A stretch of DNA of 64,000 bases from Methylobacterium sp. Leaf112 (GTDB lineage: Bacteria; Pseudomonadota; Alphaproteobacteria; Rhizobiales; Beijerinckiaceae). The stretch lies in the NCBI RefSeq assembly GCF_001423295.1, contig NZ_LMNG01000030.1, positions 186,358-250,357 on the forward strand, written 5' to 3'. The first letter of the stretch is position 1; every line of letters starts with the position of its first letter. The notes beneath the pieces were generated by a model. It was not told the DNA's origin. It searched no databases and saw only the letters and a list, made by a program, of their open reading frames with translations. This document shows positions 1 through 64,000 of the stretch, one piece after another. The position numbers were made by a program, and so were the translations under genes.

Positions 1-49
1 CATGGCGCGGCTTCCCGGAATGGAGAAGGGGTTGGGAGCGGACCCGTGC

Positions 50-301
50 TCAGGCGGGCGGCGGGCTCTGCGGCTCCGGCGCTTCCTCGACGAGCAGCGC
101 ATCGGGGTCGTCGCGGAATCCCGCATCGCCCGCATCGGCCACGGGCGAACCCGGCGTGCCGAACGGACGACTCGGATAGGCCGCCGTGAACTTGTCCCGT
201 GCCGCCTGCGGATCGTCCGCCTTGAGGGTGATGCTCGGGCTGTCGGGCAGGGGCCAGCGCGGATCGGCGGGATCGCGGGGTCTCAACGCATACCAAGTCA
301 T
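50..301 (-). CDS. Small hypothetical protein
   Basis: Encodes about 83 residues starting MTWYALRP. I do not recognise a family. The N-terminal half looks folded (alternating hydrophobic and charged residues around LPDSPSITLKADDPQAARDKF). The C-terminal third is acidic and proline-rich and probably disordered. The ATG at 301 is chosen because the reading extended to 379 has arginine-rich, non-protein-like content. It is transcribed divergently from queA, and the roughly 160-base gap would hold both promoters. No signal peptide or membrane segment is visible. Function unknown. Confidence 0.55.
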   Translation of the reverse strand: MTWYALRPRDPADPRWPLPDSPSITLKADDPQAARDKFTAAYPSRPFGTPGSPVADAGDAGFRDDPDALLVEEAPEPQSPPPA

Positions 302-463
302 TCGGAAGCTCGCTCTGCCTTCTCGCACGGCATCCGTACGGGTGAAGCATGAACCGGAGCGGTGCGCCCGAGTTCCCACGTTCCCGGGCTCCCGAGTCCC
401 CGCTCATCGATCCGAGAGTCGCGCCCATTGATCCGACCCGTCAAACCGTGCTGTTGGCGCGGC

Positions 464-1549
464 ATGCGCGTCGATCTCTTCAATTTCGAGTTGCCCGAGG
501 CGGCCATCGCCCTGCGGCCCCCGACCCCCCGCGATGCCGGCCGTCTCCTCGTGGTCCAGCCGGGCGAGCCCTTCGAAGACCGGGCCGTGCGCGACCTGCC
601 CGGCCTCCTGCGGCCGGGCGACGCCCTGGTGTTCAACGACACACGGGTCATCCCGGCCCGGCTCACCGGCATCCGTCATCGTCCCGGCTCCCCCGGCCTG
701 CGCATGGAGGCGATGCTGCACCTGCGCGCCGGCCTGGACACCTGGCGCGCCTTCGCCCGACCGGCGAAGCGCCTCGCGCCGGGGGATCGCGTCGTATTCG
801 GCCGCCACGGGACGAGCGAGCCCTGCGACCTCGGTAGCCTCGACGCGACCATTCAGGAGAAGGGCGAGGCCGGCGAGATCACCCTGCGGTTCGACCTCTC
901 GGGTCCGGCCCTCGAAGCCGCCATCGCCGCCACCGGCAGCCTGCCGCTGCCGCCCTACATCGCCGGAAAGCGCCCGACGGATGCCCAGGACGCCACGGAT
1001 TACCAGACCGTCTATGCCGCTCGGCCCGGGGCCGTGGCGGCTCCCACCGCCGGCCTGCATTTCTCGGAATCACTCCTCGCCGATCTCGATGCCGCCGGTC
1101 TCCACCGCCACCGCGTGACCCTGCATGTGGGAGCCGGCACCTTCCTCCCGGTGAAGGCCGACGACACGCAGGATCACCGCATGCATGCGGAGATCGGCAG
1201 CCTCACGGCGGAGACGGCCGATGCCCTCAACCGGACCCGCGCGGCGGGCGGGCGCATCGTGGCGGTGGGCACCACCGCCCTTCGCCTCCTCGAGAGTGCC
1301 GCCGACGCGCAGGGGCGGCTGCACCCGTTCTCGGGTCCGACGGAGATCTTCATCACGCCCGGGACGCCGATCCACGCCGTCGACGCCCTCATGACCAACT
1401 TCCACCTGCCGCGCTCGACCCTGTTCATGCTGGTCTCGGCCTTTTCGGGCCTGGAGACCATGCGGGCCGCCTACGCGCACGCGATCGAGCACGGATACCG
1501 GTTCTACTCCTACGGGGATTCGAGCCTGCTGTTTCCGGCGGGGCGGTAG
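464..1549 (+). CDS. queA: S-adenosylmethionine:tRNA ribosyltransferase-isomerase
   Basis: Cytosolic enzyme that transfers and isomerises the ribosyl group of S-adenosylmethionine onto preQ1-modified tRNA, giving epoxyqueuosine at the wobble base of GUN anticodons. The 361-residue protein begins [12 protein letters not shown], the usual QueA N-terminus, and contains the expected [17 protein letters not shown] and [18 protein letters not shown] blocks. The frame is open upstream to 362, but the ATG at 464 gives the canonical start. No strong ribosome binding site is seen there. Length matches the family (about 350). tgt follows 59 bases downstream and acts at an earlier step of the same pathway, so co-transcription is likely. 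Confidence 0.95.
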
Positions 1550-1608
1550 GGGAGGCCGGCGCACCGTCCCGCCTGCCCACCCGGTCGATCCGGTGCTAAG
1601 GAGCGCCG

Positions 1609-2784
1609 ATGTCCGAACCAGCCACGTCCCCCCTTCCGAGCACGTCCCCCCTTCCGAGCGCGTTCACCTTCCGGGTGGATGCCACCGACGGACCCGCGCG
1701 CACCGGCGCGATCAGCATGCCGCGCGGCACCATTCGGACGCCCGCCTTCATGCCCGTCGGCACGGCCGCCACCGTCAAGGCGATGTATCCGGGTCAGGTG
1801 CGGGAGTTGGGCGCCGACGTGGTGCTCGGTAACACCTACCACCTGATGCTGCGGCCCGGCCCCGAGCGCATGGCGCGGCTCGGCGGCCTGCACCGGTTCA
1901 TGAACTGGCCACAGCCGATCCTCACGGATTCCGGCGGCTTCCAGGTGATGTCGCTCTCGGCCCTGCGCAAGCTCGACGAGCAGGGCGTCACCTTCCGCTC
2001 GCATGTCGACGGTTCGACCCACCACATGAGCCCGGAACGGTCCATCGAGATCCAGGGGCTGCTGGGCTCCGACATCCAGATGCAGCTCGACGAATGCGTT
2101 CGGCTGCCCGCCGACCGGGCCACCATCGAAAAGGCGATGCACCTGTCCCTGCGGTGGGCGGAGCGCTGCCGCGTGCAGTTCGGCGAGCAGCCCGGCAAGG
2201 CGATGTTCGGCATCGTGCAGGGTGGCGACAGTCCCGATCTGCGGGTGGAGAGCGCGCGCGCCCTCGTGGATCTCGACCTCAAGGGCTACGCCATCGGCGG
2301 CCTCGCGGTGGGCGAGCCCCAGGCGGTGATGCTGGCGATGATCGAGACGGTGGAGCCGCATCTTCCCGCCGGCAAGCCGCGCTACCTCATGGGGGTCGGC
2401 ACGCCCGACGACCTCATGCGTTCGGTCTCCCGCGGCATCGACATGTTCGACTGCGTGATGCCGACCCGAGCCGGGCGGCACGGCCTCGCCTATACCCGCC
2501 ACGGCCGGATCAACCTGCGCAACGCCCGCCACGGCGAGGACACCCGGCCCCTCGACGAAACGTCGTCCTGCCCGGCGGCGCGGGACTACAGCCGCGCCTA
2601 TCTCCATCACCTCGTGCGCACGGACGAGATCCTGGGGATGATGCTGCTCACCTGGAACAACCTGTCATACTATCAGGACCTCATGGCCGGGATGCGCGGC
2701 GCCATCGCGCAAGGCCGCCTCGCCGATTTCTGCGACGGGACCCGGGAGGCCTGGGCGAAGGCGGAGGCCGAGCGCGCCGCCTGA
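1609..2784 (+). CDS. tgt: tRNA-guanine(34) transglycosylase
   Basis: Exchanges guanine 34 of tRNA-Asp, -Asn, -His and -Tyr for preQ1, the entry step of queuosine modification. The 391-residue protein has the catalytic DSGGFQVMS and [13 protein letters not shown] blocks; the Asp of FDCVMP is the nucleophile in this family. An AAGGAG sequence about 7 bases before the ATG supports the start. Odd point: the C-terminal zinc site is mostly gone. Where well-studied TGTs have CxCxxC and a His in TIHNL, this protein reads [13 protein letters not shown] and TWNNL. The rest is intact, so it is probably active, perhaps with a metal-independent C-terminal fold. Confidence 0.95.
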
Positions 2785-2791
2785 ACGCCCC

Positions 2792-3856
2792 TCAGGGGCG
2801 GGGCAAAACCCTGTAGAAGCCGTCCGGATCGTCGGTGCCCGTCGCGACGGCAGCCCCCAGGGCGGTGACGATGCGTTCGGCGATGGGCAGCCTGTAATGA
2901 AGGGCGTCCCAGTAATTCGTGTCCTCGGTCGTCACCGGGGATGGGATTCGGAAGTCCACCACGCGGGCGCCGCGCCGGGCGCCGATCGCGGCGACCCGCG
3001 CCTTGCAGGCCGCCTCCCGCGCGCCCTTGGCCGTGCCGGGCAGACCCTGCGCCGCCACGTGCACCGGCATGAAGGCGAGCACCTTGCGCGTGTCCGGCGG
3101 CATCGCACCGAGGAGATCGTCGAGCCAGCCCAGCGCCGGCATCGGCGCCGCCACGGCATCGACCGGCGGATCGACCGGGGCCGCCTCGGGCATCGCCGCG
3201 CCGCCGCCATGGATATGGGCCGCGGCGCGGCGGGCGTCGTAGCCCGCCTCGGGCGGCGTGAAGACGGCATAGCCGTCCGCCCGCAGCCGCGGCGGCACGC
3301 CGGCCCAGCGGGCCAGCGCCACCCGCCAGGCCGCGGCGAGGCCCTGCCCGTTGAGCTGCCGCAGGACGCCCCAGGGTGCCCCCTCCGCGTAGAGCCAGGC
3401 GGGGAACGGCCGGAACGTGAGGCGCTTCGTGTCGGCATCGGCCGCGCACCAATTGGCGTCGAGGCCGAACACCACGACTTTCGGCGCGGCGTACCGCAGG
3501 AAGACCCGGGCAATGGACATCTGTTCGAACGGCGTCGCGGCGTTCATGGCGAAGTTGGCGAAGCGGCCGCCGAGCACGGGTCCGAGCCGATCCGGATCGA
3601 GGAGCCGTGACGTGGAGGAACCGAAGACCGCCGCGTCGTAGAGGCCGCTGCGGGCGACCTGGGGGTACATGAAGCGCTGGTTGCCATCCATCAAGGGCGC
3701 CGGCGTCCGCCCGGGCCCGACCCGCAGGCCATAGGGGTCGAGCACGGCGACGAACCCGAACGCCGCCAGCCCGAAGCCGGCGACCGACAGGCCGAACACC
3801 CGGGCGAACCCCTGCCAGGCTCCGGCCCGCCACTCCCGTTCCGCCACTGCGCTCAT
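2792..3856 (-). CDS. Membrane-anchored hypothetical protein, possibly SGNH-like
   Basis: About 354 residues from the ATG at 3856 (MSAVAEREW); an in-frame ATG at 3910 is also possible. One N-terminal membrane segment (about residues 20-45, VFGLSVAGFGLAAFGFVAV) is followed by an extracytoplasmic domain. AVFGSSTSRLLDP near residue 85 resembles block I of SGNH/GDSL hydrolases, and VVVFGLDANW and LHYRLPIAERI fit that fold loosely. I cannot assign a substrate. It converges on tgt with only 7 bases between stop codons. Related proteins are often linked to exopolysaccharide modification, but nothing here proves that. Confidence 0.7.
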   Translation of the reverse strand: MSAVAEREWRAGAWQGFARVFGLSVAGFGLAAFGFVAVLDPYGLRVGPGRTPAPLMDGNQRFMYPQVARSGLYDAAVFGSSTSRLLDPDRLGPVLGGRFANFAMNAATPFEQMSIARVFLRYAAPKVVVFGLDANWCAADADTKRLTFRPFPAWLYAEGAPWGVLRQLNGQGLAAAWRVALARWAGVPPRLRADGYAVFTPPEAGYDARRAAAHIHGGGAAMPEAAPVDPPVDAVAAPMPALGWLDDLLGAMPPDTRKVLAFMPVHVAAQGLPGTAKGAREAACKARVAAIGARRGARVVDFRIPSPVTTEDTNYWDALHYRLPIAERIVTALGAAVATGTDDPDGFYRVLPRP

Positions 3857-3978
3857 CACATCCCAGCCGCCACGCCCACAGGAAGGCGGTTTGGCGCGGT
3901 TGACCCCCACCCGTCGAGCCCCTATTGCGGGCGTCGCCTCCCGACGGACCCGGGCCCCAATGCCCCCGCCACGGACGC

Positions 3979-4054
3979 GAGCGCGTAGCTCAGCTGGTAG
4001 AGCAACGGACTTTTAATCTGTAGGTCTTGGGTTCGAACCCCAACGCGCTCACCA
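3979..4054 (+). tRNA. tRNA-Lys (anticodon TTT)
   Basis: A complete cloverleaf can be drawn. The acceptor stem pairs GAGCGCG with CGCGCTC, followed by discriminator A and an encoded CCA. The anticodon stem 4005-4009/4017-4021 closes loop CTTTTAA with anticodon TTT at 4012-4014. The T arm carries the standard GGTTCGAACCC. It sits at the left edge of a stretch of small, poorly conserved genes, the usual position of tRNA-associated accessory DNA. I found no duplicate of its 3' end downstream. Confidence 0.97.
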
Positions 4055-4195
4055 AATTCCCCAGCCACCACGACGTACCGGGCCGCAATCTGCGTGCGGC
4101 CGAAGCGCTGCTGTTTCCGCGGCCTGCTCTGCTGTTGCAACGCGATTGCCGTCGTCCCCGGGGCTCCAATTGCCCCGGCCGGTCGGAGGGTGGCG

Positions 4196-4345
4196 TCAGG
4201 ACCACACGCGAAGCACGATCATGAGGCCGATCGGGACGACGAAGATCAAGGCCGTCGCCCATTGGATGTCGTTCCGTGTGCTTTCCAGCGCGCTTTCCAA
4301 CGCCGCGATGCGCGCCTCCAGGGCCCGAAACCTCGCCTCGTCCAT
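4196..4345 (-). CDS. 49-residue coiled-coil plus membrane-segment miniprotein
   Basis: A short gene encoding MDEARFRALEARIAALESAL, then a 20-residue hydrophobic helix (WATALIFVVPIGLMIVLRVW) and stop. The first half has a clear heptad pattern of Leu/Ala/Ile with charged flanks, so a short coiled coil joined to one C-terminal membrane helix is expected. GAGGGAG lies about 6 bases before the ATG. Too short for a confident family assignment. Similar tail-anchored coiled-coil miniproteins are common in Methylobacteriaceae annotations, but I cannot state a function. Confidence 0.6.
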   Translation of the reverse strand: MDEARFRALEARIAALESALESTRNDIQWATALIFVVPIGLMIVLRVWS

Positions 4346-4620
4346 CACCGGCTCCCTCGGCCTCTCTCACCTCGCCGATGGTGGAAGGACACGACCTCGG
4401 CTGTCCAGTTGAACACCAGGCCGTCGTGACACGAGGCACCGAGCCAGAGTCCGCACCGCCACGACGGAGCCGGCTGGGTGTCGTGAACGGCAGCGTGTGG
4501 ATTTACGACAAAAGACCAAGGTGCGCGGGGGCGAGTTCGCTGCGCTCCGGCTCGGCGGTTTATCGGGAAACCCGCCCCGTCTGGGCCGGTTTCGCACCAT
4601 CCGGCATGAGGAGCGACGGC
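4346..4620. other. Intergenic stretch, no gene recognised
   Basis: Both strands were read. Open frames here have arginine/proline-rich, non-protein-like translations, and I see no recognisable domain, repeat or strong hairpin. Confidence 0.5.
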
Positions 4621-4897
4621 ATGTCGGCGGTGAACGATCCCAGCCCCGGCCGAGTTCAAGCCGATCACAAGCCCGTTCCAGTCTGCGAATACGTGCAGGA
4701 TGCCGTGGTCCGGGTCACCGGCACCTGCAGCAATCCTACTCGCCGATATCGTTCCGACGGGCTATCGGTCCACGGAAATAGCCGGGATCCAGCAGGGGGA
4801 TACGATCCTCGCGTTCAGGGCTGGCCCGCTCGGGATCATGGCGGCGCGCTGTGCGTGGCTGTTCGATGCCGGACGTATCATTGTCATTGAGGACGTC
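4621..4897 (+). pseudogene. Relic of a zinc-type alcohol dehydrogenase (formaldehyde dehydrogenase-like)
   Basis: Two adjacent frames carry recognisable pieces of the medium-chain dehydrogenase family. In one frame, 4621-4728 reads through VCEYVQDAVVRVTGTC, the N-terminal strand that normally precedes the zinc-binding CGSDLH. From 4733 in another frame comes LLADIVPTGYRSTEIAG, then GDTILAFRAGPLGIMAARCA and GRIIVIE, the start of the Rossmann domain (normally GxGPVG; here RAGPLG). Roughly 120 residues that should lie between the pieces are missing, and the C-terminal half is absent. This is a decayed, internally deleted and frameshifted remnant, not a functional gene. Confidence 0.7.
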
Positions 4898-4928
4898 TTT
4901 CGCGGCACGACTGCGAAGACGGACCGGC

Positions 4929-5147
4929 TCAGCCCGTCGCCTTCGCATCCGCCTTATCGGCCAAGCCCTTCAATTCATCGGCACTCATCCAAGCGATCCC
5001 CGAGGGCGAGTGGATGGAATGAGCGATCAAACCCATGCCGATCTTCGTCTTCGCAGCCGCGAGGGCCTTCTCCGAACCCTCGTGCTCCTCGTGATTCCAT
5101 TGCCCACTCACCTGATTGGTGGTGTCGCCCCAGAGAAGGGTCCACAT
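4929..5147 (-). CDS. 72-residue hypothetical protein
   Basis: Starts MWTLLWGDTTNQVSGQW. An AAGGAG six bases upstream selects this ATG (5147) over the in-frame ATG at 5165. The protein is soluble with an amphipathic C-terminus (MSADELKGLADKADAKATG). The segment HEEHEGSEKALAAAKTKIGMG looks helical, and codon use resembles the real genes nearby. No family recognised. It lies in the series of small minus-strand genes that fills this region, and faces the dehydrogenase relic with about 30 bases between. Confidence 0.6.
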   Translation of the reverse strand: MWTLLWGDTTNQVSGQWNHEEHEGSEKALAAAKTKIGMGLIAHSIHSPSGIAWMSADELKGLADKADAKATG

Positions 5148-5220
5148 GGTGATCTCCTTGACCATGAAGGGGAAACGGACCGCCCTCCATTCCGGTTTGG
5201 GACGGTCGAAGCACCAGCGG

Positions 5221-5664
5221 CTACCGTGTGGGCAAGCATTCTGATCCGCGCGCGAACAACACGAGATCGCCCTGCCGTGGATTGTTCAGCGCAAACGGTG
5301 TGTCGGACGCACGCGGAAGGAAACCGTTACCCAACTCACGCTCGAAGAACGGGTGCCCGACGGCGTAGAAGCAGCGGTCCTGGACGGCCAGATAATCGAA
5401 CGACCGACGGAGAATCGGGGCACTCGCATCGGCGCCGGAACAATAGGCCGCGACCTCGACGCTCCCTGGACCGGACAGCCGAACCGCGCCGGTCGACCTT
5501 GGATGCACGGTCATCGAAAGCCCGTCATTCAGTGTCACGACTAGGGTATAAGGCGAGCGATTGTGGACGGACCGCAAGCAGTCGGCCGACGCAGCAGTTG
5601 ATAGCGTACTTCCCAGGGTGACTGCCAGCATGAGGCCACCCAACACTTGCTTCGTCCCACGCAT
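5221..5664 (-). CDS. Small secreted protein, unknown function
   Basis: 147 residues with a clear signal peptide: positive start MRGTKQ, hydrophobic core VLGGLMLAVTLGSTLST, and AxA-type cleavage after AASA. The mature part has four cysteines (CLRSVHNR, YCSGADA, DRCFYAV, SECLPTR), which could form two disulfides in the periplasm. The ATG at 5664 is chosen because it directly precedes the signal peptide and has AGGGG upstream; the frame stays open to 5904 without sensible sequence. No family recognised. Confidence 0.7.
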   Translation of the reverse strand: MRGTKQVLGGLMLAVTLGSTLSTAASADCLRSVHNRSPYTLVVTLNDGLSMTVHPRSTGAVRLSGPGSVEVAAYCSGADASAPILRRSFDYLAVQDRCFYAVGHPFFERELGNGFLPRASDTPFALNNPRQGDLVLFARGSECLPTR

Positions 5665-5831
5665 CACTGGTTTTCCCCTGTGCACCTCAACGCGATCGCT
5701 TAAGCCATGGCCTGTATCCACGCCAGCGGCATTGCAGCACGAGACCGAACCAAATCTCTCCGCTGTCCTTTCGCGAACACGCGTCGAACGCGGCCCAGAC
5801 TGAGCCTCCCGACCGCGAAGATTCTGACGGT

Positions 5832-6038
5832 CTAGCCCGAGAACGAACCGAAGCCCTCGAAGTCGGACGTCGGAGGAACGATTTTGGCCGGCAGGTCGTC
5901 CCATCCCCGGACCTCGCCGCGGCGATCGTCGCGGACGAGCTCCAGGGGACGCTTGCCATTCGTGACGCTCGGCGTATGGCGGACGTCGATCGACACATCG
6001 GAGAAGTCGAAATGGTCGGTTGTGATGTAGTTCCGCAT
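5832..6038 (-). CDS. 68-residue hypothetical protein
   Basis: Reads MRNYITTDHFDFSDVSIDVR, then a charged middle (GKRPLELVRDDRRGE) and a hydrophilic C-terminus ending GFGSFSG. It has ordinary amino-acid composition with few Arg/Pro runs, unlike shadow frames, and no membrane segment. The ribosome binding site is weak. It ends about 170 bases before the secreted-protein gene at 5664 on the same strand, so a shared transcript is possible. Function unknown. Confidence 0.5.
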   Translation of the reverse strand: MRNYITTDHFDFSDVSIDVRHTPSVTNGKRPLELVRDDRRGEVRGWDDLPAKIVPPTSDFEGFGSFSG

Positions 6039-6249
6039 TCAGATGATCCCGTTGGTATGCCAGGGTTGCACGGATTGTTCAGTGAATGCGTGGCGCGGCA
6101 CGACGTTCCTTATGGGGCACTCGAACGACGCTTCACGGGGCTTTTTCGATCGGCCCCGGCTGGGAAGGCGACGACATTCCATCTGATTGGCCGATCATCG
6201 GTGCCGCGGCTGTCGCTGGACGTCTTTACCGTCGTGGACCGGATGGCCG

Positions 6250-6456
6250 TCAGCCGGTCGTCCAATTGAAGCCGATCATCGCGATCGCTCCGACGACGGT
6301 CATCCCGAGAAGAACGAGACTGACGATTCGAACGCCCTTGTCGCCGGGATGGTTCTCCGACTCGTAGGATGGCCGAAGCGGACGGCCGCACCCGTCATCG
6401 GTGCCGCGCGGTTGGTTCGCGAGTCGGGTTGCATGGGTGTCGGGGTGGAGGGTCAT
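6250..6456 (-). CDS. 68-residue tail-anchored miniprotein A
   Basis: From the ATG at 6456 (AAGGG just upstream) the protein has a 40-residue hydrophilic N-terminus (MTLHPDTHATRLANQPRG...) and one C-terminal membrane helix (IVSLVLLGMTVVGAIAMIGF) ending NWTTG. It has the same architecture as the protein at 6580-6801, and the two could be distant paralogues. The in-frame ATG at 6510 would add 18 residues but lacks a clear binding site. Function unknown; inner membrane location inferred. Confidence 0.6.
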   Translation of the reverse strand: MTLHPDTHATRLANQPRGTDDGCGRPLRPSYESENHPGDKGVRIVSLVLLGMTVVGAIAMIGFNWTTG

Positions 6457-6579
6457 CGATCCCTTTGGCAGCTGACGGAAGGTCCTGAGTAACGTCCCGA
6501 GGACCCACACGATCAGACGAACAGGTGCGACTCGATCGCCTCGCCGCTTCCGCTGAGACGATCGTGCGTCCGCGAGAGA

Positions 6580-6801
6580 TCAGCCCAGAAGCCAATGAAA
6601 CACGAGCGTCACCCCCGCGCCGACGATGGCCAGACCCAGCAGGGTGATGCTGCTGACCTGATCGACCTTATCGACGGTGTCTCCGGCGCGGTGCTGCGGT
6701 TCAATCGTAGAACTCTGGCTGCCGACAGGTATAGAATCGGCGTTGACGACGTCCAGAGTTGTCTTGAGCGGTGTCGCGGTGGACCGGCTCTGCGCGTTCA
6801 T
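6580..6801 (-). CDS. 73-residue tail-anchored miniprotein B
   Basis: Starts MNAQSRSTATPLKTTLDVV with AGGAG about 8 bases upstream, which decides the ATG at 6801 over earlier in-frame starts. About 48 polar residues precede one C-terminal membrane helix (ITLLGLAIVGAGVTLVFHWLL). Layout, size, strand and helix sequence (LLG-A/T-VGA) resemble miniprotein A at 6250-6456, so duplication is plausible. No known domain. Confidence 0.65.
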   Translation of the reverse strand: MNAQSRSTATPLKTTLDVVNADSIPVGSQSSTIEPQHRAGDTVDKVDQVSSITLLGLAIVGAGVTLVFHWLLG

Positions 6802-6948
6802 GACTGTCACTCCTGCGAGATCGAACAGACGATGCGCGGTCATCGGCCGATGGTGGCTGGGTCTAGAACGACTCGCTCGCGGCCTGACCACGGAATTCGG
6901 GGTTCGCTCACGGCGGCGCCTCGGTCGGCGACCGCCGCAACTCGTCGC

Positions 6949-7149
6949 TCAGGGGTTGCCACGCCCGCGATGGTTCGGATCGATACCGCCATCCGGCCTG
7001 GTCTCGTTCTCTATGTCGCCCTCGACGGTCGAATCCGCCGCGATGTCTTCGAAATCGTGGCCGGTCATCCCTTTGGATTGCCCAATACCCGGATTTCCTT
7101 TGAGATCTGCGTCCGTTGGGGTCTCGGTCTTCAAATGCTTGTTCGACAT
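6949..7149 (-). CDS. 66-residue acidic, probably disordered small protein
   Basis: Starts MSNKHLKTETPTDADLKGNP with CAGGAG a few bases before the ATG at 7149. The sequence is rich in Gly, Asp, Glu and Asn, has no aromatic residue apart from one Phe, and lacks hydrophobic clusters, so it should be intrinsically disordered and very soluble. Such hydrophilic miniproteins are often stress-induced. An EcfG-like promoter upstream (7210-7234) fits that, but function is not established. Confidence 0.65.
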   Translation of the reverse strand: MSNKHLKTETPTDADLKGNPGIGQSKGMTGHDFEDIAADSTVEGDIENETRPDGGIDPNHRGRGNP

Positions 7150-7209
7150 GGTGACTCCTGTTGCTTGGCTGGGTCGGCCCTGCCGGGAGGGCTGCCGGTG
7201 TATGTTTTC

Positions 7210-7234
7210 AACCCGACGGCAGGAGCCTCGTTCC
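7210..7234 (-). promoter_or_regulatory. Candidate EcfG (general stress sigma) promoter
   Basis: On the minus strand GGAAC (7234-7230) is followed after 17 bases by GTT (7212-7210). This matches the GGAAC-N17-GTT pattern known for the alphaproteobacterial general stress sigma factor EcfG. It lies about 60 bases upstream of the acidic miniprotein start at 7149. Short motifs of this kind also occur by chance. Confidence 0.35.
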
Positions 7235-7496
7235 TGGCTTTCGACCCCAGGCGACCCTGCGCCGCAACCCACATCGCAGACGCCGCACCGGTGGATCGTT
7301 CCCACCGATGGACCGAGCGCGAGATCGGCCCAGATTCATCCTCTGCCGCCGAGAGGGCGAGAGTCCGGTCGCCGAACGCAGCGTTTGGGGTGGCTTGGCG
7401 TCGGTTACGGCGCGAAGCAGTGCGGCTCCTGAACGAGCGCCCACGGGACGGTGGGCCTGCGCCCGCTCGCGTGGCGAGATCCCAGCCGCGGGGAGT
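7235..7496. other. Intergenic stretch, no gene recognised
   Basis: No frame on either strand gives a convincing protein; the open frames are Arg/Ser/Pro-rich. No recognisable RNA gene or repeat. Confidence 0.45.
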
Positions 7497-7628
7497 TCAG
7501 GAACGCCGCTTCGCGAAAGAGAGGCTCCCGTGTGCTGCCCCCTTCAGCACCCAGAACCCGATACGGATATAGGCGAGCCACACGAGAAGTTGGCGGCGGA
7601 TGCCGGTCGGAGCGTGGTCGTCGATCAT
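7497..7628 (-). CDS. Possible 43-residue membrane miniprotein
   Basis: A short frame encoding MIDDHAPTGIRRQLLVWLAY, then IRIGFWVLKGAAHG and a basic C-terminus ending AKRRS. The central 25 residues are hydrophobic with flanking arginines and could cross the membrane once. The composition looks more protein-like than the other frames here, but the ribosome binding site is poor and no family is known. Treat as a candidate only. Confidence 0.35.
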   Translation of the reverse strand: MIDDHAPTGIRRQLLVWLAYIRIGFWVLKGAAHGSLSFAKRRS

Positions 7629-7960
7629 GGCTGCGTCCCACGTGAGGCCTTGGAGCCCACCACGTCATCTAGTACTTTAGTACTGGTATAAATAGGGCCG
7701 CCCCGAGCGGCTACCTTCACGTTTCGGTGCGCCTTCACCGCTGCGCCTCGGGCATGCCTGGCGGAGCCGATTGTCGTAATCGGGAGCGTCGTTCTTGCTA
7801 AGACCTACACGTGGAACGATTCACGGCACAAAAGGACGGCCGGCAGCCGCATCGCGGCCGACGACCAGGATCGAGTTTGCGACGATGTCTTGTGCTCTTC
7901 GAACGCGAACGCTGGCGAACTCGTGAATGGGAAGGGCCTTGGCATCCGACACAACCGCTG

Positions 7961-7998
7961 CGACGAACGAATACCCCTCCCAAGGGGTTCTTTCGTCG
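7961..7998 (+). other. Long imperfect stem-loop
   Basis: CGACGAA...ACCCCT pairs with AGGGGT...TTCGTCG around the loop CCCA: a 6-bp apical stem, then a small bulge and about ten more pairs at the base with one mismatch. There is no T run directly after it; it sits 12 bases before a terminator hairpin. Confidence 0.5.
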
Positions 7999-8009
7999 AC
8001 CCGACTTCA

Positions 8010-8039
8010 CCCGCCCGGCGCGAAGCCCGGCGGGTTTTT
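8010..8039 (+). terminator. Intrinsic terminator upstream of the Rmf-like gene
   Basis: CCCGCC (8010-8015) pairs with GGCGGG (8029-8034) and five T follow. No gene that it would end is recognised upstream, so it marks the end of an unidentified transcript or acts as an attenuator. It closely resembles the terminators at 8354 and 8993. Confidence 0.65.
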
Positions 8040-8125
8040 CGTCGCACGCGCTGAGTTCCAATGATCCTCTTCGGCGGATTTCGCGTTTCCCCCGGCGAAC
8101 TCCAGATCGCCAGGGAGATGATGAC

Positions 8126-8326
8126 ATGAGCTACGGCGCCACCGCGAGTGACAGTCCCTTCATCAAGGGTCGGAACGCCCGCCTCAACGGCAGGAGCCGA
8201 GAGGCCTGCCCCTACACCGAAGGCACTGCGGATTACGTTGCGTGGATGCAGGCCTTCGACGAGGCCGCGACCGACGATACCGGAACGGAATCCGGAACGA
8301 TCGACCCGCAGAAGGCAGCCGAGTAG
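8126..8326 (+). CDS. Ribosome modulation factor-like (Rmf/CrpP family) protein
   Basis: 66 residues. The core GRNARLNGRSREACPYTEGT followed by VAWMQAFDEA matches the Rmf/CrpP pattern: a G-x-A-x-x-x-G-R-S segment, then CPY and a tryptophan helix. Rmf dimerises and silences 70S ribosomes in stationary gammaproteobacteria; alphaproteobacterial members of this fold are largely uncharacterised. AGGGAG precedes the ATG. The acidic C-terminal tail (TDDTGTESGTIDPQ) is extra relative to enterobacterial Rmf. It is flanked on both sides by near-identical terminators, so it forms an isolated unit. Family assignment is by motif only. Confidence 0.7.
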   Translation: MSYGATASDSPFIKGRNARLNGRSREACPYTEGTADYVAWMQAFDEAATDDTGTESGTIDPQKAAE

Positions 8327-8353
8327 CACGCGCCACGCGTTCTCTTCTCCTCA

Positions 8354-8384
8354 CCCGCCCGGAGCGATCCGCGGCGGGCTTTTT
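8354..8384 (+). terminator. Intrinsic terminator of the Rmf-like gene
   Basis: CCCGCC (8354-8359) pairs with GGCGGG (8373-8378), followed by C and five T, 28 bases after the stop codon. Confidence 0.8.
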
Positions 8385-8602
8385 GTGACTCGGTTCGAGC
8401 GAAAAGCCGAGGGAGGGGGAGACACGAATTGCTCAAACAGTAAGGCGGACATGGAAGAGACCCGGCCACCATAGGTTGCCACCCGCTGAAATGGATCGAC
8501 GTCAGACCAGATCCGTATTCCCTAATAATATCTTATAATTGTTTGATCCACTAAGATCTATTTGAACAATAATTTTTCGAACGAATTTCAATACTACCGC
8601 AC

Positions 8603-8877
8603 ATGGAGAACAAAATACCGAAGATTATAACCTATGTTTTTGCCTTGGCTTTTCTGATTGTCAGCGGGGGGGGATATCGAATGCACAGGAACCCGAGACG
8701 ACGGTCCCCTCAAGGACTTCACCGGCGGGCACGGCCGGTGAGATGCATAAGGGTGAGCAAATGAAGGCCGGTGAGATGGGTGGCGGTTCCGGGAATACGG
8801 GCGTTCCAGGCGCATCACCCGCAGCCGATGGGAATAAGACGCAGGATTCTCGGACGACCGAGACACGAGACCGTTGA
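8603..8877 (+). pseudogene. Small secreted protein gene interrupted at a poly-G run
   Basis: The ATG at 8603 opens a signal peptide (MENKIPKIITYVFALAFLIV) that runs into eight consecutive G at about 8666-8673. In this frame the product then becomes Arg-rich and ends early. One base over, the sequence continues smoothly as ISNAQEPETTVPS, then a Gly/Thr/Glu-rich region with MHKGEQMKAGEMGGGSG, to a stop at 8877. Six or nine G would restore one reading frame of about 91 residues with cleavage near SNAQ. It may be a true frameshift, a phase-variable homopolymer or an assembly error. The upstream 100 bases are AT-rich. Confidence 0.6.
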
Positions 8878-8992
8878 GACGGGATCCGCATCCGAAACGC
8901 AGCGAGAAATAACCCGTGTGATTCGCAGCTGTGGTGTTCTCTGCCAAAGCGCTTTCTCCCCACAGGGGACGCTTCGTGAGACGCTACCTCCA

Positions 8993-9022
8993 CCCGCCCA
9001 GCTCCGGCTGCGGCGGGCTTTT
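8993..9022 (+). terminator. Intrinsic terminator after the interrupted secreted-protein gene
   Basis: CCCGCC (8993-8998) pairs with GGCGGG (9012-9017), with an inner AGC/GCT pair, followed by C and four T. It resembles the terminators at 8010 and 8354 and lies about 115 bases after the end of the interrupted gene. Confidence 0.7.
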
Positions 9023-9055
9023 CCGAAGCCGCCCGATCGGGCTCGCCGAATAGCG

Positions 9056-9256
9056 CTACTGGGTCCAGTACTCGTTCTGAGAGTCGTCGAGGTTCCGCGT
9101 GATCACCCGGCCGACCTCCTTCATCAACACACGCATCAGCGTGGCAAGGTGGGCGTCCCCCGAATCGAAGATGTCCTCCGCGAGAGCGAGCGTGAGTCGA
9201 CCGAGCCGCTCACGGGTCGCAGCGTCCAGTTCCTTACCATCCTGCGGATCGGACAT
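9056..9256 (-). CDS. 66-residue helical hypothetical protein
   Basis: Starts MSDPQDGKELDAATRERLG with AGGGAG about 6 bases before the ATG at 9256; this decides the start over an in-frame TTG at 9274. The protein looks like a single all-helical unit: LGRLTLALAEDIFDSG, then LATLMRVLMKEVGRVITRNL. There is no membrane segment. No family recognised. It points toward the neighbouring secreted-protein gene, with its stop codon about 180 bases away. Confidence 0.65.
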   Translation of the reverse strand: MSDPQDGKELDAATRERLGRLTLALAEDIFDSGDAHLATLMRVLMKEVGRVITRNLDDSQNEYWTQ

Positions 9257-9941
9257 CGTTTCTCCCTCGCTCAAGGCGTTGCGCTCTTTTGCGCCACCAC
9301 GATTGCGCGGCGACGTTCTCGGAAATATCGGTGCAAATATTACAGGTGCTCAACCTTGAAATCGACAAGACAACCGCCTTGCACAATGGCGCCTGTCACG
9401 ATTTTGATCTCTCGCTAATCCGACTCATGGAACCGTTTCAGAAATTAATAACATTCCGGAGAGACAAATCATCGCGCAAGTTGAATATTCGAATATTGAT
9501 GACCAAATTTTTCTTATTGCCGAATTGTTTTTAAGCGTATATTTAAAAAACACAGTGCTACGCCCAGACAGATCATACCGAACTATTATTTATGTAATTA
9601 ATAAAATAACAACTCGGTCAAAAGATACTTATACTACGACGATGGCGACTTGAACATTGGTCCAGCCCGATAAAACAGACCCCGAGCCCCGACGGATTTC
9701 TATAGTCATTGGAAGATGCGACCAGGTGGCGCCCTCGGCATTCACATATATCAGAAGCACACGAAAATGTGCCCTCCAACCTTCGAAACGGGCGATGCCA
9801 ACAGCAACGCCCAACCGTGGAGCTCGGGTTCGTCCGCCGTCATCGACCTTACGCAGGAGGGAACCAATAAGGATACAAGATCGAAAAACATCAAGCTTCC
9901 GCACCGGTCAAACAATGCGTTCTTCCCCATAATGCGCTAAG
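9257..9941. other. AT-rich gene-poor stretch
   Basis: About 9340-9640 is strikingly AT-rich for this genome, with runs such as AATTAATAAAATAAC, unlike anything else in the window apart from 8500-8620. Frames at 9289-9534 (plus) and 9629-9904 (minus) are open but give sequences I cannot support as proteins. Likely foreign or decayed DNA. Confidence 0.5.
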
Positions 9942-9983
9942 GTGAGGAAGAGTGATGTAATACCTCAATCCAGAGACACCAAC

Positions 9984-10199
9984 GTGCCGACGCGCTACCG
10001 CTTTGACCTGGAAGATGATCGAACAGTATTCCGAGATGAGATCGGCGTCGAAACAGACGATCTCGATCACGCAATCGCTCAGGCTGTGTCGGCCATCGAT
10101 GAACTGAGATTCATAGGCGTGACCCGAACACTTTACATCGGTTGGCATCTCGTCATCTGCGACGACAGCGGCACCGAGTTGAGGCGCGTCCGGCTTTAA
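9984..10199 (+). CDS. DUF6894-type small protein
   Basis: About 71 residues from a GTG at 9984; an in-frame GTG at 9942 would add 14. The order YRFDLEDDRTVFRDEIGVE, DLDHAIAQAVSAIDEL, then GWHLVICDDSGTEL matches the DUF6894 pattern abundant in Methylobacterium and Bradyrhizobium, usually written as YxFDxxDG...D.GxE...A...A...GW.l.v.De.G. The family has no known biochemical role. The gene is isolated between gene-poor segments and has weak ribosome binding sites at both candidate starts. Confidence 0.7.
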   Translation: MPTRYRFDLEDDRTVFRDEIGVETDDLDHAIAQAVSAIDELRFIGVTRTLYIGWHLVICDDSGTELRRVRL

Positions 10200-10359
10200 G
10201 CCTTATTCGGCAGAGAGCGGATCGGCCCGAAATTCACGACGGTCAAAAGAACCACTGGGCCTCAGGCAAGGCGTCAGCGACCGGGACCGGTACGCGGCTT
10301 CCCGCTTCCGGATTGGTGGGTGGTTCCAACGCGCTGCGCTCTGCGCTACGAGATTGCCG

Positions 10360-11415
10360 ATGAGACTACGAAACTTCACACGAAAACTCGATTCCGACTT
10401 TCCAGCGGGCCGAATGCCGGGATTCGACGAGAAGTTTTACCTCGCTGCCTATGCCGATGTCCGACAATTCTCGGGCACCCCGCTGCAGCACTATCTGACG
10501 CATGGATGGAAAGAGGGGCGAGATCCAAGCCGCGGCTTCAGTGGCGACGGGTATCTCGCGGCGAATCCCGATGTCAAAGCGAGCGGTCTGAATCCGCTGG
10601 TGCACTTTCTCGGTCATGGATTGGCAGAAGGTCGGAAAGGATGGGAGAAGGAATCCCATTCCCCCGCACCTGTAGCACGACATCAATACGTTAGAGACAA
10701 CCCGCTGCTCAATTCTCATGCCGAAAACAGTATGGTTTTCATGTATTGGGTGAGTCAGGATCTGAAGGAGCCTCCGGCAGCGCCGGCTTGGCGTGCCATC
10801 TACCCGAAGTTCACGGTCTTTTCCGATGACGATGTCGTACCATTGATGCCGCAGGCATTTGTGCCGATCTTCAAAGCTATTCGTCTGCCTTCCGCCAAAT
10901 CGGACATCGCCCGCTTTTTCCTCCTACGCGAATACGGTGGCTTCTATATCGACGCGCATGTCGGGCCGACGTCTCCTGCACAATTGATGGAGACGCTCGA
11001 TAAACTGAATTCTCACGACCTGATCCTGTTCGGCAAAGGCTGGAGCATGACGAAGGTTACGGATTTCGACCTCATGAACGGGGTTCTGGCTGCACGAAAG
11101 AACTCCCCGTACATCGATCTGGTTCTTGATCGGATGATAGCGAACGTCCTGGAACATAAGAAAAAAGAAGACGCGACCGCCGCCTATGTTCCCTATGGAC
11201 TTTTCGAGATGACCGGCACTTACGTCATCATACAGGCATACTTCGATCAGTCACTTCCTCGGCCTGAGATCAAAGCCGAGTATCGTGACAAGATATTCGT
11301 TCATTTCATGAAAAACGAAACGGATTCCGGGTTCGAAGTGGCGGCATTCTACACTTACCGGAAACCGAACAATCATTGGAGCGAGCGGCAAAACAGCGAG
11401 CGTCTCTTCATCTGA
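10360..11415 (+). CDS. Sugar-transferase (DXD-type glycosyltransferase) with N-terminal repeats
   Basis: 351 residues. Residues ~20-95 carry two copies of a motif typical of surface-polysaccharide glycosyltransferases: FDEKFYLAAYADVR...HYLTHGWKEGRDPS and GYLAANPDVK...HFLGHGLAEGRK. Residues ~120-340 resemble the Gly_transf_sug family (W-K-x-x-P...AKSDIARFFLLREYGGFYID). The usual metal-binding DxD after GG.Y reads IDAH here, that is D-x-H. It probably decorates an exported or surface glycan. It is the last gene of the accessory stretch, with less GC-biased codons than the flanking housekeeping genes, which suggests transfer. An in-frame TTG lies 6 bases upstream of the ATG. Confidence 0.75.
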   Translation: MRLRNFTRKLDSDFPAGRMPGFDEKFYLAAYADVRQFSGTPLQHYLTHGWKEGRDPSRGFSGDGYLAANPDVKASGLNPLVHFLGHGLAEGRKGWEKESHSPAPVARHQYVRDNPLLNSHAENSMVFMYWVSQDLKEPPAAPAWRAIYPKFTVFSDDDVVPLMPQAFVPIFKAIRLPSAKSDIARFFLLREYGGFYIDAHVGPTSPAQLMETLDKLNSHDLILFGKGWSMTKVTDFDLMNGVLAARKNSPYIDLVLDRMIANVLEHKKKEDATAAYVPYGLFEMTGTYVIIQAYFDQSLPRPEIKAEYRDKIFVHFMKNETDSGFEVAAFYTYRKPNNHWSERQNSERLFI

Positions 11416-11592
11416 AGTCCCGAACGATGGCCGCAACGGGTCCGGGTTCCGGGTCAGCCACATGACGGCCTCGTGCTGGATGATCCGGCTGAAGGCCGTT
11501 TCGGGCGTCCGGGGGAAGCGGGCAACCGATGCTCCCCATTCCGGCCGAATCATCGGGCGCCGGAGTGTCTTCTGCTTTCGCCGCGCGCCTTG

Positions 11593-11607
11593 TTAACGCG
11601 TCCTTAG
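11593..11607 (+). promoter_or_regulatory. Near-consensus CtrA-type site
   Basis: TTAA-N7-TTAG, one base off the CtrA consensus TTAA-N7-TTAA, 35 bases before the hybrid kinase start. Suggestive only. Confidence 0.35.
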
Positions 11608-11641
11608 CCCCTTCCAGCCTCCGGTAGACATAGGCGCGTCG

Positions 11642-14092
11642 GTGACGCTTCGCGCCCGATTGCGGTGGAACCGGATACTCATGCTCGAGAGATTGCGGAT
11701 CTCGCTGAAGGTCGTGAACGGCGTCCAGGTCGGTCTCGTGGCGGGCCTCGCCTGCGTCGGCGCATGGCTGATTCTGCCCACCGGCCGGGAGTCCCTCGAG
11801 ATGCGGGAGACCGCGCGCCTCGCGGCACGCAACCTCGCGGGAGCGATCGACCTCGGATTGAAATCCGTCGAGACCGATGCCCGTTCGGCAGCCATGCTCC
11901 TGAAGGTGGGCGAGTCGGCGGCGGACGACGAGCGGCGCGGCGACACCCTTCGCGAATGGCTCGGCCTCCATCCAACCTACGCCGACGCGATGCTGGTGGG
12001 TGCCGACGGTGCCGTGCGGGTCTCCGGCGGCGGTGGCAGCGCGCCGGTGGGTCAGGCTTGGTTCCGCCGAGCCCGCGGGGCCGACATCGCCGTGGCGACG
12101 GAGCGCGGCGCCGTTCATCTCAGCGTCGCACTGGGCGGCGATCATCTCGTGCTGCGCGTCGGACCGGCTTGGTTCGGCGAACTGGAAGCCCGCGTGCGCG
12201 ACGGCCTCGCCGTGTCCACATCCCGACTCGCCCTCAGCGTGACGGGTGCGGACGGAATCCCGCTCTCGGGTGTCGCCCCTCCGCGTCCGCTGCCCGACGG
12301 CGCCGTCGAAGCCACGACGCAGACCAGCGGCGCTCAGGGATTGGCGAGCACCGGCTGGGCGGTCACCTCGGTGATGGCGCCGGCGCCCGCGAGTGTCCGG
12401 CTCCCGGACCGGACATTCGCACTCCTCGTCCTCACCATGATCTTCGGCGGCACGGGACTGGGCTACGCCGTCGCGATGCATCCCGCCCGGCGCCTGCGGC
12501 GCCTGGCCCGCCCCCTCGACACCGTTTCGGCACCCGACGAGGCGGCACGGATCACCGAGATCGACGACCTCGAGCGGGCACGCGACTCCCTCGCACCGCG
12601 CGACGATCGCGGGACGCGGGATGCCCGCACGGGGCTCGGCCGGATCCGCGCACGCCTGCGCACCTTCGAGGCCATGTCGGGCTGGACCCTGTGGGAGGTC
12701 GATCCCTCGACCCGGCAGGTGATCTGGACGGACCCCAGCCACGAGACCGGACTCGCCGGCGACCGCTCGATTGCGCTGGACGAACTGATCGACGGCATTC
12801 TTCCGGCCGATCGCGCCCTGATGCGGCTGACCATGGAGGCCGCCATGGCCGAGGACGGTCCGCACGACGTGGTGCTGCGCACCTCCCATGCGGGCCCGGA
12901 GGGCGGAGAGCGCCGCCTCCTCGTGCGCTTCCGGCGCGGCGAAGCCCCGGAGGAGGGCGGTGTCCGGCTCCTCGCCCTCAGCCGCGAAATGGACGACAGC
13001 CACGAGCCGACGGCCGCCGTCAACGAGCGGCGGCGCGACGCGCCCCTCCGACGGGTCACCGACGGCATCGTCCACGACGTCAACAACGCCCTCACCGTGG
13101 TGACGGCCAATCTCGGCATCCTGAAGCGGCGCCATGCCCTCGGCACGGCCGAAGCGCGGCTGGTGGATGGGGCCCTGGCCGGCGCCGCGCGCGGGGCCGC
13201 CCTGACACGCCGGATGGCCGGGCTGGTCCGTTCGGACAAGGGAAGCCTCGCGGAGGCCGACATCGCCGCGACGGTGGCGTCGTTCCTGCCGTTCCTACAG
13301 GCGCAGGTGCTCGGTGAGATGCCGGTCATGAACCGCTTGGCCGCCGACCTGCCCACCGTGCGCTGCAGCGAACCCGTCATCGAGGTCGTACTCCTCAACC
13401 TCGCCTTCCACTTCCGCGATTGCGGCTTCGACGGGTTCGCCGTCGCGGGCAGCACGCACGAGACCGAGTCCGAGATCCTCCCCGGCCTCCTGGCGGGCCG
13501 CTATGTCCGCCTCGTCGTGGCCAGCGGCCGCCCGGCACGGCAACGCCCATCGCCCCCGGCCGGGGTCGCGCCGCTGGAGGCGGTGGCGGAACTGGTCGCA
13601 GGAATCGGCGGCCGCTTCGCGATCCAATCGGACGGGTCGGGGGCCGAGCCCTTCCTCGCCGACCTCTGGCTTCCGGCCGAGGCTCGTCGCGCGGAGGCCG
13701 CCCCAGAGCGGGCTGGCGCGACGCGCCTGCTACGCGTGCTCCTCGTCGAGAGCGACAGTCTCGTCCGGGCGTGCCTCGCCGAGGTGCTGACCGATCTCGG
13801 CCATGCTGTCGTCCAGGCGGCCTCCGGTGCACATGCCCTCGAAGCGCTCATGCGGGACGGTGCCTTCGACGCGATGATCACCGATTACGCCATGCCGGTG
13901 ATGTCCGGCCTGCAACTCGCCGCGACGGTGGTCGAGCGTCATCCGGGGGTGCGCGTCATCATTGCCGGACCGCATGGCCACCTGCCGGCCACCGCCCGCC
14001 GGTTCCTCCAGCTCGACAAGCCGTTCCGCGAGGAAGACCTCGCCGCCATCCTCTCGGCCATCGCCGCGGCCCCCCTGGCCCACGCTGCCTGA
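11642..14092 (+). CDS. Hybrid sensor histidine kinase/response regulator, degenerate kinase core
   Basis: 816 residues from a GTG, or about 803 from the ATG at 11681. Layout: membrane helix (~28-47), extracytoplasmic sensor (~48-255), second helix (~258-280), PAS-like domain (~345-455), a phosphoacceptor region with HDVNNALTVV (~477), ATPase-like region (~550-685), receiver (~694-810). The phosphoacceptor is the HDxNN type. The ATPase region lacks a clear N-box (LLNLAFHFRD instead of N..DA) and shows no DxGxG. The receiver keeps the phospho-Asp (ITDYAMP) and Lys (LDKPF) but has Ser for one acidic residue and Ala at the switch Thr. It may act as a phosphatase or scaffold. Confidence 0.85.
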   Translation: MTLRARLRWNRILMLERLRISLKVVNGVQVGLVAGLACVGAWLILPTGRESLEMRETARLAARNLAGAIDLGLKSVETDARSAAMLLKVGESAADDERRGDTLREWLGLHPTYADAMLVGADGAVRVSGGGGSAPVGQAWFRRARGADIAVATERGAVHLSVALGGDHLVLRVGPAWFGELEARVRDGLAVSTSRLALSVTGADGIPLSGVAPPRPLPDGAVEATTQTSGAQGLASTGWAVTSVMAPAPASVRLPDRTFALLVLTMIFGGTGLGYAVAMHPARRLRRLARPLDTVSAPDEAARITEIDDLERARDSLAPRDDRGTRDARTGLGRIRARLRTFEAMSGWTLWEVDPSTRQVIWTDPSHETGLAGDRSIALDELIDGILPADRALMRLTMEAAMAEDGPHDVVLRTSHAGPEGGERRLLVRFRRGEAPEEGGVRLLALSREMDDSHEPTAAVNERRRDAPLRRVTDGIVHDVNNALTVVTANLGILKRRHALGTAEARLVDGALAGAARGAALTRRMAGLVRSDKGSLAEADIAATVASFLPFLQAQVLGEMPVMNRLAADLPTVRCSEPVIEVVLLNLAFHFRDCGFDGFAVAGSTHETESEILPGLLAGRYVRLVVASGRPARQRPSPPAGVAPLEAVAELVAGIGGRFAIQSDGSGAEPFLADLWLPAEARRAEAAPERAGATRLLRVLLVESDSLVRACLAEVLTDLGHAVVQAASGAHALEALMRDGAFDAMITDYAMPVMSGLQLAATVVERHPGVRVIIAGPHGHLPATARRFLQLDKPFREEDLAAILSAIAAAPLAHAA

Positions 14093-14446
14093 AACGGGAT
14101 CAGCCACCCCGGGATACCGGCCCGGGGGACAGGGATGCCTCGACGGCCGGTCCAGGCGGCCATGTCGTTCACCCGCCAGAACGCCGGTCCGGTTTCGCCC
14201 GTACCGCATGCGCCTCGCCGGTCGCACTGCCTTGTGGCATTCGCCGTGCGCAGCTGTCGGGTTCGTCGATGGTACGACCGGCCATCCGTCCATGAATGCT
14301 CATCGATGTCTCAGGACGACACAGGCCGCGCTCCGGAAGACTTTGATCGGCAGACGGATATTAACCTTCATCGATCATGAATCGGACCGTGCGGTTCTCA
14401 GGAATCTGAGCCCAGGTTTTCGCAGGCACAAAGCGAGCTTCGATCC
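14093..14446. other. Intergenic region upstream of bcsS
   Basis: No convincing gene. It contains a small inverted repeat (CTCAG-GAAT-CTGAG, 14397-14410) about 37 bases before bcsS and an ATTAACC patch at 14359. It presumably carries the bcsS promoter. Confidence 0.4.
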
Positions 14447-15223
14447 ATGCATGGCCTGAAGGCGTCCGCCGTTCTCGGCACCCTCGTCGCTTTTCCGGCG
14501 ACCGTGTTCGCCGCCGATCTTCCCAATCCCCGCACCACCAGCACCGAGTGGTACACCGGCGCCGAGGCGCAAGGCATCGACGACAGCTGGCGCGTCGCCG
14601 TGGACGGGTCCACCAGCGTCACCTCGAACAGCTCCGCCTTCGGCTCGGTGACGGGGACCATCGCGGCTGCCGGAACCCTGACCCAGAGCGGGCCGCGCGT
14701 GCGCATCGACGGCACTGCGGGGACCTACTCCTATCCAGGACAGGGCGTCGCCCAGCGCGTCACCGGTTACCAGCAGGAGGGCGCGGGCCTGCTCGGCTAC
14801 GAGTGGATCTGGGCCGATGCGGCACTCGCCGGCTATCTCGGCTTCAACGTCCGCAGCAACCAGCTTTCCATCGCCGATCCGGGCAACCCCGTCGTCGGCA
14901 CCGGAGTCGGCCTCAAGGTCGCGGCCAATTTCTACGCCACCCCCACGGACCGGACCATGGTCTCGGCCTATGGCTCGTACTCGACCAAGTTCAACGCCTA
15001 TTACTCCCGTGTCCGGGCCGGCTACATGGTCGCCGACGGCGTCTATCTCGGCCCGGAGGCCCTGTTCCTCGGCGACGATTTCTTCCGGCAGTACCGTATC
15101 GGCGCGCACCTGACCGGCGTCCGGTTCGGGCCCGTGGCGATGTCGGTGGCGGCGGGCTTCGTCCAGGATCGCATCCAGGGCAGCGGCTACTATTCGAGTC
15201 TCGAAGCACGCATGCAGTTCTGA
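14447..15223 (+). CDS. bcsS: Cellulose biosynthesis protein BcsS
   Basis: 258 residues with signal peptide MHGLKASAVLGTLVAFPATVFA. The mature part is a chain of alternating aromatic/polar strands with Gly turns (GAGLLGYEWIWADAALAGYLG, YGSYSTKFNAYYSRVRAGYM) and ends in Phe (EARMQF), the classic last residue of outer-membrane beta barrels. This matches BcsS, known from rhizobial and Methylobacterium cellulose loci. The first segment (TEWYTGAEAQGIDDSWRVAVDG) also fits that family. It has its own upstream region and lies 630 bases ahead of the bcsA operon on the same strand. An outer-membrane role in cellulose passage or sensing is inferred. Confidence 0.8.
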   Translation: MHGLKASAVLGTLVAFPATVFAADLPNPRTTSTEWYTGAEAQGIDDSWRVAVDGSTSVTSNSSAFGSVTGTIAAAGTLTQSGPRVRIDGTAGTYSYPGQGVAQRVTGYQQEGAGLLGYEWIWADAALAGYLGFNVRSNQLSIADPGNPVVGTGVGLKVAANFYATPTDRTMVSAYGSYSTKFNAYYSRVRAGYMVADGVYLGPEALFLGDDFFRQYRIGAHLTGVRFGPVAMSVAAGFVQDRIQGSGYYSSLEARMQF

Positions 15224-15855
15224 GGGGATCTCGGCGCACGGCCGGGCGTCATGTCCGCCGAATCGGATCCGGACCGCTCGAGTATCGCGTGGATCTGACG
15301 ACACGTCTGCGATCTTGTCGGACGCGTTCGCCACCCGAATCGGTCCCCGCGGCGGCATCGCTCGCGTGACACGCGCTCGGGTCCGGGTACCCTCGCACCG
15401 TGCAGCGACATTCTACCACAGGCACCGAATGCCCGGACGGCTCGACCTCCATCGATCGCCCGGCGCCGGCGCCGTCACCGCCTTACTGTGCAGCGCACAA
15501 GACATTTCTTCATCCGAGGCCGATTGTCAGATCGCCGTTGCGCCCTTGCGAGACGTTTCCGCTGCAACCAGGGGGAAAAACAATCGTCGGGCCCGGGAAT
15601 TCCCTCGCGACGTCATAGATTCCGTATCCTGGACCTATCCTCTCCTCGCATCGCCGTCGTGCATTCATCGTTCTGGCAAATCGACACCTTCGCGGATTTG
15701 ACGGTGTCCGATCCGTCCGGGTCGTACGCGACCGCTCCAGATCCTTCTGGCTGCCCCGAGGACGACTGTCGGCGCTTGTCCATCGACGCAAACAAGCCCT
15801 GATTAACCGGCTTTCATGCCTCTTTGGAAAGAACCCGGAGCCATACCGAGGTCCG
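15224..15855 (+). other. Long leader between bcsS and bcsA
   Basis: No frame gives a convincing protein. The notable element is the palindrome at 15487-15499. Near the 3' end, an ATTAACC patch (about 15800) and AAGAAGGAG lead into the bcsA start. It probably holds the bcs operon promoter and its control sites. Confidence 0.45.
15487..15499. promoter_or_regulatory. Palindrome TGTGCAGCGCACA shared with the phasin promoter
   Basis: TGTGC-AGC-GCACA is a perfect inverted repeat with a 3-base centre. The same 13 bases occur at 39890-39902 just upstream of the phasin gene. It resembles the TGC/GCA-rich sites bound by PhaR-type regulators of polyhydroxyalkanoate genes. A shared regulator is inferred. 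Confidence 0.45.
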
Positions 15856-15879
15856 GTGGGCGAAGAAGGAGCGCGGCGT

Positions 15880-18348
15880 GTGAGGATCGGGGTCCGATGG
15901 CTAGCGTGGATCGTCGCGACCGTTGCCGGTCTCGTCCTGCTCGGCCAGCCGGTCGGTGCTCAGAACCAGCTCGTGATGAGTCTCGCCGCGATGCTGGCGA
16001 TGCTGGTGTTGTGGGTGTTCTTCGACGGCCCGCGTGCGCGCTTCGTGTTCCTCGCCCTCGGCTCCATGGTGGTGCTCCGCTACGTCCTGTGGCGGGTGAC
16101 GAACACCCTGCCATCCCCGGGCGACCCCGTCGGCTTCGGCTTCGGCCTGGTGCTGCTGCTCGGTGAACTCTACTGCGTCTTCATTCTGTTCGTCAGCCTC
16201 ATCATCAACGCCGATCCCCTCAGGCGTCCCCCGCCTCCCTTGGCGGCGGCGGCGGACCTTCCCGAGGTCGACGTGTTCGTGCCGACCTACAACGAGGACG
16301 AGAGCATCCTGGCGATGACCCTCGCGGCCGCGCGGCAGATGGACTACCCGGCGGACAAGCTCATCGTCTGGCTGCTCGACGACGGCGGCACGGACCAGAA
16401 ATGTGCGGATGCCGACCCCGCCAAGGCCGCGGCGGCGCGCCAGCGCAGGGTCGACCTCCAGCGGCTGTGCGGCGATCTCGGTTGCCATTACCTCACCCGC
16501 GAGCGCAACGAGCACGCCAAGGCGGGCAACCTCAACAACGGCCTCGCGCACGCACGTGGCGACGTCGTCGTGGTGTTCGATGCGGACCACGTGCCGTTCC
16601 GCTCGTTCCTCACCGAGACGGTCGGTCACTTCGCGCAGGACCCACGGCTCTTCCTGGTCCAGACCCCGCACGCGTTCCTGAACCCCGACCCTGTCGAGCG
16701 GAACCTGCGCACCTTCGACCGGATGCCGTCCGAGAACGAGATGTTCTATTCGGTGACGCAGCGCGGCCTCGACAAGTGGAACGGCTCGTTCTTCTGCGGG
16801 TCGGCGGCCCTCTTGCGGCGTACCGCCCTCGACGAGGCCGGCGGCTTCTCCGGCATCACCATCACGGAGGATTGCGAGACGGCGTTCGAGCTGCATTCGC
16901 GCGGCTGGACCAGCGTCTACGTCGACAAGCCCCTCATCGCCGGCTTGCAGCCCGACACGCTCACGGACTTCATCGGCCAGCGCTCGCGCTGGTGCCAGGG
17001 GATGTTCCAGATCCTGATGCTCAAGAATCCACTGTTCCAGAAGGGTCTCGAGCCGATCCAGAAGGTCGCCTACCTGTCGAGCATGACGTTCTGGTTCTTC
17101 CCCGTGCCGCGGCTGATCTTCATGTTCGCGCCGCTGCTGCACATCTTCTTTGACCTGAAGATCTTCGTCGCAAGCGTCGATGAGTCGATCGCCTACACGG
17201 CGACCTACATCGTCATCAACCTGATGCTGCAGAACTACGTCTACGGCAAGTTCCGCTGGCCGTTCGTCTCCGAACTATACGAGTACATCCAGGGCCTGTT
17301 CCTGGCCAAAGCCATCGTCTCCGTCATAGCCTCTCCGCGGAAACCGACCTTCAACGTCACCAACAAAGGTGCCACCCTCGACCACGACCACCTCTCGGCC
17401 CTGGCCGGTCCGTTCGTCGCCGTCTATCTGCTGTTGCTCGCGGGCTGCGGCGTCGCCGCTTATCGCTACCTGTTCGAGCCCGGCGTCACCAACCTGATGT
17501 TGGTCGTGGGCCTGTGGACCTTCTTCAACCTGATCACGGCCGGCGCGGCTTTGGGCGTCTGCGCCGAGCGCAAGGTGACGGAGCGGACGCCCTCCCTCGT
17601 CGTCGACCGCCAGGGCGCGCTGACACTGGGCGGCCGCGTCACCGACGTGACGGTGGAGCGCGTCTCGGCCGAGGCCTGCACGGTTCGGCTGAATGCCGCC
17701 TTCCTCGCCCCCGGCATGGGGCTGAAGCCGCTGCCCGGCAGCCTGTCGGTGGTGCCGGTGCCGGGCGCCCGCAGGGCCGGCCCGCTCTCGGTGACCTTGC
17801 TCGGCGTCGAGCGCACGCGTGACGAGGCGATCTGCCGCCTCGGCTTCGGTGCGCTCTCGACACAGGATTACGTCGCCCTGTCGGGCCTGATGTACGGCGA
17901 AGCCGACGCCATGCGCCGGTTTCAGCTGCGCCGCAGGCGCCACAAGGACCTGTTCACCGGAACGCTGCAGTTCGTGTGGTGGGGCTTGGTCGAGCCCGTG
18001 CGCGCCCTGCGCTACGCCTTCCTGCCGAAGCCGGCACCCGCGGCCGAGGCCCCGCCGACGGCCCAGACCCGTCCCAGCGAGAGCCCGCGCCTGGGCCTAC
18101 GTCCGCCCGACTCGAATTTCGACCAGTTCGGCACGGCCCCAGGGTCGGCCGGTCCGGGTCCGGCGGGCTCGGGTCCCACCGCCCCGGGCCCGACAGGCCC
18201 GGCGCCGATCCGGCCGGCCCCCGCGGCGGCTACGGCGAACGCACACGAGGCAGGGGCCGGCGACTGGGTCCGCCTGATGCTTGAGTTCGAGAACGAGCGC
18301 CGGCTTTCGGGCGGTCGTGCCGATCGCCGCAAGTCGGTGGCATCCTGA
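15880..18348 (+). CDS. bcsA: Cellulose synthase catalytic subunit
   Basis: Inner-membrane processive glycosyltransferase (GT2) that polymerises UDP-glucose into beta-1,4-glucan. About 822 residues from the GTG at 15880, which has AAGGAG 8 bases upstream; a GTG at 15856 is also in frame. Catalytic signatures are intact: DDGGTD (~166), FDADH (~232), TED (~328), QRSRWCQGM (~366), with multiple membrane helices on both sides. The C-terminal PilZ region (~565-680) is odd: I find ERKVTER and DVTVER where RxxxR and DxSxxG are expected, so c-di-GMP binding may be altered. It ends in a Pro/Gly-rich tail. It overlaps bcsB by one base (TGATG). Confidence 0.95.
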   Translation: MRIGVRWLAWIVATVAGLVLLGQPVGAQNQLVMSLAAMLAMLVLWVFFDGPRARFVFLALGSMVVLRYVLWRVTNTLPSPGDPVGFGFGLVLLLGELYCVFILFVSLIINADPLRRPPPPLAAAADLPEVDVFVPTYNEDESILAMTLAAARQMDYPADKLIVWLLDDGGTDQKCADADPAKAAAARQRRVDLQRLCGDLGCHYLTRERNEHAKAGNLNNGLAHARGDVVVVFDADHVPFRSFLTETVGHFAQDPRLFLVQTPHAFLNPDPVERNLRTFDRMPSENEMFYSVTQRGLDKWNGSFFCGSAALLRRTALDEAGGFSGITITEDCETAFELHSRGWTSVYVDKPLIAGLQPDTLTDFIGQRSRWCQGMFQILMLKNPLFQKGLEPIQKVAYLSSMTFWFFPVPRLIFMFAPLLHIFFDLKIFVASVDESIAYTATYIVINLMLQNYVYGKFRWPFVSELYEYIQGLFLAKAIVSVIASPRKPTFNVTNKGATLDHDHLSALAGPFVAVYLLLLAGCGVAAYRYLFEPGVTNLMLVVGLWTFFNLITAGAALGVCAERKVTERTPSLVVDRQGALTLGGRVTDVTVERVSAEACTVRLNAAFLAPGMGLKPLPGSLSVVPVPGARRAGPLSVTLLGVERTRDEAICRLGFGALSTQDYVALSGLMYGEADAMRRFQLRRRRHKDLFTGTLQFVWWGLVEPVRALRYAFLPKPAPAAEAPPTAQTRPSESPRLGLRPPDSNFDQFGTAPGSAGPGPAGSGPTAPGPTGPAPIRPAPAAATANAHEAGAGDWVRLMLEFENERRLSGGRADRRKSVAS

Positions 18349-20960
18349 TGCGCACGCTCTCGCGACGGCCTGTCCCACGGCTCCGCCGTCTGGTCCGCAT
18401 CGTGCGGGCCACGGGCCTCTGCACGGTCCTGCTCGCAGGCGCGGCGAACGCACAGACGTTCCTCGGCGGCAGACCCTCCGACCGGTTCGGCGGGCCCCCG
18501 GCTCCCGAGACGCAGCGCCCGGCCACCGCCCCGACGGGCGGCCCCAAGCTCGGCAATTCGCCCCCGGGCGGTCCCACGGCGGGCCGGGTCACCGAGGCCG
18601 GATCGACCATCGCGTCGGCGCGACGACTGCCCTCCGGGACGCGCGGCATGCGCCTCTCGGGCGAGGCCGACAGCCTGCAATATCCGGTGTTCCTCACCCC
18701 CGGTCAGGCCCGCGGCCCGGCCCGGATGCGCGTCTCCTACCTGTCGGCGATCTCGGTGGCCCCGGAATCCTCCGAGCTGACCGTCACGGTCAACGACGAG
18801 AAGATCGGTTGGACCCGGGTTCAGGCGCCGGGCGCGGTGAAGGTGGTCGAATTCGCGATACCGGACGGTCGCTTGAAGCCGGGCTACAATGCCGTGCGGC
18901 TCAGCGTGATCCAACGCCACCGTGTCGATTGCTCCGTCGACGCCACCTACGAGTTGTGGACCCAGATCGATCCGTCCCGAACGGGGCTGGTGGTTCAGCC
19001 CGCCGGCCAGGACCTCGACCTGCGCAACCTCGCGGCGCTCGAACCGGACGAGAGCGGAGCCCTGCCGGTGCGTGTCCTGCTCACCGAGAAACCGAGCCTG
19101 AAACGCCTGCGACGCATGATCGGGGCGGTTCAGGCGATCGCCCTGGTCGGGCGCCTCGCGCGGCCGGCCGTGGAGTTCGGCGGTCCGATGGCGGGCCGTG
19201 CCGGCCTCAACCTCGTGGTCGGCACGGCCGAAGAGTTGCGCGGCGTCGACGGCGTGGCCGACCTCGGCGCGATCACGGGACCCAAGCTCGCGCTGCTTCC
19301 CGACCGGAGCGACCGTGCCCCCACCCTCGTGGTCACGGGTGCGGGCGACGGCGACGTGGCCGAGGCGATCCAGACCCTGGCGCGGGCACCGGAGGGGGCC
19401 GGGGGCGAGGATCTCGCCGACCTCACCCGTGGCTACGAGGTCACGGGTGGCGAGACCCTGAGCCTCGATGCCGTCGGCATCGCCTCGCAGGAATTCAACG
19501 GCCGCCTGCTGCGCACGCGGTTCGAACTCCGGCTGCCCGCCGATTTCGTTCCGGCGGATTACGGGAAGGTGATGCTCCATCTGGCCGGGGCCTCCGCCGC
19601 GCGCCTGTCGCCGGAGGCGCGGATCATCGTCGACGTAAACGGCCGGAACGCCGCGAGCGTCCCCTTGGCCTATGCCAATGGGGAGCTGTTCGAGGACAGT
19701 GCGGTTCCGCTCCCCCTCGGCCTGTGGCGGCCCGGCCTGAACCGGATCGACATCTCCGCCCAGGTGCCGACGGACGCCGACCGGACCTGCGACACCCTGC
19801 AGCCGGGCTCGACCCAGGCGCGCTTCCTGCTCCTCCAGAAGACGCGCATCGTGATTCCGCGCCTCGCGCGCGCCGTGCGCAATCCGGATCTCGCCGCCGT
19901 GAAGGGCGGGGCGATCCCGTTCATCGCCGCCGGAGGCCAGCCCCGGCTCGTCCTGCCGACGCCGGACCGGGATTCGGCCGCCGCTGCCGCGGTGATCGCC
20001 GCCCGCCTCGCCATCGCGGCCAAGCGGATCATCGACTTCGAGGTGACCTCCGACCACGAGGGCGGGCGCGGCCCCGCCCTCGTGGTCGCCCCCGCCCGTG
20101 CACTCAATCCTGCCACCGTCGCGTCCGTGGGCCTCGACCCCGACCGTATCCGGCAGGGCTGGGAGGGTCGGGCCGAGACCGTCGCGGCGCCGGGACCCGC
20201 CGGCGCCGAAGGGATCCTCACCCTCGACCGGCTCCGGCGCAACGTTCCCATGCGCTGTGCCTTGCCATCCGCCGTGATGCCGCTTCGCCTCGCGGACGGA
20301 GCCGCCGAACGGGTCCGCGAGCGCCGCGCCGGACCGCCCGCCACACCGGTCCCGGCCCCGATGCAGACCGCCTCGCCCCTCGTCCAGCTCTCGGGCGCCG
20401 ACGGCGACGGCGGCTCCTCGTCGGGGGACCTCGTCGCCAAGTGGGACCAGCGCCTGCGCGCCGGCCCGTCCTCCCTCGACACCCTGGCGGACGCCGGCAA
20501 TGCCATCTCGGATCGCGCCCAGCAGGTGTGGCACGCCCTGGTGGACGGGGTCGGGATGGCGCCGGGCAAGTCCGTCGAGACCTTCGATGCCCGGGCCTCC
20601 CTGATCGTCGCCCAGGGCGCCGGTGCCTCGTTCGATTCCAGCGTCGTCCTGGTGACCGCTCCGAATGCGTGGCTCCTCAAGGCTTCGGCGTCCTGCCTCG
20701 TCGATCCGCGGGTTTGGACGAACCTCTTCGGACGTGCCGCCTTCCTCGACGCGGCGGAAGGCACCTTCACCATCGACCAGCCGGAGAGCGTGAGCGTGAT
20801 CGAGACCCAGCCGCGCAGCCTGTCGAACCTTTGGCTGCTGGCCGCCGCGTGGCTGTCCCTCAATCCCGCGATCTACGTGGTCCTCATGCTGCTGGTGGCG
20901 CTCTGCCTCGGCTTGGCGACGGCGGCCCTGGTGCGCGATGTCGGCCGGAGCAACCGATGA
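18348..20960 (+). CDS. bcsB: Cellulose synthase periplasmic subunit
   Basis: 870 residues: basic N-terminus, signal sequence (GLCTVLLAGAANAQ), a low-complexity Pro/Gly linker, then the large periplasmic carbohydrate-binding and ferredoxin-like region (~100-830), and a C-terminal membrane anchor (AIYVVLMLLVALCLGLATAAL) that docks on BcsA. Family features include SVAPESSELTVTVND and HRVDCSVDATYELWT. BcsB guides the nascent glucan through the periplasm. The start codon overlaps the bcsA stop, so translation is coupled. Length fits the family (about 750-900). Confidence 0.93.
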   Translation: MRTLSRRPVPRLRRLVRIVRATGLCTVLLAGAANAQTFLGGRPSDRFGGPPAPETQRPATAPTGGPKLGNSPPGGPTAGRVTEAGSTIASARRLPSGTRGMRLSGEADSLQYPVFLTPGQARGPARMRVSYLSAISVAPESSELTVTVNDEKIGWTRVQAPGAVKVVEFAIPDGRLKPGYNAVRLSVIQRHRVDCSVDATYELWTQIDPSRTGLVVQPAGQDLDLRNLAALEPDESGALPVRVLLTEKPSLKRLRRMIGAVQAIALVGRLARPAVEFGGPMAGRAGLNLVVGTAEELRGVDGVADLGAITGPKLALLPDRSDRAPTLVVTGAGDGDVAEAIQTLARAPEGAGGEDLADLTRGYEVTGGETLSLDAVGIASQEFNGRLLRTRFELRLPADFVPADYGKVMLHLAGASAARLSPEARIIVDVNGRNAASVPLAYANGELFEDSAVPLPLGLWRPGLNRIDISAQVPTDADRTCDTLQPGSTQARFLLLQKTRIVIPRLARAVRNPDLAAVKGGAIPFIAAGGQPRLVLPTPDRDSAAAAAVIAARLAIAAKRIIDFEVTSDHEGGRGPALVVAPARALNPATVASVGLDPDRIRQGWEGRAETVAAPGPAGAEGILTLDRLRRNVPMRCALPSAVMPLRLADGAAERVRERRAGPPATPVPAPMQTASPLVQLSGADGDGGSSSGDLVAKWDQRLRAGPSSLDTLADAGNAISDRAQQVWHALVDGVGMAPGKSVETFDARASLIVAQGAGASFDSSVVLVTAPNAWLLKASASCLVDPRVWTNLFGRAAFLDAAEGTFTIDQPESVSVIETQPRSLSNLWLLAAAWLSLNPAIYVVLMLLVALCLGLATAALVRDVGRSNR

Positions 20961-22192
20961 AGCCGCTCGTCCACCGCGTCCGCGGGCTCGTCATGGCGGC
21001 CGCCCTCGGCCTCGCCCCGTCCATCGCGCCCGCGCAGACCACACCGAAACCGGCGCAGGCCCAGAAAGCCGAGCCGGCCGACGAGCCGACGCGCGAGATG
21101 TCCCGCCCCGCTCCCACGGGAACCGCCGTGCCGCCATCCACCGCCCTACCGTCCGCCCCGGGCGATGGGAGCGGCCCGGCGACCACGGTCCCGGTTCTGG
21201 CGGGCGCCCTCGGGGATTCGCCCGGATGGCGCACCTACCGCGCCCGGTTCGTCACCGCGGCGGGGCGTGTCGTCGATACGGCGAACGGGTCCATCAGCCA
21301 CAGCGAAGGCCAAGGTTACGGCATGCTCCTGGCGGTGGCCGCCGACGACCGCGCCACCTTCGAGCGGATCTGGGGATGGACCCGCGCCAACCTGATGGTT
21401 CGCTCCGACGCGCTCCTGGCCTGGCGCTGGGCGCCGGACCAGCGCCCGGCCGTGTCCGACCTGAACGACGCCACGGATGGCGACCTCCTCGTCGCCTGGG
21501 CCCTCACCGAGGCGGCGGAAGCCTGGGGCGAAGGCGCCTACCGCACGGCCGCGCGCCGCATCGCCGTCGAGGTCGGCCGCAAAGCGATGCTGTTCAAGGA
21601 CCCGCACGGCACTCTCCTGCTTCCGGCGGTGGCGGGGTTCTCGGCGGCCGACCGACCGGACGGCCCGCTGGTGAACCTGTCCTACTGGGTGTTTCCGGCG
21701 TTCCAGCGCCTCGGTCTCGTTGCCCCGGAATACGATTGGCAGGGCCTGATCCGGAGCGGAATCGACATCCTGCGCCAAGCCCGGTTCGGACCGTCACGCC
21801 TTCCCACGGAGTGGATCTCCATGAAGGCGGAGCCCCGCCCGGCCGACGGCTTTCCGGCGCTGTTCTCCTACAACGCGATCCGCGTGCCGCTCTATCTCGC
21901 CTGGGCGGGGGTGGGACGCCCGGAGGATTACGCGCCGTTCGCCACCCTGTGGAACAGCACGGACGTCGATCGCCTGCCCATCGTCGACACCCGCGACGGG
22001 CGCGCCGTCGAATGGCTCACGGAGAAAGGCTACGCCGCGCTGGCCAGCCTCGTGGCCTGCGCCGCCGATGGCCGGGCCGTTCCGGCCGATTTCGAGACGG
22101 TGCGCGACACCGAGAACTACTATCCGACGACGGTGCAGCTCCTCAGCATGGTCGCGGTTCGGATGAGGTACGCGTCATGCCTGAAGCGCTGA
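20957..22192 (+). CDS. bcsZ: Glycoside hydrolase family 8 endoglucanase
   Basis: Periplasmic endo-beta-1,4-glucanase that trims nascent cellulose and is needed for normal fibre formation in other bacteria. 411 residues: signal peptide (VMAAALGLAPSIAPAQ), a ~70-residue Pro/Thr/Ala-rich linker, then the GH8 barrel. SHSEGQGYGM (~113) contains the general-acid Glu and DATDGDL (~170) the family Asp; YNAIRVPLYLAW is also typical. The start overlaps the bcsB stop by ATGA. The extended linker is longer than in enterobacterial BcsZ. Confidence 0.93.
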   Translation: MKPLVHRVRGLVMAAALGLAPSIAPAQTTPKPAQAQKAEPADEPTREMSRPAPTGTAVPPSTALPSAPGDGSGPATTVPVLAGALGDSPGWRTYRARFVTAAGRVVDTANGSISHSEGQGYGMLLAVAADDRATFERIWGWTRANLMVRSDALLAWRWAPDQRPAVSDLNDATDGDLLVAWALTEAAEAWGEGAYRTAARRIAVEVGRKAMLFKDPHGTLLLPAVAGFSAADRPDGPLVNLSYWVFPAFQRLGLVAPEYDWQGLIRSGIDILRQARFGPSRLPTEWISMKAEPRPADGFPALFSYNAIRVPLYLAWAGVGRPEDYAPFATLWNSTDVDRLPIVDTRDGRAVEWLTEKGYAALASLVACAADGRAVPADFETVRDTENYYPTTVQLLSMVAVRMRYASCLKR

Positions 22193-24168
22193 GCCGTTCC
22201 TTCGGCAGCGAAGCCGTGCGCGTTGGCCTCGGGCTCCTCCTCGCCAGCGGTGTCGCCGGGGCCGCATTCGCCCAGACGCCGACGCCCGGTCGGCAGGTCG
22301 TCTATGGCGATGGTGCGCGTGCGCCCGCCATCCTGGCGGCTCCCACCACGGCCGCGACCCCCGGCATGGTGGACGAGAGCGCCCTGCGCTACTACGCGGC
22401 CCAGAAGCAGACGGCCCGGATGAAGGCCGAGATCGGCCGTCTGAAGCGGCTGTATCCGGGCTGGACCGAGCCGGAGGACCTCGACACCCTGAAGCCGAGC
22501 CCGCCGGAGGAAGCCCCGCTCTGGGACCTCTTCACCGCCGGCCGCTTCGACGACCTGCGGGAGGCGATCGCTAACCGCCGGGCGTCCGACACCGCCTGGC
22601 AACCCTCCGAAGAACTGACGCGCAAGCTCCTGCGGGCCGAATTCCGAAGCCGGATCACCGCCTTGGGTACCGCACAGGGGGCAAAGCGCGCCGAGGATGT
22701 GGTCGCGCTGTATCGGGCCGACCAAGCCGCACTCGACCCGTCCGACGTCGAGAGCATCTGGACCATCGCGGACAGCCTCGCCGCCATGGGCAGCACCGAG
22801 GAGGCGCAGACGCTCTATCGCTCGGTGCTTCAGGGCAACGCCGATGCGGGCGCGCGCCGGGCCACGATCCAGAAGGCCATGGCCTACCTGAAGATGGCTC
22901 AGGCCGAGGAACTCATCGCCCTCGGCCGCGGCGAGGCCGACCGGAAGGGCGACGGGAAAGCCGAGTTCGATCCGATCCGCCTCGACATCACCCGTGCGCA
23001 GATCGCCGCGTTGCTGCACGACGACCCGGCCCAGGAACCCAAGGTTCCGGACCTCGCGGCGTTCCAGGCCTACGCCAAGGCGTCGAACGATCCAGGCCAG
23101 ACCAGCCTGCTCGGGTGGTACGGCTACAAGCGGCGCCAGTATCGCGACGCCCTCGACTGGTTCAAGCTCGCCATCGCGCATGGCGGCGACGCCATGGTGG
23201 CGCACGGCCTCGCCCACACCCTGCGGGCCCTCAATCGGGTGCGGGACGCCGAGGAGGTAGCTTATGCGTGGCGGGACCGTTTCGTCGGCAACGAAATCCT
23301 CTACATCGATCTGCTGGAGCGCCGCCTGACGCAGGCCAACCCACCCTTCGTCGAGCCGGCCCGCATCGAGCGCTACGCGAAAGTGGTCGCGGCGTCCGGC
23401 TCGGGCGAGGGCGCCCAGGCCCTCGGCTGGTACGCCTACAATTCCTGCCAGTTCGAGGCGGCCCTGGAGTGGTTCCAGCGGGGCGTCGCCTGGCTCCCGG
23501 GCGAAACCACGGTGCTCGGCTACGCCCTGACCCTGCAACGGCTCAAGCGCCAGCGCGAGTATCTCGAGGTGATCAACCGCTACGACGGCCTGTTCCCGAA
23601 GGTGGTGGACCTCCTGTTCCGCGAGGATGTGGGCGGACCGCCGCTGCCGTGCCAAGCGACGCCTCAGCCCGCTGCGCGGCAGGCCGCCGCCGCACCGCCG
23701 GCTGCCGAGCCGAGCTATGGCCGGGTGCCGAAGCCCGGAACGTCGGCCCCGGGCGCCGCCGGCCTGCCGCCCGCGATCCAGCGCAAGGAATTCCCCCTCG
23801 CCGTCGCCCTCGACAACCCGCTGCGCTTTCCGGCGCCGTCGGCGCAGCGCCTCGTGACCGAGAACCCGCCCGGCACCTATGCGCCGGAACCGGTCATGCC
23901 GGCGCCACCCCTCGTGGCACGCCGGGTTCCCGGCGCGGGCGCCATGCCCTACGAGCGCTACGGCTTCGCCCTGCTGCCCGGCTACAACGGGAGCGACAAG
24001 CCGAGCGGCATGCCGCTTCCGGCCGCCGGTACCTTGTGGCGGCAGCAAGAGGCGGAGCGGACGGCGGTGCCGGGTCGCTCGGTTTCCGAGGACGATCGTT
24101 TCTCGGCGCCCGGCCGCGCCTCGGCGCTCGACGCAACCGGCGCGGACACTCGACGGGGCCTGCCTTGA
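22177..24168 (+). CDS. TPR-containing periplasmic protein of the cellulose operon
   Basis: 663 residues. After a signal peptide (GLGLLLASGVAGAAFAQ) come helical TPR/SEL-like repeats (LLGWYGYKRRQYRDALDWFK and ALGWYAYNSCQFEAALEWFQ are two clear copies) over ~60-500. A Pro/Ala-rich C-terminus follows. The operon position and TPR content match the periplasmic half of BcsC, but no C-terminal beta barrel is visible: the last 170 residues are low-complexity and contain no strand pattern. It overlaps bcsZ by 16 bases. It could be a scaffold linking BcsB to an outer-membrane partner. Confidence 0.8.
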   Translation: MPEALSRSFGSEAVRVGLGLLLASGVAGAAFAQTPTPGRQVVYGDGARAPAILAAPTTAATPGMVDESALRYYAAQKQTARMKAEIGRLKRLYPGWTEPEDLDTLKPSPPEEAPLWDLFTAGRFDDLREAIANRRASDTAWQPSEELTRKLLRAEFRSRITALGTAQGAKRAEDVVALYRADQAALDPSDVESIWTIADSLAAMGSTEEAQTLYRSVLQGNADAGARRATIQKAMAYLKMAQAEELIALGRGEADRKGDGKAEFDPIRLDITRAQIAALLHDDPAQEPKVPDLAAFQAYAKASNDPGQTSLLGWYGYKRRQYRDALDWFKLAIAHGGDAMVAHGLAHTLRALNRVRDAEEVAYAWRDRFVGNEILYIDLLERRLTQANPPFVEPARIERYAKVVAASGSGEGAQALGWYAYNSCQFEAALEWFQRGVAWLPGETTVLGYALTLQRLKRQREYLEVINRYDGLFPKVVDLLFREDVGGPPLPCQATPQPAARQAAAAPPAAEPSYGRVPKPGTSAPGAAGLPPAIQRKEFPLAVALDNPLRFPAPSAQRLVTENPPGTYAPEPVMPAPPLVARRVPGAGAMPYERYGFALLPGYNGSDKPSGMPLPAAGTLWRQQEAERTAVPGRSVSEDDRFSAPGRASALDATGADTRRGLP

Positions 24169-25190
24169 TCCACCACGTGCGCCGATTTCCTGCTGCCCGG
24201 TTCGCCGCCACCGCGGCCTTGGCCCTGCTCGCCATCGGCCCGGCGGCGCAGGCGGCGCCCGTGCTGCGCCTGCCGGGCGCCGGGCGGGTGGTCGCCACGA
24301 ACGACACCCTCGTGCGCGACGGCTTCGACCAGCGCATCCAGTTCGGCGGTGGCACCGGCACGAATGCGGCGAATCTCGCCCTGCGCACTCAGACCGCCGA
24401 TCTCGTCCTGGCTTTTCCAGCGAACCTCGCGCGGCCGAACCGCGCCGGGATCGACGCCGAGATCGCCGCCCTGTTTCCCGGTCAGATCCTGCGCGTGCTT
24501 CCGGTTCCGCGCCGGAACGCCTACGGCCCCGTCGGCATGGCCGTGGGTGCCGACTGTCTCTACGCCTGGCAGTGGATCGACCTGACCCCCGCCATGATGC
24601 AGGCCTCCGGCCGACCGCGCCTGTTCGGCGCCCTGAGCCGACCCGATCCCATCGGGGCGCTGTCGCTCCGCATCCGCCTGTGCCGGACCGAGCAGGCCAG
24701 CCTGCCGGACCTCATCGCAGCCGTGGAGAGCATGAGACTGGACCTCGTGGCGCGTCCCCAGGCGGATGTGGGGATCGCGCCTGCCGGCACCGAGCCCACC
24801 CGCATCCGGCGCCGCCCCCGCCCGGTCGCGGGCGCAGAGACGGCGCGGAGGGAGCGCGCCACGCCGCCGCGGCCGGTCGAGGCACGGACGAGACCTGAGC
24901 CCGCGCCCAAGGCCGGCGCCGTACCGGAAGCGGCCGGTCGCCGATTCATCGCCCCGGCGCCCTCGAACGAGGCTGTCGCGGCACCCGTCACCCGTCCGGT
25001 GCCGGGTGCCGTACCGGGTCCCGCGCCCGGCGGCCGGTACATCACGGATGTGATCCAGCAGCCCGAGGCGCCGGCCCGCGGGGTTCCGACGCCCGCGCCC
25101 AATCCGGTCGGGCGGCCGACGGGCGGTGAGGCCGTATCGTCGGACCTTCCAGCCCAGGCCTATCGCCCCGGCCAGCGCAGCCCTCGCTGA
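24165..25190 (+). CDS. bcsN: Cellulose biosynthesis protein BcsN
   Basis: About 341 residues from a TTG at 24165 that overlaps the preceding stop (TTGA); a GTG at 24177 is an alternative. Signal peptide (FAATAALALLAIGPAAQA), then a ~170-residue domain with VPRRNAYGPVGMAVGADCLYAWQWIDL and LSLRIRLCRTEQASLPDL, matching BcsN proteins of rhizobial cellulose operons. The second half is Pro/Arg/Ala-rich and disordered. The two Cys in the domain could form a disulfide. Role in cellulose synthesis inferred from linkage; biochemical function unknown. Last gene of the operon. Confidence 0.75.
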   Translation: MIHHVRRFPAARFAATAALALLAIGPAAQAAPVLRLPGAGRVVATNDTLVRDGFDQRIQFGGGTGTNAANLALRTQTADLVLAFPANLARPNRAGIDAEIAALFPGQILRVLPVPRRNAYGPVGMAVGADCLYAWQWIDLTPAMMQASGRPRLFGALSRPDPIGALSLRIRLCRTEQASLPDLIAAVESMRLDLVARPQADVGIAPAGTEPTRIRRRPRPVAGAETARRERATPPRPVEARTRPEPAPKAGAVPEAAGRRFIAPAPSNEAVAAPVTRPVPGAVPGPAPGGRYITDVIQQPEAPARGVPTPAPNPVGRPTGGEAVSSDLPAQAYRPGQRSPR

Positions 25191-25256
25191 AACGCCCGCG
25201 ACGGCGTCTTTCCCGCGATCGCGATCACGCCCCCTCGACCGCCCCGTCTTATGAGG

Positions 25257-25271
25257 TTAACCAACCCTTAA
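25257..25271 (+). promoter_or_regulatory. Perfect CtrA-type binding box
   Basis: TTAACCAACCCTTAA, an exact match to the TTAA-N7-TTAA consensus of the alphaproteobacterial cell-cycle regulator CtrA. It lies about 68 bases before the start of the heparinase-like gene. In DNA this GC-rich, an exact match by chance in a promoter is unlikely. Confidence 0.6.
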
Positions 25272-25338
25272 GACGCACGGCCTAGGTTGAGGGCGAGGGA
25301 ATCCGGCCATATGCCGGCCCTTCGGGAAGGGAGACGGC

Positions 25339-27063
25339 GTGCGTTGGGGGGCTGATCGCTGGCGGTTCTATCGGCTGATCGGCCGCGAGGTCGCTCAGGT
25401 TGCACGCAATATCTATGTGGGCGCCACCGGACGACCCGATATTCTTGCGGGTGCCCGGGTCACCGGCCTCGTCATCGCGCCTCATGACTTGCGCACCAGC
25501 GATGCCACTTTCGCGGACGACATCTATGCCGGATTGTTCGTCTTCGCCGGGCGGTCCCTTTCCGTCAGCGGGCGTTCGCCGTTCGATTACGCGCCGCCAT
25601 CCCCCGAATGGGCCGACGCCCTCTACGGTTTCGGCTGGCTGCGCCACCTGCGCGCCGCCGACACGGCCCTGGCCCGCGCCAACGCCCGTGCGTTCGTGGC
25701 CGACTTCATGGCCGGGCGCGGCGAGGCGGGGCTCGCCAAACCGACGCCCGTGGCGGCCCGCCGGCTCATCGCCTTCCTGTGCCAGTCCCCCCTGGTGCTG
25801 GAGGGGGCCGACCACGCCTTCTATCAGGCCTTCCTCAAGACCATCGGCCGGACTGCGCGCGATCTCGAGCGCGACCTACGGCGCGGGATCTCGCCCCAGA
25901 CCCGGCTGCTCGCCGCCGTCGCGCTCTGCTACGCCGGGCTGTGCTGCGAGGGCATTCAGCCGATCCTGAGGCGAGCCACGCGCATCCTCGTGCGCGAACT
26001 CGAACGTCAGATCATGCCGGATGGCGGCCACCGCAGCCGCGATCCGCGCTTCGCCATGGAGCTGCTCCTCGACCTCCTGCCCCTGCGCCAAAGTTTCCTT
26101 GGGCGCGGCATCGACCCGCCGGAGGCGCTGCTTCACGCCGTCGACCGGATGCTGCCCCTCTTGCGGCTCCTGCGCCACGCCGACGCCTCGCTGAGCCACT
26201 TCAACGGCATGGGCGCCACCGCCGCCGACCATCTGGCCACCCTGCTGGTCTATGACGGTGCCATGGCCCAGCCCCTCATGCACGCGCCGAATTCGGGCTA
26301 CGAGCGCCTGGAGGCCGGCCGCGTGCTCCTGGTCGCCGATGTCGGTGCGCCGCCGCCGCTGGTCGACTCGATCAACGCCGGAGCGGGCTGCCTCTCGTTC
26401 GAATTCTCGAGCGGCCCCCAGCGCATCGTCATCAATTGCGGCCTGCCGGCGAGCGGTCCGGAACTCCGGCGCCTCGCCCGCAGCACCGCCGCCCATTCCA
26501 CGGCGACCATCGCCGATTCCTCTTCGTGCCGGTTCCTCACCGGGGGCGGGGCCTGGTACGAGCGCTGGGCGGTGACGTGGCTCGCCAGCCGCATCGGGCC
26601 CGTGGTCCTGCGCGGCCCTAGGGCCGTGAAGGCGGAGCGCACCCTCGATCCCGACGGCACGCGGGTGCTCGCCGCCCGCCACGACGGCTACGTCCCGGAT
26701 TTCGGCCTCGTCCACGAGCGGCGCTGGCGCCTGGCCGCCGACGGGTCGGTTGTGGAAGGCGAGGATGCCTTCGTACGGTCGGGGTCGGCACGCGCGAGGG
26801 CCCACGAGGTCGCGATCCGCTTCCACCTCCACCCCGCCATCGCCGCCCGCGGCCGAGAGGAGGGCGGCCTCGAGCTCGTCTCGCCCATCGGCGAGGTCTG
26901 GCATGTCGAGGCCGAGGGCGCGCAGATGGCCCTGGAAGAGAGCGTCTACTTCGCCGGGCTGACGGGCGCACGACGCACGGACCAGATCGTCCTCTACCTC
27001 ACGGTTTCGGAGGACACCCGTGTGCGCTGGCGCTTCGCCAGGGCGACACCCACGACGGGCTGA
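25339..27063 (+). CDS. Heparinase II/III family protein
   Basis: 574 residues from a GTG with GGGAAGGGAG upstream. An N-terminal all-helical toroid half (~60-330; [13 protein letters not shown]) is followed by a beta-rich domain (~350-570), the usual heparinase II/III layout. No signal peptide is seen, and the substrate is unknown; related proteins are proposed to act on acidic polysaccharides. It follows the cellulose operon and sits just before purH, an arrangement common in Hyphomicrobiales. The CtrA-type box upstream suggests cell-cycle timing. It is probably co-transcribed with purH (76-base gap). Confidence 0.85.
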
Positions 27064-27139
27064 GGACCACCCTGGTCGCCTGCCGGGATTTCGTGTTAGG
27101 CGCCGGGCGGTTCCATCGCTTTCGACCGGACAGCCTTCC

Positions 27140-28747
<1,608 letters not shown>

Positions 28748-28803
28748 TCTCGCAGGGCGCGCCGCCCGCGCAACGTGCCGCATCCCGACCGAGGCCTACC
28801 TCC

Positions 28804-30156
28804 ATGACCGACACCCAGACCTCATCCCGCCGTGGCGAGCGCCGCGCGGCCGGCAAGCGCCTGCGCGATTCGGTGCCGCGCGAGTCCCACGCCGAATGGC
28901 AGCCGGCGCCGGGTCGCGATCCCCTGGCGATCCTGAACGCCGGCGATTCCGGCCGGCTCATCGAACTCATTCCCCTGCGCCACGAGCGCATGCGGGCGAA
29001 CCCCTTCGCCTTCCTGCGCGGGGCCGCCGCCGTGATGGCCGCCGACCTCGTCGGTGCGCCGGCGCCGGGCATCCCGGTCCAGGCTTGCGGCGACTGCCAT
29101 ATCGGCAATTTCGGGGTGTATCGCAGCCCCGAAGGGCAGACCCTGTTCGACATCAACGATTTCGACGAGACTTTGTGGAACGTCGACTTCACCATCGACG
29201 TGAAGCGCCTCGCCGCCAGCGTCGCCGTCGCGGCCCTGTCGCAAGGCGAGGACAAGGCGCGCCGCGCGGCCCGGGCCGGCGTGCGGGCCTACCGCGAGCA
29301 TATGCGGACGCTCTCCGACCTGGCTCCGCTGAGCGTCTGGCACAGCCGGATCGACCTCGACCACGAGATCGGACGCCTCGGCGATGGCGACCTCTGCCGC
29401 AGTCTCCTGGCCAAGGCCGCCACCGAGACCTCCGACGGCCTCAGCCACGGGGACGCGCCCGACCTCGATCCGGCCACACAGCGTTCCGACCCGGCGCAGT
29501 GGCGCATCGCCGACAAGGCGCCGACGATCTTCCATGCCGGTGCGAACGGCTTGACCGAGGCGGTCGACGAGGCGGCGGCGGCGCTGCTGACCTACCCGCA
29601 GAGCCTGACCGCCGACCGCAACCTCCTGGTGCTGCGCTACGTTCAGCGCGACGTGGCCTTCAAGGTCGTGGGGATCGGCTCCGTGGGCACGGTCTGCGCC
29701 GTCGGGATCTACGCCGATGCCGATGGGGCGCCGCTGTTCCTTCAGATCAAGGAAGCGCGGCCCTCGGTTCTGGCTCCCCTGGCCCTGAGCCCGTTCTTCC
29801 TTGCGTCGGAGGGCCAGCGCGTCATCGACGGGCAGCGCATCATGCAGGCGGCGAGCGACCCGTTTCTCGGCACGTCCCATTCCGGGCCGAGCGGCCGCTC
29901 CTATTACGTGCGGCAGCTGAAGAACAAGAAGCTCTCGGCCGTGGCCGAGATCCTCGCCGAGAGCGGGGCGAAGGCCTACGCGAAGCTGTGCGGAACCACC
30001 CTCGCGCGAGCGCATGCGCGCTCCGGCGACGCGACCACCATCGCGGGCTACCTCGGACGGGGGTCGGCCTTCGACGAGGCCATCGCCGAGTTCGCCATCC
30101 GCTACGCGCGGCAGACTCAGGCCGATCACGCCGCGATGGTCGACGCGGAGGGGTGA
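28804..30156 (+). CDS. DUF2252 family protein
   Basis: 450 residues. Characteristic features are [20 protein letters not shown], the GDCHIGNFG and DINDFDETL motifs (~100-125), and [10 protein letters not shown]; the GD.H.xNFG and D.NDFD pair recalls the catalytic and metal-binding loops of the aminoglycoside phosphotransferase/kinase-like fold. Function is unknown; kinase-like small-molecule activity is inferred from these motifs. No signal peptide. It starts 56 bases after purH and ends just before a bidirectional terminator. Confidence 0.85.
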
Positions 30157-30194
30157 GAACGCCGGCTCCGGCCGATCCCGCTCGCATCCGACGA

Positions 30195-30224
30195 AAAAGG
30201 CCCCGTCCTGCGACGGGGCCTTTT
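30195..30224. terminator. Bidirectional intrinsic terminator
   Basis: AAAAGGCCCCGTC and GACGGGGCCTTTT form a perfect 13-bp stem around CTGC, with A and T tracts on both sides. It separates convergent DUF2252 (plus) and the transporter gene (minus). Confidence 0.9.
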
Positions 30225-30299
30225 CTCATCCGCTGCCCGAAGGCGGGCGACGTCCGGACGAATGTGTCGGATATCGTCCCCCTTCGGGGTCCATGAGGC

Positions 30300-32093
30300 T
30301 CAGGCCGAGCGGGCCGGTGCCTCGTCGTAGGTGAAGATATCGCGATCCTTGGTCTCGGGGATGAACAGGGCCCCGATGACGGCGGTCGCGAGGGCGATGA
30401 CGATCGGGTACCAGAGGCCGAAGTAGATATCGCCGGTCTGGGCCACCATGGCGAAGGCAGTGGCCGGCAGGAGGCCGCCGAACCAGCCGTTGCCGATGTG
30501 GTAGGGCAGCGACATCGAGGTGTAGCGGATTCGCGTCGGGAACAGCTCGACCAGGGCAGCCGCGATCGGGCCGTAGACCATCGTCACGTAGAGGACGAGG
30601 ATCGTCAGGATGCCGATGATGGTCAGCTTCTGGGCCGAGAAAATGTCGATCATCTTGGCGAAGTTCGACAGGCCGTCCTTCGGGTCGATGACGATCTTCA
30701 CGATGCTGGGGTTGTTGGCGGTCGGGTAGCCGGAGGCGGTGAGGGCGGCGCCGACATCCTTGGCGAAGGCCGGATCGGCGGCGGCGAACTCCTTGCCGGC
30801 GACGGTGACGGTGGCCTTGGTGCCGGCGGCGACCGGCTCTGTGGTGTAGTTCACCGCGGACCGGGCGAGCAGCGCCTTGGCGATGTCGCAGGAGTTGGTG
30901 AACTTGGCGGTGCCGACGGGATTGAACTGGAACGAGCAATCCGCCGGATCGGCCTTCACCACCACCTGGGTGTTCTGCTGGGCCGCGTGCAGGGCCGGAT
31001 TGGCCGCAGCGGTCAGCGCCTTGAACAGCGGGAAGAAGGTCAGTGCCGCGATCACGCAACCGCCGAGGATGATCGGCTTGCGGCCGATCTTGTCGGAGAG
31101 CGCGCCGAAGAACAGGAACCCGCCGGTGCCGAGGATGAGCGACCAGGCGATGAGCACGTTGGCGGTGAACTGGTCGACCTTCAGGATCGTCTGCAGGAAG
31201 AACAGCGCGTAGAACTGACCGGTGTACCAGACCACGGCCTGGCCGGCGGTGAGGCCGAGCAGGGCGAGGAGGGCCCACTTGGCGTTACGCCACTGGCCGA
31301 ACGCCTCGGAGAGCGGCGCCTTCGAGCCAGTGCCTTCTTCCTTCATCTTCTTGAAGGCCGGGCTCTCCTGCATCTGCAGGCGGATCCAGACGGAGACGCC
31401 GAGCAGCACGATGGAGACCAGGAACGGGATGCGCCAGCCCCAGGCGGCGAACGGCGTGATGGTGCCGGCCGTGCCGTCGGCCAGGGTGGTGGCCACGGGG
31501 GCGTAGTTGGCGTTCACGTAGATCTGGGTGAACAGGATCACCATCAGCGACAGCAGCAGCCCCAGGGTCGCCGTGGTCTGGATGAAGGCGGTGTAGAAGC
31601 CGCGCCGACCGCGGGGGGCGTGCTCGGCCACGTAGACCGCCGCACCGCCATACTCGCCGCCGAGCGCCAGGCCCTGCAGCATCCGCAAAGCCAGCAGCGC
31701 GACGGGGGCGACCCAGCCGACGCCGTACTCGTTCATGGTCGCGTAGGAGGGCAGCAGGCCGACGACGAAGGTCGAGATGCCCATGATCAGGATGGTGATG
31801 AGGAAGGTGTACTTGCGGCCGACCATGTCGCCGAGACGGCCGAACACCAGGGCACCGAACGGACGCACGAGGAAGCCGGCGGCGAAGGCCAGCAGGGCGA
31901 AGACGTTGCGCGTGGCTTCCGGGTAGGCGGAGAAGAACTGCGCCCCGATGATCGCTGCGAGCGAACCATAGAGGTAGAAATCATACCACTCGAACACGGT
32001 GCCGAGTGAGGACGCCAGGATGACCTTCTTCTCGCCAGCACTCATCGGCCGCGTGGCCGAATCGCTGACGGGCATTGCGCTTGACGCAACCAT
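30300..32093 (-). CDS. MHS-type MFS transporter with large extracytoplasmic insertion
   Basis: 597 residues from the ATG at 32093, with GGAG about 10 bases upstream. The N-terminus (LGTVFEWYDFYLYGSLAA, GRLGDMVGRKYTFL) and LQGLALGGEYGGAAVYVAEHAP are hallmarks of the metabolite:H+ symporter family (KgtP/ProP/ShiA-like). It is about 150 residues longer than usual. Most of the excess is a soluble insertion of about 115 residues (~390-505, between FKALTAAANPAL and AQKLTIIGI) with two cysteines. The substrate is probably a small organic acid, given the acetate genes next door, but this is inference. Confidence 0.85.
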   Translation of the reverse strand: MVASSAMPVSDSATRPMSAGEKKVILASSLGTVFEWYDFYLYGSLAAIIGAQFFSAYPEATRNVFALLAFAAGFLVRPFGALVFGRLGDMVGRKYTFLITILIMGISTFVVGLLPSYATMNEYGVGWVAPVALLALRMLQGLALGGEYGGAAVYVAEHAPRGRRGFYTAFIQTTATLGLLLSLMVILFTQIYVNANYAPVATTLADGTAGTITPFAAWGWRIPFLVSIVLLGVSVWIRLQMQESPAFKKMKEEGTGSKAPLSEAFGQWRNAKWALLALLGLTAGQAVVWYTGQFYALFFLQTILKVDQFTANVLIAWSLILGTGGFLFFGALSDKIGRKPIILGGCVIAALTFFPLFKALTAAANPALHAAQQNTQVVVKADPADCSFQFNPVGTAKFTNSCDIAKALLARSAVNYTTEPVAAGTKATVTVAGKEFAAADPAFAKDVGAALTASGYPTANNPSIVKIVIDPKDGLSNFAKMIDIFSAQKLTIIGILTILVLYVTMVYGPIAAALVELFPTRIRYTSMSLPYHIGNGWFGGLLPATAFAMVAQTGDIYFGLWYPIVIALATAVIGALFIPETKDRDIFTYDEAPARSA

Positions 32094-32289
32094 AACGACG
32101 TTTCTCCAGTATTTCGATCGCCCGAACGTTGTCCGCCCGTAGCTGTTGGACCCTTGTGCGTATCCAAGTTGTCGTGGCCCGGGGTGGCATGAACCGGCCC
32201 CAGGTCCGCGAGCGACGTTCCTGAATGCGTCGGGCCGAATGCTAAGCGACGCCTCGATTTCGCCCAATAGCGCCGCAGCAACGGAGAGT

Positions 32290-32312
32290 ACCGAATTCGA
32301 AACGAATTCGGT
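32290..32312. promoter_or_regulatory. 23-bp perfect palindrome, candidate operator
   Basis: Arms ACCGAATTCG and CGAATTCGGT flank the centre AAA. It lies about 197 bases upstream of the transporter start codon and next to an AT-rich patch. It is symmetric enough for a dimeric repressor; there is no T tract, so a terminator is unlikely. Confidence 0.5.
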
Positions 32313-32366
32313 GAAATGACAATTATTTTTTGTTCTGGGCGAGGATTAAAGCGTCCACCCATGCGT

Positions 32367-32396
32367 GAAGGGGCGCGGATTGCGCCGCGCCCCTTC
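32367..32396 (-). other. Strong stem-loop after actP
   Basis: GAAGGGGCGCGG pairs perfectly with CCGCGCCCCTTC over 12 bp around a 6-base loop, about 30 bases after the actP stop. There is no T run on the minus strand, so it is either a transcript-stabilising 3' hairpin or a non-canonical terminator. Confidence 0.6.
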
Positions 32397-32425
32397 AGAT
32401 CTCGAGCTTTTCCGTCCTCGCAGCC

Positions 32426-34120
32426 TCAGTGTGCGTGCGCTCCGTCGGCACCGATTCCGGTCTCCGAGCGGATGAACTGTGCCTCGAACGACGCCCGTTC
32501 GGCCTGGGCCCGACGGGTGTTGTCGAGCTTCGAGACGACGAAGATCGTCAGGAAGGCGAGCGGCATCGAGAACAGGGCCGGGTTGTCGTAGGGAAAGATG
32601 GCGACCGGATTGCCGAATGTGGTCACCCAGACGGCCTTCGACAGCACCACCATACCGACGGCTGCGACGAGGCCGACGAGACCGCCGATGAGCGCCCCCC
32701 AGGTCGTCGTGCCCTTCCACAGGATGGACATGGCCAGGACCGGGAAGTTGCAGCTCGCCGCCACCGAGAAGGCGAGGCCCACCATGAAGGCGACGTTCTG
32801 GTTCTCGAAGACGTACCCGAGGTAGATCGCCACGATGCCGATGACGACGGCGGCGATCTTCGAGAGACGCACTTCCGCCGCCTCGTTGGTGCGCCCGCGG
32901 GCGATCACCTGGGCGTAGAGGTCGTGGCTGACCGCAGAGGCACCCGCCAGGGTCAGGCCCGCCACCACCGCCAGGATGGTCGCGAAGGCCACGGCCGAGA
33001 TGAAGCCGAGGAAGTACGGACCGCCCACCGCGTTGGCGAGGTTCACCGCCACCATGTTGGTGCCGCCGATCATGCCCTTCAGCTTGTCGAAGGCGCCGGC
33101 CGCATCGAGGTTGAAGTAGGCCGGATCGGACATCAGCAGGGAGATGCCACCGAACCCGATGATGAACGTGAGGATATAGAAGTAGCCGATCAGACCGGTC
33201 GCATAGAACACCGACTTGCGGGCGGCCTGGGCGTCCGACACAGTGAAGAAGCGCATCAGGATATGCGGCAGGCCGGCGGTGCCGAACATCAGGCCGACGC
33301 CGAGCGAGATCGCCTCGATCGGGTTGTTGACGAGGCCGCCCGGCGCCATGATCGCGTCACCCTTCGGGTGCGTGGCGACGGCGGCGGCGAACAGGGTCTC
33401 GGGGTTGAAGCCGTAGCGGTAGAGCACCGCGCCGGCCATGAAGGTGGCCCCGCCCAGCAGCAGGCAGGCCTTGATCACCTGCACCCATGTGGTCGCCTTC
33501 ATGCCGCCGAAGGCGACGTAGACGATCATCAGCACGCCGACGATGATGACGGCGTAGAGATAGGGCAGGCCGAACAGGAGCTGGATCAGTTTCCCCGCGC
33601 CGACCATCTGGGCGATCAGATAGAACGCCACCACCACAAGCGTGCCGGTGGCCGAGATGATGCGGATCGAGGTCTGGTCGAGGCGGAAGCTTGCCACGTC
33701 CGCGAACGTGAACTTCCCGAGATTGCGCAGGCGCTCGGCGATGAGGAACAGCACGATCGGCCAGCCGACGAGGAAGCCGGTGGAGTAGATCAGCCCGTCG
33801 AAGCCCGAGGTGTAGACGAGGCCGGAGATTCCGAGGAACGAGGCGGCCGACATGTAATCGCCCGCGATGGCGAGCGAGTTGGTTCCGGCCGAGATGCCGC
33901 CGCCGGCGGCGTAGAAATCGGCGGCCGACTTGGTGCCCTTGGCGGCCTTGTAGGTGATGCCGAGGGTGAAGATCACGAAGAACGCGAACATGCCGATGGC
34001 CGGCCAGTTCGTCGCCGATTTCGTGACGTTGCCGAGGTCCGGGCCGGCCGCGTAGGCGACGCTGGCGGCGAGGCCCGCGAGGGTGGTGCCGAGGACGATG
34101 GGGTGCCGGAGGCGGATCAT
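32426..34120 (-). CDS. actP: Cation/acetate symporter
   Basis: Sodium:solute symporter family permease that takes up acetate (and related short acids) with a cation. 564 residues with about 13-14 membrane helices. Typical segments are [40 protein letters not shown], and [19 protein letters not shown]. The N-terminal segment looks like a cleavable signal, as in E. coli ActP. The start overlaps the DUF485 gene by 4 bases (ATGA), so the two are translationally coupled. Confidence 0.95.
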
Positions 34121-34425
34121 CGGCCGAGATCCCGCTTCAGCGCGGCGGTCAGGTCATCGTAGCGGCCGTTGGCGCGCTGGACGTAGATGCCCGTGAGGAT
34201 GAAGGCGAGCACGATCACGGTGACGCCGAGGACGAGGCCGAGGGAGGCGGTGCCGCCGCCGATCTTCACGGCCAGCAGCGCCTTGTCGAAGGCGATGAGG
34301 CCGATGAAGCCGAAGTAGATCAACAGCATGATGGCGGTGAGCGTCCAGCCGAACCGCGTGCGCTCGTGGACGAGCTCTTGGAAACGCGGATTCTGCGCGA
34401 CGCGCGCAGTCTCGAGATCCGACAT
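34117..34425 (-). CDS. DUF485 small membrane protein (YjcH-like)
   Basis: 102 residues from the ATG at 34425, selected by GGGGAGG upstream; an in-frame ATG at 34467 is less likely. Two membrane helices ([17 protein letters not shown] and [22 protein letters not shown]) follow [16 protein letters not shown], the DUF485 signature. Its E. coli counterpart YjcH is encoded between acs and actP, and here it is again upstream of actP. Function is not settled; a role assisting ActP is inferred. Confidence 0.92.
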
Positions 34426-34500
34426 GACATGATCCTCCCCGGGCGCTGTCTCTTGACGGACCAGCATCCCGTTGTGACGAAGCGTGTGTGCGAACGCAGG

Positions 34501-34526
34501 CGCGCGGGCATCGGAATGCCCGCGCG
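34501..34526 (-). other. Hairpin in the acs-DUF485 gap
   Basis: CGCGCGGGCAT pairs with ATGCCCGCGCG around CGGA: an 11-bp perfect stem with no T tract, 20 bases after the acs stop. Likely an mRNA stability or processing element that sets acs relative to transporter expression. Confidence 0.55.
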
Positions 34527-34546
34527 GATGATCGGACCGGTGTCGC

Positions 34547-36496
<1,950 letters not shown>

Positions 36497-36648
36497 GACG
36501 TTTTCCCTGAGCGGTGCCCGATCGTATCGCGATGATCCGCGCAGCCGGGGCTTCCCAAAACCTTCTTATGCTTAGGGGGATAGTCGCTGCAAGCACCTTA
36601 CCGGCGAGACTTCTGGACAGGTTGCCCGAAGATCGGGCGGTGGCGCAG

Positions 36649-36918
36649 TCAGTTGCAGCCGGTGCAGATTCCCGACCCGATCTTGCGGTCGAGGGTGCGC
36701 TCCCGTCGGGTCGGCTCGGCGGATTCCCGGGGGCTCGCGCCGTCGAGGGCCCGGCCCGGCGGCTTGGTCACCCCGGTGGAGGTGATGTTGCGAAATTCGC
36801 CGGCGGATTCGAGGTTCTTCAGGGGCGCGGCGTCCGTCCCCTGCGCCGGGGCGGGGGTGGCGGCCAAGGCCATCAGACCTGCGACCAGGAACACACGGCT
36901 CGATACGATCCTGAGCAT
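36649..36918 (-). CDS. Small secreted protein
   Basis: 89 residues. An ideal AGGAGG lies before the ATG. The signal peptide SRVFLVAGLMALAATPAPAQ is followed by about 60 hydrophilic residues with Arg/Glu-rich C-terminus and a C-terminal CTGC motif (KIGSGICTGCN). The paired cysteines near the end could bind a metal or form a disulfide. No family recognised. It starts 48 bases after the end of the PAS kinase gene on the same strand, so it may share its transcript. Confidence 0.65.
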   Translation of the reverse strand: MLRIVSSRVFLVAGLMALAATPAPAQGTDAAPLKNLESAGEFRNITSTGVTKPPGRALDGASPRESAEPTRRERTLDRKIGSGICTGCN

Positions 36919-36965
36919 GGGAACCTCCTGCTTTTTCAGACAACGCGCGGAGCCTGCGCGAGGTT

Positions 36966-39749
36966 CTAGCCTTCCGCGCGCCGGCTCGCCTGGGCTGCGG
37001 GGAACAGCATCTCCACCAGGGTACCCTCGTCCTTGCGGCTGGTGATCCGGAACTCGCCGCGGTTGGCCTCCACAAGGGCCTTGGTGATCGGCAGGCCGAG
37101 GCCGGTGTCTCCACCCGGGCGCGGGCCCTGCACCGGCGCGGCGCGGTAAGGCTCCAGCAGGGTCTCGATCTCGTCGGGCGTGAGGCCGATGCCGGTGTCG
37201 CGGACCCTGAGGGCGATCTCGCCCCGGTCGGCCATGGTGGTGGAGACGATGACCTGACCGCCGGCCTCGGTGAAGCGGATCGCATTGGCGATGACCGTCA
37301 AGGCCGCCTGACGCAGGGAGCGTTCGTCGGCGAGCAGCGGCGCGAGATCGGCTGAGAAACTCGTCCGCACCACGATGCGCTCGCGCGCGGCCTCCGGCTG
37401 CATCTGAGCGACGCAGCGCGAGACGAGATCGTTCAGGGGAATCTCGGTGAAGTCGAGATCGAGATGCCCGGCCTCGATCCGGGCGAGGTCGTTGAGATCG
37501 TCGACGAGGCCCAGAACCTCCGAACCGGATTTGCGAATGTCGTCGAGGTAGTTGCGGTAGCGCTCGTTGCCCAGGGGACCGAAGGGCTCGGTGAGCATCA
37601 GATCCGTGAACCCGAGGATGCCGCTCATCGGCGTCCGGATGGCGTGGCTGACGCGCGCCAGGAACGCCGATTTCCGAACGTTCGCCGTCTCGGCGAGACG
37701 CAGGGCCTCCGAGGAGGACGCCGCTGCATCCTGGGTGAGCCGCACATCCGGCCCGCGCTGCGGACGAAGGATCGCGCAGAGCCGGGTCTCGGCGTCGCGC
37801 GGGACCGTGCGGATGGTCAGCCGGAGGGGGAGGGGGCCGTCCGGCCCGCGGGCGATCACTTCGCAGGCCGCTTCGCCGGGGGACGATCCCGGTTCGGGAA
37901 CGCCATGCGTGGCGGCCAGCACGTCGACGGCGCTTTCCGGCGCGAACAGACTGAGGAAACTCTCACCCACGACCTCGCGGGGATCGGCACCGAACAGAGC
38001 GGCGGCCGCACGGTTGAGGGCGAGGATGCGGGCGCTGTCGTCCAGGGTGACGACCCCCTCGTCGAGGGCGTCGAGGATGCCGAGGGCGTCCTGGGCACGG
38101 CGCGCGGCGAAATCCTGCGCGATCCGCTCGGCCGTTCGTGCGCGGGCCGGTTCGTCCCTCACAGCGTCGCGCGCGAGAAGAATTTCGGCCGGGCGGCCGC
38201 ACCAATCGATGGCCGAGCGCTGGAGTTCGACGCCGCGATGGGCGCCGTCGCTCGCCGTCAGGATCGCGGGCGCGTCGCTCGTCGAGCGTTCGTGCGGGGG
38301 CAGGCCGCGGAACAGGTGAGCAATGCCGCCGGCCGCCACGAGGGCCGGGAAATCGGGAAACCCGGCGAGATCGAGGAGCGTGCGGTTGGCGAACAGGACG
38401 TCGTCGCCCCGATAGACGAGTACGCCCGTGGGCAGGCGTTCGAGCGTGGCGACCACGGCCGCGTCCGGCGCCGGCTCCTCCGGCTCAGGCGCCCGGGGCG
38501 GCGGTCCGGGAAATGCCATCACGGCGCCGCTCGGGTTGGCACGTCCCTCGTCGCGCGAAGCCTCCGCCAGATCGTCGCCGGCGAAACGCGCACCCAGGGC
38601 GCGGGCGATCTCGCGGAACGCCGCATGCTCGTGAGTCGTCAGGGACTCGTGGGTCACCGGTGTTTCTTGGGTCACCGGTGTTTCTTGGGTCACCGGTGTT
38701 TGTTGAGTCACCGGTGTTTCTTGGGTCGTCGGGGACAGATCGACGTCCGGGGCCGGCGTGCCGGATGCGGCTTCCGACGGCGAGGGTTCCGAGATCAGCT
38801 CGTCCGGAGCGGTCTCGAGTCGTTGCGTCGGGCCCTCCTGCGGTGCGGCCTCGGAGAGTGGCACCGGGGTGGGGGGGGTCGGGACGACCGCTTCGGGTTC
38901 GGATACAGCAGCGGCCTCGACGCCGCGCACGATGCCGAAGCCCGCGAACCCGCGTGGCGGCTGTCCGGTGCGCGCCAGCGGCGCCCCGGACAGGTCGAGT
39001 TCGACGACACGGCTCGGGCCGGCGAGGTGGATGCCCAAGGGGATCGCCCGGAACGTGCGGTTGGCGGCGAGGACGGCGAGCAGACCTTCGGCATCCCGGG
39101 CGATGCCGCCTTGCGACAACGCGGTCCAGGATCGCCCGACGATCGCGCCGCGCAGGAGTGCGCCGGCCGGACCGTCCACACGCACGAGGGTGCCGGCCGC
39201 ATCGGTCGTCCAGGTGAAGCGCGGAACGGCGCTCGGCTCTGCTGGCACATCCGCGGGCACATCGGCCTCCGCCGCAGGCAGGGAGGACGCGGCGGGCGGG
39301 ACTGTCTCGGGATGCCCGCTCGGAGCAGCCGGCACGACGGGGCGCAGTCGGGGAACGGCCTCCGTCAGGACGAGAACCCGCACGACGCGACCGTCGGACA
39401 CCGTCCCCAGAACCACGAGACAGGTCGTCGGCGGGGCAAGGCCGCGCCGGTCGAACCGGATGCGGGTCAGGGCGGGCCGGGGCGTCGCCTGGATCTGCGC
39501 AGCGAGACGAAGGCTCGGCAGGACGACCCCGTTCGCGTCCGCGATGGCATGCGCCAAAGGACGTGCCGCACTGGATGCGTGGACGAGGCGGGTACCGGCC
39601 TCGTCGAAGATCAGCAGGGCGCAGCCGGGCATGCTCAGGAGCGGCCCGAGGCGCGGTTCGCCCCCGAGACTCCGCACCAGGGCTCCCAGCGCCGCATCGT
39701 CCGGGACAAGCCCTTCGACCCCGTTATCGAACATTCGCACCCGTTTCAC
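36966..39749 (-). CDS. PAS-domain sensor histidine kinase, PleC/DivJ/PdhS-like
   Basis: 927 residues, no clear membrane helix. The N-terminal two thirds contain a divergent GAF/PAS-like region, a Pro/Thr/Glu-rich linker with tandem repeats (~338-370), a PAS (~435-500) and another PAS (~545-660). The kinase core has the phospho-His in SHAIRTPMSGI (~700). It is followed by LTEPFGPLGNERYRNYLDDI, a segment diagnostic of the PleC/DivJ/PdhS group that controls DivK and CtrA. N-box ANAIRFTE, DTGIG and GLGLPI are intact. A role in cell-cycle or polarity signalling is inferred. The alternative start MFDNG is 4 codons later. Confidence 0.88.
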   Translation of the reverse strand: MKRVRMFDNGVEGLVPDDAALGALVRSLGGEPRLGPLLSMPGCALLIFDEAGTRLVHASSAARPLAHAIADANGVVLPSLRLAAQIQATPRPALTRIRFDRRGLAPPTTCLVVLGTVSDGRVVRVLVLTEAVPRLRPVVPAAPSGHPETVPPAASSLPAAEADVPADVPAEPSAVPRFTWTTDAAGTLVRVDGPAGALLRGAIVGRSWTALSQGGIARDAEGLLAVLAANRTFRAIPLGIHLAGPSRVVELDLSGAPLARTGQPPRGFAGFGIVRGVEAAAVSEPEAVVPTPPTPVPLSEAAPQEGPTQRLETAPDELISEPSPSEAASGTPAPDVDLSPTTQETPVTQQTPVTQETPVTQETPVTHESLTTHEHAAFREIARALGARFAGDDLAEASRDEGRANPSGAVMAFPGPPPRAPEPEEPAPDAAVVATLERLPTGVLVYRGDDVLFANRTLLDLAGFPDFPALVAAGGIAHLFRGLPPHERSTSDAPAILTASDGAHRGVELQRSAIDWCGRPAEILLARDAVRDEPARARTAERIAQDFAARRAQDALGILDALDEGVVTLDDSARILALNRAAAALFGADPREVVGESFLSLFAPESAVDVLAATHGVPEPGSSPGEAACEVIARGPDGPLPLRLTIRTVPRDAETRLCAILRPQRGPDVRLTQDAAASSSEALRLAETANVRKSAFLARVSHAIRTPMSGILGFTDLMLTEPFGPLGNERYRNYLDDIRKSGSEVLGLVDDLNDLARIEAGHLDLDFTEIPLNDLVSRCVAQMQPEAARERIVVRTSFSADLAPLLADERSLRQAALTVIANAIRFTEAGGQVIVSTTMADRGEIALRVRDTGIGLTPDEIETLLEPYRAAPVQGPRPGGDTGLGLPITKALVEANRGEFRITSRKDEGTLVEMLFPAAQASRRAEG
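38650..38731 (-). repeat. 18-bp coding tandem repeat in the PAS kinase gene
   Basis: Successive copies of an 18-base unit (plus strand GGTGTTTCTTGGGTCACC) encode repeated TPVTQE. About four units occur, one differing by two bases (TQQ), with partial copies at the ends. Low sequence divergence between units points to recent expansion. Confidence 0.85.
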
Positions 39750-39888
39750 GTGGCGAGCTTATGGAGAGGATGTTTTCTCTTAACCCCAGCCGGGCCGGAG
39801 AGTGGACATCAATCGGTGGCGCCACACGTTTACCTGTTGTCAATCTTAATGCAGCCGCACAGGGTGGCATAGGGCGGACGGTGTGTTA

Positions 39889-39903
39889 TTGTGCAGCGCA
39901 CAA
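39889..39903. promoter_or_regulatory. Palindromic operator-like site upstream of the phasin gene
   Basis: TTGTGC-AGC-GCACAA, a perfect inverted repeat ending 37 bases before the phasin start, a typical repressor position. TGC/GCA palindromes at phasin promoters are the known targets of PhaR-type PHA-responsive repressors in alphaproteobacteria. The 13-base core recurs at 15487. Confidence 0.6.
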
Positions 39904-39940
39904 CGAACGAATCAACAAGCAGTCCAAGAAGGAGAGGATG

Positions 39941-40432
39941 ATGACCAGCACCCCGAATTATGAAGTCCCCGCCGAGATGCGCGACTTCGCCGAGAAGAGT
40001 GTCGATCAGGCCCGCAAGGCGTTCGATTCATTCATCAGCGCTGCCCGTCGCACAGCCGATACGGTCCAGGGTTCGGCCGAGACCGCCCGCACCAGCGCGC
40101 ACGACGTGTCCGCCCGCGGCTTCGAGTTCGCCGAGCAGAACGTGACGGCGGCCTTCGACCTCGCCCAGAAGCTGGTCCGCTCGCGCGACCTCCAGGAGGC
40201 CATGCAGCATCAGGCCGAGTTCGTCCGCAGCCAGTTCGCGGCGATCCAGGCGCAGGCCAAGGAGTTCGGCGGTCTCGCTCAGACGGCGATGCAGCAGAGC
40301 GCAGAGAAGGCCAAGGGCGTCATGCAGGAATCGGCCGAGCAGGCCCGCAAGGCCATGGAGCAGGGTGCCGAAGCCGCGCGTAAGGCCGGCGCCGACACCG
40401 AGCAGGCCCTGCGCAACGCCACCAACAACTGA
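39941..40432 (+). CDS. Phasin family protein
   Basis: 163 residues. ATGATG at 39938-39943 gives two starts; the second has the better spacing to AAGGAG. The protein is almost wholly amphipathic helix with the phasin pattern MRDFAEKSVDQARKAFDSFI, ARGFEFAEQNVTAAFDLAQKL, QAEFVRSQFAAIQAQAKE. The C-terminus is an Ala/Lys/Glu heptad region (MQESAEQARKAMEQGAEAA). Phasins coat polyhydroxyalkanoate granules and control their number and size. Monocistronic, with its own operator-like site and terminator. Confidence 0.92.
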   Translation: MTSTPNYEVPAEMRDFAEKSVDQARKAFDSFISAARRTADTVQGSAETARTSAHDVSARGFEFAEQNVTAAFDLAQKLVRSRDLQEAMQHQAEFVRSQFAAIQAQAKEFGGLAQTAMQQSAEKAKGVMQESAEQARKAMEQGAEAARKAGADTEQALRNATNN

Positions 40433-40483
40433 GATCCGGCTCGTCCGAGATCCCGGTTCGGTCAAGCCACCGATCGACGCCCG

Positions 40484-40522
40484 ACGGCTCGTCCCGCATC
40501 CCAGCGGGGCGGGCCGTTTTCG
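40484..40522 (+). terminator. Intrinsic terminator of the phasin gene
   Basis: ACGGCTCGTCCCGC (40484-40497) pairs with GCGGGGCGGGCCGT (40504-40517), with G-T pairs, and T residues follow. Confidence 0.75.
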
Positions 40523-40652
40523 TCGTCGCCATATTCCTAGGCGCTATGCTCGAAAACCCGATTCCCCTCCGCGCCGCGATGCCTTAACGGTTGCGCCCCG
40601 CCGGGCGTCCCGCCACGAGCGGACCGGATCAATCGAGGAGCTGCGTATCCCG

Positions 40653-41009
40653 ATGCGACCTGCCTACCGAATCAGCGTGATGGTCGCGGCCCTGACCGCC
40701 GTGCTCGGGTCCCAAGGCGCCAGCGCACAATATTACGACGACGGTTACGACCGTCCGCCGCCGCGCCGCTACTACGACGACCGTGGGCCGCCGCCGCGCC
40801 GCGCCTATGACGATCCCTACGGGCGTCCGCCGCCTCGCCGGGTCGCGACGGGCCTCAATTGCGACGCCGTGCAGTCCGGTCTCACGGGCTTCAAGCCCTA
40901 TTCCTGTCCCTTGCCGGGGCCGCGCCCCCTCGGTGTGCGCTGCTTCTGCGACATGCCCATCGCCTCGTTCAGCGCGCCGCAGACCGCCGTCGGCCGGGTG
41001 GTCCCGTAA
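40653..41009 (+). CDS. Small secreted Tyr/Pro/Arg-rich protein
   Basis: 118 residues. Signal peptide VMVAALTAVLGSQGASAQ, then about 40 residues of repeats of the type DRPPPRRYYDDRGPPPRR (Tyr-Asp-Asp alternating with Pro-Pro-Arg-Arg). A compact C-terminal domain has four cysteines (LNCDAV, YSCPL, VRCFCDMP). The repeat segment is probably disordered and could bind peptidoglycan or polysaccharide; the domain is likely disulfide-bonded in the periplasm. No family assigned. GAGGAG lies 12 bases before the ATG. Confidence 0.75.
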   Translation: MRPAYRISVMVAALTAVLGSQGASAQYYDDGYDRPPPRRYYDDRGPPPRRAYDDPYGRPPPRRVATGLNCDAVQSGLTGFKPYSCPLPGPRPLGVRCFCDMPIASFSAPQTAVGRVVP

Positions 41010-41052
41010 CGGACCGGCCTGGCCCCCATCTCCTGCACCCCGTCTACGGACA

Positions 41053-41092
41053 CGAAAGCGCCGCCCCCTCGAACGAAGGGGCGGCGCTTTCG
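41053..41092. terminator. Bidirectional intrinsic terminator
   Basis: CGAAAGCGCCGCCCC and GGGGCGGCGCTTTCG form a perfect 15-bp stem. It lies between convergent genes ending at 41009 and 41127. Confidence 0.85.
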
Positions 41093-41126
41093 ATTTACGT
41101 CGGTTTCTGGCCGGCGCCCGAAAGGA

Positions 41127-41780
41127 TCAGTTCAGAACGACGACCTTGGCGCCGACCCGGACACGCTCGTAGAGGTCGGTGACGTCCTCGTTGGTCATGC
41201 GGATGCAGCCCGAGGAGACCGCCTGCCCGATGGTGTCCGGCTCGTTGGAGCCGTGGATGCGGTACTCGGTGTTGCCGATGTACATGGCCCGTGCGCCGAG
41301 GGGGTTCTCGACTCCGCCGGCCATGTAACGCGGCAGATCGGGACGGCGGGCAATCATGGCGGCGGGCGGAGTCCACGACGGCCATTCCTTCTTAGCCGTC
41401 ACGGTCTTCGTGCCAGACCACGTGAAGCCCGGGCGACCGACGCCGACGCCGTAGCGGATCGCCTCGCCACCCGGCAGGACGAAGTACAGCCGGCGCTCGG
41501 AGGTAGAAACCACGACGGTCCCGGGCTTGTAGTCGCCCCGGAAGGCGACGAGTTCACGTGGGATCGGAGCCACCTGCGCCTGGGGAGCGGCCTGGACACC
41601 CTGGCCGACCGTGCCCTGGTAGCCATAGGGGCTCGCGCCGGTCTGCCCGTAAGCGGGGTCGGCGTAATAGTCTTCGCCGGCATCGCCGCCGAAGGGATCG
41701 TAGGGGTTCGCCAGCACCGGGCTGCCGGACAGGACACAGACGCTGAGAATGCCCGCGAGGGCGGAGGCCAAGGTCTTCAT
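41127..41780 (-). CDS. L,D-transpeptidase (YkuD domain)
   Basis: 217 residues from the ATG at 41780, just ahead of the signal peptide (LASALAGILSVCVLSGSPVLA). A Tyr/Gly/Asp-rich linker precedes the YkuD domain (~90-215). The catalytic motif HGSNEPDTIGQAVSSGCIRM has the invariant His, the SxGCxR core and the nucleophilic Cys. These periplasmic enzymes make 3-3 cross-links in peptidoglycan or attach proteins to it. The YxVGVGRPGF.WSGTKTV block is typical of alphaproteobacterial members. Confidence 0.93.
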   Translation of the reverse strand: MKTLASALAGILSVCVLSGSPVLANPYDPFGGDAGEDYYADPAYGQTGASPYGYQGTVGQGVQAAPQAQVAPIPRELVAFRGDYKPGTVVVSTSERRLYFVLPGGEAIRYGVGVGRPGFTWSGTKTVTAKKEWPSWTPPAAMIARRPDLPRYMAGGVENPLGARAMYIGNTEYRIHGSNEPDTIGQAVSSGCIRMTNEDVTDLYERVRVGAKVVVLN

Positions 41781-41885
41781 CGTTGATGCCTTACCTGAAG
41801 CGTAACCTTTGCTATACAAGCGTAAGCGTAGGGTGCCGGTTCCACGAGGCCCTGAAGATTTCGTTTCTCCGCCGATCGCGCGCGA

Positions 41886-42692
41886 TCAGAACACCTCGTC
41901 GGTGTGCACGTCGAAGCGGGCGAGGTGCGCGTAGCCGAAGTTGGTGGTGATCGCCACGTCCGTGGCATCCCGGCCCCGGGCCATGACGATGCGGCCGATG
42001 CGCGGCGTGTTGTGGCGGGCGTCGAAGGTGTACCAGCCTCCGTCGAGATAGACCTCGAACCAGGCCGAGAAATCCATCGGATCGGGCACGGGCGGAATCC
42101 CGATGTCGCCGAGATAGCCGGTGCAGTAGCGTGCCGGGATGTTCATGCAGCGACAGAAGGCGACCGCAAGGTGCGCGAAGTCCCGGCACACGCCCTGGCG
42201 CTGCATGAACCCATCCCAGGCCGTGCGGGTGGCGTCCGCACACATGTAGTCGAAGCGGATCCGCTCGTGGACGTAGTCGACGATGGCCTGAACCCGGCCC
42301 CAGCCCATGGGCGTGCCGCCGAACAGGGACCAGGCCGTCTCGGACAGCTTGTCCGTGTCGCAGTAGCGGCTGCCGAGGAGGTAGACGAGCACGTCCGACG
42401 GGAGGTTCTGGACCTCGATCTGCTGTGCCCAGGGGGCGTACACGTCGGGCTGCCCGGAATCCTGCACGATGAAATCGGCCGAGATGGTCAGCCGCCCCAT
42501 CGGCGTGACGATGCGCGTGAGGATGTTGTCGAAGACGTCACGGTATTCCTGCGACGGGATCGGCGGATCGAAGGTGATCATATGCGGCGTGAGCAGGTCG
42601 GGCATCCGGGAGGGATGGACGCTCAGCGCCAGGATCATGGGGGTCGGCTGAGCCGATTCGAAGGCGATGTCGAACCCAGTCCTGATCTTCAT
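41886..42692 (-). CDS. Transglutaminase-like protein 1
   Basis: 268 residues starting MKIRTGFDIAFES. It has an N-terminal beta-domain typical of bacterial transglutaminase-like proteins (~1-140), then the catalytic core. The Cys is in QGVCRDFAHLAV (~168), the His equivalent is replaced by Trp/Phe context in DFSAWFEVYL, and the Asp is in GGWYTFDAR. The place where His is expected in WFEVYL should be checked. Substrate unknown; peptidase-like activity is usual for this fold. The second transglutaminase-like gene lies 74 bases upstream on the same strand. Confidence 0.85.
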   Translation of the reverse strand: MKIRTGFDIAFESAQPTPMILALSVHPSRMPDLLTPHMITFDPPIPSQEYRDVFDNILTRIVTPMGRLTISADFIVQDSGQPDVYAPWAQQIEVQNLPSDVLVYLLGSRYCDTDKLSETAWSLFGGTPMGWGRVQAIVDYVHERIRFDYMCADATRTAWDGFMQRQGVCRDFAHLAVAFCRCMNIPARYCTGYLGDIGIPPVPDPMDFSAWFEVYLDGGWYTFDARHNTPRIGRIVMARGRDATDVAITTNFGYAHLARFDVHTDEVF

Positions 42693-42766
42693 GACGCTTA
42701 CCCAATCTCTCGAATTTGAAATGTCGTGTCCCGCGGGAAGATCCGGGCAATGCAGTAATTGGACCG

Positions 42767-43687
42767 TCAACGCGCGATCATAGGGTCCGGAACCCGTGCA
42801 TCGCCAGCACCCGGCTCGACTTCATCCACGGCGACGCTCACGGTCATGCCGAGGTCGTCCGCGGGAAACCCGAAGAAGGAGCCGTGCAGGGGCACGGCCT
42901 GGCGCGGATCGCGGGCAACGGCGACGCGGATCAGGTCGCGGTTGCCCACGATCCCGTTGGTCGGATCGAATTCGATCCAGCCGGCACCCGGCAGGTAGAC
43001 CTGCACCCAGGCATGGGTGGAGCCGCCGCCGACATGGCGTTCACGGTCGCCACGCGGGTTGTAGAGGTAGCCGGAGACGAACCGTGCGGCCATGCCGAGC
43101 GCCCGCACGGCCTCGATCATCAGCACGGCGAAGTCGCGACAGCTCCCGCGCTTCAAGCGCAGGGTGGTGACCGGGTCCTGGACGCCCTTCTCCGAGCGAG
43201 CGAGGTAGGCGAAGTTGCGCCGAACGCTGCGAGTCATCTCGGCGAGGAGATCCTGGGTCGCGATACGGCCGTTGGGCGGGACGAAGCCGCGGGCCCAGGC
43301 GTCGACCTCGTTGCGCGGATCGGGATGCTGCCGCTCCATCGAGCGGCTGAGGTCGGGGATGTCATCGGCGCCGTAGCCGAACGGGTAGAAGGCCGCGTGC
43401 GGGGCGAGCGGGAAGATCGGCGCGAGTTCGGGCGTGTGATCGAGGGTGATGGTGCATTCGAAGGTCAGGGTAGAGGCCCGCCCCTGGAAGGACGCCACGG
43501 CGACGCAATTGCCGAACACGTCGTGCAGCCAGCGCAACGACACCGGCTCGGGCGTGATCTTCAGGGCGGCGGAGAGGAGCCGCTGATCGTAACTGTCGCG
43601 CGGCCGGAACATGATCCGGTGCTCGCCGAACGCCACCGGCTGACGATAGCGATACGTGGTGATGTGGCGGACGGACAGAATCGGCAC
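42767..43687 (-). CDS. Transglutaminase-like protein 2
   Basis: 306 residues, no signal peptide. N-terminal domain begins with VRHITTYRYRQPVAFGEHR, typical of the bacterial transglutaminase N-terminal region. The catalytic triad is visible: Cys in RGSCRDFAVLMIEA, His in GSTHAWVQVYLPG, Asp in WIEFDPTNG. Proteins of this type are often found with proteasome-like or amide-ligase genes, which are absent here. It forms an operon with the smaller transglutaminase-like gene downstream. Confidence 0.9.
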   Translation of the reverse strand: MPILSVRHITTYRYRQPVAFGEHRIMFRPRDSYDQRLLSAALKITPEPVSLRWLHDVFGNCVAVASFQGRASTLTFECTITLDHTPELAPIFPLAPHAAFYPFGYGADDIPDLSRSMERQHPDPRNEVDAWARGFVPPNGRIATQDLLAEMTRSVRRNFAYLARSEKGVQDPVTTLRLKRGSCRDFAVLMIEAVRALGMAARFVSGYLYNPRGDRERHVGGGSTHAWVQVYLPGAGWIEFDPTNGIVGNRDLIRVAVARDPRQAVPLHGSFFGFPADDLGMTVSVAVDEVEPGAGDARVPDPMIAR

Positions 43688-43785
43688 GAATCGGCTCCAC
43701 CGCGCCGGGCGGCGCGGTCTCGTCCTCGATTAATGCAAGAGGTGCGCCCAAGCGAGATGGTGCGATGCAAAAGGCGGGGTTACTC

Positions 43786-44418
43786 TCAGGGCAGGATCGG
43801 CTGCGGCTCGGCGCAGGCCCGCTCCGCCTCGCCAAGAAGGTCCATCGGACGCCACGGTTTCGGGATGAACACAGCCTGAGGGGCGAGGCTGCCCGGTCGC
43901 TGCGTGCGCTGGCCCGAGGTGACGACGAGCCGGGTCATCGGCCACAGCAGGGCGATCGCGGACGCGAGCTGAACCCCATCCATGACGCCCGACAGATGCA
44001 CGTCGGCAAACACCAGGGACACGTCGCCGCCACGCGTGCGCATGATCTCGATGGCCGCCTCGGCGCTGTCGCACCCCACGACACCGAGTTCGGTCTCTTC
44101 GAGCAAGGCCTCCGCCAGGGCCCGGGTGGTCGCGTCATCCTCGACCACGAGGGCGAGTTTGCCCGATTTGGAGGTGGGCTTGCCGGCGATGGGGCTGGCG
44201 ACGGCGGGTGCGGGCTCGGGTTGGCGAACCTGGCGCACGAGGGCGGCCAAGTGCTCGGGCACCCCTTCGGCGATGAGATCGTCGTAGAACGAGGCCAGGG
44301 CCTGACCGATTCGGTCGAGGGACAGGCTCGGGCTCAGGGTGTCGGCGGGACCGAACACACCTCCCTCTGGCACGCGACGGTGCGGCGTGCCGTTCGTATC
44401 GGCCTCGAAATCGGCCAA
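43786..44418 (-). CDS. Response regulator with NepR-like N-terminal segment
   Basis: 210 residues. Residues ~33-66 (IGQALASFYDDLIAEGVPEHLAALVRQV, read in parts) resemble NepR, the anti-sigma factor of EcfG: the I-G-x-x-L-x-x-x-Y-D-x-x-x-x-E-x-V-P-x-x-x-x-x-L-L pattern. Residues ~87-205 form a receiver with EDD, phospho-Asp in VFADVHLSG, VVTSG and IPKPW. The two are joined by a Pro/Ala linker. This would place an anti-sigma-like motif under phosphorylation control. No DNA-binding domain. Assignment of the first part is by motif and needs a profile search. Confidence 0.75.
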   Translation of the reverse strand: MADFEADTNGTPHRRVPEGGVFGPADTLSPSLSLDRIGQALASFYDDLIAEGVPEHLAALVRQVRQPEPAPAVASPIAGKPTSKSGKLALVVEDDATTRALAEALLEETELGVVGCDSAEAAIEIMRTRGGDVSLVFADVHLSGVMDGVQLASAIALLWPMTRLVVTSGQRTQRPGSLAPQAVFIPKPWRPMDLLGEAERACAEPQPILP

Positions 44419-44538
44419 GCGGAGCCTCCAGCTTTACGGTCTCGTGGTGGGCCGAGTGTCGGACACACCTACATTAAAGCCGGGAGGGCACGCTGGGTTG
44501 CCGAAAATCCATCGTGCGTTCGCGATGCGGGCGCGGAA

Positions 44539-45711
44539 TCAGTCCGCGGAGGCGTCCGCATAGGCCATGACGCCGGCCACGGAGCGGACATCGCGATAGC
44601 GGGCGCCGCGCGCGCTCATCATCGCCTCGAACTTCTCGTGAACCTGGGCCACGGACAGGCTCGTCGCCTTGCGGCGTCCGCGCTGAGCCGCGAAGAAGAT
44701 CGTCTTGTTGGCGCGCGCGGGCCCCGGCAGCATCTGGGCGGCGGCGGCCTTGGGCTTGTCGGCAACGGTGGCGAGGAACTCCTCGGCGTCGTCCGGTCCG
44801 AGGAAGTGAGCGAGATAGACCTCCCCCAGCGACAGGTCGCGGCCGATGCGCAGGGCGATGCGGGCGGCGTCGCGCTTGAGCATCTCACCGGCCATGAGGG
44901 CGGAGAGGTAGGGGTCGCGGCGCAGTTCGAGGATGCGGGTGCGCTCGGCCGGATCGGCGACGGCGGGGCGGCCGTTGTCGCCCGTCGTCACGAGGGCGGC
45001 GTCCTGCGTCAGCCCGTGCTTGGGTCCGAAATCACGCACCACGCCGAGCCAGGTCCGCTCGATGAACTGGAACAGGCCGGTGGCCGAGGAGGTCTGGGCC
45101 TGCACCTCGGTCTTGAAGCTCGATTCCTTATCGGCCACCGCCATGAGCAGCACCGGGTCGGTCTGCACGGCCTGGGCCGCGCGGACGATCTTCTGCACGA
45201 GGTGGCGGCGGATCTTCATCGGGCCGAACTCGAGGACGTCGTTGGGATCGCCCACCGCGCTTTCGGTGATGAGGAAGTCGTACGAGACCCGGTCGACGGC
45301 GTTGGAGCCGAGTTCGGTATCGAGGTCGTGGATCGGCGCGAAGGCGGCCGACGCGGAGAGGACGCTCGCAGGAGTCCCGAGAATGGCGGGCGGGGCGATC
45401 TGAACGCGCGGGCGGGGCATCGCCACGGTGGTCATGGCCTGAGCCGACTGAACCACGCCACCGAGGCCGGACCCGGCCGGACCGACCCCGTTGAGGAGGG
45501 CCACGCTGAGCCCACCGACGAGAAGCGTCACCAGGAGGACGGAGCGCGTCAGCGCCGCCCGGCTGCCGTGTTCGCGGCCGACGCGGCCGCCGAGGGTCAG
45601 GGCGTCGGAAGTGGGGGACGAAACGATCGCGGCGGAACGACCGCGGAGGGGACCCTTGACGGGACCGTTGGCGAGGGCAGTCCGTGACGATCCGACCGTG
45701 CGACCCTGCAT
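44539..45711 (-). CDS. Lytic transglycosylase-like (SLT) protein
   Basis: 390 residues. A ~55-residue cytoplasmic tail is followed by a membrane segment (SVLLVTLLVGGLSVALL) and a periplasmic region. The SLT core is at ~185-290: AVADKESSFKTEVQAQTSS contains the catalytic Glu of the E-S motif, followed by ATGLFQFIERTW and LSLGEVYLAHFLGP. The enzyme cleaves peptidoglycan to 1,6-anhydromuropeptides, probably for growth or secretion-machine insertion. The C-terminal ~60 residues resemble no known domain. Confidence 0.87.
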   Translation of the reverse strand: MQGRTVGSSRTALANGPVKGPLRGRSAAIVSSPTSDALTLGGRVGREHGSRAALTRSVLLVTLLVGGLSVALLNGVGPAGSGLGGVVQSAQAMTTVAMPRPRVQIAPPAILGTPASVLSASAAFAPIHDLDTELGSNAVDRVSYDFLITESAVGDPNDVLEFGPMKIRRHLVQKIVRAAQAVQTDPVLLMAVADKESSFKTEVQAQTSSATGLFQFIERTWLGVVRDFGPKHGLTQDAALVTTGDNGRPAVADPAERTRILELRRDPYLSALMAGEMLKRDAARIALRIGRDLSLGEVYLAHFLGPDDAEEFLATVADKPKAAAAQMLPGPARANKTIFFAAQRGRRKATSLSVAQVHEKFEAMMSARGARYRDVRSVAGVMAYADASAD

Positions 45712-45818
45712 GTGCTCTCTTCGTCCCCGCGGCTGGTAACTACGGGGAGAGATTAACTTGACAGATGTGGCGACAACACGGCTCCGCTCGTGGCGAAGCC
45801 GTGGCGGCCGAGTTTTCC

Positions 45819-46925
45819 TCAGCCGATGCGCGCCTTGAGGGCGGCCACGACGGCATCGCCCATCCCGGCGGTGCCGAGCGCCTGTGCGCCCTCGGCGGCG
45901 ATGTCCCGGGTGCGGGCGCCACTGGCGAGGGCGTCCGTGATCGCGCCGTCGAGGAGATCCGCCGCCTCGCCGAGGCCGAACGAGTAGCGCAGGGCCATGG
46001 CCAGCGATCCGATCATCGCGAGGGGGTTGGCGATGTCGCGCCCGGCGATGTCCGGTGCCGAGCCGTGCACGGGCTCGTAGAGGGCTTTTCGCGAACCCTT
46101 GTCATCGACGGCGCCCAGCGACGCCGAGGGCAGCATGCCCAGGGACCCGGTGAGCATGGCGGCCACGTCGGAGAGCACGTCGCCGAACAGGTTGTCGGTC
46201 ACGAGCACGTCGTACTGCTTCGGGCGGCGCACGAGCTGCATGGCGCAATTGTCGGCGAGCACGTGCTCCAGGGCCACGTCCGTGTACTCGGCATGGACCC
46301 GGGTGACGACCTCCTTCCACAGGACGCCGGACTTCATCACGTTGTGCTTCTCGGCCGAGGCGACCCGGCCCGAACGCTTGCGCGCCAGATCGAAGGCGAC
46401 GTGGGCGATGCGCTCGATCTCGCCCGTGGTGTAGACCTGGGTGTCGACGGCGCGCTTCGACCCGTCGGGCAGGGTGGTGATCTCCTTCGGCTCCCCGAAG
46501 TACACGCCGCCGGTGAGCTCGCGTACGATCATGATGTCGAGGCCCTCGACGAGCTCGCGCTTGAGAGCGGAGGCGTCGGCGAGCGCCGGGTAGCAGATCG
46601 CCGGACGCAGATTCGCGAACAAGCCCAGATCCTTGCGCAGGCGGAGAAGGCCCGATTCGGGGCGGATCTCGTAGGCGACGTCGGCCCATTTCGGACCGCC
46701 GACGGCGCCGAGCAGTACCGCATCGGCCGCATCCGCCCGGGCGAGGGCCGCGTCGGTGAGCGCCACGCCATGGGCGTCGATGGCGCTGCCGCCGACGAGG
46801 TCGTGCTCGGTCTCGAACGCCGCGATGCCGGCCTGCCCCAGGAAGCCGATCACCGTCTCGACCTGTGCCATCACCTCGGGGCCGATGCCGTCGCCGGGCA
46901 GAAGGAGGAGCTTGTAGGTGGTCAT
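45819..46925 (-). CDS. leuB: 3-isopropylmalate dehydrogenase
   Basis: NAD-dependent decarboxylating dehydrogenase of leucine synthesis. 368 residues starting [18 protein letters not shown], the canonical start, at the ATG 46925. Substrate and cofactor motifs are present: [53 protein letters not shown], and HGSAPDIAG. The frame upstream to 47306 is a shadow of the neighbouring polyprenyl synthase gene. Confidence 0.97.
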
Positions 46926-47010
46926 AGGATCAACTCGCCTGGGTTCATCGTCCCGTCGGACGCTGTACGATGGGCTGCGGCGGAGCCGCAGCATTTGGGG
47001 TTGCGGGTGT

Positions 47011-47973
47011 TCAGACCTTCCGCGCCACGGTGAACCGCGCCGCGTCCCGCAGAATCTGGGCCCTGTCGCCCCAGGCCGAGACCGCATCCTCGCAGACGCC
47101 CACGAGACGGTCGCACTCCGCGCGTGCGCCGTCGAGGCCGAGGCGGTCGACGAGGGTGGCCTTGCCGGCGTCCTTGTCCTTGCCCGTCGCCTTGCCCATG
47201 GCTTCCGCCGAGGCTTCGCGGTCGAGGATGTCGTCGGCGATCTGGAAGGCCTGACCCAGGGCGTGGCCGTAGCGCAGGAGCGCGCGACGCTGGTCCGGCG
47301 TCGCACCGCCCACGATGGCGCCGGCCTCCACCGAGAAGGCCAGGATCGCGCCGGTCTTCATGGCCTGGAGCTGCAAGGTATCGTCGACGGTGAGCGAGAC
47401 GGCTCCGAAGCGCCCTTCCGCCCCGAGATCGAGGAGCTGGCCGCCGACCATGCCGCCGAGGCCCGAGGCCTTGGCGAGGCCGAGTACGAGATCGGCCCGG
47501 ATGGCAGGATCGGGCTGCCAGGCCGAATCGGCCAGGACTTCGAAGGCCAGAGTTTGAAGCGCGTCGCCGACCAGGATGGCGGTGGCCTCGTCGTAGGCCT
47601 TGTGCACGGTCGGCTTGCCGCGCCGCAGGTCGTCGTCGTCCATGGCCGGCATGTCGTCGTGGACGAGGGAGTAGCAATGCACGAGTTCGATGGCCGAGCC
47701 GGCGGCGAGCGCCCCGGCCTCGGGGCCGCCGAGCATGCGGGCGGTCTCGACGGCGAGGAACGGGCGCAGGCGCTTGCCGCCGCCGAGCACGGCGTGGCGC
47801 ATGGCCTCCATCAGGCGCACGGGGCGGGTGATCTCGCCGGCTTGCGTCTCGGCGGTCAGGCGGTCGGCGAGCCAGGCCTCGACGGTGTCGGCCACCGTGG
47901 CGAGCCTGTGGGAAAACGCGTCGACCGGGGCATCCGCCTTGACCGAAGCGTGAGATCCTTGCGTTGACGTCAT
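47011..47973 (-). CDS. ispA: Polyprenyl (farnesyl/geranylgeranyl) diphosphate synthase
   Basis: Prenyl transferase that condenses isopentenyl diphosphate onto allylic primers. 320 residues, as in IspA. The first aspartate-rich motif is [14 protein letters not shown] and the second is [16 protein letters not shown] and FQIADD are also in place. The DDxxxxD form with two intervening residues is the usual bacterial FPPS type. It may feed hopanoid, carotenoid or quinone synthesis. It starts back-to-back with mtgA; the two start regions overlap or nearly touch. Confidence 0.92.
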
Positions 47974-48001
47974 GGTCGGGCGGGCCTTCGGAAGTGTGAG
48001 C

Positions 48002-48772
48002 GTGGCGCGAGCGGAGGAGGTTCGAATTCAGGACGAGGCCGAGAGTGCCGAGCGGCCCCTGCGGCGCAGGCCGCCCCAGGCAGCCGCACGCCCGGCCCGT
48101 GGCCGCGGCCTGCGCAGGCTCGTCGGCCTCGTGCTGCTGGTGCCCGCCCTCGCGGTGGGTTTCCTGCTCGTCATGGCGCTCGTCTATAGCGCGGTGACCC
48201 CGCCCTCAACCCTGATGCTCGGGCGATGGGCGGCCCTCAAGGCTGTCGACCGGCAGGCCGTGGCCCTGTCGGCGATCTCGCCCCACCTCGTCCAGGCGGT
48301 GATCGCCTCGGAGGACCAGCGGTTCTGCCTGCATGGCGGCGTCGATTGGAACGCCCTTCGGGACGTGGTCGACGACGAGGAAGGCCCGAGCCGCGGCGCC
48401 TCGACGATCTCGATGCAGACCGTGAAGAACGTGTTCCTGTGGCCGGGGCGGTCGGTCCTGCGCAAGGGCCTCGAGATTCCCTTGGCCCTGGCGACGGATG
48501 CCCTGTGGGGCAAGCGCCGGATGCTCGAGGTCTACCTCAACGTCGCCGAGTGGGGCGAGGGGGTGTTCGGAGCCGAAGCCGCGGCGCAGCGCTGGTTCGG
48601 CAAACCCGCGCGCGACCTGACGCGCGCGGAGGCGGCCCTGCTCGCGGCGGTGCTGCCCAATCCGATCCTGCGAAACCCGGCCCTGCCGTCGCGCGGCGTT
48701 CGCGCGGCGGCCGCTCGCATCCAGGCCCGAATGAACGGGGTGGGCGGGCTGATGGGCTGCCTCAAACGATAG
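48002..48772 (+). CDS. mtgA: Monofunctional peptidoglycan glycosyltransferase
   Basis: GT51 enzyme that polymerises lipid II without a transpeptidase domain. About 256 residues from a GTG at 48002 (GGAAG 7 bases upstream; GTG at 47996 is an alternative). Membrane helix LVLLVPALAVGFLLVMALVY (~40-60). Catalytic motifs: EDQRFCLHGGVDW with the general Glu, GASTISMQTVKNVFLW, KRRMLEVYLNVAEWGEGVFG and ARDLTRAEAALLAAVLPNP. Divergent to ispA with almost no intergenic space. Confidence 0.93.
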   Translation: MARAEEVRIQDEAESAERPLRRRPPQAAARPARGRGLRRLVGLVLLVPALAVGFLLVMALVYSAVTPPSTLMLGRWAALKAVDRQAVALSAISPHLVQAVIASEDQRFCLHGGVDWNALRDVVDDEEGPSRGASTISMQTVKNVFLWPGRSVLRKGLEIPLALATDALWGKRRMLEVYLNVAEWGEGVFGAEAAAQRWFGKPARDLTRAEAALLAAVLPNPILRNPALPSRGVRAAAARIQARMNGVGGLMGCLKR

Positions 48773-48923
48773 CCCCACCTCGACACCCGGGGCGCGGAGG
48801 CGGCGGCGGGAAACGCCGTCGCGGTTCGTGACCCGCGTTTGAGGATTTCTCGATGCGGCCGACGTGATATCGCGATCCGCCCGGTGATTCGGCGCCGGCC
48901 TCGATTCCGGACGATCGCACGCC

Positions 48924-49964
48924 ATGCTCCGCACGCTCCCACGCCCATCCCTCCGCGTTGCGGCCGTCCTCCTGTCGGCGAACCTATTCGCATCGGTCTC
49001 GGTCTCGCCCGCCCGGGCGAACGACAGCGCGGCGGAACTCGACGCCGGCGGTCTCGTCCTGGTGAAGGACCGAGACATCGGTCTCGTTCGCGAGGATCTG
49101 CGCATCGGCCTCGAACGAATCACCGTGCGCTACGTCTTCCGCAATCGCTCGGCGAGCCCCCGCACCGTGCGGGTGGCCTTCCCGCTGCCCCCCATCGATG
49201 GCGCCGAACTCTCTTTTTCGGCCCAGGATCTGCCCGATGAATCGAGCGCCAACTTCGTCGGCTTCACGGTGGCGGTGGACGGCATACCCCTGACCCCGCA
49301 ACTCGAGGAGCGCGCCTTCCTCGGGGACCGCGAGGTCGGCGATCTCCTGCGCAAGCACGCCATTCCCCTCAACCCCATGCGGCGCGACGACCTCGCCAAG
49401 GCGCTGGCCAAGTTGTCGCGGCCCGCACGGGCCGAACTCGTCGCCGCCAAGCTGATTCCGGAGGCAGCCGAGATGGGCGAGGGCCTCTGGCGCAGCGAAG
49501 CGAAATTCCATTGGGACCAGACGTTTCCGCCCGGGCGCGACCTTGTCGTCGAGCACGTCTACCGGCCGGTCAACGGCAGTCTGCTGATCGGCGAGAGCGA
49601 CCTCAAGGACCAGGCTTTCCGCGCCCGCTACTGCCTCGACGATGCGGGGGCGGCGGGGCTGCGCCGGATCATCGCCGCCGCGGGGGCGAAGCCGGTCGAT
49701 GCGGGCGGAGGCCCGAACGCCGTCGTCCGCGCCGTGGTGGTTCCCTACATCGTCACCACGGCACGCAACTGGGCCGGCACCATCGGGACTTTCGCGCTCA
49801 CCGTCGACAAGGGGCATCCCAAGACTCTGGTGAGCCTGTGCCGAAACGGCCTCGTCAAGACCGGCCCCACGACCTTCGCCTTCACCGTCACCGACTTCGT
49901 ACCCGATGCCGATCTGAGGGTGCTCTACGTCTCGCCGGATGCGGAGGCGCTCGGCATCCGTTAG
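48924..49964 (+). CDS. DUF4424 family secreted protein
   Basis: 346 residues. Signal peptide (VAAVLLSANLFASVSVSPARA) then a beta-rich domain. Distinctive segments are DIGLVREDLRIGLERITVRYVFRN in parts, FPLPPIDGAELSF, LIPEAAEMGEGLWRSEAKFHWDQTFP, and ARYCLDDAG. It matches the DUF4424 family of periplasmic proteins with no assigned function. Separate from mtgA by about 150 bases; the next small gene follows 32 bases downstream. Confidence 0.8.
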   Translation: MLRTLPRPSLRVAAVLLSANLFASVSVSPARANDSAAELDAGGLVLVKDRDIGLVREDLRIGLERITVRYVFRNRSASPRTVRVAFPLPPIDGAELSFSAQDLPDESSANFVGFTVAVDGIPLTPQLEERAFLGDREVGDLLRKHAIPLNPMRRDDLAKALAKLSRPARAELVAAKLIPEAAEMGEGLWRSEAKFHWDQTFPPGRDLVVEHVYRPVNGSLLIGESDLKDQAFRARYCLDDAGAAGLRRIIAAAGAKPVDAGGGPNAVVRAVVVPYIVTTARNWAGTIGTFALTVDKGHPKTLVSLCRNGLVKTGPTTFAFTVTDFVPDADLRVLYVSPDAEALGIR

Positions 49965-49996
49965 AGGAGGCCGGAACGCTTCCAGAGAGACACGCG

Positions 49997-50563
49997 ATGA
50001 CCGAGCCGACCTTCGAACTCACCCTGGAGCGCATCGCGCTGATCCGCCGGATGGTGGTGGCCTGGAACCGGGAGGGGAGCGGCGCCCCCATCGTCCATCC
50101 GGACGCGCCCTACGGCAGCACGGATCGGGACGGCGACATCTTCAACGTCACCGGCGACGACGACGGCGCGGACGAGGAGCACCGGACCCTCGGCGACGGG
50201 CTGGCGGTGTTCTGCGCGAACGCGGTCCTCAAACCGGGGCGCTACGCCTATCACAACACCCTGGCCAAGCTCGATTCGGCCGATGTCGGCGACGTGTTCC
50301 GCGACGAGACCACCGGCGAGACGCCGGAGCACGTCACCTTCGACATCACAGCCGAGCATATCGCCCTGGTGCAGGCCCTGAACGTGGTGTGGGACACGGC
50401 CCGTGACGTGCCGGCCATCGACGTGGCCCGGCCCTACGGCACCGCCTCGGAGCCACCGACCCTGCACCACGAGATGCAGCCGGCCCTGCAGATCTTCCTG
50501 CGCTACGCCGATCTCGGCCCGGGAATGTTCCGGAGAGGCGTGGCCGGCTGGATCCCGGCTTGA
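49997..50563 (+). CDS. Internally duplicated hypothetical protein
   Basis: 188 residues composed of two related halves. FELTLERIALIRRMVVAWN and APYGSTDRDGD in the first match FDITAEHIALVQALNVVWD and RPYGTASEPPT in the second, followed by a helix ending AVFCANAVLKPGRYAY and QIFLRYADLGPGMFRR respectively. No signal peptide or membrane segment; acidic overall. The start ATG at 49997 is 32 bases after the DUF4424 stop, so co-expression is likely. I know no family; presumably a soluble helical pair. Confidence 0.7.
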   Translation: MTEPTFELTLERIALIRRMVVAWNREGSGAPIVHPDAPYGSTDRDGDIFNVTGDDDGADEEHRTLGDGLAVFCANAVLKPGRYAYHNTLAKLDSADVGDVFRDETTGETPEHVTFDITAEHIALVQALNVVWDTARDVPAIDVARPYGTASEPPTLHHEMQPALQIFLRYADLGPGMFRRGVAGWIPA

Positions 50564-50611
50564 CCACCGCTCGGACAAGCTCTCCCCCGTTGCGGGGGAG
50601 GGCCGCGCGGC

Positions 50612-51877
50612 TCAGGCGCCGAGCTTCTTCTTGCGCTGGGCGAGGGTGCGCAGGCGCAGGGCATTGAGCTTGATGAAGCCCGCCGCGTCGCGGTGATCGT
50701 AGGCCACGGCCCCTTCCTCGAAGGTGACGAGGTCCTGATCGTAGAGGGAGTTCGGGCTGGTGCGGCCGATCACGTGGATGCCGCCCTTGTAGAGCTTCAG
50801 CCGGACCTCGCCGGTGACCATCTCCTGGCTCTTGTCGATGAGGGCCTGGAGCATTTCCCGCTCCGGTGAGAACCAGAAGCCGTTGTAGATCAGCTCCGCA
50901 TATTGCGGCATGATCTGGTCCTTGAGGTGCGCCGCACCCCGGTCGAGGGTGATCGACTCGATGGCGCGGTGGGCCGGCAGAAGGATGGTGCCGCCCGGCG
51001 TCTCGTACATGCCGCGGCTCTTCATGCCGACGAAGCGGTTCTCCACGAGATCGAGGCGGCCGATGCCGTTGTCGTGGCCGAGCTGGTTGAGCTTGGCGAG
51101 CAGCGAGGCTGGCGACAGCGCCTCGCCGTCGATGGAGACGGCGTCGCCCTTCTCGAAGCCGATGGTGACGATGGTGGGGGTATCGGGCGCCTCTTCCGGC
51201 GACAGCGTGCGGGAATAGACGTAGTCCGGCACCTCGTCGGCGGGATCCTCGAGCACCTTGCCCTCGGAGGAGGCGTGCAGGAGGTTGGCGTCCACCGAGA
51301 ACGGGCTCTCGCCGCGCTTGTCCTTCGAGATCGGGATCTGGTGCTGTTCGGCGAAGGCGATGAGCTGCTCGCGGCTCTTCAGGTCCCACTCACGCCACGG
51401 GGCGATGACGGTCACGTCGGGCTTGAGCGCATAATAGCCGAGCTCGAACCGCACCTGATCGTTGCCCTTGCCGGTGGCGCCGTGACAGACGGCATCCGCG
51501 CCGAGGCGCTCGGCGATCTCGATCTGCTTCTTCGCGATCAGCGGCCGGGCGATGGAGGTGCCGAGGAGATAGACCCCCTCGTAGACTGCGTTGGCGCGAA
51601 ACATCGGGAAGACGTAGTCCCGCACGAACTCCTCGCGCAGATCCTCGATGAAGATGTTCTCGGGCTTGATGCCGAGGAGCTCGGCCTTCTTGCGCGCCGG
51701 CTCCAGTTCCTCGCCCTGGCCGAGATCGGCCGTGAAGGTGATGACCTCGCAGCCATAGGTGGTCTGCAGCCACTTCAGGATGATCGAGGTGTCGAGACCG
51801 CCCGAATAGGCTAGCACGACCTTGTTGACGGGCTTCGGGTTCGCGTCTGGCATCGGACTCGCTTCGGGTTCGGACAT
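50612..51877 (-). CDS. argG: Argininosuccinate synthase
   Basis: Joins citrulline and aspartate with ATP in arginine synthesis. 421 residues from the ATG at 51877 ([11 protein letters not shown]); an ATG eight codons later is an alternative, and neither has a strong ribosome binding site. Motifs: the PP-loop AYSGGLDTS, the E(Y/F)VF block, DKRGESPFS, the [15 protein letters not shown] segment. Length fits the bacterial enzyme (about 400-420). It is divergent to the isomerase-like gene at 52032. Confidence 0.96.
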
Positions 51878-52031
51878 CGGGCGTCTGGCGCGGCTTATCA
51901 GCGGAGCGATGGACGGTGCAACCGCCGTGCCGCCGACGCGTTCGTCAGCGTGACAGTGGCCCTGGCGACCTTGCCCCCGTCGCTTCCAGGGGCCAATCTG
52001 GCCGCTTCCAGAGAATCCGGAGATTCGACGT

Positions 52032-52661
52032 ATGCCGCGCCGGCCGACCCTCGAATTCTGGTACGAGTTCGCATCCACCTATTCCTATCTCTCGGCCATG
52101 CGGATCGACGCCCTCGCGGACGCGACCGGTGTCGAGGTGCGCTGGCGGCCCTTCCTCGTCGGGCCGATCTTCGCCGCCCAGGGCTGGAACTCATCACCGT
52201 TCAACCTCTACCCGGCCAAGGGTCGGAACATGTGGCGCGACGTGGAGCGCGAGGCCGCCCGGATCGGCCTGCCGGCGGTGACGCGTCCCGATCCGTTCCC
52301 GCAGAACAGCCTCAGCGCCACGCGGGCCGCCACCTACGGCATGGACCACGACTGGCTCGTGCCGTTCTCGAAGGCGGTCTACGAGGCCGAATTCGCGCGC
52401 GGACAGTCCATCGCCGAACCACCCGCCGTGGTCGCCCTGCTCAACGGCCTCGGCCTCGACGGGACGATCATCCTCAAGCAGGCGGCGTCGGAAACGAACA
52501 AGGGGCGCCTGCGCGTCAACGGCGAGGAGGCGCGCTCACGCGGGATCTTCGGCGCACCAACCTTCCTCACCGGCGACGGCGAATTGTTCTGGGGCAACGA
52601 CCGCCTCGAGCAGGCGCTCGCCTGGGCGGCGGGCGACCGGCCCGGGGCCATGCGGGAGTAG
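52032..52661 (+). CDS. 2-hydroxychromene-2-carboxylate isomerase-like protein
   Basis: 209 residues of the thioredoxin-fold DsbA-like family, without signal peptide and without CxxC, as in kappa-class glutathione transferases and NahD-type isomerases. Landmarks are [34 protein letters not shown] and the cis-Pro loop [10 protein letters not shown]. Glutathione-dependent isomerase or transferase activity is expected; substrate unknown. Divergent to argG with about 150 bases between. Confidence 0.88.
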
Positions 52662-52727
52662 GCGTTTCGCCCCGAGCCGATCGGGATTAGAACCGGGCCC
52701 GACCTCTCCTCGATCCCGGGCCGCCCC

Positions 52728-53417
52728 ATGCGCTTCGACCGTCGGCATTTTCTCGCCTCCACCGCCGCCATCGGCCTCGCGGGCGCCGGCCGGGCGTTCG
52801 CCCAGGGCTACGGCCAGACCTACAAGGTCGACAGCGACGAGGGCCGCCCCGTCGCCAACATGCGCCTGCCCGGCGAGATCGTCGGCGAGATTCCGGGCCT
52901 GAAGGGGGTGACCTATATCGGGCCCGCCGACGCCGAGACGACCCTGTACGAGTTCTTCGACTACAATTGCCCGTACTGCCGAAAGGCCGCCTCCGACATG
53001 GTTTCGCTGGCGGAGAGCGATTCCACTCTGCGCATCGGCCTCGTCAACAATCCGATCCTCGCGCCCCAATCGGCCCAGGCCGCCAAGGTGGTGCTGGCCG
53101 TGCAACGCCGGCTCGGCTCGGCCGCCGCATGGAGCCTGTACCGAATCCTTCTCGCCGGACGCGGCACCATCGACGGTACCGGCGCCCTCAAGGCCGCGGC
53201 CAAGCTCGGCGTGCCGTCCGCCGAGCTGGAGACCATCGGCGACAGCGAGGAAGTCCGCCTCGCCCTGAAGGCCCAGATGCGGATGGCGGCCGATCTCGGG
53301 CTTGCCGCCACACCGTCCTACGTGCTCGGCAACACGGGCCTCCTCGGGCATCCCGGCGCCAAGTCCCTGGCCCGGATGATCGCGGCCACGCGGCGTTGCG
53401 ACCGGATCGCCTGCTGA
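52728..53417 (+). CDS. Thiol:disulfide interchange (DsbA-like) protein with Tat signal
   Basis: 229 residues. The N-terminus DRRHFLASTAAIGLAGAG is a twin-arginine signal, so the protein is exported folded. The thioredoxin-fold domain has a CPYC active site (FDYNCPYCRKA, ~84) and the cis-Pro in AATPSYVLG. CPYC is typical of glutaredoxin/thioredoxin; DsbA usually has CPHC. A Tat route for a disulfide oxidoreductase is unusual but documented in this family. It may oxidise or isomerise periplasmic protein thiols, such as the cysteine-rich secreted proteins here. Confidence 0.85.
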   Translation: MRFDRRHFLASTAAIGLAGAGRAFAQGYGQTYKVDSDEGRPVANMRLPGEIVGEIPGLKGVTYIGPADAETTLYEFFDYNCPYCRKAASDMVSLAESDSTLRIGLVNNPILAPQSAQAAKVVLAVQRRLGSAAAWSLYRILLAGRGTIDGTGALKAAAKLGVPSAELETIGDSEEVRLALKAQMRMAADLGLAATPSYVLGNTGLLGHPGAKSLARMIAATRRCDRIAC

Positions 53418-53718
53418 CGCCCGCCTCACCTTCGCCACCGTTCGGCGCGACCGCGTGTTCGAGACGCTGCTGCGTCGCACGAGCGGCCGTGCCCCGATCG
53501 GGCGCGCAACCCCCTCGACGGGCTGTCCCGTGTCGGCGTGGCCGATCGTCTTGCGCCCCTAGAACCCGCATGCTAGGCCCTCGCCGCGCCGGAAGGGCGG
53601 GTTTTTCCATGACCCGCGCAGACCGGCACGTTCCCAATCCTGACGGTTTCGCAAACCTGCGCCGGACACGGCACGCAGTGGCCGAAACCCTAGGGCCGGA
53701 TTGAAGAGAGAGCGGCGC
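53418..53718 (+). other. Intergenic region ahead of the atp operon
   Basis: No gene recognised. The AT-poor sequence includes GGGCGGGTTTTTCC at about 53594, which could be part of a promoter or weak terminator. Presumed to hold the atpHAGDC promoter. Confidence 0.35.
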
Positions 53719-55889
<2,171 letters not shown>

Positions 55890-55897
55890 AGGACCCT

Positions 55898-55922
55898 CGG
55901 CCGATCCGCAGATGATCGGCCG
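55898..55922 (+). other. Hairpin 1 between atpA and atpG
   Basis: CGGCCGATC pairs perfectly with GATCGGCCG around 7 bases, 9 bases after the atpA stop. No T run, so not a normal terminator; probable mRNA stability or processing element. Confidence 0.7.
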
Positions 55923-55935
55923 AACGTCAGTGTAA

Positions 55936-55965
55936 GCGAGGTATCCGGAAGGCCGGATACCTCGC
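55936..55965 (+). other. Hairpin 2 between atpA and atpG
   Basis: GCGAGGTATCCGG and CCGGATACCTCGC form a perfect 13-bp stem with loop AAGG. Like hairpin 1 it lacks a T tract, and it ends about 35 bases before the atpG start. Confidence 0.75.
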
Positions 55966-56000
55966 CTTGAGCCGCAGCGGATGGATCTGGAAGTCACCCC

Positions 56001-56876
56001 ATGGCGAGTTTGAAGGATCTGCGTAACCGCATCGCTTCGGTGAAGGGCACGCAGAAGATCACCAAGGCCATGCAGATGGTCGCCGCCGCCAAGCTGCGGC
56101 GCGCCCAAATGGCCGCCGAGAGCGCGCGTCCCTACGCAGAGAAGATGTCCCAGGTGCTCGGCAACTTGGCCGCCAACCTCGTCGGCGGCGTCCAGGGTCC
56201 GAAGCTGCTCTCGGGCACCGGCTCGGAGAAGACCCACCTCCTCATCGTCTGCACGGCCGATCGAGGCCTGTGCGGCGGCTTCAACTCGTCGATCGTGCGT
56301 CTGGCCCGCGAGCACATCCGCCGGCTCACCGCCGAGGGCAAGACGGTGAAGATCGTCACCGTCGGCAAGAAGGGCTACGACCTCCTGCGCCGCCAGTACC
56401 GCGACCAGATCATCGAGAACCGCGATCTGCGCGGCAACAAGCCGGTGGATTACGAATTCGCCGCCGAGATCGCCGACAGCGTCATCGCCCGTTTCGAGGC
56501 CGGCGAGTTCGATGTCGCGACGCTGTTCTACTCGCGCTTCCGCTCGGTGATCGCCCAGGTTCCGACCGCCCAGAAGCTGATCCCGGCGGAACTGCCCGAG
56601 ACCGGTGCCACGGCCCCGGACGCCGCCCTGCAGTTCGAGCCGAGCGAGGAGGCCATCCTCGACACCCTGTTGCCGCGCAACCTCACGGTGCAGGTGTTCC
56701 GGGCGCTCCTCGAGAACGCCGCCTCCGAGCAGGGAGCCCGCACGGGTGCCATGGATTCGGCCACGCGCAACGCCGGCGAAATGATCAAGAAGCAGACGCA
56801 GATCTACAACCGTACGCGTCAGGCCATGATCACCAAGGAACTCATCGAAATCATCTCGGGCGCCGAGGCCCTCTAG
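56001..56876 (+). CDS. atpG: ATP synthase F1 gamma subunit
   Basis: 291 residues forming the rotating central shaft. Hallmarks: [20 protein letters not shown] at the start, [31 protein letters not shown], and the C-terminal [19 protein letters not shown] coiled-coil segment. The alphaproteobacterial insertion around ~195-210 ([15 protein letters not shown]) is visible. Length is normal. Confidence 0.97.
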
Positions 56877-56894
56877 GCCGCTCCGGCACCCTGA

Positions 56895-58382
<1,488 letters not shown>

Positions 58383-58384
58383 TC

Positions 58385-58633
58385 TTGAGCAGCAAGATCG
58401 GTCTTCTCCTCGTCGGTCTCGTCGTCGGCGCCCTGGCCGGGTACCTCACCCGGCCCCAGGCCGCCGAAATCAAGATCGGGGATTTCAGCCTCGAAGTTCA
58501 GGGTGACAAGCCGGCGGGTACGTCCGGCGGTACCCTGACCACCGGCCAGATGCAGCATATCGGCATCTTCGCGGTGATCGGCGCGGCCCTCGGCCTCGGG
58601 GTCGGCTTCGTCGCCGGCCGCGGCCGGGCCTGA
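58385..58633 (+). CDS. Small two-helix membrane protein between atpD and atpC
   Basis: 82 residues from a TTG, 2 bases after the atpD stop (translational coupling likely). Two Gly/Ala/Val-rich membrane segments, IGLLLVGLVVGALAGYL and IGIFAVIGAALGLGVGFVAG, flank a ~35-residue hydrophilic loop. It resembles no known ATP synthase subunit, and IF1-type inhibitors are soluble. It is likely an inner-membrane accessory factor, but function is unknown. The coding pattern and start support a real gene; no homology can be checked here. Confidence 0.65.
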   Translation: MSSKIGLLLVGLVVGALAGYLTRPQAAEIKIGDFSLEVQGDKPAGTSGGTLTTGQMQHIGIFAVIGAALGLGVGFVAGRGRA

Positions 58634-58641
58634 CACCCTCT

Positions 58642-58670
58642 ACGGCGCACGGCCCCGGGCCGCGCGCCGT
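58642..58670 (+). other. Strong hairpin before atpC
   Basis: ACGGCGC pairs with GCGCCGT and the inner GGCCC with GGGCC, giving a nearly continuous GC-rich stem about 40 bases ahead of the atpC start. No T tract follows. Confidence 0.6.
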
Positions 58671-58710
58671 TCCGCACGACAGACACACCCGAACCGGGAT
58701 TCGCGACGTC

Positions 58711-59112
58711 ATGGCCACCTTCCAGTTCGATTTCGTCGGTCCCGAGCGGACGGTGTATTCCGGCCCGATCGAGGCCGTGCAGCTTCCCGGCATCGAGGGG
58801 GAGATGACCGTTCTGCCGGGCCATGCTCCGGTGCTCACCGCCCTGAAGGTTGGCGTCATCGTGATCAACGAGGCCGGCCACGCCGGCAAGCGCGTCCTCG
58901 TACGCGGCGGTTTCGCCGATATCGGGCCGACCTCCGTCACCGTCATCGCCGAACGGGCCAATCCCTTCGAGGAGATCACACCGGAATCCCTCGACCGCGA
59001 TATCGCCGCCGTCGAACTCCTGCGCGATGCGACCACGGATTTCGCCAAGAAGGACGAGCTCAACGGCCAGATCGTCCAGCTTCAGGATGCAAAGGTCGCC
59101 CTCGCGCTCTGA
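58711..59112 (+). CDS. atpC: ATP synthase F1 epsilon subunit
   Basis: 133 residues. Begins ATFQFDFVGPERTVYSG and continues GIEGEMTVLPGHAPVLTALK, the conserved beta-sandwich of epsilon. The C-terminal helical part contains LDRDIAAVELLRDATTDFAK. Couples F1 to rotation and restrains ATP hydrolysis. Last gene of the atp operon. Confidence 0.96.
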   Translation: MATFQFDFVGPERTVYSGPIEAVQLPGIEGEMTVLPGHAPVLTALKVGVIVINEAGHAGKRVLVRGGFADIGPTSVTVIAERANPFEEITPESLDRDIAAVELLRDATTDFAKKDELNGQIVQLQDAKVALAL

Positions 59113-59131
59113 GGTCGAACCGGCCCGAAAT

Positions 59132-60361
59132 CTACGAAGCCGCGCGCTCGAGCAAGGCCGTGCGCGCGGCTTCGTCAGCCGGGCAGCCGGCCGCGAGCCA
59201 CTGCGTCCGCGCCCGTCCGAGGCGGCGCCCGATCTCCGGTCCAGCCGGGATACCCCGTGCGACGAGGTCGGACCCGGTCAAGGGGAAGACCGGAACCGAC
59301 ACTTCGCCCCGTACCATCAGCCCGAGTAGATCACCGGCCTCCGCCGTGATTTGTGATGGACACGCCCCAAGGGCGTCGCTGGCCAGGGCGATGGGCTCGG
59401 CGCCATGAGCGGCCGTCAGCCTGCGCATCTCCATCACGTCGATCACGGTTCTGCTCCGCAGAGCCACCAGCGCACGGGCATAGCGCCCGAGCCGATTCTG
59501 TTCCGCCTTCGACAGCCTCAGGCGAGCGGTCAGGCGTTCGGCATCGTCCGCCGAGAACACCGAAAGGGCCGCCAGCCGCGCCGGCGCGTCCCAGGGGTGC
59601 CGGGTCGTCCGTTCGAACCGTCGCAGGTCACCGATCCCGCCGACGAGCCGGCCGAGGAGGCCGGTCTCGCTCAGAACGGTCACGGCCGGAACCGCCCCAG
59701 GGGCGAGGAGCAGTTTCAGCAGTTCACCGCGCACGCGCTCCCGCGACAGGCCGTCGAGGGCGGCCCGGGCGCCGATGCAGGCCGCAAGCCCCTCCGCATC
59801 GGGTGCTTCGGCGCCGTAGCGGGCGTGGAAGCGGAAGAATCGGAGGATCCGCAACGCATCCTCACGGATGCGTGTCGCGGCTTCGCCGATGAAGCGCACA
59901 CGGCCGGCACGAAGATCGGCGAGGCCGCCGGTCGTGTCGTGGAGGTGACCCTCGGCATCCACCGAGAGGGCGTTGATGGTGAAATCCCGCCGCTGCGCAT
60001 CGAGGCCGAAGTCGCGGCCGAACCGGACCACGGCGTGACGTCCGTCCGTCTCGATGTCCTCGCGCAACGTCGTGACCTCGAACGTCGCAGTCCCGGCCAT
60101 CAGCGTCACGGTTCCGTGCTCGATACCCGTGGGGATGCTGCGCAGGCCCGCCGGCCTGGCGCACGCCACCACGGCTTCCGGCAGGAGCGTGGTGGCGAGA
60201 TCGATGTCGTTGGACGGATGCCCGAGGAGCGCGTCGCGGACGCAGCCTCCGACGAGGCGGGTGTGTTCCCCCGGAACGCGCAGCGCGGCCAGGACGCGTG
60301 CGAGGCCGGGAGTCGCCAGCAGGGTGCCCAGCCCATCCGGGTCGAGGCGGTGCGCCGTCAC
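59132..60361 (-). CDS. tRNA nucleotidyltransferase/poly(A) polymerase family protein
   Basis: 409 residues. Class II nucleotidyltransferase core with GGCVRDALLGHPSNDIDLATT (signature GG...D.D), AQRRDFTINALSVD, and REDALRILRFFRFHARYG. It adds or repairs the 3'-CCA of tRNAs; the encoded CCA of the tRNA-Lys here does not exclude this. Last gene of a minus-strand run in which each gene overlaps the next by 4 bases. Confidence 0.92.
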   Translation of the reverse strand: MTAHRLDPDGLGTLLATPGLARVLAALRVPGEHTRLVGGCVRDALLGHPSNDIDLATTLLPEAVVACARPAGLRSIPTGIEHGTVTLMAGTATFEVTTLREDIETDGRHAVVRFGRDFGLDAQRRDFTINALSVDAEGHLHDTTGGLADLRAGRVRFIGEAATRIREDALRILRFFRFHARYGAEAPDAEGLAACIGARAALDGLSRERVRGELLKLLLAPGAVPAVTVLSETGLLGRLVGGIGDLRRFERTTRHPWDAPARLAALSVFSADDAERLTARLRLSKAEQNRLGRYARALVALRSRTVIDVMEMRRLTAAHGAEPIALASDALGACPSQITAEAGDLLGLMVRGEVSVPVFPLTGSDLVARGIPAGPEIGRRLGRARTQWLAAGCPADEAARTALLERAAS

Positions 60362-60615
60362 TGGAAACGACCCGGCACGACCGCGCCGTTCTCCAGGCGC
60401 GGCGGTACGTAGCCGCCGCGATGGCGCTCACCGAACAGTCCGGTGGCGACGAGGGAGAGGATCACCAGGACGATTCCCGCCATGGTCAGGCGAAAGACCT
60501 TGCCCTCCCAATGGGCATGATGGCGCGGATGCCGGCCGCTGAGGGCGAGATAGCCCGCGAACAGCAGGAACGGCAGGAGGAAGATCAGCACTTCTTCGAC
60601 GAGCTTGCGGATCAT
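60358..60615 (-). CDS. DUF6111 small membrane protein
   Basis: 85 residues. Two membrane helices, VLIFLLPFLLFAGYLAL and LTMAGIVLVILSLVATGLF, are separated by a His/Arg-rich loop (SGRHPRHHAHWEG). It ends with PRLENGAVVPGRFQ, typical of DUF6111 proteins, which sit between Nudix and tRNA nucleotidyltransferase genes in Methylobacteriaceae and relatives. Function unknown. Overlaps its neighbours by ATGA on both sides. Confidence 0.85.
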   Translation of the reverse strand: MIRKLVEEVLIFLLPFLLFAGYLALSGRHPRHHAHWEGKVFRLTMAGIVLVILSLVATGLFGERHRGGYVPPRLENGAVVPGRFQ

Positions 60616-61277
60616 GAAACTCTCATTCGCGGCGACGTGCCGGATGGGGGATACAGGCGTTCGTGGAGGTTGTTCACGATGCCGGCGGTCACGCCCCAGA
60701 TCCGATGATTACCGTAGGCGATCACGTGGTAGCGCCGGGTGCGCCCTTGCCAAGTCGCGGTCTCGATTCGGCGTCGACCCGGATCGAGCAGGTAGGATAG
60801 AGGCGCCTCGAACGTGTCGGCGACTTCGTCGGGGTTGAGACGCAGGGTGGCGGCCGGATCGACGAGTCCGAGCACCGGCATCACCAGGAAGCCCGTGGCC
60901 GAGAGGTAGGGGTCGAGATAGCCGAGGGTCCGGATGGCGCCGGCCTCGAGGCCGATCTCCTCGCGGGCCTCGCGCAGGGCCGCGTCGGCGGGCGTCGCGT
61001 CGGTGGGATCGATCTTGCCGCCCGGAAAGGCGATCTGGCCGGAATGATCGCGCAGGTGTGCGGAGCGCACGGTGAACACCACGCCGAGGCCGTCGGGACG
61101 CGGCACCACCGGTACCAGCACCGCCGCATTCCGGTGTGGCCCGGGCGGCACGACGTCGATGCCGTCGAGATCGTGGTCGCCCCGCGGATTGGCCGTCGGG
61201 TCACCCGGCCCGGGTGGTTCCGCGTCGAGATACCGGGCGGCGCGGTCGATGAGCTCGGCGACGGCGTCGAGTCTCAT
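60612..61277 (-). CDS. Nudix hydrolase, CoA diphosphatase-type
   Basis: 221 residues. The Nudix box reads GGKIDPTDATP...LREAREEIGLE, with the GGK-D-x-x-D start of the CoA diphosphatase subgroup, and the region PGPHRNAAVLVPVV upstream is also typical. It hydrolyses nucleoside diphosphate-linked substrates, most likely CoA derivatives or damaged nucleotides. The ATG at 61277 overlaps the DUF1285 stop. Confidence 0.9.
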   Translation of the reverse strand: MRLDAVAELIDRAARYLDAEPPGPGDPTANPRGDHDLDGIDVVPPGPHRNAAVLVPVVPRPDGLGVVFTVRSAHLRDHSGQIAFPGGKIDPTDATPADAALREAREEIGLEAGAIRTLGYLDPYLSATGFLVMPVLGLVDPAATLRLNPDEVADTFEAPLSYLLDPGRRRIETATWQGRTRRYHVIAYGNHRIWGVTAGIVNNLHERLYPPSGTSPRMRVS

Positions 61278-61843
61278 GCGGTGGCGGTGGGTGCGATCCG
61301 GTGGAACGTGCCGCCCGCGGCGATGCCGAGCCAGCCGTCGCGTTCCTCGGCCAAAGCCACGAGATCGTAGGTCAGCGCCCGGGTCACAAGCGCCCACAGG
61401 CCGCGCCGGACGTGCACGTAGGGGCGCAAGCCGCCGGCCTCGTCCTCCTCGAACCGCAGGGCATGGTCGGAACCCACCGCCACGAGGTCGTCGACGTTGG
61501 TGCGCAGCGCGATGCGGCGGCCGTCGCCGTCGCCCTCCACCGCCATCTCGACGGCGACGAAGGCTGCATCCTCGACGGTGATTCCGACGCTTTCGACCGG
61601 CGTCACCAGCACGATGCTGCCGTCCGGCTCGCACCGGAGGATGGAAGCGAACAGCTTCACCAGGGCCGGGCGCCGGATCGGCGCACCATCGTGGAACCAC
61701 GTCCCGTCGGCGGCGATGCGCATGTCGATGGCGCCGCAATAGGGCGGGTTCCACTGGTCGACGGGCGGGGGACCGCGTCGGGGCAGATCACCAAGGGCGG
61801 CGCTCAAGCGGTCGATGGTCGGGTCGGATTCGTTTGGTGCCAT
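61274..61843 (-). CDS. DUF1285 family protein
   Basis: 189 residues. Segments PPYCGAIDMRIAADGTWFHDGAPI, RPALVKLFASILRCEPDGSIVLVTP and VEDAAFVAVEMAV match the DUF1285 pattern (read in shorter parts). Soluble, function unknown. First gene of the four-gene minus-strand operon (DUF1285, Nudix, DUF6111, tRNA nucleotidyltransferase). Divergent to the MoxR gene with about 250 bases between. Confidence 0.88.
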   Translation of the reverse strand: MAPNESDPTIDRLSAALGDLPRRGPPPVDQWNPPYCGAIDMRIAADGTWFHDGAPIRRPALVKLFASILRCEPDGSIVLVTPVESVGITVEDAAFVAVEMAVEGDGDGRRIALRTNVDDLVAVGSDHALRFEEDEAGGLRPYVHVRRGLWALVTRALTYDLVALAEERDGWLGIAAGGTFHRIAPTATA

Positions 61844-62093
61844 GACGGAAAGATAGCGCTCGAAGCCGCCTTTGGAACGCCTGGAGGCAGGCCTGTTTCG
61901 TTGCCCGCATGCGTCCGATTCGCGACAGGAAAGGCACTGTCGAACCGAAGGCGAACGCCTGCGGCGTCGCGCCGACCTTGCCAGGGCGGCGCAAACGGCG
62001 CCACACTCGACCTGCACGGCCACCGCATGGCCGTTCCCTGACTGCTGCCATCGACCCCCAGAAGTCGAGGCGGAACGCGAGGACCGACACCGC

Positions 62094-63098
62094 ATGACGC
62101 AAGGCTCCCAGCCGGCCACCGCCCTCGACGACGGCATCGTCGCCACGGCGGAAGCGTGTCTCGGAGCCGTCGGCGCGGCGCGTGAAGCGGTTCACAAGGT
62201 CATTTTCGGCCAGGAGCAGGTGGTCGATCTCACGCTCATCACCATCCTGGCGGGCGGCCATGGGCTGTTGGTCGGTCTCCCCGGCCTCGCCAAGACCAAG
62301 CTGGTCGAGACCCTCGGCACCGTCCTCGGCCTCGACGGGCGCCGGGTCCAGTTCACCCCGGACCTGATGCCCTCGGACATCCTCGGCACGGAAATCCTCG
62401 ACGAGGATGCCAACCGGCACCGCTCGTTCCGGTTCGTGAAGGGGCCGGTCTTCACCCAGTTGCTGATGGCCGACGAGATCAACCGCGCCAGCCCGCGCAC
62501 CCAGTCGGCCCTGCTGCAGGCGATGCAGGAGCATTTCGTTTCCGTGGCGGGCGAACGATACGATCTGCCGCGGCCCTTCCACGTGCTGGCGACCCAGAAT
62601 CCCATCGAGCAGGAGGGCACCTACCCGTTGCCCGAGGCCCAGCTCGACCGTTTCCTGCTCGAGATCGACGTCGGCTATCCGGATCGGGCCGCCGAGCGCC
62701 GCATCCTCATCGAGACCACGGGCGTCGACGACCACAAGCCTCAGGCGGTGATGTCCACCGAGCAGCTCCTTACGGCCCAGCGCCTGGTGCGCCGCCTGCC
62801 CGTGGGCGATGCCGTGGTCGACGCGATCCTCGACCTCGTGCGTTCCGCCCGGCCCGAGGGGGGCGACCCGTTCCTCAACGGCAAGCTCCTGTGGGGGCCC
62901 GGCCCCCGCGCCAGCCAGGCCCTGACCCTGGCGGTCCGCGCCCGTGCCCTCATCGAAGGCCGCGTCGCGCCCTCCATCGCCGACGTGAAGGCCCTCGCCG
63001 AACCGGTGCTCAAGCACCGCATGGCCTTGAGCTTCGCCGCGCGTGCGGACGGGGAGACCGTCCCGGGTCTCATCGCCCAGCTCGCGGCCAAGCTCTAG
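62094..63098 (+). CDS. MoxR family AAA+ ATPase
   Basis: 334 residues. Walker A GLPGLAKTK, Walker B LLMADEINRASPRTQSALL, sensor ATQNPIEQEGTYPLPEAQLDRF and the C-terminal lid. MoxR ATPases act as chaperones for assembly or activation of VWA-domain partners, which are typically encoded next to them. The DUF58 gene begins 3 bases after its stop. In methylotrophs MoxR was first linked to methanol dehydrogenase activation, but this copy is not in a methanol cluster here. Confidence 0.93.
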   Translation: MTQGSQPATALDDGIVATAEACLGAVGAAREAVHKVIFGQEQVVDLTLITILAGGHGLLVGLPGLAKTKLVETLGTVLGLDGRRVQFTPDLMPSDILGTEILDEDANRHRSFRFVKGPVFTQLLMADEINRASPRTQSALLQAMQEHFVSVAGERYDLPRPFHVLATQNPIEQEGTYPLPEAQLDRFLLEIDVGYPDRAAERRILIETTGVDDHKPQAVMSTEQLLTAQRLVRRLPVGDAVVDAILDLVRSARPEGGDPFLNGKLLWGPGPRASQALTLAVRARALIEGRVAPSIADVKALAEPVLKHRMALSFAARADGETVPGLIAQLAAKL

Positions 63099-63101
63099 CG
63101 C

Positions 63102-64000
63102 ATGGCCATAGCCCCCACGCGGACGGCCCCCACGCGGGTCCTCCCCGCCGAGGCCCGCGTTCCCGGGCGGCGCGAGACCGAGAGCGCCCTCGGCCTCGCC
63201 GAGCGGATGCCGCGCTTGATCCTCGAAGCGCGACGCGTCTCGACCACCCTGGCCCACGGCCTGCACGGCCGCCGCCGGGCGGGACCGGGGGAGAGCTTCT
63301 GGCAGTTCCGGCCCTTCGTCGCCGGAGAGGCCGCCGCACGGATCGACTGGCGCCGCTCCGCCCGCGACGACCGGCTCTACGTCCGCGAGCGTGAGTGGGA
63401 GGCCGCGCACAACATCTGGTTCTGGATCGACCGATCGGCCTCCATGGGCTTCGCCTCGCACCTCGCCCAGGCGCCGAAGGTCGAGCGCGCCCTGGTCCTG
63501 GCATTCGCGCTGGCCGACACCCTGGTGGACGGGGGTGAGCGTACGGGACTTCTGGGACTGACCCGCGCCGTCACTTCGCGTCGCATAGTCGAGACCCTGG
63601 CGCAGGCGCTCGTCGGCGACCACGCCGGTCTCACACGCGACATGCCGCCCCGCGCTTCGCCGGGTCGCTTCGACGAGGCGATCCTGATCAGCGATTTCCT
63701 GTCGCCGCTCGCCGAGGTGCGCCAAGCCGTGGAGGCCATCGCGGCGCACGGCACCCACGGCCACCTCGTGATGATCGTCGATCCCGTCGAAGAGACTTTC
63801 CCGTTCTCGGGCCAAGCCGTCCTGCACGATCCGGAAACGGACCGGACTCTGGCCATCGGCGACGCCGGAGCCTGGGGTGAGGCCTACCGTGCCCGCATCG
63901 CCGAGCATCGGGCCGGCCTCTCCGAGATCGCCCGCGCTCAGGGCTGGACCCTGACCATCCACCGCACCGACCGACCGGCCAGCGAAGCCGCCCTTCGCCT
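63102..64000 (+). CDS. DUF58 protein, partial (cut by window end)
   Basis: At least 299 residues, open to the edge. The DUF58 core is clear: GESFWQFRPFVAGEAAARIDWRRSARDDRLYVREREWE (in parts), then a VWA-like fold with WIDRSASMGF (MIDAS-type DxSxS) and ILISDFL. Partner of the upstream MoxR ATPase, from which it is separated by 3 bases. The usual next genes (DUF4159, aerotolerance-like) would lie beyond the window. Confidence 0.9.
   Translation, partial: MAIAPTRTAPTRVLPAEARVPGRRETESALGLAERMPRLILEARRVSTTLAHGLHGRRRAGPGESFWQFRPFVAGEAAARIDWRRSARDDRLYVREREWEAAHNIWFWIDRSASMGFASHLAQAPKVERALVLAFALADTLVDGGERTGLLGLTRAVTSRRIVETLAQALVGDHAGLTRDMPPRASPGRFDEAILISDFLSPLAEVRQAVEAIAAHGTHGHLVMIVDPVEETFPFSGQAVLHDPETDRTLAIGDAGAWGEAYRARIAEHRAGLSEIARAQGWTLTIHRTDRPASEAALR

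Follow-up and report, generated by a model that had tools for sequence, protein, structure and literature searches.

A NepR-family segment joined to a response-regulator receiver across Methylobacterium, a candidate PhyR-binding regulator of the general stress response

The general stress response (GSR) of Methylobacterium is unusually branched, comprising as many as eleven EcfG genes along with several homologues of NepR (PMC4814048). In M. extorquens most EcfG paralogues lack a known anti-sigma factor, and the PhyR dependence of the paralogues beyond EcfG1 and EcfG5 is a gap (PMC4814048). NepR-like PhyR antagonists that stand alone have been described before, as have fusions of NepR with EcfG. 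For example, the M. extorquens NepR homologues META1p1275 and META2p0735 co-precipitate PhyR and bind no tested sigma EcfG, none of three standalone NepR homologues of this species bound any sigma EcfG in two-hybrid assays, and META2p0735, whose overexpression sensitises the cells, behaves as a negative regulator (PMC4814048). NepR2 of S. melonis also binds PhyR (PMC6599016), and a NepR-like N-terminal extension of sigma EcfG was reported for M. extorquens (PMC4814048). A fusion of NepR with a receiver was not found in the open-access literature, and it is unmentioned in the BLAST/PSI-BLAST hunt for NepR homologues in PMC4814048.

Here, we describe such a fusion in a stretch of 64,000 nucleotides from Methylobacterium sp. 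Leaf112 (the window), with the following features:

43786..44418, minus strand: NepR-REC fusion gene, 210 codons for a protein of 210 residues, TTG start at 44418 (coordinates include the stop codon)
44425..44429, minus strand: putative ribosome-binding site GGAGG, six bases 5' of the TTG start (sequence; comparable sites in relatives)
44221..44322, minus strand: NepR-like segment, residues 33-66 (PF18557, hhalign, AlphaFold2, conservation, pN/pS)
44158..44220, minus strand: variable linker, residues 67-87 (no invariant position, high pN/pS, low pLDDT)
43810..44157, minus strand: receiver domain, residues 88-203 (PF00072, predicted fold, Foldseek, conservation)
44002..44004, minus strand: codon of the putative phospho-acceptor Asp139 (invariance in 32 intact orthologues)

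The open reading frame is a real gene. Most of its relatives start with TTG or GTG behind a purine-rich ribosome-binding site (GGGGG/GGAGG), 13-37 codons ahead of the NepR motif. A 640-aa plus-strand frame across the locus was taken to be an open frame antisense to the gene, of the kind seen in high-GC DNA, and was rejected.

The fusion spans the genus Methylobacterium/Methylorubrum at one syntenic locus. Of 37 genomes of the genus that were searched, that of the window included, 32 carry an orthologue about 60-69% identical to the window copy; four of the other five carry a form with a degenerate receiver and one a diverged paralogue. Named records with the fusion come from Methylobacterium and Methylorubrum, the closest being M. 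gossipiicola. Among 63 loci, a lytic-transglycosylase-like gene lies upstream in 62, and transglutaminase-like and L,D-transpeptidase-like genes lie downstream in most (all named by sequence reading); no kinase was found among the conserved neighbours. In the window, the fusion gene stands amid cell-wall-type/transglutaminase-like genes (41127-45711, minus strand), in an order conserved genus-wide and without evident functional link. Further off, the C-terminal part of a plus-strand frame at 39563-40432 resembles phasin (MTSTPNYEVPAEMRDFAEKSVDQARKAFDSF). Additional receiver paralogues (L039, L044, L045, L078, L079) carry a diverged N-terminal segment, GxxxL...LP.RL..L, at the same place, and the Pfam NepR profile recognised this segment in neither of the two tested (L045 and L079).

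Outside Methylobacterium/Methylorubrum, fusions were seen in one genus, g65. An order-wide search gave two-domain matches only within the genus of the window copy, the others covering the receiver and at most a bit of the linker side. In the related genera g60 and g56, a NepR-like gene lies directly ahead of the receiver gene, and in Microvirga ossetica the genes of a hypothetical protein and a response regulator have frames overlapping by 20 bases, the small protein scoring only 14 bits against PF18557. The adjacency of the separate halves in these relatives indicates that the halves are functionally linked, and such split neighbouring genes suggest how the fusion arose. The number of fusion events is not settled by the receiver tree, in which one row (L079) was mis-extracted.

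The original prediction read a NepR-type pattern at residues ~33-66, and profile matches, alignments, the predicted structure, the orthologues and the selection pattern all back it. Against the Pfam NepR profile PF18557, the window copy matches at residues 35-67 with 20.9 bits for the whole protein and an E-value of 2.7e-4 after library correction, and the N-terminal part alone gives 6.4e-5. A hit to this profile had been foreseen: at least 11 orthologues provide it above the curated cut-off of 25.7 bits (26.7-29.8 bits), while the window copy, whose scores span 20.9-23.9 bits, stays just under. Scanned singly, orthologue L030 scores 26.9 bits. When 14 control genomes were searched with PF18557 at E<=0.05, Caulobacter gave the sole match. 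Moreover, profile-profile comparison (hhalign) of 18 N-terminal segments with 13 NepR or NepR-like sequences of Methylobacterium gave a probability of 95.8% and an E-value of 7.6e-9. The two-helix NepR core anticipated for residues 33-66 appears in the AlphaFold2 model as helices 34-50 and 55-65, with a pLDDT of roughly 60-78 in the segment and about 50 mid-linker. Judged from its sequence, the N-terminal part is a NepR-family two-helix segment.

The rest of the protein had been described as a complete receiver with a phosphorylatable Asp, which holds as well: Pfam Response_reg PF00072 matches residues 90-194 (E 1.7e-10; 41.5 bits, above the cut-off of 30.2), and the active-site residues E93, D94, D139, T167, F184 and K187 are invariant in 32 orthologues. 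The predicted fold matches receivers by Foldseek, in a model without helix alpha4. Profile searches found neither a sigma-like domain nor a match to PhyR in the protein. Single-domain receivers such as MrrA and SdrG carry a FATGUY motif after the conserved Lys. This motif is absent after K187, where PWRP stands instead, and KPWR is present in all intact orthologues checked.

Both domains are under strong purifying selection, from which the linker is exempt. Over 32 orthologues, mean conservation is 0.86 in the NepR segment, 0.81 in the receiver and 0.31 in the linker, and the invariant positions number 17 of 34, 43 of 118 (residues 88-205) and 0 of 21, respectively. The linker also stands apart in pN/pS, which in three intact groups reaches 0.53-0.95 there, as against 0.05-0.11 in the NepR segment and 0.04-0.15 in the receiver.

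In the clade of M. indicum, ajmalii, frigidaeris and tarhaniae, the orthologue at the same syntenic locus has a degenerate receiver, in which the phospho-acceptor D139 is replaced by Gly and T167 by Ala, K187 is deleted and the acidic pair is partly lost. The degenerate domain is still receiver-folded in the predicted model, and its pN/pS of 0.35 indicates some constraint. In the four sequences of this clade that were examined, 11 of 12 key NepR positions are unchanged and the twelfth, Ile37, is Leu. Since the NepR part outlives phosphorylation here, it is probably the output of the fusion protein. With these naturally phospho-dead orthologues, the proposed switch can be tested directly. Upstream of the genes of this clade (L040-L043), GGAAAC-N15/16-GGTTTA or GGCTTA is conserved about 30-65 bases from the start, a sequence that resembles an EcfG promoter without matching it.

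Which partner this output would have is indicated by the residues that it keeps. In S. melonis NepR, L32, R33, Y36 and M48 contact PhyR, and L32A and Y36A abolish function while R33A is still active (PMC6599016). In the alignment these residues correspond to L41, A42, Y45 and L57 of the fusion. L41 and Y45, the counterparts of the essential L32 and Y36, are invariant in 32 intact orthologues, and the dispensable R33 is a natural Ala42. Some conserved NepR residues are altered (LR to LA, QP to EG and DRF to EHL), and partner specificity may therefore have shifted.

The original prediction offered two roles, a direct phospho-switch on EcfG or a decoy for PhyR. Because the M. extorquens homologues bind PhyR and no EcfG, and the essential PhyR-contact residues are kept, the decoy is the favoured candidate, and the direct switch found no support over it. 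We nevertheless weighed the possibility that an EcfG-type sigma is the direct target of the NepR segment, which would make the fusion a phospho-controlled anti-sigma factor for an EcfG paralogue that NepR leaves unbound. The homology of the segment to NepR would fit, as would two EcfG-like sigma factors of the same genome with NepR-like N-terminal extensions (L003, G000:C34:75416-75514; L004, G000:C22:21685-21774) and the many EcfG paralogues of M. extorquens that lack a known anti-sigma factor (PMC4814048); the failure of three standalone M. extorquens homologues to bind any EcfG and the several canonical NepR residues changed in the fusion make it unlikely.

From the above, the fusion may be a PhyR-binding, phospho-gated NepR paralogue and negative regulator of the GSR rather than a plain anti-EcfG switch, a reading to which we give an even chance of being right. 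Its NepR helices would bind the sigma-like domain of PhyR, and possibly an EcfG too, and a histidine kinase would phosphorylate the receiver, which in turn would set the availability of these helices. Available helices would compete with NepR for phospho-PhyR, and the NepR so freed would re-bind sigma EcfG and lower the GSR. In this way the fusion would probably let a second kinase signal lower the response. Homology, invariance, synteny and receiver decay are seen in the sequences, while binding, gating, kinase input and the sign of control are what we infer. In the subclade with a degenerate receiver, the same output may be constitutive or otherwise controlled.

We advance more tentatively, at somewhat less than an even chance, the wider proposal of a response regulator with NepR as its output. 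The protein would then be a phospho-gated ligand of the phospho-gated sigma mimic PhyR, and a single partner switch would have a receiver on either side, each set by a different kinase; one clade would have kept the NepR output after decay of the gate. Through a conserved NepR borne on a receiver, other kinases would gain an entry point into the branched GSR of Methylobacterium that has been missing so far.

The surroundings of the gene bear on PhyR antagonism as well. In its favour, the same genome encodes PhyR (NF006623, 364.8 bits) beside a standalone NepR; the fusion gene is unlinked to them, about 78 kb away. Upstream of the window copy there is no EcfG-type promoter, and the only match in a scan of 29 loci coincides in part with the ribosome-binding site, so that nothing points to a transcriptional feedback of the META2p0735 kind. 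Counting against PhyR antagonism are the sub-threshold PF18557 score of the window copy, the changed NepR residues, the missing EcfG promoter, the unlinked phyR and nepR, the lack of a neighbouring kinase and the 14 bits in Microvirga ossetica.

Another NepR-like sequence was noticed during these searches. A hybrid histidine kinase of PAS-PAS type that carries two receivers (L150-L157, e.g. G010:C1:5571872-5571973) has a C-terminal NepR-like tail with about 27-32 bits against PF18557, and matches to a hybrid-kinase receiver plus such a tail occur in about 42 out of 59 genomes of the genus, with no full-length match in the genome of the window. The homology of this tail to NepR is uncertain, and we left it out of the support because its first helix seems to coincide in part with alpha5, a helix of the last receiver.

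Two further explanations retain the NepR origin of the segment. The segment might be an address tag that docks on PhyR, so that the linked receiver and a kinase or phosphotransferase act on PhyR, as an adaptor or a phosphate sink with activating or damping effect. It is reported that NepR strongly enhances PhyR phosphorylation and that the pair is cooperative (PMC5964349), and the receiver and NepR segment remain coupled, either within one protein or through neighbouring genes. The single-domain receivers MrrA and SdrG feed PhyR via phosphotransferases; against such a role, the NepR segment persists in one clade whose receiver lacks a phospho-acceptor, and PWRP rather than the FATGUY motif follows Lys187, so we regard the docking role as distinctly unlikely. 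We give little weight to the other explanation, that the helix pair is a NepR-derived piece with a changed role that serves the receiver only, such as dimerisation or the binding of a protein outside the GSR: the profile score under threshold, the substitutions at NepR-conserved positions, the missing EcfG promoter and the unlinked GSR genes speak for it, but the residues on which NepR function depends do not vary, even beside a dead receiver, and several orthologues exceed the NepR cut-off. That an amphipathic N-terminal helix pair on an ordinary orphan response regulator resembles NepR by chance is extremely improbable: the motif is short, and a PDB search with the single sequence, too weak to decide, gave NepR 3t0y at E 0.38 only, among unrelated proteins, yet the library-corrected E-value of the window copy, the orthologues above the PF18557 cut-off, the profile-profile E-value, the clean control genomes and a separate NepR-like gene (32.9 bits) adjoining a related receiver in L091 all contradict it.

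Returning to the fusion as a putative PhyR antagonist, each known system shares a part of its design. MrrA and SdrG, of the FATGUY type, are orphan alphaproteobacterial receivers, but they have no NepR segment and the fusion has no FATGUY motif. NepR itself, which acts as anti-sigma factor in the alphaproteobacterial GSR (PF18557; PDB 3t0y, 2lfw, 4qic, 5uxx), shares with the fusion the two-helix core IG..L...YD....E.VP..L..L and the essential Leu and Tyr; it differs in being small, standalone and usually encoded with phyR/ecfG, and in its LR and QP/EP positions, whereas the fusion is receiver-linked and at an unlinked locus. The nepR gene of M. extorquens has an EcfG-type promoter upstream, unlike the window copy of the fusion. 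The likely PhyR antagonists META2p0735 and META1p1275 of M. extorquens and NepR2 of S. melonis are the best functional model for the fusion, although they have no receiver, and META2p0735 and NepR2 are EcfG-controlled whereas no EcfG promoter was found for the fusion. In the NepR-like extension of sigma EcfG, as in the fusion, the segment is N-terminal on a signalling module, its partner there being a sigma factor and not a receiver. PhyR has the same layout as the fusion, an N-terminal partner-switch module and a C-terminal receiver; PhyR bears the sigma mimic, and the fusion bears the ligand of that mimic.
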